Positions 1-32,314 of a DNA stretch of 32,314 nt are shown in pieces. This stretch comes from Candidatus Bathyoplasma sp. NZ. GTDB taxonomy: Bacteria; Bacillota_I; Bacilli_A; MAG-NZ. The notes beneath the pieces were generated by a model. The model did no database searches and was not told where the DNA came from. It worked only from the letters and a program-made list of their open reading frames with translations. Numbering within the stretch: position 1 is the stretch's first letter; every line of letters begins with the position of its first letter. Position numbers and translations under genes: made by a program. Location: assembly GCA_013332095.1 (NCBI GenBank), contig JABENI010000019.1, positions 1 to 32,314 on the forward strand, read 5' to 3'.

Positions 1-324
1 TTAATTATATCACCTCATTTTTATGCCTTAGACTATGCAAAATTGGGATGTGTCTGTATCCATTGTGACCCCACACTATAGACCTACAATGCCTTAGACT
101 ATGCAAAATTGGGATGTGTCTGTATCATAAAAATAGATTTTAGTAAGGAAAAATTAGCCTTAGACTATGCAAAATTGGGATGTGTCTGTATCCATTGGTT
201 TCCAGGTGATTCTGAATAGTCAGCCTTAGACTATGCAAAATTGGGATGTGTCTGTATCATGTGTTCCCGTTTTCTCAATATTTTATAAGCCTTAGACTAT
301 GCAAAATTGGGATGTGTCTGTATC
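1..324. CRISPR. CRISPR array end, five identical 36-bp repeats
   Basis: Five identical repeats lie at 25-60, 91-126, 157-192, 223-258 and 289-324. Each starts GCCTTAGACTATGC and ends GTGTCTGTATC. The four complete spacers between them are exactly 30 bp and unrelated to each other. Bases 1-24 are probably the tail of another spacer, so the array continues to the left of the window. A 36/30 geometry is typical of type II systems. The plus-strand repeat resembles the start of streptococcal type II-A repeats (TTAGA.CTATGC), but the reverse complement (GATACAG...AAGGC) also resembles the Lactobacillus type II-A repeat form, so the crRNA strand is not settled. A weak dyad (AGAC near base 6, GTCT near base 28) is present. 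The last repeat at 289 is not degenerate. No tracrRNA anti-repeat was seen in this window. Confidence 0.97.
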
Positions 325-336
325 CCCTAGATATAT

Positions 337-371
337 TATAATATAGATGGTAAAATATGTAAAGGCAGGAG
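337..371 (+). promoter_or_regulatory. Promoter -10 and RBS of the Csn2-like gene
   Basis: A perfect TATAAT lies at 337-342, only 12 bp after the last CRISPR repeat, with no convincing -35 box. AGGAG at 367-371 is 6 nt before the ATG at 378. The gene therefore probably has its own promoter rather than depending only on read-through from the array. The same AT-rich stretch would be the leader if the array were transcribed leftwards. Confidence 0.5.
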
Positions 372-377
372 AAAAAA

Positions 378-1358
378 ATGAAAATTGAATTCGAAATAGA
401 TAAAAAGTATAAAACTATTGACTTGCAATCTGTAAACTTAATTTACGGTGGAAATTTGTCAGGTAAAACAAAATTGATTGAAATTTTAAACGCAGGATTA
501 ACTGGTAAAACAAAAGAATTCTTCTTAACAGAAGGCACTATTGTCAACAAAAGTGAATATGCTGTTCACTACATAAACACATACAATCTTTCTGATGAAA
601 TTAAACTTAAAACTAAGAGCAGTGTATTAAAGTTATTAAACAATGAATTTTTTGATGATCATCTGGAGGATTTAACAGACAAAATTTCAAAAATTAATGA
701 ATTCTTATTTGAGTGTGAAGGAGAATTAAATAATAGCGAATTAAATATCTCAAATGAATTGACCTTGGCGAATTATAATTATCGTTTGAATATCGCAGAT
801 GTCAAAGATTTAATTACCTTAGCACTAACAATGGACTTTGAAAGTCAATCTTCAGCAATACTACAAGAATTTATTATCAAACTTTTAGTTAAAAATATTG
901 ATAGAGGTAAAAAAAATATTTTTTTAATCGATGATTTTGATTCATTTTATAGTGATAAACTAGTAAAAAAAATGTTAGACTTTTTTAAAAGCAGTGAATG
1001 TATCTTCGTGTTAACTTCTAATAAATACAGTTCTTTTAAATATACTGATGATATTTTGGTAATGGATACTGAATTGAAAGTTTTTGATTTAGATAAATTA
1101 TTAACACAATCGATAATGGAGTTCGAATATCATAAAGAGAAGAGCAATATCAGTTTTGAACTTTTTTATGAAGAAAATAAAAATATTTTGTGTGATGATG
1201 ATTTGATTTTTTATAAAAAGAAAATCAAACCTTATATTGATTTAATCGGTAATGTGTACGTAAATAAATATTCAATGGAAGAAATTACTGATATTTATAA
1301 AATTGATGATAAATTTTTACAAATACTATTAAATAATTTATTTGGAAAAAAGGAATAA
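378..1358 (+). CDS. csn2: Csn2-like CRISPR adaptation protein with intact P-loop
   Basis: Predicted 326-aa P-loop protein next to a CRISPR array. Csn2 is the type II-A accessory protein that forms DNA-binding rings and helps spacer acquisition with Cas1-Cas2 and Cas9. The order of elements resembles streptococcal Csn2: a short N-terminal strand beginning MKIEF, the P-loop region, a central helical part with an LFECEGEL segment (about 110-117, compare VFECLENEL in streptococcal Csn2), a helical domain, then a KKNIFLIDDFDSF strand (178-190) and a second core strand ending VLTSNK. Residues 240-326 form an extension, as in long Csn2 forms. Unlike known Csn2 proteins, whose nucleotide site is degenerate, this one has a full Walker A (GGNLSGKT, 24-31) and a Walker B-like LIDD (183-186). 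No other cas gene is in the window. The alternative is an unrelated AAA/ABC-type ATPase. The assignment rests on remembered sequence patterns and context. Confidence 0.62.
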   Translation: MKIEFEIDKKYKTIDLQSVNLIYGGNLSGKTKLIEILNAGLTGKTKEFFLTEGTIVNKSEYAVHYINTYNLSDEIKLKTKSSVLKLLNNEFFDDHLEDLTDKISKINEFLFECEGELNNSELNISNELTLANYNYRLNIADVKDLITLALTMDFESQSSAILQEFIIKLLVKNIDRGKKNIFLIDDFDSFYSDKLVKKMLDFFKSSECIFVLTSNKYSSFKYTDDILVMDTELKVFDLDKLLTQSIMEFEYHKEKSNISFELFYEENKNILCDDDLIFYKKKIKPYIDLIGNVYVNKYSMEEITDIYKIDDKFLQILLNNLFGKKE

Positions 1359-1418
1359 AGTAATTAAGTAGTGAAATAAAATAATATTTGTGATAAGATT
1401 TTAATGGTGGTGAGTTAA

Positions 1419-2129
1419 ATGTCAGAACCTTTTTTAAGAACTGAAATGCTTTTAGGTAGCGAAAATATGCAAAAGTTAAAAAACGCTAATGTTATTGTAT
1501 TTGGTATTGGTGGTGTAGGAACTTTCGCAACTGAGGGATTAGTGAGAGCTGGAGTTGGAAACATTAGTTTGGTAGATTATGATACAATTGATATCAGCAA
1601 TCTTAATAGACAGCTAATCGCAACTGTTGAAAATATTGGTCAACCTAAAGTATTTGAAATGAAAGAGAGAATTTTAAAAATAAATCCAGAATGTAACGTG
1701 AAAACATTTCAGATGGAATACAACAAAGAGAACCGAGACTTACTGCTTAATGATAGTTATGATTATGTAGTCGATGCAATTGATATCATTACTCATAAAA
1801 TTGACTTAATAATTTCGAGCCAAAAGTTAGGATTGAAGATTATCAGTTCAATGGGAACAGGGAATAAACTTAATCCAGCTCAGTTAGAAATTAGTGACAT
1901 TTATAAAACACGCGTCTGCCCTCTAGCAAGAGTTTTAAGAAAAGAACTTAGACTTAGAGGAGTTAAAGAACTAAAAGTAGTGTATTCAGAAGAACAGCCA
2001 CTTAAAGCTAATCAAGATTTATTAGCTGGTGGTAGTACCAGAAGATCAACACCGGGAAGTACTTCGTTTGTTCCTAGTGTGTCAGGATTACTACTTTGTT
2101 CAGAAGTCATAAAAGATTTAACTAAATAA
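1419..2129 (+). CDS. tcdA: tRNA threonylcarbamoyladenosine dehydratase (TcdA)
   Basis: E1-like (ThiF/HesA fold) ATP-dependent enzyme, 236 aa, close to the usual length of Gram-positive TcdA. It cyclises N6-threonylcarbamoyladenosine at position 37 of ANN-decoding tRNAs to the cyclic hydantoin form. Visible features are the nucleotide loop GIGGVG (29-34), the acidic residue in LVDYD (51-55), the NLNRQ motif (61-65) that contacts ATP, and the family-typical segments SSMGTGNKLNP and DIYKTRVCPLARVLRK. These separate it from ThiF and MoeB, which carry zinc-binding CxxC pairs that are absent here. GGTGGTGAG lies just before the ATG. It heads a run of closely spaced plus-strand genes; ridA follows after 12 bp. 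Confidence 0.9.
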   Translation: MSEPFLRTEMLLGSENMQKLKNANVIVFGIGGVGTFATEGLVRAGVGNISLVDYDTIDISNLNRQLIATVENIGQPKVFEMKERILKINPECNVKTFQMEYNKENRDLLLNDSYDYVVDAIDIITHKIDLIISSQKLGLKIISSMGTGNKLNPAQLEISDIYKTRVCPLARVLRKELRLRGVKELKVVYSEEQPLKANQDLLAGGSTRRSTPGSTSFVPSVSGLLLCSEVIKDLTK

Positions 2130-2141
2130 AGGAGGGTTGAG

Positions 2142-2513
2142 ATGAAAGTAATTAGTACAGAAAAAGCACCAGGAGCAATTGGACCGTATTCACAAGCAGT
2201 TGAAGTAGAACAATTTGTTTATACGAGTGGGCAATTGCCACTTGATCCAACAACTAAAGAAATGCCTAGTTCGATTAAAGAACAAACAAAAATTGCCTTG
2301 ATGAACGTCAAAGGTATTTTAAATAGTGTGGGATTAGATATGAATAATGTAATAAAAACGACAGTGTTTTTAGCTGATATTAAAGATTTTAGCGCCATGA
2401 ATGAAGTTTACAGTGAGTTTTTTACTGTACCATTTCCAGCTAGAAGTGCATTTGAGGTAGCAGCGTTACCATTAGGAGCAAAAGTTGAAATTGAAGTAAT
2501 AGCACATAAGTAA
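2142..2513 (+). CDS. ridA: RidA family enamine/imine deaminase
   Basis: 123-aa RidA (YjgF/YER057c/UK114) protein. RidA hydrolyses reactive 2-aminoacrylate and related enamines or imines, made by PLP enzymes such as serine/threonine dehydratases, to 2-keto acids and ammonia. The signature GPYSQA (14-19), the active-site Arg in PARSAFEV (R101) and the Glu in VEIEVIA (E116) are all present, and the length is exactly that of the family. AGGAGG precedes the ATG. It lies 12 bp after tcdA and 26 bp before the next gene, so it is probably co-transcribed. Diaminopropionate ammonia-lyase, encoded further right, forms aminoacrylate-type intermediates, so a metabolic link is possible but is only inference. 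Confidence 0.95.
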   Translation: MKVISTEKAPGAIGPYSQAVEVEQFVYTSGQLPLDPTTKEMPSSIKEQTKIALMNVKGILNSVGLDMNNVIKTTVFLADIKDFSAMNEVYSEFFTVPFPARSAFEVAALPLGAKVEIEVIAHK

Positions 2514-2539
2514 ATTGCTTTAATATTTGGAGGTTTGAA

Positions 2540-2959
2540 GTGAAAAAATTGATTGAAAAATATAAGAGAGAATGTGATTGTTCTTGTAGTGAAGCAATTT
2601 TAAGAAGTGCTGATGAATATTATAAATTAAATTTGTCTGAGCAGTGTTTTAAAATGGTTGCGCCGTTTAGCGGAGGAATGTTAATCGGTGATACTTGTGG
2701 CATTTTGACAGCGGGAATGACTGTTTTAGGAATTGTATTTACCGGTAAATGTGCACATCAAACACCAATGTTACGAGAAGTAACGGCTGATTTTATCGAC
2801 CAATTTAACAAATTAAATGGCACTGATAATTGCTTGATTTTAAAAGATAAATATGCGATTAAAGGTATTGGCTGTTTAAATTTGATAATTTCAGGAGCTG
2901 AATTATTAGAACAAATTATTACTAAGTATAAAAACTACGCAAATATTAAAACACCTTGA
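2540..2959 (+). CDS. C_GCAxxG_C_C family putative redox protein
   Basis: 139-aa cysteine-rich protein starting at GTG with GGAGG about 7 nt upstream. It has eight cysteines (residues 12, 14, 16, 36, 53, 71, 98 and 112). The layout DCSCSEAIL near the N-terminus, SGGMLIGDTCGILTAG in the middle and two late cysteines (TDNC, GIGC) matches the C_GCAxxG_C_C family, a group of small predicted redox-active or metal-binding proteins of unknown function common in anaerobes. The central motif reads CGILTAG here rather than the strict GCAxxG. The 3' end overlaps the TTG start of the next gene, which suggests translational coupling. Confidence 0.75.
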   Translation: MKKLIEKYKRECDCSCSEAILRSADEYYKLNLSEQCFKMVAPFSGGMLIGDTCGILTAGMTVLGIVFTGKCAHQTPMLREVTADFIDQFNKLNGTDNCLILKDKYAIKGIGCLNLIISGAELLEQIITKYKNYANIKTP

Positions 2960-3678
2960 TTTTAGAAGGATTTATTTCTATTAAAGCAGCTATTAAAGCT
3001 AAAAATAGAACAATTGAAAAAGTTTTAATTTCCAATAAAAAAAGAACTCGAAAAAGTTCTTATATTAAAAAAATTTGTGTAGATAATAAGATAGAGTATC
3101 AGTTTTGTGAATATGAAAAAATTGCTAATATTGCGGTAAAAACTACCCATGGTGGTTTTGTAGCTTATGTTAGTGAGCGAGAGTACTTAAGTGTAGAAGA
3201 GTTATTAAAAAAGGATTATAACGATTGTTTTTATTTGTTAGGGATAGAAGATCCTTACAATTTGGGAATAATTATCAGAGCGCTTTATTCTTCAGGTATC
3301 GAAGGGATTTTTTTAGAAAATAAAGATTACTCTAATGTCTCTAGTACAATTAGCAAGTCAAGTGCTGGGACGTTTGAAAAAATGGATATAGCAAAAATTG
3401 ACAATGTTAAAAACGATATTGATAAGATGAAGAAACACAGATATAAATTGATTGCAGCCTGTAAAAATGATTTTTCTGAAAATTTGTATAAAGAACAGTT
3501 TAATGAGAAAAATATTTTTATAGTAGGTGGAGAAAAAAGAGGGATTTCTAGCGAAATAATTGACCAAAGTGATTTATTATTACACATACCATATGGGAAT
3601 GAAAATTTTGGCTATTCTTTACCAGCGGTTATAGCAACGACAGTTATAGCGTTTGAAATTTATAGAAGGAAAAATTAG
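2956..3678 (+). CDS. TrmH/SpoU family RNA 2'-O-methyltransferase
   Basis: 240-aa SPOUT-class methyltransferase that would transfer a methyl group from S-adenosylmethionine to a ribose 2'-OH in rRNA or tRNA. Residues 1-75 form the small N-terminal substrate-binding domain of the RlmB/TrmH type (ILEGFISIKAAI...). The knotted catalytic domain shows motif 1, GIEDPYNLGIIIRAL (96-110, with N102 and R108), motif 2, VGGEKRGIS (190-198, with E193), and a motif 3 region, IPYGNENFGYSLPAVIATT (211-229). Motif 3 normally reads SLNVS; the SLPAV here is an unusual change. Start is TTG, overlapping the preceding stop by 3 nt, with no strong ribosome site of its own. The exact RNA target cannot be told from sequence. 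Confidence 0.85.
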   Translation: MILEGFISIKAAIKAKNRTIEKVLISNKKRTRKSSYIKKICVDNKIEYQFCEYEKIANIAVKTTHGGFVAYVSEREYLSVEELLKKDYNDCFYLLGIEDPYNLGIIIRALYSSGIEGIFLENKDYSNVSSTISKSSAGTFEKMDIAKIDNVKNDIDKMKKHRYKLIAACKNDFSENLYKEQFNEKNIFIVGGEKRGISSEIIDQSDLLLHIPYGNENFGYSLPAVIATTVIAFEIYRRKN

Positions 3679-3688
3679 GTCGGTTATT

Positions 3689-4144
3689 ATGTTAAATTTA
3701 TTTAATTATGTATTGGAGATTTCTATAATATCATCATTGATAGCACAAATTTTAAAATTTTTTATTGACTTCTTTTTACAAAAAAAAGCTAACTACAGTA
3801 TTTTGATTTCAACAGGCGGAATGCCGAGTTCTCACACCGCATTTGTCGTTACTCTAGTTTATTCAATAGCTCTTTTGTACAGTGTACACAGTATTGAATT
3901 TGCCATTTCAGCGACTTTTGCAGCGATTGTTATTCACGATGCAATGGGAGTTAGATATCAAGTGGGGAAACAAGCAGAAGTATTAAATGAAGTTAAAAAG
4001 AATCTGGAGACTCTTTTAAAAACTAAAAATAAGTTAAAAGAAGTAAAAGAATTATTAGGTCATAAACCGATAGAAGTACTAGGTGGTATTATAATCGGTG
4101 TTCTGACAGCAATTATTGGATACAATTATTTTTATATTATTTAA
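3689..4144 (+). CDS. Divergent PAP2 family (DUF212) membrane protein
   Basis: 151-aa integral membrane protein. The ATG at 3689 is chosen over an upstream in-frame TTG at 3653 because the latter lies inside the methyltransferase gene and AGGTCGG sits just before the ATG. Family hallmarks are a hydrophobic N-terminal helix, the phosphatase-like segment GGMPSSHTAFV, the downstream HDAMGVRYQVGKQAEVLN block and the LGHKPIEVLGG...GV helix near the C-terminus. These match bacterial YuiD/DUF212 proteins, distant relatives of acid phosphatase/PAP2 enzymes. The substrate is unknown; a lipid or polyprenyl phosphate is only a guess from the superfamily. It is probably co-transcribed with the genes on both sides. 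Confidence 0.85.
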   Translation: MLNLFNYVLEISIISSLIAQILKFFIDFFLQKKANYSILISTGGMPSSHTAFVVTLVYSIALLYSVHSIEFAISATFAAIVIHDAMGVRYQVGKQAEVLNEVKKNLETLLKTKNKLKEVKELLGHKPIEVLGGIIIGVLTAIIGYNYFYII

Positions 4145-4163
4145 AATTAAAAAGGAGGCGTTT

Positions 4164-4850
4164 ATGGAAACTATTGATTATATACTGATTGGAGCAACTG
4201 CTTTTTTGTTTTTATACGGTTATTTAAGAGGTTTTATTAGGACAATATTTGGTTTAGGTGGATTTATTGTAGCGATAATTGCCAGTTATTTTTTATCTAC
4301 ACCGCTGGCGAAAATTGTTTTCAAAATGGGTTTTGTCGAAGATATTAGAATATCATTGAATAACAATTATAGTGAAATTGCTGCGATAGATTTAAATAGT
4401 TTAATGGGAGGCGGGAATACGCTTGATACTATTGGTTCATTAGCTAATTTGAGTCCCGATACTTTAAATTATTTATCGGAGAACCCAATAATTAGTAAAT
4501 TATTGGGAACTAATTCAATTGACACTGTTACTGAGTTAGTTGGTAGTAGCGTAACAATGATTGATACTGTGCTATTTTCGGTAATAACAGCAATATGTGG
4601 TTTTATAATTTTCATAGTAGTTAAATTAATGTTAGGTTTTTTTAAAAGATCTATGCACCGTGCGGTATCTTCAGTTAAAATGTTAAATTGGGCGAATAGA
4701 TTATCGGGTGGACTTTTAGGTTTGACAACAAGTTATGGACTTATTTATGTATTTGCTAATTATTTATTACCAGTTGTCGTTTGGATATCACCATCGAACG
4801 ATTTTATAAATGATGTAAATAACTCATTTATTTTGGGATACTTTATGTAA
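4164..4850 (+). CDS. CvpA family membrane protein
   Basis: 228-aa membrane protein. The ATG at 4164 has AAAGGAGG 5 nt upstream; an earlier in-frame start at 4116 lies inside the previous gene. The N-terminus (DYILIGATAFLFLYGYLRGF, then a second helix with SYFLSTPLAKIV) and two later helices (about 130-150 and 180-205) match the four-helix CvpA (colicin V production) family. The region between helices 2 and 3 (about 55-125) is a longer, Ser/Asn-rich soluble loop, as in Firmicute members. The role in Firmicutes is not established. It is the last gene of the run from tcdA and is followed by a hairpin terminator. Confidence 0.8.
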   Translation: METIDYILIGATAFLFLYGYLRGFIRTIFGLGGFIVAIIASYFLSTPLAKIVFKMGFVEDIRISLNNNYSEIAAIDLNSLMGGGNTLDTIGSLANLSPDTLNYLSENPIISKLLGTNSIDTVTELVGSSVTMIDTVLFSVITAICGFIIFIVVKLMLGFFKRSMHRAVSSVKMLNWANRLSGGLLGLTTSYGLIYVFANYLLPVVVWISPSNDFINDVNNSFILGYFM

Positions 4851-4884
4851 AAAAAAATAGCGTCTAATAACGTTATTTTTTTTT
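4851..4884. terminator. Bidirectional terminator between convergent genes
   Basis: AATAGCGT and ACGTTATT form an 8-bp stem (one G-U pair) flanked by an A-run on the left and a T-run on the right, so it can end transcription from both sides. It begins right after the CvpA-like stop and overlaps the last codons of the minus-strand DHH gene. Confidence 0.85.
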
Positions 4885-5790
4885 GTCTAATTTATCCAGT
4901 AATTCAGGTATTAAGTCTAAACTATTTAAAGTACAGCCAGCAGCGTAGAAATGTCCACCGCCGTTGTATTCAGAAGCTACATCGTTAATCGTTATGTTTC
5001 TGGATCTAAGGCGAACACGGTATTTTCCCGCTGATTGATAAACTAAAAACCAAATAGGATACTCTTTGATATTTTCCAGTTTGTTTACTACTTCGCTTAC
5101 TTCTTCTCTAGTTACCTTTAACTGATTAATTATTTTTTCAGTAAAAACAATATAGGCGATTTTATTGTAAGTTTGATAATTGTTTAAGACGTATTTTTCG
5201 ATTGCTAAATCACTAGCGTTTTTTAAATAAATTTTTGTATATATTTTTTGGATATCGATTCCACGGTCAATTAAATAGGCGCCACTTCTTAAAACATCAG
5301 CAGTCACTCCAGGATATCTAAATCTATTAGTATCAGTAATCGTTCCGTAAAAGAGACACTCTGCCGCTTTTTTTGGTATTTGTAAATTTTGGTCGGCACA
5401 CATCTTAGTAATAATTGAACAAGTGCTAGGCATATTTTCAATAATATATTCTAAATCAGTAAATTTATTAACATAAGGATGGTGGTCAATTCTAATCGAA
5501 AAATTAGCTTTTAAAAAAAATTCATCGTATATTCTCGACTTATTCGCAGTATCAACGCTGATTGCTAAAAAATTCTTATCGTTTAGACTGTTGATATTTT
5601 TAAATTCACCCATAAAACTGGTGTCATTAATATGCTCACCTATCATTTCAATTTCTTTATCAGGAAATAAATCTTTTAAAATATATTTTAAGCCAAATCC
5701 ACTACCTAAAGAATCACCATCGGGCTTGACATGGGGGAAGATATAAATTTCTTGATATTCTTTAATTTTTTCAATAATTTCTTTTATCAT
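4873..5790 (-). CDS. nrnA: DHH/DHHA1 phosphoesterase, NrnA type
   Basis: 305-aa DHH-family phosphoesterase. The NrnA type degrades short oligoribonucleotides and dephosphorylates 3'-phosphoadenosine 5'-phosphate; related enzymes hydrolyse cyclic dinucleotide products such as pApA. Metal ligands are visible: H20, D24 and D26 in PHVKPDGDSLGS, D80 in ISVDTANKSR, the DHH motif in RIDHHPY (102-104) and GTITDTNRFRYPG. The DHHA1 domain ends with the substrate loop GGGHFYAAGC. AGGGAG precedes the ATG at 5790. A GTG codon 9 nt further upstream lies within that ribosome site and is rejected as the start. It is a monocistronic gene convergent with the tcdA run. Confidence 0.9.
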   Translation of the reverse strand: MIKEIIEKIKEYQEIYIFPHVKPDGDSLGSGFGLKYILKDLFPDKEIEMIGEHINDTSFMGEFKNINSLNDKNFLAISVDTANKSRIYDEFFLKANFSIRIDHHPYVNKFTDLEYIIENMPSTCSIITKMCADQNLQIPKKAAECLFYGTITDTNRFRYPGVTADVLRSGAYLIDRGIDIQKIYTKIYLKNASDLAIEKYVLNNYQTYNKIAYIVFTEKIINQLKVTREEVSEVVNKLENIKEYPIWFLVYQSAGKYRVRLRSRNITINDVASEYNGGGHFYAAGCTLNSLDLIPELLDKLDKKK

Positions 5791-5885
5791 TTTAATCACT
5801 CCCTATTAATATTAACACATTTTAAAAAAGTTATGCTGTTTACAAATTGAAAATGTTTATTTTTTAAATATTAAATATGGAAATA

Positions 5886-5894
5886 TGTTATAAT
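5886..5894 (+). promoter_or_regulatory. Extended -10 promoter of the yqeC operon
   Basis: TGTTATAAT at 5886-5894 is a perfect extended -10 (TGn plus TATAAT), 24 bp before the yqeC start. No good -35 was seen. It lies in the spacer shared with the divergent DHH gene. Confidence 0.6.
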
Positions 5895-5918
5895 TAATCA
5901 TAATTTGAGGTGGTTGCT

Positions 5919-7148
5919 ATGATATTTAACTTAATCGAAAAAGATGTTGTCAGCATTACTGGTGCTGGGGGGAAAACTAGTTTAATGTTTTATTTAGCAA
6001 ATAAGTTAAAGGGAAAAGTACTAGTGACAACTTCGACTAAAATTTATAAATCAAATAATAAAGTTTGTTTTGACAAAGAAGAGATACCGAGTGCTGATGG
6101 ATATTATCTTTACGCTAAAAAAGAAGAAAATAAAAAGTTGAGTGGCTTTAACCGTGACGATTTACTGGAAATAGTCAAAAACTTTAACTACACTTTAATA
6201 GAAGCCGATGGCAGTAAAGAAAAACCTTTAAAAGGTTGGAGTGAAAAGGAACCGGTTATTCACAATTTTTCCAATGTGACGATTGGAGTTTTAAATATCA
6301 ACGCTGTTTTTAGTTCACTAAATCAAGTTTTTAGATTAGAAGAGTTAAAAAAAATAACTAATATTTATGATAAAATTGAAATTGATAATTTAAAGGATAT
6401 CGTCTTAAATGAAAATGGTTTATTTAAAAATAGTGTCAATAGAAAAATATTGTTTATCAATCAAGTTGAGACAGTTGTTTCTGAAAATAACGCGCAAAAA
6501 CTATATCAAAAATTAACTGAAGACGAGCGATTTGATTTAGACCAAATAGTAATCGGTAGTATTCACAATAATAGATTTAAGACTATTTACAGTAAAAAAA
6601 GTATCGTTGTCTTAGCAAGTGGATTAAGTAAAAGAATGGCTAGTTATAAAATGTTAGAAAAATTTAAAGGTAAGCCGTTAGTCGAGCATATTTTAAGTAA
6701 ACTTAGAAACTATCCTGCTAGTAAATATTTAATTGTAAAAGATAGAGAATTAGACCAATTAGCTTCAAAATATTATTTTGAGACAGTTTTGAATAAAAAT
6801 AACAGTAGCGGTATTAGTGAAAGTTTGAAACTAGCAGTGGCAGAAGTTGATGCTGATAATTACAGTTTTTTTTTAGGTGATATGCCTTTTCTAACTGCTG
6901 ATACGATAAGGGCAATAATCAATAATAACAATCAGATAACTTATGTAAGTTGTGGTGATTTGATTAGTGCACCAGTCAGTTTTAACCGGAAATACAAAGC
7001 GGAGATAATGTTGTTAGAAGGAGATGTTGGAGCTAAAAAGATTGTTCAAAAACATTTCGATAAGGCCGTGAAAGTATTGGTTGACAAAAGGGAGTTAATC
7101 GATATTGATACCCAAGAAGAAATCGATAAATACGAGGGTTTAAAATGA
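5919..7148 (+). CDS. yqeC-mocA: YqeC-MocA fusion, molybdenum hydroxylase selenium/Mo cofactor factor
   Basis: 409-aa two-domain protein. Residues 1-225 are YqeC, the P-loop protein linked to selenium-dependent molybdenum hydroxylases: GAGGKTS (15-21), VTTSTKIY (36-43) and EADGSKEKPLKGW (95-107). Residues 228-409 are a MocA-type nucleotidyltransferase: VLASGLSKRM (231-240), the KPLVEHIL substrate loop, FFLGDMPFLT (317-326) with the metal-binding D321, APVSF and GDVGAKKIV. MocA makes molybdopterin cytosine dinucleotide from CTP. YqeC has been linked to maturation, but its reaction is not settled. In E. coli and most Firmicutes these are separate genes. GAGGTGG precedes the ATG at 5919; an in-frame GTG at 5910 lies inside this ribosome site. 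It overlaps yqeB by 4 nt. Confidence 0.88.
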   Translation: MIFNLIEKDVVSITGAGGKTSLMFYLANKLKGKVLVTTSTKIYKSNNKVCFDKEEIPSADGYYLYAKKEENKKLSGFNRDDLLEIVKNFNYTLIEADGSKEKPLKGWSEKEPVIHNFSNVTIGVLNINAVFSSLNQVFRLEELKKITNIYDKIEIDNLKDIVLNENGLFKNSVNRKILFINQVETVVSENNAQKLYQKLTEDERFDLDQIVIGSIHNNRFKTIYSKKSIVVLASGLSKRMASYKMLEKFKGKPLVEHILSKLRNYPASKYLIVKDRELDQLASKYYFETVLNKNNSSGISESLKLAVAEVDADNYSFFLGDMPFLTADTIRAIINNNNQITYVSCGDLISAPVSFNRKYKAEIMLLEGDVGAKKIVQKHFDKAVKVLVDKRELIDIDTQEEIDKYEGLK

Positions 7149-7942
7149 AAAATTTAGTTATCGTAAGAGGAGCTGGCGATATTGCGAGCGGAATTATTTA
7201 CAAGTTGTATAAAAGTGGTTTTAAAATTATCTGTCTAGAAATTGAACAACCAACAGCAATCAGAAGAACTGTTTCTTTTTCCGAAGCAATTTATAGCGGA
7301 AAAATGGTTATTGAAGATGTTGAAGCAATCAGGTGTGACACGGTCTTAGAAGCACTGAAAGTATCTGAGAGCAAAGTTGCTGTTTTAGTAGACGAAAAAT
7401 TAGAAATTTTGCAAAAAATTAAGCCAACTGTTTTAGTAGATGCTATCTTAGCTAAAAAAAATCTAGGAACAAAGATAAATATGGCAAATATTGTAATCGG
7501 AGTAGGACCAGGGTTTACACCAAAAGAAGATGTAGATATTTGCATTGAAACAGCTAGAGGTCATAATTTAGGTAAAGTTTTAACTGCTAAAAAAGCGAAG
7601 ATAAACACTGGAATACCAGGTAAAATAAGTAACTACGGGGTAGAGAGAGTATTTCATTCACCGCTATCAGGAAATTTAGTAAGTGGAAAAAAAATTGGTG
7701 AAATCGTTAAAAAAGGTGAAGTTTTATTTACCGTTGACAATCTGGAAACAACTGCTTTGTTCGAAGGATTAATTCGCGGAATGATCAGAGATGGATTTGT
7801 AAAAAAAGGGTTGAAAGTTGCTGATGTTGACCCACGAGTAGACGAAATTGATAATTGTTATAAAATAAGTGATAAAGCAAGGAATATCGCAGGAGGAGTT
7901 TTAGAAGGAATTTTAAATTTAGGAGGGTTTATCAATGAATAA
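7145..7942 (+). CDS. yqeB: YqeB/EF2563 family selenium-dependent hydroxylase factor
   Basis: 265-aa protein of the EF2563/YqeB family, found almost only next to selenium-dependent molybdenum hydroxylase genes and needed for their labile selenium cofactor. It begins with a Rossmann-like loop VRGAGDIASG (8-17), followed by EIEQPTAIRR, VGVGPGFTPKEDVD and ETARGHNLG, and ends in a barrel-like C-terminal part (FHSPLSGNLVSGKKIGEIVK). The family biochemistry is not resolved. The start overlaps the yqeC-mocA stop by 4 nt (ATGA) and the stop overlaps the next gene by 8 nt, so the genes are translationally coupled. Confidence 0.9.
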   Translation: MKNLVIVRGAGDIASGIIYKLYKSGFKIICLEIEQPTAIRRTVSFSEAIYSGKMVIEDVEAIRCDTVLEALKVSESKVAVLVDEKLEILQKIKPTVLVDAILAKKNLGTKINMANIVIGVGPGFTPKEDVDICIETARGHNLGKVLTAKKAKINTGIPGKISNYGVERVFHSPLSGNLVSGKKIGEIVKKGEVLFTVDNLETTALFEGLIRGMIRDGFVKKGLKVADVDPRVDEIDNCYKISDKARNIAGGVLEGILNLGGFINE

Positions 7943-8735
7943 AGAAGTGATAAGTAAACTTAATCAAGCGTTAGAACTAGGGAAAAAAGTAGCATTTGTG
8001 ACACTGACTGAAGAAAATGGCAGTTCACCGGGTAGAGTAGGGGATAGTATTTTAGTTTATGAAGATGGGACATTAGTTGGAACTTGCGGTGGAGGATTGT
8101 TAGAACATACTATTCAGACAAAGGCTTTGGCTTGTTTAAAAAATGAGGAGAGTACAGAGTTTTCCATCAATTTAAAGGAAATTGGGATGAGTTGTGGTGG
8201 AAGCGTTAGAGGATTTATTGATTGTCGAAACAGAACAACTAACTTATTAGTAATTGGTGGCGGACATTTAGGGAAGTACATTTACCAATTCAGTCAAATA
8301 TTAGGTTACTCAGTAACGATAATGGATGACCGTGAACAATATGCTAATAGTGAGAGATTTCCTAATGCTAAAATTATTTGTGGTGACTATGGAAAAGTTT
8401 TTACAGGTAAAAACTATGCTGATAGTTATATAATTATCGTTTCTAGAGGGCACGGTACCGATTATGTTGCTTTAAAATCTTTAATTAAAAAAGATTTTAA
8501 ATATTTAGGACTACTAGGTAGTAAAAGAAAAATTATCTCGCTGTTAGAGAAATTAAAAAAAGATGACATCGATTACAGTAAAATAAATAATTTTTATACA
8601 CCAATTGGACTGAATATTGCGGTAAGTGATCCCGCTGAAATTGCGATGAGTATTTTAGCAGAATTAATGGTAGTTAAAAACAATGGTAAATTAGAACATT
8701 TGAGCAGAGTGGAGGAATCATGTACATTAAGATAA
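7935..8735 (+). CDS. XdhC/CoxI family molybdenum hydroxylase maturation factor
   Basis: 266-aa XdhC/CoxI protein. The family binds molybdenum cofactor, helps to add the terminal sulfur (or here probably selenium) ligand and delivers it to xanthine dehydrogenase-type enzymes. The N-terminal XdhC_CoxI domain has ENGSSPGRVGDSILV (27-41) and GTCGGGLLEHTI (49-60), then MSCGGSV (85-91). The C-terminal Rossmann domain begins VIGGGHLGKY (106-115) and continues with DDRE and SRGHGTDYVALK, ending LLGSKRK...IGLNI. It is a maturation factor and should not be confused with the Fe-S subunit called XdhC in E. coli. It overlaps yqeB by 8 nt and the next gene by 16 nt. Confidence 0.9.
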   Translation: MNKEVISKLNQALELGKKVAFVTLTEENGSSPGRVGDSILVYEDGTLVGTCGGGLLEHTIQTKALACLKNEESTEFSINLKEIGMSCGGSVRGFIDCRNRTTNLLVIGGGHLGKYIYQFSQILGYSVTIMDDREQYANSERFPNAKIICGDYGKVFTGKNYADSYIIIVSRGHGTDYVALKSLIKKDFKYLGLLGSKRKIISLLEKLKKDDIDYSKINNFYTPIGLNIAVSDPAEIAMSILAELMVVKNNGKLEHLSRVEESCTLR

Positions 8736-9691
8736 AAACAGTTGATGCCGTAGGACATATCATCTGTCACGATATTACGCAAATTATACCAGGTGAGACA
8801 AAAGGGGTAAAGTTCTTTAAAGGTCACATTGTCAAAGAAGAAGATATTGAGGTGTTACTTAGTTTAGGAAAAGATTTACTGTACGTTTATGAAAATATTG
8901 AAGGCATTGTTCATGAAGATGAGGCAGCTGAAAGATTGAAAAATTTAATCAGTGGTGATAATTTAAGAGCGAGTGAAGTAAAAGAAGGAAAAATAAATTT
9001 AATTAGCGAAGTTGATGGCGTTTTGAAAATAAATTCAGAGTTAGTGTTTGAATTAAACATGATTGACCAAATTATTGTTTCTACTAAATTTAACAATACT
9101 TTTGTAAGAAAGGGCGATTCGGTTGCGGCTACAAGAGTAATTCCTCTAGCGATAGCAGAAGAAAAAATTTTGTTAGCTGAAAAAAAATGTTTAAGAAAAA
9201 TAATCAACGTAAAAAAGTTAAAAATCAAAAAAGTTGGTTTAGTAACGACCGGGAACGAAGTTTTTTATGGCAGAATTGTAGATAGATCAAAAGAAGTCAT
9301 CGTGAACAAACTAAATCAATACCAGGCAGTATTAGTCGGTCAAAAAATTGTTCCTGATGAGATAGATAAAATAGCAGAGGCCATCAATGAATTTATTAGC
9401 AGTGGTGTCGATTTAGTTTTTTGTACTGGTGGTATGAGTGTTGATGCTTCTGATATAACGCCAACAGCAATCGAAAAAGTTGCTGATAGAGTAATTGCTT
9501 ATGGAATGCCGATTTTACCTGGTTCAATGACGATGCTTGCCTATAATAAAGATATTCCCATTGTCGGATTGCCTGCCGGAGTACTGTTTTCTAAAAGATC
9601 TAGTGTTGATTTACTACTACCAAGGTTGCTCTGTGAGGATGAAATTACGCGAGTAGATATAGCAAATTATGGAAATGGTGGATTGTTGTAA
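8720..9691 (+). CDS. MoeA-like molybdopterin-binding protein
   Basis: 323-aa protein with a C-terminal MoCF (MogA/MoeA) molybdopterin-binding domain: VGLVTTGNEVFYG (172-184), FCTGGMSVDASDITPTA (234-250) and MPILPGSM. It lacks the full domain set of MoeA molybdotransferase (about 400 aa). Its first 165 residues resemble the N-terminal half of the molybdopterin-binding proteins found in selenium-dependent hydroxylase loci. It probably handles molybdenum cofactor before MocA or XdhC; this is inferred from domain and location. GGAGG lies just before the ATG, inside the preceding gene. Last gene of the four-gene maturation operon; no clear terminator was found after it. Confidence 0.8.
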   Translation: MYIKIKTVDAVGHIICHDITQIIPGETKGVKFFKGHIVKEEDIEVLLSLGKDLLYVYENIEGIVHEDEAAERLKNLISGDNLRASEVKEGKINLISEVDGVLKINSELVFELNMIDQIIVSTKFNNTFVRKGDSVAATRVIPLAIAEEKILLAEKKCLRKIINVKKLKIKKVGLVTTGNEVFYGRIVDRSKEVIVNKLNQYQAVLVGQKIVPDEIDKIAEAINEFISSGVDLVFCTGGMSVDASDITPTAIEKVADRVIAYGMPILPGSMTMLAYNKDIPIVGLPAGVLFSKRSSVDLLLPRLLCEDEITRVDIANYGNGGLL

Positions 9692-9927
9692 ATACTGAAT
9701 TAATTTTTGATAAATCAAATGATTAACCTACCTTAAACGATTTTTTTGATGCTCTAACAGCAGTAGAATCAAGGAGGTTTAATAATTTTTTTAGGAAAAC
9801 AAAAAGTTTTTTAATTGAAAAAAAAAAAAAAAAAAAAAAGGTAGCATTTTTTGTGAATTAGTAGTAAAATGGAGTTAGCAGCAAAACAATTTTTTTTTGG
9901 ATAGAAAAAAAAATTAATTTAATTTTA

Positions 9928-9941
9928 TGAAAACGTTTTTA
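9928..9941 (+). promoter_or_regulatory. Candidate cre (CcpA) site
   Basis: TGAAAACGTTTTTA differs at one position from the cre consensus TGAAANCGNTTTCA. It lies 42 bp upstream of the permease -10 box, a position compatible with regulation of purine uptake by carbon catabolite control. Short AT-rich sites of this kind can arise by chance. Confidence 0.4.
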
Positions 9942-9983
9942 AAAAAAGGAGAAACTTTAGGAATTTTTTTGTTTCATCCTTAA

Positions 9984-9989
9984 TATAAT
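9984..9989 (+). promoter_or_regulatory. Putative -10 of the purine permease gene
   Basis: TATAAT at 9984-9989 in the spacer before the permease, with only a weak -35. It would give a leader of about 100 nt that includes the hairpin at 10031-10062. Confidence 0.45.
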
Positions 9990-10030
9990 TAGTATATCAA
10001 AAACATGTATTTTATACTTTTGGTTATCAG

Positions 10031-10062
10031 TTTAAACTTTGGCCTAAGCAGCGAAGTTTAAA
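10031..10062 (+). promoter_or_regulatory. Leader stem-loop before the permease gene
   Basis: TTTAAACTTTG (10031-10041) pairs with CGAAGTTTAAA (10052-10062), an 11-bp stem with one G-U pair and a 10-nt loop, GCCTAAGCAG. It is not followed by a U-run, so it is not a simple terminator. It ends 26 nt before the ribosome site. It does not match the purine riboswitch core I know. It could be an operator for a regulator or an RNA element. Confidence 0.5.
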
Positions 10063-10098
10063 ATGGAATAAATAACAAAAAAAAAAAAGGTGGAAAAA

Positions 10099-11505
10099 AT
10101 GGAAAAAACAAATTTAGAAAAAGCAAGAGAGCTGGATGGTAAGCCGAGTTTAGCCTACGCCATTCCTTTAGGATTACAACATGTATTGGCAATGTTTGTT
10201 AGTAACTTAACACCAATACTAATTATTGGGGGAATTGCCTTAGGGGCTCATCCTAACGATACATTTAATAGTGCTGGACTTACGTTAATGATTCAGTGTG
10301 CGATGTTAACTTCAGGGTTAGTAACGCTTGTACAACTGTATCCAATCAAAATAGGTGGAAAAATTAGAATTGGTAGTGGATTACCGATAGTAATGGGAGT
10401 TTCATTTGCTTTCGTTGGTGTAGGTGGAAGTGTTGCTGCCGAATATGGTATGGCAGCAGTAGCCGGAGCAGCAATTGTCGGTGCTCTATTAGAAGTGTTT
10501 GCCGGATTTACTTATAAATACATTAAGAGGTTATTCAATCCACTTGTAACAGGGACTTTATTAATTGCCCTAGGATTGTACTTAATAAATGTTGGAGCAA
10601 ATTACTTCGTAGGAGGATACGCTGAGGGTGTGAGAGGTAGTAAAGAGGCTTTAATTGCAGCAACGATTACCTTACTTGTTTCTTTAGGACTTTCAATTTT
10701 TGGGAAAGGTCTGGTAAAAACAGCCTCAATCCTGATTGCTATTTTTGTTGGGACGATTGCCTCAATGATGCTCGGGGTAGTAGACTATGGAAATATTGGG
10801 AGTGCAGGCTGGTTTTCATTTCCGCTAATTCCATTCAAAGCAGTTGGTAAACCAGAGTTTATTTGGGCAGCAATTATACCGTTCTTAGCTGTATACTTTG
10901 CAACAACAGTTGAAACAATTGGAGATACAAACGGAGTAGCTTTAGGTGGATTTGACCGTGAAGCAACTGAAGAGGAAATCGCTGGTGGTTTATTAGCGGA
11001 TGGTTTCGGTTCAATGTTCTCTACTGCATTTAATGCATTACCAAATACTTCATTTGGTCAAAATGTTGGGATTGTAACAAGTACAAAAGTAGTAAGCAAA
11101 TTTGTAATCGCAACAGGGGCAATATTCTTAATATTCTTATCATTCTTCCCTAAGTTTGCAGCAATTTTTAGAATTATTCCTGATGCAGTACTAGGTGGAG
11201 CGTTGTTACCATTATTCGCAATAATCGTAGGTAACGGTATTAAAATGCTTGCTAAAGCTGGATTTAGTGATAAAAATATGTTAATTATTACGGTATCGTT
11301 AGGATTAGGACTAGGATTAGGTGGTAATGCATCGTTAGTTAATCCTGAAACTGGTTTATCAGCATTCCTTGATAATGTACCAGCATTCGTTAAAGTGATC
11401 TTTGATTCTTCGGTAGCAGCAACCGCCATTATAAGTTTACTATTGAGTTTAATAATCAAGCCGGATTACTCCAAGGGAGATTACGATCCAGATAAAGTAC
11501 TTTAA
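10099..11505 (+). CDS. NCS2 family xanthine/uracil permease
   Basis: 468-aa polytopic membrane transporter of the nucleobase:cation symporter-2 family, importing xanthine, uric acid or uracil with H+ or Na+. Visible landmarks are PLGLQHVLAMF in the first membrane segment, GLPIVMGVSFAF, the central FATTVETIGDTNGVA motif and ALPNTSFGQNVGIVTSTKVVSK, which matches purine (PbuX/YgfO/UacT-type) rather than UraA transporters. About 12-14 hydrophobic segments are present. AAGGTGG lies 5 nt before the ATG at 10099; an in-frame GTG at 10090 is part of this site. It stands alone between a promoter region and a terminator. Together with adenine deaminase and two xanthine dehydrogenase-type enzymes, purine uptake is likely. 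Confidence 0.92.
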   Translation: MEKTNLEKARELDGKPSLAYAIPLGLQHVLAMFVSNLTPILIIGGIALGAHPNDTFNSAGLTLMIQCAMLTSGLVTLVQLYPIKIGGKIRIGSGLPIVMGVSFAFVGVGGSVAAEYGMAAVAGAAIVGALLEVFAGFTYKYIKRLFNPLVTGTLLIALGLYLINVGANYFVGGYAEGVRGSKEALIAATITLLVSLGLSIFGKGLVKTASILIAIFVGTIASMMLGVVDYGNIGSAGWFSFPLIPFKAVGKPEFIWAAIIPFLAVYFATTVETIGDTNGVALGGFDREATEEEIAGGLLADGFGSMFSTAFNALPNTSFGQNVGIVTSTKVVSKFVIATGAIFLIFLSFFPKFAAIFRIIPDAVLGGALLPLFAIIVGNGIKMLAKAGFSDKNMLIITVSLGLGLGLGGNASLVNPETGLSAFLDNVPAFVKVIFDSSVAATAIISLLLSLIIKPDYSKGDYDPDKVL

Positions 11506-11525
11506 ATAATAATAACAATAATAAT

Positions 11526-11554
11526 AAAAATAGTGGTAACACGCTATTTTTTTT
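11526..11554 (+). terminator. Rho-independent terminator after the permease
   Basis: AAAAATAGTG pairs with CACGCTATTTTT (one G-U pair) around a GTAA loop and is followed by a T-run. Confidence 0.85.
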
Positions 11555-11706
11555 ATTTTATTGATTTATAAATTAATAAATTTTAGGATAGCACTAGCAT
11601 TTAAAGAGGATTAGGGGTAAACTAGTAATAGTAAAAGGCTATAAATTTGTGAACAATATTACAGATGATTATTTAATAGTTCAAAGACAAATATTGAGGT
11701 GAGATT

Positions 11707-13413
11707 GTGGAAAAAATAATGGAAAATATTAATTTTGCAAATAACAAAAAGAAGTGCCAGTTAGTTTTGAAAAATGCGAACGTTGTAAATGTTTTTACCA
11801 ACGAAATAATTAAAGGAAACATTGCAATTAACGATGGTGTTTTTATCGGAATGGGAAACTATCAGGGGATTGAAGAAATTGATTTAAAAGAAAAATTTAT
11901 CGTACCAGGTTTAATCGACAGCCATCTGCATATTGAAAGTAGTATGGTTAGTCCTGTGGAATTTGCCAAAATTGTTTTAAAAAGAGGAACGACGACAGTA
12001 ATAGCAGATCCTCACGAAATTGCGAACGTTAGAGGATTGAAAGCAATACAATATATGTTAGACAGTACAGAAAATAGTTTGTTAAACGTTTATTTGATGT
12101 TACCATCGTGTGTCCCTGCAACCAAATTTGAAACTGCTGGTAGTGTCTTAGTTGCTGAAGATTATCAAGATTTGATCAATCATCCACGAGTACTTGGATT
12201 AGGAGAAATGATGAATTATCCCGGGGTGATAAATGCCGATTTAACGGTAGTTAAAAAATTAGCATTGGCTAAAAATTCTGCTAAAGTTATCGATGGTCAT
12301 GCCCCATTTTTAAGTGATGAGTCTCTAAATGCTTATAAAATTGCTGGAGTTTTAACAGACCATGAATGCACTAATGTTAAAGAGATGTTAGAAAAAATGC
12401 GAGTGGGAATGTACATTGCTTTACGAGAAGGAAGTGCAACTAAAGATTTAGTTAATTTATTACCGGGAGTCAATAAAGACAATTTAAGAAGATGTACTTT
12501 TTGTACAGATGATCGACATGCTGATGATATTTTGAATATTGGTCATATTGATAATAATATCAGAGTGGCGATAAAATGTGGAATAGACCCTATTGATGCA
12601 ATTAAGATGGCTACCTTAAACACTGCTGAATGTTATGGTCTAAAAAATATTGGCGCTATTGCTCCAGGGTATAAAGCAGATTTTTTAATAGTAGATAATT
12701 TAGCAGAATTCGTGATTGAAGATGTCTACTGTCAAGGGAAATTAGTGGAAGAACTGCTTGAAGAAGAGGCTGAAGTATCTGCTGATGTTTTAAATACCGT
12801 TAATGTCGGTGAAATTAAGATAGAAGATTTAGCGGTAAAATTAAAAACTAATAAGGTAAATGTGATAAAAGTTAAACGTGGCACTGTCGTCACTGAAAAA
12901 TGTGTTAGAGAAGTTGAAATAAGAGATGAACAAATAATTAGTGAAAATGATTTAGCCTATTTATTTGTTGTCGAAAGACATTTTGCGACTAAAAATATTG
13001 GTAAAGGTTTTATTGAGGGTTTAAAGATAAAAAAAGGAGCAATTGCACTGACCATAGCTCATGATTCTCATAATATAATTGTCGCTAGTAAAAATTTAAA
13101 AGATGCCCTAGTAGCAATCGAAGAAATAAAAAAAATTAATGGGGGAATAGTTCTTGTTAATGACGGTCAAGTGTTAGAGAGTTTAACTTTAGAAATTGCT
13201 GGTTTGATGTCGACAGAGAAGAGCGATGTTGTTGCTGAGAAATTAGCTAATTTAACTAAAATAGTAGTTGAGCAACTGGGCGCAGATAAAAAATTAAATT
13301 TATTTTTAACGTTATCGTTTATGAGTTTGTCGGTTATTCCGGAAATTAAATTAACGGACAAAGGATTATTTGATGTTTTGAAATTTGATTATTTAGATTT
13401 AGAGGTTAATTAA
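11707..13413 (+). CDS. ade: Adenine deaminase
   Basis: 568-aa amidohydrolase-superfamily enzyme converting adenine to hypoxanthine and ammonia. Metal-binding HLH is at 73-75 in PGLIDSHLHIESSMV, followed by the family block GTTTVIADPHEIANVRG (94-110), VIDGHAPFLS and FCTDDRHADD, and the C-terminal adenine-deaminase-specific domain with LTIAHDSHNI. The length agrees with bacterial Ade. The GTG at 11707 is used because GAGGTGAG ends about 4 nt upstream; the ATG at 11719 is an alternative start only four codons later. The gene sits alone between two terminators. The hypoxanthine product is a substrate for xanthine dehydrogenase-type enzymes encoded next to it. Confidence 0.95.
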   Translation: MEKIMENINFANNKKKCQLVLKNANVVNVFTNEIIKGNIAINDGVFIGMGNYQGIEEIDLKEKFIVPGLIDSHLHIESSMVSPVEFAKIVLKRGTTTVIADPHEIANVRGLKAIQYMLDSTENSLLNVYLMLPSCVPATKFETAGSVLVAEDYQDLINHPRVLGLGEMMNYPGVINADLTVVKKLALAKNSAKVIDGHAPFLSDESLNAYKIAGVLTDHECTNVKEMLEKMRVGMYIALREGSATKDLVNLLPGVNKDNLRRCTFCTDDRHADDILNIGHIDNNIRVAIKCGIDPIDAIKMATLNTAECYGLKNIGAIAPGYKADFLIVDNLAEFVIEDVYCQGKLVEELLEEEAEVSADVLNTVNVGEIKIEDLAVKLKTNKVNVIKVKRGTVVTEKCVREVEIRDEQIISENDLAYLFVVERHFATKNIGKGFIEGLKIKKGAIALTIAHDSHNIIVASKNLKDALVAIEEIKKINGGIVLVNDGQVLESLTLEIAGLMSTEKSDVVAEKLANLTKIVVEQLGADKKLNLFLTLSFMSLSVIPEIKLTDKGLFDVLKFDYLDLEVN

Positions 13414-13430
13414 AGCAAATAGAAAAATAT

Positions 13431-13461
13431 AAGATATCTGAAAAATCAGATATCTTTTTTT
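13431..13461 (+). terminator. Terminator of adenine deaminase gene
   Basis: Perfect 11-bp stem AAGATATCTGA/TCAGATATCTT with an AAAA loop followed by a T-run. Confidence 0.92.
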
Positions 13462-13463
13462 GA

Positions 13464-13498
13464 TAAAAAAAACTAACAAATTTTCAAGTTTGCCAGTT
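13464..13498 (-). terminator. Terminator of the minus-strand hydroxylase operon
   Basis: Read on the minus strand, AACTGGCAAA pairs with TTTGTTAGTT (10 bp, two G-U pairs, 8-nt loop) and is followed by seven or more T. It sits back to back with the adenine deaminase terminator. Confidence 0.8.
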
Positions 13499-13518
13499 TC
13501 TTTATATTTTATTGTTTA

Positions 13519-13998
13519 TTATTTATTTTGTAAACTAACATCAATTGCTTTTTTAACAGCTCTAATAATATTTTCATAACCAGTACATCGACATAGATGA
13601 CCAGCGATTTTTTCTCTTAACTCATCTTCAGTATAAGCAATTTTTTCATTTACCAATGCTGTACCAGTAAGAATAAGACCGGGAGTACAGAATCCACATT
13701 GAACAGCCGCTTCATCAACGAAAGCTCTTTGAACAACAGAAAGTCCCGTTGCTTCATCTTCTAATCCTTCAACGGTAATAACTGATTTGTTATTTACCCA
13801 ACTGGCTAAATAAATACATGAAGTTACAGGTGCACCATCGATTAAGACAGTACAAGCACCACATTCACCAACTTCACAACCTTGCTTAACACTAGTTAAT
13901 CCTAATTGGTTTCTTAACAGATCAATTAATGATTCACCTGTTTTAATATTTAATTCATAATCTCTTCCATTTACATTACATTTGATTGTCTCTAACAT
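13519..13998 (-). CDS. xdhC: Molybdenum hydroxylase [2Fe-2S] subunit
   Basis: 159-aa small iron-sulfur subunit of a xanthine dehydrogenase-family enzyme. The N-terminal plant-type ferredoxin domain carries C41, C46, C49 and C61 (CEVGECGAC...SC). The C-terminal helical domain carries C101, C104, C136 and C138 (CGFC...CRC) for the second cluster. Together they pass electrons from the molybdenum centre. AGGTGA precedes the start. It follows the Mo subunit gene by 9 nt on the same strand. In E. coli the order is xdhA-xdhB-xdhC; here the FAD subunit gene that would stand between the two is absent. The symbol follows the E. coli subunit name and differs from the XdhC maturation factor. Confidence 0.93.
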   Translation of the reverse strand: MLETIKCNVNGRDYELNIKTGESLIDLLRNQLGLTSVKQGCEVGECGACTVLIDGAPVTSCIYLASWVNNKSVITVEGLEDEATGLSVVQRAFVDEAAVQCGFCTPGLILTGTALVNEKIAYTEDELREKIAGHLCRCTGYENIIRAVKKAIDVSLQNK

Positions 13999-14007
13999 AT
14001 AATCACC

Positions 14008-16287
14008 TTAAATTAAATTTTCCTTTTTAAGTTTAGTTACTACTCTTTCTGGTGTTAAGGGAATTTGGTTGAATTCCACACCAGTAGCATTTAATACAGC
14101 GTTACGAATGGCTGGAGCTAACGTTAACATAGGAGGTTCTCCCAATGATTTGTTTCCATAAGGTCCTGTGTGGTCATATTTTTCGACAAACTTTGCTTCA
14201 AATTTTGGACTATCTAAAGCGGTTGGAAGTTTGTAACCTAAAAAGTCATTGTTCAATGCTTTACCAGTTTTAGGGTCGAATAATAGTTCTTCAGTTAAAG
14301 CGTATCCATGGGCCATACTCATCCCACCGTGAACTTGAGCTTCCGCTAGCGCGGGATTAAGAATTATACCGGCATCATGAACGTTTAAGGCATTTAAAAT
14401 TTTTATTTTTCCTAATTTCATATCAATTTCAATTTCTGCGAATGAACAGCCAAATGAAAAGGTGTTGTGCTCGCAGTGTGCTGTTTCATGAACTCCAAAA
14501 TGTTTGGAATTTTTTGAATGATAGTATGCTTCTAATGACAATTCACCAACTGAAATTAATTGATTGCCATCGGCATCTACAACATAATTTTCTTTAATAT
14601 CACTCGGTTCTTTATCTAAGAAAAATTTAGCATAATCTAAAATTTGTTTCTTTAAAAGAAGACCGGCTTTTTTAATTGCATGTCCAGCAACATATGATTG
14701 TCTTGAGGCGTAAGCACCTGAATCATAAGGTGTAATATCAGTGTCTTGCGTACTAACAATGTGGATTCTATCTAAAGTTATACCGATAGTTTCACTAGCC
14801 ATTTGGGTGAACACGGTATCGGCACCTTGTCCGATTTCGGTAGCACCTAACTGTAACTGTAAAGAACCATCTTGATTGACCGACATTCTAATACTCGATG
14901 TTTCTAAAGCGATAGGATAAACACCAGTTTTGTAGACAAAGATAGCCATCCCAATACCTTTTCTAATATGACCTTCTTGTTTTTCATATAATTTTACCTT
15001 GTTGGAAAAATCAGTAGTTTTATCACCGACTTCTAAACATTCTTCTAAGCAACAAGTATGGGCCGTAATACCGTTAGAAGGATCGACGAAACCTTCTTTA
15101 ATCATATTTATTTTTCTGATTTTTAAATCAGATAAATTTAATTTTTTAGCAATTGCTGACATTTGTGATTCTAGCGCAAAGGTTATTTGCGGTACACCGT
15201 ATCCCCGCATTGCTCCACCAACTGGTAAATTAGTATAAACAGTATACGCTTCAATAGTTGTAGCAATTTCGTCTTGATACAATTGTTTGGGAATACCGGC
15301 GGCATTCATGGTAACGGCATGACCATGAGAAGCATAGCCACCTTGATTTGAATAAATTTGAATTTTTCTAGAGATTAGTCTACCTTCATCAGTGATAGCA
15401 GTCTTAAGATTGATTTTCATCTGATGTCTAACTCTAGAATTAACGAAAGTTTCTTCTCTAGTTGAAGCCAATTTTACAGCTTTACCTGTTTTGTAAGCTA
15501 ACCAAGCGTTTAACGGCTCGTATAAAGTATCTTGCTTACCACCGAAACCACCGCCAATATATGGTTTAACAACTTTTATTTGACCGTATGGTAAATTTAG
15601 AGCTTGCCCAATTACTCTTCTTAAAATGTGAGGAATTTGGGTAGAAGCTACAACAACAATTTTTCCGTTTTCTAAATAAGCATAAGAAATACCGTTTTCC
15701 ATATAACAGTGTTGTACTGTAGGAACAGTATAACTGTCTTCAAAAATATTTAATTTTTTATCTTTTATTGCTTCTTCATAACTTAACCCACCAATATCAA
15801 ATTTTGTGTGAGCGATAATATTACCTGGATATTCTTGATGTATTGAAGGAGATTTACTATTTAGAGCTTCCTCAATTGAAAGAGAGGGCTCATATTTTAT
15901 ATATTCTACTTCAATTAATTTTAGTGCTTTCTCCGCAACTAACTCATTGTCGGCAATGACTACAGCGATATCATCGCCATAATATCTCACTACTTCATTT
16001 AGCAGTTGTCTATCCATTACATCTTGATGTGATTTGTCTGTACTCCAAGGATGTCCTGCTGTTGGAAATGATATCTTCGGAACATCGAAACATGTAAAAA
16101 TTTTTACTACACCGTCTAGTGCGAGTGCCTTGTCTAAGTTGATTGATTTTACTTTACCGAAAGCGATAGTACTGTGTAATATTTTAGCAATAAGGGCATT
16201 TTTATAGATTAAATCATCGGTATACTTTGCTCTACCAGTAACTTTATCAACCGCATCAACTCTTTTTATTGAATTACCTATAATCAT
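14008..16287 (-). CDS. xdhA: Molybdenum hydroxylase Mo-binding subunit
   Basis: 759-aa large subunit of the xanthine dehydrogenase family, binding the molybdenum cofactor and the purine-type substrate. Motifs include IGNSIKRVDAVDKVTGRAKY at the N-terminus, GGGFGGKQD (cofactor binding), GAMRGYGVPQITFALE with the substrate-site Arg, ATEIGQGADTVF, and SLGEPPMLTLAPAI, whose Glu is the catalytic base. The start at 16287 is chosen because AGGAGG lies 6 nt upstream. An in-frame ATG 21 nt earlier would put this ribosome site inside the gene. It is the first gene of a two-gene operon divergent from the fused dehydrogenase. The substrate could be xanthine, hypoxanthine or another heterocycle. Confidence 0.92.
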   Translation of the reverse strand: MIIGNSIKRVDAVDKVTGRAKYTDDLIYKNALIAKILHSTIAFGKVKSINLDKALALDGVVKIFTCFDVPKISFPTAGHPWSTDKSHQDVMDRQLLNEVVRYYGDDIAVVIADNELVAEKALKLIEVEYIKYEPSLSIEEALNSKSPSIHQEYPGNIIAHTKFDIGGLSYEEAIKDKKLNIFEDSYTVPTVQHCYMENGISYAYLENGKIVVVASTQIPHILRRVIGQALNLPYGQIKVVKPYIGGGFGGKQDTLYEPLNAWLAYKTGKAVKLASTREETFVNSRVRHQMKINLKTAITDEGRLISRKIQIYSNQGGYASHGHAVTMNAAGIPKQLYQDEIATTIEAYTVYTNLPVGGAMRGYGVPQITFALESQMSAIAKKLNLSDLKIRKINMIKEGFVDPSNGITAHTCCLEECLEVGDKTTDFSNKVKLYEKQEGHIRKGIGMAIFVYKTGVYPIALETSSIRMSVNQDGSLQLQLGATEIGQGADTVFTQMASETIGITLDRIHIVSTQDTDITPYDSGAYASRQSYVAGHAIKKAGLLLKKQILDYAKFFLDKEPSDIKENYVVDADGNQLISVGELSLEAYYHSKNSKHFGVHETAHCEHNTFSFGCSFAEIEIDMKLGKIKILNALNVHDAGIILNPALAEAQVHGGMSMAHGYALTEELLFDPKTGKALNNDFLGYKLPTALDSPKFEAKFVEKYDHTGPYGNKSLGEPPMLTLAPAIRNAVLNATGVEFNQIPLTPERVVTKLKKENLI

Positions 16288-16312
16288 CTCATTCCTCCTT
16301 TTATTCATAGAA

Positions 16313-16318
16313 ATTATA
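16313..16318 (-). promoter_or_regulatory. Extended -10 of the minus-strand hydroxylase operon
   Basis: On the minus strand the sequence reads TGATATAAT, an extended -10, about 25 nt before the xdhA start. No strong -35 was found. Confidence 0.55.
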
Positions 16319-16371
16319 TCATAAATTTTTTAATTGGTGTTAAAAAGTATGAAAAAATATTAAATTTAGTG

Positions 16372-16377
16372 TATACT
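16372..16377 (+). promoter_or_regulatory. Putative -10 of the fused xanthine dehydrogenase gene
   Basis: TATACT preceded by GTG, about 55 nt before the start codon, in the 146-bp spacer between the two divergent hydroxylase operons. The -35 is poor, so an activator may be needed (inference). Confidence 0.4.
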
Positions 16378-16433
16378 TTATGTGGATTTGAAAAAAATTT
16401 CGTTTTTATAAGCGCAGAAAGGAATGGTAAAAG

Positions 16434-18974
16434 ATGTATAATTTAAAGATTAATAATAAAGAATACACGCATGATAAAAATCTTAAACTTATGGATTATC
16501 TGAGAGAAGAATTAAGGTTAACTTCAGTCAAAAATGGTTGTAAGCAAGGTGCTTGTGGTGCTTGTATGGTCATCGTCGATGGACAGGCAAAAAAAGCATG
16601 TGTTTTAACGTTGGAAAAAGTAAGTGGAAAAGAAATAATTACGCTTGAAGGTATTGATTCCAAAGAAAAACAAATTTATGCTGACTGCTATGCGAAAGCT
16701 GGGGCGGTTCAATGTGGTTTTTGTACACCAGGAATGGTAATCAGTACTAAAGCACTGTTGGATAAAGTTAAAAACCCTACTGATGAAGAAATTAGAAAAG
16801 CAATTAGACAAAATATTTGTCGTTGCACTGGGTATCTTAAAATTATCGAAGCGATTAAAATGATCAGTAAATCTTTTTCAAAAGAAATTGTGCAGGACCA
16901 AAATGTAAAAATTGGTAGTAATTTAAAAAGAGTTGATGCCGAGAGTAAAGCATTAGGAGAAGCCATTTATGCAGATGATATTTTTCTAGAAGGAATGCTA
17001 CATGGAGCTATTAGAATTGCGGATGTACCAAGAGGTAAATTAGTTAGCATCAATATTGAAAAAGCAAGTGCCTTAGCAGGAGTAAGAAAGATAATTACTC
17101 ATCAAGATATACCAGGAGAAAATTATCAAGGTTATATTTTTCACGATTGGCCAACTTTTGTTGAAGTAGGGACAGAAGTTAGATATATCGGAGATGTCTT
17201 AGCGGCTGTTGCTGCCGATACTCAAGAAATTGCTTTAGCAGCAGCAAAATTAATTGAAGTAGAAATTGAAGAGTACGAGGCAGTAACCGATCCCATTAAA
17301 GCGTTAGAAGATAACTCAGCTAAAGTTCATGAAAAAGGCAATTTATTGAGTAAAACTCATGTTGAAAGAGGTAGCGTAAAAGAAGCGTTAGCGAATTCTA
17401 AATATACAGTAAAAGAAACATTTTTAACACCGCACACTGAGCATGCTTTTATCGAACCTGAAAGCGTTGTAACTTATTATGAAGGTGAAGTCTTAACGGT
17501 AATTAGTGCTAGCCAAAGTGTTCACCACGATCACGAGGCTCTAACCGGAATTTTAAATTTAGCACACGATAAAATAAGAGTTAAAAGTGTAAACATCGGT
17601 GGAGGATTCGGTGGTAAAGAGGATTTGAGTATTCAACATTTTTCAGCGATGTTAACTTACTACACAAAAGCACCAGTAAAAATCACTTTAACTAGAGACC
17701 AAAGTTTAAAAATACATCCAAAACGTCATTTAATGGTGGTAAAAATCGAAGTTGGTTGTGATGATATGGGATATTTAACAGCTGTTGATGCAAAAATATA
17801 CGCTGATACCGGAGCTTATGCTTCATTAGGAACAGCAGTATTAGAAAGAGCATGTACTCATGCAGCCGGTCCTTATAAAATTAAAAATATTAATTTAGAA
17901 GGGTATTGTGTCTATACAAATAATCCACCGAGTGGAGCATTCAGAGGATTTGGAGTACCACAATCGAATTTTGCAAGAGAAACATGTATCGATCTATTAG
18001 CGGACAAAGTAGGAATTGACAAATGGCAAATCCGTTATCAAAATGCTGTTCAACCAGGTGATTTTTTACCAACAGGTGGACTGTGTGAAGACGATGTTGC
18101 TCTGAAAGAAACTTTAGAGTCAGTTAAAGATGTCTACTACGAAAATATTGATAAAATGATCGGTATTGCCTGTGGGCATAAAAATAGTGGGATTGGAGTT
18201 GGATTGCCTGATTTTGGGAGAGCAAATCTAATCGTTGAAAAGGGAAAAGTAGTTATCTATACTTCAGCTGCTAGAATCGGACAGGGGTTAGCAACTACGA
18301 TGATTCAAATCGCCGGAGAAGTTATTGGCGATTATCCAATTGAGATGGCTGATTCTGATAGTGTCTTAACACCTGATGCCGGGGCGACAACTGCTTCTAG
18401 GCAAACACTGTTTACTGGTGAAGCAACTAGAAGAGCAGCCGTGAAACTTAAAGAAGAGTTAGCGACAACGACTATCGATAAATTAAACGGTAAACAATTT
18501 AGCGGTGAGTACAATGGCGTTACTGATTCACTGGAAAGTGATGCTGAGCATCCAAGAAACCACATTTCATATGGGTTTGCTACTCAAGTTGTTATTTTGG
18601 ATGAAAATAATAAAGTTGGCAAAGTAATTGCCAGTCACGATGTTGGTAAAGCGATTAACCCTTTGAATGTTGTAGGGCAAATTGAAGGTGGCGTTGTCAT
18701 GAGTTTAGGATATGCTCTAACCGAAAAATATAAATTAGAAAAAGGATATTTGAAATCTAAATTTGCCACATTAGGATTATTAAAATCAGTAGATATTCCT
18801 GAGATAGAGTCAATTATAATAGAAAAAAGTAAATCAGAATTAACATTTGGGGCTAAAGGTATCGGTGAAATTTGTAGCGTTCCGACAGCGGCCGCTGTCG
18901 CCAGTGCTTACCGAAAGTTAACCGGAAAATTAGAAACAGAATTACCGCTTAAAAATACGCCTTACAGCAAATAG
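16434..18974 (+). CDS. xdhD: Selenium-dependent xanthine dehydrogenase, Fe-S/Mo fusion
   Basis: 846-aa fusion of a [2Fe-2S] subunit and a Mo subunit, the architecture of XdhD and the selenium-dependent xanthine dehydrogenase family. Cluster ligands are C36, C41, C44 and C56 (CKQGACGAC...AC) and C94, C97, C129 and C131 (CGFC...CRC). From about residue 160 the Mo domain starts with IGSNLKRVDAESKALGEAIY, followed by GGGFGGKED, GAFRGFGVPQSNFARE, AARIGQGLATTM and AKGIGEICSVPTAAAV with the catalytic-base Glu. No FAD domain is present. The selenium is expected as a labile Mo ligand, not selenocysteine; no in-frame TGA occurs. AAAGGA lies about 10 nt before the ATG. It shares a divergent spacer with the two-subunit hydroxylase. 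Confidence 0.92.
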   Translation: MYNLKINNKEYTHDKNLKLMDYLREELRLTSVKNGCKQGACGACMVIVDGQAKKACVLTLEKVSGKEIITLEGIDSKEKQIYADCYAKAGAVQCGFCTPGMVISTKALLDKVKNPTDEEIRKAIRQNICRCTGYLKIIEAIKMISKSFSKEIVQDQNVKIGSNLKRVDAESKALGEAIYADDIFLEGMLHGAIRIADVPRGKLVSINIEKASALAGVRKIITHQDIPGENYQGYIFHDWPTFVEVGTEVRYIGDVLAAVAADTQEIALAAAKLIEVEIEEYEAVTDPIKALEDNSAKVHEKGNLLSKTHVERGSVKEALANSKYTVKETFLTPHTEHAFIEPESVVTYYEGEVLTVISASQSVHHDHEALTGILNLAHDKIRVKSVNIGGGFGGKEDLSIQHFSAMLTYYTKAPVKITLTRDQSLKIHPKRHLMVVKIEVGCDDMGYLTAVDAKIYADTGAYASLGTAVLERACTHAAGPYKIKNINLEGYCVYTNNPPSGAFRGFGVPQSNFARETCIDLLADKVGIDKWQIRYQNAVQPGDFLPTGGLCEDDVALKETLESVKDVYYENIDKMIGIACGHKNSGIGVGLPDFGRANLIVEKGKVVIYTSAARIGQGLATTMIQIAGEVIGDYPIEMADSDSVLTPDAGATTASRQTLFTGEATRRAAVKLKEELATTTIDKLNGKQFSGEYNGVTDSLESDAEHPRNHISYGFATQVVILDENNKVGKVIASHDVGKAINPLNVVGQIEGGVVMSLGYALTEKYKLEKGYLKSKFATLGLLKSVDIPEIESIIIEKSKSELTFGAKGIGEICSVPTAAAVASAYRKLTGKLETELPLKNTPYSK

Positions 18975-19032
18975 AAAAAAAATAATCAATAAATATCTAA
19001 TTGTGAAAATGATTAAAAACAATAAAAAAAAC

Positions 19033-19061
19033 TTGTTTTCTAGAATTGGCAATGCTATAAT
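19033..19061 (+). promoter_or_regulatory. Promoter of the dpaL-ygfK operon
   Basis: TTGTTT (19033-19038), a 17-bp spacer and TGCTATAAT (extended -10, hexamer at 19056-19061). This is the best promoter in the window. It predicts a leader of about 105 nt before the gene at 19174. Confidence 0.8.
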
Positions 19062-19092
19062 ACGGTGATAGTCTATATCGGAAAATGTAAAT

Positions 19093-19126
19093 AAAGTAAT
19101 GTGTTTTTACTGTAAAACATTGCTTT
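19093..19126 (+). promoter_or_regulatory. Leader hairpin of the dpaL-ygfK operon
   Basis: AAAGTAATGT (19093-19102) pairs with ACATTGCTTT (19117-19126), 10 bp with one G-U pair, with extra T-A pairing inside the loop. Just downstream come ACAG and a run of seven T (19135-19141). ACAGT there can also pair with ACTGT in the hairpin loop, so two mutually exclusive folds are possible, as in attenuators. This is by eye only. Confidence 0.45.
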
Positions 19127-19173
19127 AAAAACAGTTTTTTTGTGAAACTAAAAAAATAATATAGGAGGTTTGT

Positions 19174-20637
19174 ATGAAATTTAATCAAATTGATTTAACT
19201 ATTAATGAAAAAACATTAGCGAACGCTGTGAAACGTGCTAAAGAAAATGGAATTGTTATACCTACTTTAAAGCAAATGAAAAATCCGGATTTAATTCCTA
19301 TGGAAGTTAAAAACGAATTAAAAAAATTAGGTACTCAAGAACTTAATCCAGCAAATTTATTTAGAATTAACTGGCATAATGAGCCAAAAAGTGAAGGTGG
19401 ATTATACGCTTCACCTAATTACGTCGTTTTACCAGAAGCAATTACCGGAACAAAAGCAAAAATCGTAGCGATGAGTGGAAAATATTTCCCCACAGGTGCG
19501 CACAAAGTTGGAGCTGCATTCGCTTGTTTAGTACCAAGACTAGTAACTGGACAATTTGATCCAACTACAACTAAAGCAGTATGGCCATCAACTGGTAACT
19601 ACTGTCGTGGTGGAGCTTATGATTCAGCTTTATTAGGATGTCAATCAATAGCTATTTTACCAGAAGGAATGTCAAAAGAGAGATTCGAATGGTTAGAAAA
19701 AGTAGCTGGAGAAATTATCAAAACTTATGGATGTGAATCAAATGTTAAAGAAATTTTTGACAAATGTAATGAATTAAGAGCATCTGGTGATGATTTAATG
19801 ATTTTCAATCAATTTGAAGAATTTGGTAACTACCTATGGCACCATGAAGTAACTGGTTCAGCTGTGGAAGAAATTGTTAAAGAAGTTGGTGGAGATTTAC
19901 GTGGATTCGTAAGTTCAACAGGTTCTGGAGGAACTATTGCTGCTGGAGATTACTTGAAAAAAATTTATCCAAAAAGTAAAATTGTTGCTGCAGAAGCACT
20001 ACAGTGTCCAACTATTTACGAAAATGGATTTGGAGACCACAGAATAGAAGGTATCGGGGATAAACATATTCCTTGGGTACACAACGTTAAAAATACTGAC
20101 TTAGTTGCAGCAATTGATGATGAAATTGCGATGAACTGGATCAGAATGTTCAATGAAAAACCAGGATTAGATTTATTGAGAAAAAAAGGTGTATCAGAAA
20201 AAGTAATTTCTAAATTAAACTGGGCTGGTATTTCTGGAAGCGCAAATGTTATTGCGGCGATTAAAATGGCTAAGTATTTCGAAATGGGAGAAGATGATGT
20301 TATCGTTACAATCTTAACTGACTCTATCGAAATGTACGGTTCAAGATTAGAAGAATTAACCGAAGAAAAAGGTGCATTTACAGCTGAAGATGCTGCTGTA
20401 GTGTACGGTAGATATTTCCAAGGAATTGGAATCGATCATATTAAAGAATTAAGTTATTATGAAAGAAAAGCAGTTCATAACTTAAAATATTATACTTGGG
20501 TTGAACAACAAGGAAAGAGTTACGAAGAAATTTGTGCTCAATGGGATGATGATACGTATTGGTCAAGTATTCCCGAGCAAGCTGAAAAATTAGATGCATT
20601 AATCGATGCATTCAATAAAAAAGTTAGAAACGCTTAA
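19174..20637 (+). CDS. Fold-type-II PLP-dependent enzyme of unknown substrate
   Basis: 487-aa pyridoxal-phosphate enzyme of the tryptophan synthase beta/cysteine synthase superfamily. The PLP lysine is probably K111 in KYFPTGAHKVGAAF. The phosphate-binding glycine loop is SSTGSGGT (about residue 248). STGNYCRGGAYDSALLGC matches the N-loop that contacts the substrate carboxylate. It is longer than cysteine synthase (about 310 aa) because of an N-terminal extension and a C-terminal tail (after TDSIEMYGSRLEEL) rich in Glu and Tyr. AGGAGG precedes the ATG. It is the first gene of a long operon, directly before diaminopropionate ammonia-lyase. It probably acts on a related amino acid or provides its substrate. 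The reaction is unknown; lyase, beta-replacement and synthase are all possible. Confidence 0.75.
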   Translation: MKFNQIDLTINEKTLANAVKRAKENGIVIPTLKQMKNPDLIPMEVKNELKKLGTQELNPANLFRINWHNEPKSEGGLYASPNYVVLPEAITGTKAKIVAMSGKYFPTGAHKVGAAFACLVPRLVTGQFDPTTTKAVWPSTGNYCRGGAYDSALLGCQSIAILPEGMSKERFEWLEKVAGEIIKTYGCESNVKEIFDKCNELRASGDDLMIFNQFEEFGNYLWHHEVTGSAVEEIVKEVGGDLRGFVSSTGSGGTIAAGDYLKKIYPKSKIVAAEALQCPTIYENGFGDHRIEGIGDKHIPWVHNVKNTDLVAAIDDEIAMNWIRMFNEKPGLDLLRKKGVSEKVISKLNWAGISGSANVIAAIKMAKYFEMGEDDVIVTILTDSIEMYGSRLEELTEEKGAFTAEDAAVVYGRYFQGIGIDHIKELSYYERKAVHNLKYYTWVEQQGKSYEEICAQWDDDTYWSSIPEQAEKLDALIDAFNKKVRNA

Positions 20638-20665
20638 TCAATTGAGTAAAGTAGAGGTAAGGAAA

Positions 20666-21862
20666 GTGTCGATAATCAAATACATTAAAAATTCCAGAAA
20701 AAATAATCAGTTAAACGCTGAAACAGAAATTTTTTCTAAAGTTAATACAGAAAAGATTCACACTTTTCACCAATCTATGGGAGTTGCATATAATGTGACT
20801 CCTTTAGAAGAACTTAGTAAACTAGCTAAGTTTATTGGTGTTAAAAGTGTCTTTGTAAAAGATGAATCTAAAAGAGGTAATTTAAAAGCCTTTAAATTAT
20901 TGGGTGGAGCGTACAGTGTTGCATCTAGTATTTGTAAAAAATTAGGCTTAGATATCAGCGAAGTAAACTTCGATTATTTGAAGTCAACTGAAGTAAAAGA
21001 AAAATTAGGTGATTTGACTTTTGCCGCAGCTTCAGATGGAAATCACGGAAAATCAGTAGCTTGGGCAGCAAATGAATTTAACCAAAGTTCAATTGTTTAC
21101 ATGCCAAAAGGTACTGTTAAAGATAGAATTACAGCAATTGAAGAATTAAACGGTACCGTAATTGTTACGGATATGACGTACGATGGGTGCGTAAGTGAAG
21201 TAACTAAATTGGGAAAAGTGAAAGGATGGGAAATCATTCTTGACACGGCAGCTGAAGGAGACCCAGAAGTAGCAACTTGGGTAATGCAAGGATATGCTAC
21301 TATGGCCTATGAAGCATACAATCAATTGAAAGATAATGATGTTACACCAACACATATTTTCTTACAAGCGGGAGTAGGCTCAATGGCAGCAAGTGCAATG
21401 GGAGTATTCATTAACTTTACTTACCCTAATTGTCCAAAGTTCTATACGTTAGAACCACACCAAGCTTGTTGTTATTACAAATCAGGTTTAGAAAATGATG
21501 GAACGGCAAAAAGTGTTGAAGGTGATTTAGATAGTATAAGTGCAGGATTATCTTGTGGAGTACCTAATCCAATTTCTTGGGAAATTATTAGAAACTTCGC
21601 TGAAGGATTCATTTCTTGTGATGATACTATGGCAGCAAATGGAATGCGAATTTTAGCTAACCCGTTAGCTGGTGATAAGGCAGTTATCTCAGGTGAATCA
21701 GGGGCTATCGGCGCTGGATTTATCGAGGCAGTTATGAAAGACAAACTTAAAGACGAGTTAGGATTAAATCAGGATTCAGTAGTATTATTGTTCAGTACTG
21801 AAGGTAATACTGATACAGTGAACTACCGCGAAATTGTTTGGTACGGTAAATATTCAGGATAA
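20666..21862 (+). CDS. dpaL: Diaminopropionate ammonia-lyase
   Basis: 398-aa PLP enzyme (DpaL/YgeX) converting 2,3-diaminopropionate to pyruvate and two ammonia. The GTG start at 20666 has AGAGG 8 nt upstream. It gives exactly the 398-aa length of the E. coli enzyme and places the PLP lysine at K77, as in E. coli; an in-frame ATG at 20606 lies inside the preceding gene. Motifs are VKDESKRGNLKAFKLLGGAY (64-83), the catalytic-Asp region AASDGNHGKSVAW, DMTYDGCV, LDTAAEGDP and AGVGSMAASAMG. It follows the other PLP enzyme by 28 nt and precedes ygeY, as in E. coli, where ygeX is followed by ygeY. Confidence 0.95.
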   Translation: MSIIKYIKNSRKNNQLNAETEIFSKVNTEKIHTFHQSMGVAYNVTPLEELSKLAKFIGVKSVFVKDESKRGNLKAFKLLGGAYSVASSICKKLGLDISEVNFDYLKSTEVKEKLGDLTFAAASDGNHGKSVAWAANEFNQSSIVYMPKGTVKDRITAIEELNGTVIVTDMTYDGCVSEVTKLGKVKGWEIILDTAAEGDPEVATWVMQGYATMAYEAYNQLKDNDVTPTHIFLQAGVGSMAASAMGVFINFTYPNCPKFYTLEPHQACCYYKSGLENDGTAKSVEGDLDSISAGLSCGVPNPISWEIIRNFAEGFISCDDTMAANGMRILANPLAGDKAVISGESGAIGAGFIEAVMKDKLKDELGLNQDSVVLLFSTEGNTDTVNYREIVWYGKYSG

Positions 21863-21927
21863 TTCCGTATTGATATAAAAGATTATAGTAAATTTTAATA
21901 TTATAAAAATATGATGGGAGAGCGCTT

Positions 21928-23136
21928 ATGAAAACAAATTACGAAAGAGTTAACGAAAAAGCAAGTGGATACAAAGTAGCAATGTGTAAGTTTTTAAGAG
22001 ATTTAATTAGAATTCCTGGTGAAAGCTGTGGAGAAGAAGGCGTTATTTACAGAATTAAAGAAGAGATGGAAAGTTTAGGTTTTGATAAAGTAGAAGTGGA
22101 TCCTCAAGGTAATGTTTTAGGTTATGTAGGAAATGGTGATACTTTAATCGCTATTGATGCTCATATTGATACAGTAGGTGTTGGGAACATTAGCAACTGG
22201 GATTTTGATCCATATGAAGGATTCGAAGATGATGAATGTATCGGTGGACGTGGAGCAAGTGACCAATTAGGTGGTATTGTTTCAGCAGTTTACGGTGGTA
22301 AAATCATGAAAGATTTAGGTTTATTAGATGGTGTAACTGTTTTAGTAACGGGGACAGTTTTAGAAGAAGACTGTGATGGTTTATGTTGGCAATATATTAT
22401 CAATGAAGATAAAATCAGACCAGAATTTGTAGTAATTACTGAACCAACAAATGGAAATATTTACCGTGGTCATCGTGGTAGAATGGAAATTAGAGTTGAT
22501 GTAAAAGGAATCTCTTGTCATGGTAGTGCACCAGAGCGTGGAGAAAATGCTATTTACAAAATGGCTGAAATTTTAAAAGAAGTTGAAGCTTTAAATGATA
22601 AATTACACTTTGATGCGTTTTTAGGAAAAGGAACTTTAGCAGTTTCAGAAATTTTCTTCACTTCACCATCAAGATGTGCTGTGGCAGATAGTTGTGCTAT
22701 CTCAATTGACCGAAGATTAACTGATGGAGAAACTTATTTAAGTGCTCAAGAAGAAATCAGAGCGTTAGACAGTGTTAAAAAACATGGAGCAGTTGTTACG
22801 ATGTATCGATATGACAAACCAGCATTCACTGGTTTAGTTTATGAAACAGATTGTTATTTCCCAACTTGGGTAATTCCGGCAAATGCTGAACCAACTACGG
22901 CGATAGTAGAAGCGTTTAAGGGTGTTAAAGGATTCGCTCCAAAAGTTGACAAATGGACATTCTCAACTAATGGAGTTTCAATTATGGGTAGAGAAGGAAT
23001 TCCATGTATTGGTTACGGACCAGGTAAAGAAGAAGAAGCACATGCACCGAATGAGAAAACTTGGAAACAAGATTTAGTAGATTGTGCTGCTGTATATGCG
23101 GCTTTACCACAAAGTTATTTAGCTCAAAAAAAATAA
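21928..23136 (+). CDS. ygeY: YgeY family M20-type metallohydrolase
   Basis: 402-aa M20 family zinc hydrolase of the YgeY (selenium metabolism-linked) type, related to acetylornithine and succinyl-diaminopimelate deacylases. Zinc ligands are H79 and D81 in [11 protein letters not shown]112 in [10 protein letters not shown] and the Glu pair in VLEEDCDG (E146/E147). The dimerisation domain contains [20 protein letters not shown], and the C-terminus has the late His ligand in [12 protein letters not shown]. The natural substrate is unknown; by its neighbours it may release diaminopropionate or an amino acid from an acyl or carbamoyl conjugate (inference). GGGAGAG precedes the ATG. Member of the ygeWXY set, here in the order X-Y-W. 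Confidence 0.93.
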
Positions 23137-23140
23137 CTCT

Positions 23141-23190
23141 TATAATTAGCAAAAACTAGAGGTTATACTTGAAAATAAGTATACCCTCTA
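23141..23190 (+). promoter_or_regulatory. Putative internal promoter and hairpin before ygeW
   Basis: TATAAT at 23141-23146 follows the ygeY stop by 4 bp. A strong hairpin lies at 23157-23190: TAGAGG/CCCTCTA and TATACTT/AAGTATA, 13 bp with one mismatch, loop GAAAAT. No U-run follows. A further TTATACTT copy lies at 23197-23204. This could be an operator, a 5'-stabilising stem or a processing site that sets ygeW-ygfK expression. Confidence 0.45.
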
Positions 23191-23242
23191 TTGCAGTTAT
23201 ACTTAGATAAAAAAAACAAAAAATTTGAAGGAGATATTAAAA

Positions 23243-24436
23243 ATGAAAGACATTAAAAAATTAATTGGTAGTTTAAGCGCTTTAGAATTTTCAAAAATGT
23301 ACAATAACGATTTCTTATTGACATGGGAAAAAACTGATCAAGAAGTAGCAGCAGTATTAAAAGTAGCTGAAATTTTAAGAGAGATGAGAGAACAAAATAT
23401 TTCTAGTAAAATCTTTGATAGTGGATTAGGAATTTCTCTATTTAGAGATAACTCTACTAGAACTAGATTTTCATTCTCAAGTGCTTGTAACTTATTAGGA
23501 TTAGAAATTCAAGATTTAGATGAAGGAAAATCTCAAGTTGCACATGGTGAAACGGTAAGAGAAACAGCGAACATGATTTCGTTCATGGCTGATGTTATCG
23601 GAATTAGAGATGACATGTACATCGGTAAAGGTAACACTTACATGCGTGAAGTATCTAAATCAGTTGTTGAAGGTAACAAAGATGGGGTATTAGAACAAAG
23701 ACCAACGCTAGTTAACTTACAATGTGATATCGACCATCCAACTCAATCAATGTCAGATTTAGCTCATTTAGTTGAAGAATTTGGGGGAATTGAAAACTTA
23801 AAAGGTAAAAAAATTGCTATGACTTGGGCATATAGTCCATCTTACGGTAAACCATTAAGTGTACCTCAAGGAATCATTGGTTTATTAACTAGATTTGGAG
23901 CTGATGTAGTGTTAGCCCATCCAGAAGGTTACGAAGTAATGCCTGAAGTTGAAGCAATAGCAAGAAGAAATGCTCAAGAATCAGGTGGTAGTTTCGTTAA
24001 AACTGACCGTATGGCAGTAGCATTTAAAGATGCTGATATCGTTTATCCAAAATCTTGGGCACCGTTCAAATCTATGGAAAAACGTACTGAATTATACGGA
24101 AACCGTGATTTTGATGGAATTGATAGATTAGAAAAAGAATTATTAGCTCAAAATGCTAACCATAAAGATTGGGAATGTACTGAAGAGTTAATGTCAACTA
24201 CTAAAAATGGTAAAGCATTATACATGCACTGCTTACCAGCAGACATCACTGGGGTAAGTTGTAAAGAAGGGGAAGTAGTAGCAAGTGTATTTGATAGATA
24301 TAGAGTAGCTACTTACAAAGAAGCAAGTTACAAACCATATATTATTGCTGCAATGATATTCTTAAGTAAAGTGAAAAATCCAGGAACAACTTTCGGTAAA
24401 TTATTAGAAAATAAAAAATCAAGACATTTCGAATAA
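23243..24436 (+). CDS. ygeW: Knotted carbamoyltransferase YgeW
   Basis: 397-aa transcarbamylase-superfamily enzyme of the YgeW type, whose members have a knotted fold and an unidentified second substrate. The carbamoyl-phosphate loop is FRDNSTRTRFSF (68-79, STRTR at 71-75). DIDHPTQSMSDLAHL corresponds to the HPTQ motif, and MHCLPADI to the HCLP motif. The E. coli protein is almost the same length. AAGGAGA is 8 nt before the ATG at 23243; a TTG at 23225 in frame lies before this site and is not needed. It may use carbamoyl phosphate in reverse to feed ATP production by a carbamate kinase; no such kinase is in this window. Confidence 0.94.
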   Translation: MKDIKKLIGSLSALEFSKMYNNDFLLTWEKTDQEVAAVLKVAEILREMREQNISSKIFDSGLGISLFRDNSTRTRFSFSSACNLLGLEIQDLDEGKSQVAHGETVRETANMISFMADVIGIRDDMYIGKGNTYMREVSKSVVEGNKDGVLEQRPTLVNLQCDIDHPTQSMSDLAHLVEEFGGIENLKGKKIAMTWAYSPSYGKPLSVPQGIIGLLTRFGADVVLAHPEGYEVMPEVEAIARRNAQESGGSFVKTDRMAVAFKDADIVYPKSWAPFKSMEKRTELYGNRDFDGIDRLEKELLAQNANHKDWECTEELMSTTKNGKALYMHCLPADITGVSCKEGEVVASVFDRYRVATYKEASYKPYIIAAMIFLSKVKNPGTTFGKLLENKKSRHFE

Positions 24437-24446
24437 GAGGTAGAAA

Positions 24447-25775
24447 ATGAAATTAATAGGTAATGGAACATTAATAACAAGAAATGAAAAACAACCGCTA
24501 ATTTTTGATGGTTGTGTAGTTATCGATGGTAAAGAAATTGTTGATTTCGGAAAAACTTCGGAAATGACTGCAAAATATCCAGGTGAATTTACTGATGCAT
24601 TAGGTAAATTAATTATGCCAGGGTTGATCAACACCCATCACCATATCTACAGCGCGTTTGCTAGAGGTATGTTTATGAAAGATGCAAAACCAGCAACGAG
24701 TTTTGCGGAAATTTTAGAGAATTTTTGGTGGAGAATAGACAAAGTTTTAAATTTAGAAGATGTAAAATACAGTGCCTATGCTACGATGATGGATTGTATC
24801 AAAAATGGTGTAACAACAATATTTGATCATCATGCTTCCCAAAGTTATGTTGAAAAAAGTTTGTTTACTTTAGCAGATGTTGCCAAAGAATTAGGACTGA
24901 GAGCTTCATTTTGTTATGAAGTAACAGATAGAGATGGATTAGATATAAGAGACAAAGCAATTAAAGAAAATATTGATTTTATCAAGTATGCAAATGCCGA
25001 TAAATCAGATATGGTTAAAGGAATGTTAGGAATTCATGCATCATTTACTGTTTCAGAAGATACCCTTAAAAAGTGTGTTAAAGAAATGGGCGATTTAAAC
25101 GCAGGATTCCACATTCATACTGCTGAAGGTATTGAAGACTTACATGACTCTTTAAACAAATATGGTAAGAGAGTTATTCAAAGATTGTTCGATGCTGGAA
25201 TAATGACAGATAAGTCAATTTTAGTTCACTGTATTCATGTAAATGATGCAGAATTAAATTTGGTTAAAGCTACAAATTCAATCATTGTTCACAATCCTGA
25301 ATCTAACATGGGGAATGCAGTTGGTTGTACCCCAATTTTACCGATGTTCGAAAAAGGACTTACAGTAGGATTAGGAACTGATGGATATACATCAGATATG
25401 TTCGAATCGTTAAAAGTTGCTAATATAATTCACAAACATCATTTATGTAATCCAACGGTTGCCTGGGGAGAATCTCCAGCAATGTTGTTTGACAACAACA
25501 GTAAAATTGCCAATAGATTTTTCAATAAACCAGTAGGTACTATTGAAAAAGGTGCTTATGCTGATATTATAGTTGTTGATTATGATCCGTTAACACCACT
25601 TAATGACCTTAACATTAATTCACATATGTTATTTGGAGGAACTGGTAGAGCTGTAGTATCTACTATGATCAACGGTGAATTTGTTATGAAAGACAGAATT
25701 ATTTTAAACGTAAATGAAACAAAAATTTTAGAAAAGTCTCGTGAAGTTGCTACAGATTTCTGGGGAAGAGTTTAG
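24447..25775 (+). CDS. ssnA: Putative aminohydrolase SsnA
   Basis: 442-aa amidohydrolase-superfamily protein, the exact length of E. coli SsnA. The metal-binding HxH is at 64-66 in GLINTHHHIYSAFARGM. Further ligands are in GFHIHTAEG, LVHCIHVND and GLGTDGYTSDMFES. Related enzymes deaminate guanine, cytosine or chlorotriazines, so a purine or other heterocycle is a reasonable substrate class, but the activity is not established. GAGGT precedes the ATG, and the gene is 10 nt after ygeW and 9 nt before ygfK, the same ssnA/ygfK partnership seen in E. coli. Confidence 0.94.
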   Translation: MKLIGNGTLITRNEKQPLIFDGCVVIDGKEIVDFGKTSEMTAKYPGEFTDALGKLIMPGLINTHHHIYSAFARGMFMKDAKPATSFAEILENFWWRIDKVLNLEDVKYSAYATMMDCIKNGVTTIFDHHASQSYVEKSLFTLADVAKELGLRASFCYEVTDRDGLDIRDKAIKENIDFIKYANADKSDMVKGMLGIHASFTVSEDTLKKCVKEMGDLNAGFHIHTAEGIEDLHDSLNKYGKRVIQRLFDAGIMTDKSILVHCIHVNDAELNLVKATNSIIVHNPESNMGNAVGCTPILPMFEKGLTVGLGTDGYTSDMFESLKVANIIHKHHLCNPTVAWGESPAMLFDNNSKIANRFFNKPVGTIEKGAYADIIVVDYDPLTPLNDLNINSHMLFGGTGRAVVSTMINGEFVMKDRIILNVNETKILEKSREVATDFWGRV

Positions 25776-25784
25776 GAGATTAAT

Positions 25785-28784
25785 ATGAGTGAAATAATGA
25801 GAATGATCCCTTTCGACAAACTGATGAATTGGATGCTTACGGAATACAAAGAAAGCGGAAGTATTTTTGGAATTAAAAAAAATAAGTTTTATAAAAATGA
25901 GAGTGGAACTTATTTAGAAATATTTGGTGATAAAATTTCCTCACCTGTAGGACCAGCTGCTGGTCCTAACTCTCAGTTGGCTCAAAATATTGTTAGTTCT
26001 TACTTAGGGGGAGCTAGATTTATTGAGTTAAAAACTGTTCAAATTATGGATGGAGAAGAGTTAAGAAAATGTGTACCTAGACCGTGTATTAATGCTGAAG
26101 ATGAATGTTATAATGTTGAATGGTCAACTGAACTATACGTTCCTGAGGCCTTTGCAGAATATGTAAAAGCGTGGTTCGCCTGTCAAGTAATTGCTAAAGA
26201 ATTAGGAATTAGTGCTTCAAAAGACTTTATCTTTAACATCAGTTTAGGATATGACTTAGAAGGTATTAAATCAGAAAAAATTGATAAGTTTGTCGAAGGG
26301 ATGAAAGATGCTTCTAATACCGAAATTTTTAAAACTTGTAAAAATTATCTATTAAATAATTTAGATAAATTTAACAATGTTGATAAAGATTTCGTGGAAA
26401 GTATTTCACCAGTAGTATCACCTTCCGTAACTTTATCTACTCTTCATGGATGTCCTCCAGAAGAGATAGAAAAAATTTCTAGATATTTAATTAGTGAGAA
26501 AAAAATGCATACTTACATCAAATGTAATCCAACATTATTAGGGTATGAATTTGCCAGAACTACTTTAGATAAAATGGGATATGACTATCTGGGATTTGAT
26601 GATCATCATTTCAACGACGATTTACAATATAAAGATGCTATTCCAATGTTTAAACGTTTAATCGATTTCTCAGCAGAAAACAATGTTGAGTTTGGCTTGA
26701 AAATTACTAATACTTTCCCGGTACAAATTTTAAGAAATGAGTTACCAGGAGAAGAGATGTATATGTCAGGACGTTCATTATTCCCATTATCAATTAGTTT
26801 GGCTAATAAACTAAGTAAAGAATTTGAAGGGAAACTTACAATTTCTTATTCAGGTGGTGCTGAATATTTCAATATTGAAGAAATCGTAAAAAGTGGAATT
26901 AGACCTGTTACAGTTGCGACAACAATTTTAAAACCAGGTGGTTATGAAAGATTAAATCAGTTAGCAAAAACTACTGAGTCTTTATTAGATGGAAAATTCA
27001 AGAAAATGAATTTAAAAGTTTTAGATAAATTAGTTAAAAATGTTACTACTAACTCATTCCATGTAAAAGATATGAGAGTTGTTGGCTCTAGAAAAACTGA
27101 TTCTAAATTAGAATTAGCTGATTGTTTTAAAGCTCCATGTAAAGATGGTGGTTGTCCAATTGAACAACAAATACCAGAATATTTAAACTTAGTAGCTAAT
27201 GGTAAATTTGCTGAAGCATTTGATGTAATCGCAATTGATAATGCTGCACCAAGTATTACCGGTACGATATGTGACCACCAATGTCAACATAAATGTACTC
27301 GTTTAGATTATGATAAACCTTTACAAATACGTTCTGCTAAATTGGTTGCTAGCGATAATGCTCAAAGTAATTTCACTGATCAATTTTCTGTTAGTGAATT
27401 AAAAACAGATAAAAAAGTGGCAATCGTTGGTGCTGGTGCTGCCGGTATTAGTACTGCATTGTACTTAAGAAGAAATGGGGTTAGCGTTACGATATTTGAA
27501 AAACGCAGCAAGCCCTATGGTATTGTAGAATATACCATTCCTGAATTTAGAATTAAAAATTCTTCAATCAAAAGAGATTATGATATGGCTGTTAAAACAG
27601 GTGTTGAATTTAAATTTAATACGAAAATTGACAGTATAGATAAATTAAAGGTAGATTATGGTTATGTCGTAATAGCAGTTGGTTCATGGGGAGAAAATCC
27701 GTATAGCCTAACATCTAAAACTTCAAAAACATACGATGCTTTAAAATTTTTAGAAGAAGCTAAAGAAAAAGATTGTAAATTGGATTTAGGTAAAGAAGTT
27801 ATCGTTATCGGTGGTGGAGATGTATCAATGGATGCCGCTAGAAGTGCAAAACGTGCTCTTAATAATCCAAATGTTACGTTAGTATATCGTCGAACTAAAG
27901 CAAATATGCCTGCTACTCATGAGGAAATTGTCGAAGCAATCGAAGAAAATATTTCTTTCCATTATTTAAGAAAAATTAATTCTTTCGAAAATGGAATTGT
28001 CGTAATTGAAAAAACTAAATTAGTTGATGGAAGAGCAAAAGCAACAGGTGAAACTTACGAAATGAAAGTGGATACTATCATCAATGCTATCGGGGCAAAA
28101 GTAGAGACAGGTTTCTTTACTGCTAATAAGATTGAATTGAATAAATATAACACGCCAGTTATCAATGAAAATAATGAAAGTAGCGTAACTAATGTATACG
28201 TTGCGGGTGATTGTAAAGTAGGACCTAAAACTGTTGTTAAAGCGTTAGCTGATGGTAAAAAAGTTGCAATAGATATTTTAAATAAATTAGGATTAAGCAA
28301 TGACTTTGTCAGAGTCAATTATCCAATCGATAAAGAGATATTATTTAATAAAAAAGGTATTTTAATTGCTAAACTAGCAGATAAGTTTGATGGGAGCCGT
28401 TGTTTATCATGCGACCAAATATGTGATTTATGTGCTGATGTATGCCCAAATAGAGCTAATCTTAGTATTAGAGTTCCCAGCAATGAATTTGCCCAAGCAA
28501 CACAAATTTTACACGTAGATGGTATGTGTAATGAGTGTGGTAACTGTGGAGTATTCTGTCCACATAGTGGAAATCCATACAAAGATAAAACGACATTATT
28601 CTGGAGTTTGGAAGATTTAAAAGATAGTGAAAACATTGGATTTGTTAAACTAGATGATAAAAACTTCAAAGTAAGAACAGAAGATGGTAAAATTGTCGAC
28701 TACAAATTAGGAGATAGTAATATTTCGAGTACTTTAATTACTTTTATTAATGCTGTGGTTGACGAATATGAATATTTATTTTAA
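25785..28784 (+). CDS. ygfK: YgfK, putative selenate reductase-like flavin/Fe-S subunit
   Basis: 999-aa multidomain oxidoreductase. Residues 1 to about 440 resemble a dihydroorotate dehydrogenase/flavin barrel (SSPVGPAAGPNSQ, FIELKTVQ, TLHGCPPEEIEKI, SGGAEY). A GltD-like Fe-S segment follows (CFKAPCKDGGCPIEQQIPEY, CDHQCQHKCTR). Next comes a FAD domain (VAIVGAGAAGISTALYL, about 548) and an NAD(P) site (VIGGGDVSMDAARSAKR, about 672), then a C-terminal domain with two 4Fe-4S motifs (CDQICDLCADVCPNR, about 874; CNECGNCGVFCPHSGNP, about 913). E. coli YgfK (1032 aa) was called a selenate reductase subunit, but its true reaction is unclear. AGGAGA precedes the ATG. Last gene of the operon. It is the only FAD/NAD enzyme near the two hydroxylases. 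Confidence 0.92.
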   Translation: MSEIMRMIPFDKLMNWMLTEYKESGSIFGIKKNKFYKNESGTYLEIFGDKISSPVGPAAGPNSQLAQNIVSSYLGGARFIELKTVQIMDGEELRKCVPRPCINAEDECYNVEWSTELYVPEAFAEYVKAWFACQVIAKELGISASKDFIFNISLGYDLEGIKSEKIDKFVEGMKDASNTEIFKTCKNYLLNNLDKFNNVDKDFVESISPVVSPSVTLSTLHGCPPEEIEKISRYLISEKKMHTYIKCNPTLLGYEFARTTLDKMGYDYLGFDDHHFNDDLQYKDAIPMFKRLIDFSAENNVEFGLKITNTFPVQILRNELPGEEMYMSGRSLFPLSISLANKLSKEFEGKLTISYSGGAEYFNIEEIVKSGIRPVTVATTILKPGGYERLNQLAKTTESLLDGKFKKMNLKVLDKLVKNVTTNSFHVKDMRVVGSRKTDSKLELADCFKAPCKDGGCPIEQQIPEYLNLVANGKFAEAFDVIAIDNAAPSITGTICDHQCQHKCTRLDYDKPLQIRSAKLVASDNAQSNFTDQFSVSELKTDKKVAIVGAGAAGISTALYLRRNGVSVTIFEKRSKPYGIVEYTIPEFRIKNSSIKRDYDMAVKTGVEFKFNTKIDSIDKLKVDYGYVVIAVGSWGENPYSLTSKTSKTYDALKFLEEAKEKDCKLDLGKEVIVIGGGDVSMDAARSAKRALNNPNVTLVYRRTKANMPATHEEIVEAIEENISFHYLRKINSFENGIVVIEKTKLVDGRAKATGETYEMKVDTIINAIGAKVETGFFTANKIELNKYNTPVINENNESSVTNVYVAGDCKVGPKTVVKALADGKKVAIDILNKLGLSNDFVRVNYPIDKEILFNKKGILIAKLADKFDGSRCLSCDQICDLCADVCPNRANLSIRVPSNEFAQATQILHVDGMCNECGNCGVFCPHSGNPYKDKTTLFWSLEDLKDSENIGFVKLDDKNFKVRTEDGKIVDYKLGDSNISSTLITFINAVVDEYEYLF

Positions 28785-28854
28785 TTTATAAAAAGTTAAT
28801 TTTACTGAATTGTTAAAAAGTTAATGTACAGATAAATAAATATTAATTAAGGGG

Positions 28855-28900
28855 CTGTAAATAAATAGAATTTTATTCTATTTATTGCAGTTTCTTTTTT
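28855..28900 (+). terminator. Terminator of the dpaL-ygfK operon
   Basis: CTG-AAATAAATAGAAT pairs with ATTCTATTTATT-CAG (about 15 bp with one bulge, TTT loop) and is followed by TTTCTTTTTT. The reverse strand has fewer T after the stem, so it acts mainly rightwards. Confidence 0.85.
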
Positions 28901-28919
28901 AAGTTGTATTAAAATAAGA

Positions 28920-29697
28920 TTAATCCAAATTAATTTCAGAAATATCTTTTTTTATCATCTCTATGAATTTAAAAATATCTCTGATGTTGTGATATACAAT
29001 AAAAATTATTATAAATTAGATTTTGTTAATAGTGGTTTTAATTTATTATGGCGTCTTTTTGCTTCATATATTTTGTATGAGAATTAAAATGCTCTATATT
29101 TTAAACTTCTTAATAAGTTTAAAATAAAGGAATTGATTTATAAAAATTAATAGTATATTAAAAATATGAAAGTACCAAAGAAGATATTTTTTTTGAATAG
29201 AAAAATACTATATTAGAAGAAAAATTCAAGACATGAAAATTGATTTAAATATATATTCCACGTTTAATATAATCTTAATAGCCATTTTTTGAAATTGAAA
29301 AAAATTTGTATAATCAATTAACGTTATATCCATTTTTGAATTTTCTAGTAACTAAGATAATTTTATAATTATTTCTTTCGATTAATCATCTTCTCTAAAG
29401 TTAATCTCTTTTTTAAAAGAGTATTTTCTAACTTTGTTTTGATGCTCGAAGAGCTCAATTTTTGGAGATTTTTTTAGATTGTAATCACCGAAAGGATTAC
29501 TTGATTTTCTTATATTATTAAGAAATTCAAGATCACTTTCATAAAATTTTTAATCCGAAGATATAACATACCAGGTGTTATGCTACTCGTTTAACTATTA
29601 TTTATGAGATGTTTCAAAATTTATATATATTATTACAATTTTTAATTTTTTTTTGGTTCGAAGATTTATTTTTATTATCGTTTGACCTACTCATCAT
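28920..29697 (-). pseudogene. Decayed IS3-like transposase (orfA/orfB remnants)
   Basis: Minus-strand reading shows broken protein-like stretches. From 29697: MMSRSNDNKNKSSNQKK, then a frameshift in a 9-A run to LKIVIIYINFETSHK, stops, then an open stretch at 29549-29382 with IRKSSNPFGDYNLKKSP and KVRKYSFKKEINF. This resembles the RKxxNP...Y..KK and coiled end of IS3-family OrfA. A second frame (29355 to about 29255) reads NGYNVN, stop, LYKFFSISKNGY, stop, DYIKRG, like the OrfB start (lgiSrsgYY...kr). A last fragment (about 29085-28920, in two frames) ends FKFIEMIKKDISEINLD before a stop; its link to IS3 is uncertain. Several stops and frameshifts make it non-functional. No matching terminal inverted repeats were found. 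Confidence 0.5.
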
Positions 29698-30034
29698 AAA
29701 ATCACTACTCTAAATATAATGTCAGCGTAAAAAAAGTTAACGGATTTTTCTGTCTGCTAACAGTATAGTAATTCATAAATTTGGATAATATTCGATGAAA
29801 AATAGTTGAATCTAAAATAGGCAAATCTAGTCGGAACGGATATGTTGAGATTAAAAGAATAGTTTAGGAAGAAAAAATAGCGTTAGAAATTGTAATAGAT
29901 GAAATGAAAAATGATAGTATAGTAACGTTGATAGTAGCAATAAACTGGCTGATAAGGATAGTATTGTAATTAGTAATATTAGATTACAGGGTAGTGAAAA
30001 AAATTAAATTTTTAAAAAAACAAGGGAATATGCG
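29698..30034. other. Gene-free AT-rich spacer
   Basis: No convincing gene, RNA or repeat was seen. At its left edge, the minus-strand sequence around 29710-29760 (TGTTAGCAGACAG followed by AAAAATCCG) could be the old outer end of the IS remnant. The right part leads into the surface-protein promoter. Confidence 0.4.
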
Positions 30035-30063
30035 TTTAATAATATATTATTATATGGTATAAT
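30035..30063 (+). promoter_or_regulatory. Promoter of the surface-protein gene
   Basis: TTTAAT at 30035-30040, 17-bp spacer, and the extended -10 TGGTATAAT (hexamer 30058-30063). The predicted leader is short, with GAAAGGGATGG about 9 nt before the ATG at 30093. Confidence 0.65.
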
Positions 30064-30092
30064 ATGGTAAAAAATTGAAAGGGATGGTTTAA

Positions 30093-32314
30093 ATGAAAAA
30101 AAGAAAAAATATTTTAAAAAAAGTAAGTTACTTATTGATGATAATATCATTAACAATAGTAGCATTCTTAGCACCAAGATTTATAGAAATGGAGGTAAAT
30201 GCGGCAATTACTAGTTCTGGATATAGCAAGACTCAAAGTTATTTGGTTCTGATAGATAGCGGGAAAATAAAAGAAGTTTTTGTCAATGAAACCAGTGTAT
30301 ATAAGACATCACGACCAAATACTAATTCCGTGCAAATTAATTTAGTAATAGAGGGAAATAATATAGTAAGAGTATTGAGTGATTCTGGTGAAATAAGTAT
30401 TAAAACTGTAATATGGGATGAAAAAGCACCAGTAATAGGAGCAGTATTAGGAGGACCAGTAAATGCAGAAGATGTTCCAAATTGGACAGCACCAATATCA
30501 ACAGTAGAAGATAATATAGCCATAGGATTAATAGCAGATGAATCATACTATAAAGCAGATGGAACAACTTTAATAGATAAAACAGCAGCAAGAACAGAAG
30601 CAGCACAAGGAAGAGATGTAGTAATGAAATATAATGCAACTGATGCAGCAGGAAATGCAGCAGATGAAGTAAAAGCAATATTTACCCTAAACAATACAAT
30701 ACCAACATTACCAACAGTAACAATAATAAGTGATAATGGAAATAATACAGAATTTGCAAAAGAAAGAGATACAATTACTTTATCAATAATAGCTAGTGAG
30801 AACATCCAAACACCAACAGTAACAATAGCAGGAGAAACAACAACAGTAACAGGAAGTGGAGATACATATAGTGCAACTTATACAGTAGATGGAAATACTC
30901 CAGAAGGAGTAGCAGGAATTTACGTAACATATGTTGATGAAGCAGGGAACGCTGGTTCACCAGTAACAACAACAACAAATTCAAGTACAGTAAAGATAGA
31001 TAAAACAGCACCAACAATACAAGTAATTAACCAGAATCATGAATTTGCAAAAGAAGGAGATAAAATAATTTATTTAATAATAGCTAGTGAGGACATCCAA
31101 ACACCAACAGTAACAATAGCCGGACAAACAACAACAATAACAGGAAGTGGAGATACATATACTGCAACACATACAGTAGATGAAAATACTCCAGAAGGAG
31201 TAGTAGGAATTAACATAACATATGCTGATGAGGCAGGGAACGCAGGTACTCCAGTAATAGCACCAACAGATTCAACTACAATAATAGTAGATAAAACTAA
31301 ACCAATATTAAAAACAATAACAATAGAAAGTGATAACGATGATCCAACATCAGCAAAAATAGGAGATGCTATTACATTAAGGTTTACAAGTAATGAAAAG
31401 TTAATAACAATACCGACAGTAACACCGACAGTAACAATAGCAGGAGAAGTAGTAACAGTAATAGAAAGTGAAAATGAATATATTGCAATTTATATAGTAG
31501 CAGTTGAAACTCTTGAAGGATTAGTGAAAATTGACATAACATATGCTGATGAGGCAGGGAACGCTGGTTTGGAAGTAACAGCAACAACAAATTCAAGCAC
31601 AGTAACAGTAGATACAACATCACCGACATCAACAGTAACAATAATAAGCGATAATGGAAATAATACAGCATTTGCAAATGTAGGAGATAGAATAACAGTA
31701 TCTATAACAGCTAGTGAGGACATCCAAACACCAACAGTTACAATAATAGGAGAAACAGCAAATGTAACTGGAAATGGAGGTACATATAGTGCAACTTATA
31801 CAGTAGATGAAAATACTCCAGAAGGAGTAGCAGGAATTTACGTAACATATGCTGATGAGGCAGGGAACGCAGGTACTCCAGTAATAGCACCAACAGATTC
31901 AAGCATAGTAACTGTAGATAGAACATCACCGACATCAACAGTAACGATAATAAGCGATAATGGAAATAATACAGCATTTGCAAATATAGGAGATACAATA
32001 ACCGTATCTATAACAGCTAGTGAGGACATCCAAACACCAACAGTAACAATAGCAGGAGAAACAGCAACAGTAACAGGAAGTGGAGATACATATAGTGCAA
32101 CTTATACAGTAGATGAAAATACTCCAGAAGGAGTAGCAGGAATTTACGTAACGTATACTGATGAGGCAGGGAACGCTGGTACGGCAGTAACAGCAACAAC
32201 AGATTCAAGTACAGTAACAGTAGATACAACAGTACTAACATTATCAACAGTAACAATAATAAGTGATAATGGAAATAATACAGCATTTGCAAATATAGGA
32301 GATACAATAACAGT
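30093..32314 (+). CDS. Secreted Ig-like repeat surface protein, 5' part
   Basis: Open from the ATG at 30093 to the window end (740 codons, no stop). The N-terminus is a signal peptide: a KKRKNILKK positive start, a hydrophobic core (LLMIISLTIVAFLA) and likely cleavage after VNA at residue 37. Residues 38-207 form a unique region with one ATDAAGNA segment. From residue 208 tandem Ig-like units of about 100-106 aa follow, each with TVTI, a GDTITVSITASEDIQTPTV block, GDTYSATYTVDENTPEG and a YADEAGNAG end. This suggests a long cell-surface adhesin or fibre. No cysteine is present. Codon use is unlike the neighbours: ATA replaces ATT for Ile, and ACA/GTA/GCA dominate. An anchor motif would lie beyond the window. 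The long minus-strand open frames here are shadows of the biased repeats. Confidence 0.9.
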   Translation, partial: MKKRKNILKKVSYLLMIISLTIVAFLAPRFIEMEVNAAITSSGYSKTQSYLVLIDSGKIKEVFVNETSVYKTSRPNTNSVQINLVIEGNNIVRVLSDSGEISIKTVIWDEKAPVIGAVLGGPVNAEDVPNWTAPISTVEDNIAIGLIADESYYKADGTTLIDKTAARTEAAQGRDVVMKYNATDAAGNAADEVKAIFTLNNTIPTLPTVTIISDNGNNTEFAKERDTITLSIIASENIQTPTVTIAGETTTVTGSGDTYSATYTVDGNTPEGVAGIYVTYVDEAGNAGSPVTTTTNSSTVKIDKTAPTIQVINQNHEFAKEGDKIIYLIIASEDIQTPTVTIAGQTTTITGSGDTYTATHTVDENTPEGVVGINITYADEAGNAGTPVIAPTDSTTIIVDKTKPILKTITIESDNDDPTSAKIGDAITLRFTSNEKLITIPTVTPTVTIAGEVVTVIESENEYIAIYIVAVETLEGLVKIDITYADEAGNAGLEVTATTNSSTVTVDTTSPTSTVTIISDNGNNTAFANVGDRITVSITASEDIQTPTVTIIGETANVTGNGGTYSATYTVDENTPEGVAGIYVTYADEAGNAGTPVIAPTDSSIVTVDRTSPTSTVTIISDNGNNTAFANIGDTITVSITASEDIQTPTVTIAGETATVTGSGDTYSATYTVDENTPEGVAGIYVTYTDEAGNAGTAVTATTDSSTVTVDTTVLTLSTVTIISDNGNNTAFANIGDTIT
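30714..32314 (+). repeat. Tandem Ig-like coding repeats, 300-318 bp
   Basis: Units begin at about 30714, 31014, 31314, 31632, 31938 and 32247 (the last cut by the window edge), giving steps of 300, 300, 318, 306 and 309 bp. Unit 3 is the most diverged (PTVTPTVTIAG insertion, NEKLITI instead of SEDIQT). Units 4 and 5 are nearly identical at DNA level, which points to recent duplication or gene conversion. Confidence 0.93.

Follow-up and report, generated by a model that had tools for sequence, protein, structure and literature searches.

Csn2 proteins are characterised by a toroidal tetramer that binds the ends of linear dsDNA. Csn2 is essential for immunisation by type II-A CRISPR systems, where it forms a ring around DNA within the Cas1-Cas2-Csn2 complex and is needed for adaptation; a biochemical activity has yet to be found, and the function of the protein "remains obscure" (PMC6620040). 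The stretch of DNA analysed here (the window, 32,314 bp) carries, next to a CRISPR array, a gene that a first-pass annotation had read as a csn2 homologue, possibly of an ancestral type, with an intact nucleotide-binding site, whose residues the structurally studied Csn2 proteins have lost. This raises the questions of whether the protein belongs with Csn2 at all and, if it does, what such a site would be used for.

The csn2 locus and its divided array

The open reading frame occupies positions 378-1358 of the plus strand and encodes a large-type Csn2 of 326 amino acids with an ABC-ATPase-like fold, as judged from the ORF, PADLOC, sequence alignment, an AF2 model, and Foldseek. Its coordinates were exactly those first annotated, and the adjacent array is real: at positions 25-324, on the minus strand, a repeat search found the leader-proximal end of a CRISPR array with five identical 36-nt repeats and 30-nt spacers. 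The crRNA sense corresponds to the minus strand of the window, in which the repeat reads GATACAGACACATCCCAATTTTGCATAGTCTAAGGC. The start of csn2 is separated from the last repeat by 53 bp (325-377), a leader or intergenic region that contains the ribosome-binding site of csn2 (AGGAG, 367-371, plus strand) and, pointing into the array, a sigma-70-like promoter (TTTACA-17-TATAAT, 363 to 335, minus strand). The latter agrees with the consensus at 11 of 12 positions, a kind of match that shuffled sequence overall yielded at least as often in the same promoter search.

The window is the first part of contig C13 of a 1.82-Mb genome in 44 contigs, and the array is broken by the contig end. A search of the whole genome returned the repeat of this array at one further place only, the end of contig C14, where approximately 40 copies are likewise broken by the contig end, giving a total of approximately 45 repeats. 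On C14, the array is adjoined by cas2 (110 aa), cas1 (304 aa), and cas9 (1286 aa), all three confirmed by PADLOC. The natural reading of this shared, broken array is that the two contigs join within it, which results in the gene order cas9-cas1-cas2-array-csn2. Upstream of cas9 lies a tracrRNA-like element with an anti-repeat, hairpins, and a terminator (L009, minus strand, ~8131-8040, or about 8040-8135), and the repeat:anti-repeat duplex amounts to -43.7 kcal/mol. Because the anti-repeat is complementary to the repeat as read on the minus strand, and because the repeats at the cas2 end of the C14 array are degenerate, the leader is most likely located between the array and csn2, with transcription running away from csn2. 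With cas9, cas1, cas2, and csn2 sharing one array (on two contigs, by the inferred join), and a likely tracrRNA with an anti-repeat, the locus is an ordinary type II-A CRISPR-Cas9 locus, of which the gene at 378-1358 is the spacer-acquisition gene. A genome-wide profile search found no second Csn2 in the host genome.

The C14 array contains neighbouring spacers that are identical, forming two duplicated pairs (L009, 1079-1232 and 1673-1826), which points to repeat-mediated duplication. Further along the window, positions 5910-28784 hold a large cluster resembling a selenium-dependent molybdenum hydroxylase and purine degradation cluster, its members being named by eye from the sequence: XdhC- and YqeB/YqeC-like accessory genes, two xanthine-dehydrogenase-like enzymes, and adenine deaminase-like, uracil-xanthine permease-like, and SsnA-like proteins.

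Family membership and predicted fold

The profile searches that had been suggested as a check gave a divided answer. Neither the Csn2 families of Pfam (Cas_Csn2 and Cas_St_Csn2) nor NCBIfam TIGR01866 matched the window protein or any of nine relatives, and only the Csn2 models of PADLOC recognised the family. One of these, PDLC01597, matched all ten proteins, the window protein with an E-value of 1.2e-14. The family is already covered by this PADLOC Csn2 model and is not a new system. When the window protein was used alone, a sequence search of the PDB returned no Csn2 and a scan of 84,980 species genomes found no relative, while a search with a two-sequence alignment returned only two MAGs, both already among the known relatives. 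PDLC01597 gave matches at E <= 0.001 in 8 of 149 nearby genomes, one of them the genome of the window itself and two of them weak. Across the phylum, 18 of 392 genomes had a match at 1e-8, and the strongest match found was a mollicute-code gene (in G392). The window protein is not a lone oddity; it belongs to a widespread branch that includes genomes using the mollicute code (TGA = Trp). The expected linkage was confirmed, in that all CRISPR-type relatives examined adjoin an array or cas genes. Among the candidates, the weak PDLC01597 matches, with E-values from approximately 1e-7 upwards (L036 to L054 and others like them), resemble ordinary ABC ATPases, and L061, L063, and L064, which had no CRISPR nearby when examined, were dropped as relatives. 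L065 was retained despite its place in the weak-match group, as it is flanked by cas9-cas1-cas2 and an array.

The AF2 model of the window protein, calculated from a ten-sequence alignment, is of moderate confidence (pLDDT 76.7, pTM 0.71) and follows the element order of ABC proteins: N-terminal strands, the P-loop (24-31) running into a helix (30-41), a long helical arm (68-123), a helix beginning at S158, and the Walker B strand (179-184). Comparison with the PDB by Foldseek placed Stu0660, the large Csn2 of Streptococcus thermophilus (3zth; PF16813, Cas_St_Csn2), first with an E-value of 8.9e-9, and five of the top six structures were Csn2 proteins (3zth, 3toc, 6qxf, 3v7f, and 9h72), followed by ABC transporters and the Gabija protein GajA with slightly weaker E-values. 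The TM-scores against solved Csn2 structures were modest (0.33-0.53). A second model was made of the relative L059, which has the textbook Walker B of ABC ATPases, IDEP; its first match was also 3zth (E 1.3e-9). As modelled, the window protein has a Csn2 fold, with Csn2 ranked before any unrelated ABC/AAA family, and the structure search and the CRISPR linkage together support the view of an ancestral-like Csn2 homologue with an intact nucleotide site. The LFECEGEL stretch, which had been put forward as a Csn2-like mark, is not conserved in the relatives.

Stu0660 is similar in size to the window protein (~350 versus 326 aa), and both extend an ABC-like core by an additional helical part at the C-terminus, but there is no detectable sequence-profile similarity between them. 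The canonical short Csn2 proteins (PF09711; 3toc, 3qhq, 3s5u, and 6qxf) also match in fold and fill the same role beside cas9-cas1-cas2, but they measure only ~220 aa. Profile alignment with hhalign was not significant for either canonical Csn2 (probability 9.9) or St-type Csn2 (probability 11.6), and therefore sequence alone is no proof of common descent. Common descent with known Csn2 rests on fold, size, gene position within the locus, and the Cas1 tree described below.

The nucleotide site and its decay in related loci

Alignment located the Walker A motif GGNLSGKT at residues 24-31 (G24-G25-N26-L27-S28-G29-K30-T31; 447-470, plus strand) and the Walker B motif LIDD at residues 183-186 (L183-I184-D185-D186; 924-935, plus strand), numbered exactly as in the first-pass annotation. 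To these, the alignment and the AF2 model add S158 (849-851, plus strand), a serine that opens the helix ahead of Walker B and corresponds in position to the ABC signature motif. In ABC ATPases, the signature-motif serine at the equivalent position contacts the gamma-phosphate across the dimer. A GxxxxGK[ST] motif occurred in 0.4% of shuffled versions of the window protein. In an alignment of ten sequences, chosen by homology and not by motif, only eight columns are invariant (G29, K30, G43, L77, N107, S158, I184, and D185), and the chance of finding at least three of the five Walker positions among them is ~1e-4 by a simple hypergeometric calculation, which ignores neighbouring-column effects. 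In a wider alignment of 14 Walker-A-bearing proteins, the fully invariant positions are reduced to G29, K30, S158, D185, and L77; the invariance of G29 and K30 is partly due to the selection of members, that of S158 and D185 is not. The relatives with these invariant site residues are ~19-27% identical to the window protein.

The position after D185, where active ABC ATPases have the catalytic glutamate, is variable: among the 14 proteins it is D in seven, E in only two, Q in two, C in two, and G in one. The window protein has D186, whereas the mollicute-code members L055 and L109, which like the window protein keep Walker A (GNNNSGKT and GDNNSGKT), have a glutamine (IDQP). RecF/SMC/Rad50 and OLD/GajA/AriA ABC ATPases, which have the catalytic glutamate and are not linked to CRISPR, show Walker A, Walker B, and the signature-position serine in the same order and secondary-structure context as the window protein, but their matches to it are partial and weak. 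The window protein thus possesses the ABC-type Walker A (G29/K30), Walker B (D185), and signature-position (S158) residues and lacks the catalytic glutamate. Because this last position varies, the earlier suggestion that the protein may hydrolyse ATP is weaker than the suggestion that it binds ATP: binding is predicted to be conserved, and hydrolysis is possibly slow or absent. Judged by these residues, the simplest reading is that selection acts on the binding and sandwiching of ATP, and that hydrolysis is optional or slow.

Other loci show the site in different stages of decay. In L113 (GTNNSKKS) and L114 (GPNDSKKS), Walker A is damaged and the equivalents of S158 and D185 are kept. The csn2 gene of G192, which is split over two contig ends (L056 on C38 and L057 on C36), has a damaged P-loop (GENNTYKK) and a glutamate in place of the Walker B aspartate. 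In L116, the P-loop is lost, the signature serine is replaced by asparagine, and the Walker B aspartate by arginine, while L065 and the St-type L067 have lost Walker A, the signature serine, and the Walker B aspartate. In these last four cases (G192, L116, L065, and L067), loss of Walker A is accompanied by loss of the Walker B aspartate and, where readable, of the signature serine; the three usually decay together, with L113 and L114 as exceptions. Among canonical short Csn2 proteins of the same class, Walker A is present in 0 of 23 full-length proteins; it is likewise not kept in St-type Csn2 of this class, and solved Stu0660 has a degenerate relic, GQNNELKY, in its place.

Canonical Csn2 is too divergent to align, and a Cas1 tree was used in place of a Csn2 tree. 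A fully supported split (100/99) separates the canonical loci from the window-type loci and the St-type locus (the type of Stu0660), and on this second side the state of Walker A changes five times. Because P-loop proteins had Walker A ancestrally and would not easily regain it once lost, the intact motif is best read as retained, with repeated loss elsewhere. Alternatively, a separate small ABC/RecF-like ATPase might have replaced Csn2 independently, so that large and small Csn2 would be separate ABC captures. It would explain why sequence profiles tie the branch to ABC, RecF, Rad50, AriA, and GajA-like ATPases and not to canonical Csn2, and it agrees with the complete separation of the window-type branch from canonical loci in the Cas1 tree. 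However, the best PDB fold matches are Csn2 proteins, with full-length Stu0660 first for two separate models, the St-type locus groups with the window-type branch in the tree, Stu0660 still carries its P-loop relic, and there are intermediates from intact to erased sites. We therefore consider independent recruitment unlikely.

A possible ATP-controlled step in spacer capture

The reading that we favour, with a probability of roughly two in three, is that the window protein is an ATP-binding large Csn2 in the ancestral state, which would act in spacer capture as a nucleotide-controlled DNA clamp, a function that we infer from the site and the locus. ATP or ADP could also be held permanently as a cofactor for fold stability, with no regulated cycle, in a protein that works like canonical Csn2. 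Such a role would tolerate the varied residues at the catalytic position (D, E, Q, G, and C), as well as the several independent losses of Walker A in genes that are still CRISPR-linked, but the invariant serine at the signature position fits a sandwich between subunits and fits a buried cofactor less well, which makes a purely structural site rather improbable. The motif could, finally, be a relic without function that has not yet decayed, with nothing bound; this might be argued from the decayed sites in L116, L065, and G192 and from the broken csn2 genes of L110 and L112, but is very improbable, as the invariance of G29, K30, S158, and D185 at ~19-27% identity needs purifying selection.

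According to the clamp model, the window protein would most likely bind ATP, with two subunits sandwiching the nucleotide between Walker A and B of one and S158 of the other. This sandwich may drive the assembly or closure of a Csn2 ring on linear double-stranded DNA, coinciding with the capture and holding of a prespacer by Cas9-Cas1-Cas2-Csn2, and release would follow nucleotide loss or slow hydrolysis. Hydrolysis would probably be slow or serve release only, because the catalytic glutamate is an aspartate here and is varied in relatives. The solved and canonical Csn2 proteins would then be descendants in which the same clamp has become constitutive and no longer needs a nucleotide. The broader proposal, that spacer acquisition has an ATP-gated step in the whole type II-A branch, with Csn2 as an ATP-sandwich clamp in a nucleotide-dependent ancestral state, is tentative, and we put it slightly below even odds. 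If the site is used, spacer capture may be ATP-dependent in bacteria of the window-type branch, and the selected nucleotide site offers an experimental handle on the steps of this process. The intact, damaged, and erased P-loops in orthologous loci may be seen as missing links between an ABC ATPase and the inactive Csn2 ring. A literature search, whose coverage left out several key Csn2 papers, found no description of a Csn2 with an intact Walker A. The nearest source found, a survey of type II systems in mollicutes, includes csn2 in its lists but does not take up its ATP site in the passages found (PMC6882279).

The position of csn2 relative to the array differs between relatives. In L018, L019, L058, L060, L021, and L056 (which holds the N-terminal half of the split gene of G192), the repeat reads away from csn2, and a gap of 50-90 bp separates the start of the array from the gene's 5' end. 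In these loci and in the window (325-377), csn2 and the CRISPR leader are divergent across a shared gap, and therefore every new spacer in this sub-branch would be inserted beside the start of csn2. The usual order is seen in L020, L109, L110, and L116, where the array lies at the 3' end of the gene, and in L059 and L022 the repeat, judged by its sequence, appears to read towards csn2. The csn2-leader-array block of the window is inverted compared to L018 and L019, and in L110 (G476) and L112 (G396) the array is still present beside the broken csn2 gene.

Follow-up and report, generated by a model that had tools for sequence, protein, structure and literature searches.

Why does a gene cluster for the reductive breakdown of uric acid encode two enzymes dependent on pyridoxal phosphate (PLP)? 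In Escherichia coli, the urate cluster comprises ygfK-ssnA-hyuA-ygeW-yqeA-ygeY-ygeX, and YgeX, which converts 2,3-diaminopropionate (DAP) into pyruvate and ammonia and accepts both isomers, is the sole PLP enzyme listed in the accessible part of PMC12507026. A different arrangement is found in Candidatus Bathyoplasma sp. NZ, where a stretch of 32,314 nucleotides (contig JABENI010000019.1, hereafter the window) carries the gene of another PLP enzyme, P0001, before that of a diaminopropionate ammonia-lyase (DAL). A preliminary description of this locus, made from the sequence alone, had presented P0001 as an uncharacterised enzyme heading the dpaL operon, lacking a known equivalent among the E. 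coli genes, which agrees with the gene list above, and with a possible link to purine or diaminopropionate breakdown. What would such an enzyme do in a pathway that E. coli completes with YgeX?

A PLP enzyme of CysK/CBS fold in a urate cluster

P0001 is encoded by an intact open reading frame of 487 amino acids, with an ATG start and no internal stops, and its only Pfam match is PALP (PF00291, 2.9e-23, residues 106-331). The top NCBIfam match, cysK (TIGR01139), scores 121.9 bits where the cut-off is 350.95, and the score with the cystathionine beta-synthase (CBS) model TIGR01137 also stays below its cut-off (87.9 bits, cut-off 510.25). Since even the best score falls under the curated cut-off, P0001 has no named family; it lies under every curated family cut-off, and the term uncharacterised was apt. 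No match at E<=1e-3 was obtained with the DAL models (TIGR03528/NF006058), nor with 2-amino-4-oxopentanoate thiolase (OrtB, NF040741) among the 11 families listed.

An AlphaFold2 model built from 37 family members (pLDDT 86.9, pTM 0.89) has a fold of the CysK/CBS class, in agreement with the earlier assignment to fold-type II. The core that can be aligned to PDB chains spans approximately residues 44-401, and the remaining ends are largely helical in the model, so that the extensions beyond the cysteine synthase core are also confirmed. Its structural relatives, all distant, are chains of cysteine synthase and CBS, with VIA Z scores of 28-30 over 281-317 residues and 18-29% identity; a close homologue whose ordinary role is proven did not turn up. 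Neither DAL nor racemases, including those of the serine-racemase type, occur among the Foldseek and VIA matches listed (50 for VIA), a result compatible with either activity.

With CysK and CBS, P0001 shares the fold, the PLP-binding lysine, the motifs of the substrate and phosphate loops and a Q-F...N...H...T-G segment; it differs from them in its extra N- and C-terminal helices, the GAHK motif around Lys111 and the loop HRIEGIGDK (289-297). Lys111, the STGN loop (139-142) and the GSxGT loop (250-254) are retained in 92-94 of 94 relatives. Like YgeX/DpaL, P0001 is a fold-type-II enzyme at the same position of the pathway, but it belongs to another subfamily, and STGNY, whose Thr140 is invariant (94/94), stands where DAL has DGNHG. 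Lys77 and Asp120 are given as potential catalytic residues of E. coli DAL in the accessible part of PMC4000059.

Judging from the alignment, HRIEGIGDK is the signature of the P0001 family. Asp296 and Lys297 are each present in 93 of the 94 relatives, the remaining row being a gap or unread, and the aligned place reads HAIQGIGAGF in Thermotoga CysK and YKVEGIGYDF in yeast CBS, where Ala-Gly and Tyr-Asp, respectively, stand for the Asp-Lys pair. These two residues could contact the beta-substituent of the substrate, possibly as a cradle for a beta-ammonium group, in a loop where the model is least reliable (pLDDT under 50 at 287-296).

Table 1. Features of the window around the P0001 gene
Feature	Position	Strand	Remarks
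Selenium-dependent xanthine dehydrogenase (XDH) type protein	16434..18974	+	TIGR03311 over cut-off; candidate urate dehydroxylase, putative XdhD-like role
Candidate promoter (TATAAT 19056-19061), AT-rich inverted repeat, AGGAGGT ribosome site	19030..19173	+	TATAAT read by eye
P0001, fold-type-II PLP enzyme	19174..20637	+	CysK/CBS-type core, N- and C-terminal extensions
Divergent diaminopropionate ammonia-lyase (DAL*)	20606..21862	+	Asp-Gly-Asn-His kept; TIGR03528 499.5 bits (cut-off 532.25), NF006058 475.5 (cut-off 276)
YgeY, hydrolase of ureido groups in the reductive urate pathway	21928..23136	+	TIGR03526 over cut-off; function according to the accessible part of PMC12507026
YgeW knotted carbamoyltransferase	23225..24436	+	TIGR03316 over cut-off
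SsnA amidohydrolase	24447..25775	+	TIGR03314 over cut-off
YgfK flavin/Fe-S reductase (yanthine reductase)	25785..28784	+	TIGR03315 over cut-off

As SsnA, YgfK, YgeW and YgeY all exceed curated cut-offs, the cluster is, by these family models, that of the reductive uric-acid pathway (Table 1). It resembles the E. coli cluster in these four proteins, in its XDH-type proteins and in having a DAL, and differs from it by the addition of P0001 and by a DAL of a divergent subfamily. The D-hydantoinase, a step absent from the window, is encoded on another contig of the same genome (G000:C34:53816-55153, 452.5 bits, over the cut-off), and the idea of P0001 as a stand-in for a missing hydantoinase was discarded on that account. 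The window proteins scanned include no carbamate kinase, and an Rfam scan of the window gave zero matches at the gathering score.

The P0001 gene does stand before dpaL, the start of the DAL* frame overlapping its 3' end by 32 bases, and an AGGAGGT ribosome site lies directly upstream. Its place as first gene of the operon is plausible, but the XDH gene, on the same strand, ends 199 bases upstream, which makes a longer transcript possible. A consensus promoter scan reported no + strand promoter at 19030-19173, despite the TATAAT box read by eye; this box and the AT-rich inverted repeat between both genes could be an operator. Elsewhere in the window, the gene at 5910-7148 encodes one protein that matches YqeC (residues 13-203) and the MocA/YgfJ cytidylyltransferase (232-404), an apparent fusion of two selenium/Mo-cofactor maturation factors, and 30093-32314 holds the beginning of a long repetitive protein with very similar repeats, Ig-like by eye, that runs off the window.

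Genomic partners of P0001

Among the best 80 of 581 confirmed P0001 loci, the closest named relatives share 77% (Mycoplasmatota zrk6) and 75% (Candidatus Izemoplasma) with P0001, which makes a wall-less anaerobe similar to Izemoplasma the probable host. In a plasmid collection, coverage of P0001 reached at least 80% in two records only (Rhizobium and Bosea), whose homologues (42%) have sulfite-exporter and M20 genes nearby and no clear pathway; on the Bosea plasmid (L102), two open reading frames at a distance of a few kb resemble pieces of a DAL, perhaps a broken gene.

The same 80 loci, many of which are cut by contig ends, revealed a frequent companion of P0001: a second PLP enzyme similar to threonine synthase, here called c1, which occurs within 8 kb and always on the same strand in 41 of them, DAL being found at that distance in five. 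The c1 of locus L058 scores as a threonine synthase with TIGR00260 (171.4 bits, cut-off 167.1) and remains below the cut-off of NF006050 (259.3, cut-off 303). Other recurrent neighbours are YgeW- or OTC-like carbamoyltransferases, carbamate kinase, hydantoinases, Mo-hydroxylases and, by eye, nucleoside-type ABC transporters. In clusters of Bacilli and Clostridia, c1, P0001 and YgeY are contiguous with YgeW or OTC-like/carbamate kinase genes, SsnA, YgfK and XDH, and P0001 adjoins YgeY in most of the clusters fetched from these classes. The neighbourhood survey that the preliminary description had called for thus places P0001 beside YgfK, SsnA and YgeY, with c1 or a divergent DAL, and not canonical dpaL, as partner.

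This linkage to pathway genes is conserved across Mycoplasmatota, Bacillota and Desulfobulbaceae. A second context appears in many Anaerolineae, where a set of genes for a biotin-dependent decarboxylase (named by eye) surrounds P0001 and most urate-type neighbours are absent. In three Anaerolineae loci (L126 5896-7860, L127 11309-13314 and L128 10966-12975), tandem carbamoyltransferase-like genes accompany carbamate kinase, with YgeY weak or absent, and L129 likewise carries two carbamoyltransferase-like genes plus carbamate kinase; possibly, these YgeY-poor Anaerolineae remove both ureido groups with a gain of ATP. At L024 and L025, P0001 lies away from pathway genes and an ordinary DAL is found elsewhere.

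Two genome surveys extend these observations. The first covered 38 genomes chosen via P0001, reached through 38 of the best 80 loci, with c1 counted at E<=1e-60: c1 occurs in 32 and DAL in 12, so that 26 genomes have c1 only, six DAL only, six both and none lacks either. In two of them (G082 and G096), a DAL-YgeY cluster is separate from the c1-P0001 module, which may therefore serve another substrate there. For most genomes, c1 was rejected as the housekeeping threonine synthase, because 29 of the 32 with c1 hold another thrC match over the cut-off; in G061, G065 and G080, c1 is the sole such match.

The second survey comprised 391 Clostridia drawn evenly and, except for the centre genome G066, not chosen by P0001. 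At thresholds of E<=1e-60 for P0001 and E<=1e-80 for SsnA, 11 genomes have P0001, 30 SsnA and 40 DAL. SsnA accompanies P0001 in 10 of 11 genomes, against 20 of the 380 without P0001. The c1 scores split in two groups, 11 hits of at least 409 bits and 18 of at most 240 bits, and the high-scoring c1 is present in 10 of the 11 genomes with P0001. In G137, the only exception, the P0001-like gene (35%) is not part of the purine cluster, which itself carries DAL; conversely, in the only genome with a high-scoring c1 and no P0001 (G217), c1 is cut off at a contig end. These data firmly tie P0001 to the reductive urate pathway and give good support to the link with purine and diaminopropionate breakdown proposed earlier, now in a more precise form, with DAP as a putative substrate.

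The tie to canonical dpaL, on the other hand, did not hold: P0001 and DAL coincide in one of the 11 Clostridia with P0001 (the gene outside the purine cluster), no more than expected by chance, and 39 of the 40 with DAL lack P0001. Among the 30 Clostridia with SsnA, 10 have c1, 17 DAL, none both and three neither (Fisher p ~1e-5, kinship ignored). As c1 and DAL never share an SsnA-bearing genome, the pair of c1 and P0001 appears to replace canonical DAL (YgeX). The family counts are likewise uncorrected for kinship; on the P0001 tree, the ten pathway-linked Clostridia occupy some three branches, and thus represent few independent events.

The window belongs to a minority state, in which a DAL adjoins P0001 and no c1 is nearby; it shares this state with its relatives L002, L003 and L021/L022 and with L029-L031, which are Clostridia. 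Three changes on the P0001 tree are required to account for it, which suggests repeated exchange of c1 and DAL next to P0001. When seven P0001-adjacent DALs were compared with 21 others, five of them from P0001-bearing genomes with DAL elsewhere (L148-L152), they differed at nine positions where the latter are at least 95% invariant: T143S, R149K, G150S, Y219D, P223A, T310S, A316S, E319V and L328I (window numbering). Three of these changes flank the catalytic Asp-Gly-Asn-His, itself retained. With nine near-invariant residues altered, the label of ordinary diaminopropionate ammonia-lyase for DAL* may be wrong. In L029 (5518-7098) and L030 (3261-4849), genes of an Fe-S L-serine dehydratase, SdaB and SdaA, directly follow the P0001-DAL pair, and the zrk6 chromosome (G002) holds two P0001-DAL copies at two places (L021, L022), each near YgeY and YgeW.

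Possible reactions of P0001

Tentatively, and at a likelihood somewhat below even, we propose that P0001 is a PLP enzyme dedicated to catabolism, which divides with a partner lyase the work on DAP that YgeX does alone. XDH-type proteins, YgfK, SsnA, the hydantoinase encoded elsewhere in the genome, YgeW and YgeY would reduce and open urate to DAP. The PLP on Lys111 would form an aldimine with the alpha-amino group of the substrate, the beta-amino group would leave by an alpha,beta-elimination of the CysK/CBS type, and P0001 would release a C3 unit, either serine after addition of water or aminoacrylate. The partner lyase, c1 in most lineages and the divergent DAL in the window, would finish the deamination. 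We infer the substrate (DAP or its mono-ureido precursor), the type of reaction and how the two enzymes share the work from the gene, fold class, pathway linkage, partner exchange and replacement of canonical DAL computed here.

Two compounds of the pathway offer a free alpha-amino group, albizziin and DAP. DAP is the likelier common substrate, because P0001 mostly adjoins YgeY and the YgeY-poor Anaerolineae have two carbamoyltransferases. If c1 needs P0001 and YgeX does not, P0001 would supply something that YgeX has and c1 lacks, either a separate removal of the beta-amino group or the handling of the other enantiomer. The first is preferred because of the CysK/CBS class of P0001, the acidic residue lost in DAL* (E319V) and the L-serine dehydratase after DAL at two loci. 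Against it, the window DAL keeps Asp-Gly-Asn-His and may carry out the whole reaction, leaving P0001 unexplained.

Handling of the enantiomer is nearly as good an explanation of that dependence, weakened by the Asp kept in the window DAL. Here, a D-hydantoinase route would give D-DAP, P0001 would be a DAP racemase or a D-DAP lyase and c1 an L-DAP lyase, YgeX taking both isomers. According to the accessible part of PMC12507026, HyuA is D-stereospecific and E. coli YgeX shows the same activity on the L and D forms, and PMC12990295 treats the stereochemistry as unsettled. Such a split accounts for a need of P0001 with c1 but not with DAL, c1 having Thr at the second-base Asp120 of DAL. However, a DAL with its second-base Asp, as in the window, should not need P0001, and P0001 itself has Thr140, not Asp, at this position. 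Its nearest folds are CysK and CBS, which act on L-amino acids. As a full account, we regard this split as possible but unlikely.

It is improbable that P0001 is instead a beta-lyase of albizziin (3-ureidoalanine) that releases urea and bypasses YgeY. Albizziin is the proposed product of YgeW in the accessible part of PMC12507026, and YgeY is absent at E<=1e-60 from 7 of 39 P0001 genomes; but the paired carbamoyltransferases and carbamate kinase of L126-L128 and L129 offer a simpler removal of both ureido groups, which weakens such a lyase as the sole answer to a missing YgeY, and most fetched Bacilli and Clostridia clusters keep YgeY next to P0001.

Decidedly improbable is an assimilatory branch, in which P0001 would combine purine-derived DAP with sulfide into cysteine or another beta-substituted alanine of that kind. 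The CysK/CBS-like fold fits this role, as does the host genome, which has no further CysK relative at E<=1e-3, and so does a cluster of Xianfuyuplasma zrk13 (G4Z02_01105-01195), with genes for a 'cysteine synthase', a 'threonine synthase', a carbamoyltransferase, an aminohydrolase and XDH, up with thiosulfate in the accessible part of PMC8397711, which draws no link to urate breakdown; the identity of P0001 and c1 there is suggested by the annotations. However, the related genomes G002 and G003 and the f7 genomes carry separate CysK-like genes, and the strict tie to c1 would be left unexplained. Finally, an ordinary cysteine synthase lying here by chance is hardly credible: its top family matches are cysK/cysKM, but the score is under half of the cysK cut-off, the CysK loop AGF is DKH in P0001 and the genomic linkage is conserved across phyla, as described above.

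A variant of the known urate pathway

The P0001 gene is real and consistently linked, and with its partner it is a variant of the known urate pathway, in which c1 and P0001 stand elsewhere in place of YgeX. Possibly related clusters have been noticed before: a nucleotide and amino-acid cluster of zrk29 is up with DNA and RNA (PMC10470597, accessible part), and 'xanthine-degradation loci' of Izemoplasmatales appear in the accessible part of PMC8289736. A 2008 paper on selenium-dependent hydroxylases (PMC2276186) lists ygeW, ygeX and ygeY, and the terms cysteine synthase, threonine synthase and pyridoxal are absent from it. No second PLP enzyme of the urate pathway is mentioned in the accessible part of PMC12507026 or in the review PMC12990295, and no description of the P0001/c1 variant was found in the literature searched, with subscription papers mostly outside its reach. 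Li et al. marked YgeX by PF00291 (legend of Fig. 3g, accessible part of PMC12507026), a family that also holds P0001 and presumably c1, so the variant could have been counted there as YgeX.

We consider it marginally likelier than the contrary that anaerobes have a second, unrecognised way to finish urate degradation, where P0001 and a threonine-synthase-like lyase, or a retuned DAL, act for YgeX; the activity of P0001 would then be new (beta-deamination of DAP to serine, racemisation of DAP or a ureidoalanine lyase), and the module would have been hidden by the common Pfam family. A survey that takes the Pfam family as its marker of YgeX, or relies on DAL alone, would misjudge both the set of organisms able to complete the pathway and their route. 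P0001 and c1 are seemingly ordinary soluble enzymes with few candidate substrates, and they touch a question that the literature leaves open, namely in which order and with which stereochemistry the last urate steps proceed, in a process, the use of urate by anaerobes, with a bearing on gout, on the ecology of the gut and on how DNA is recycled in sediments.
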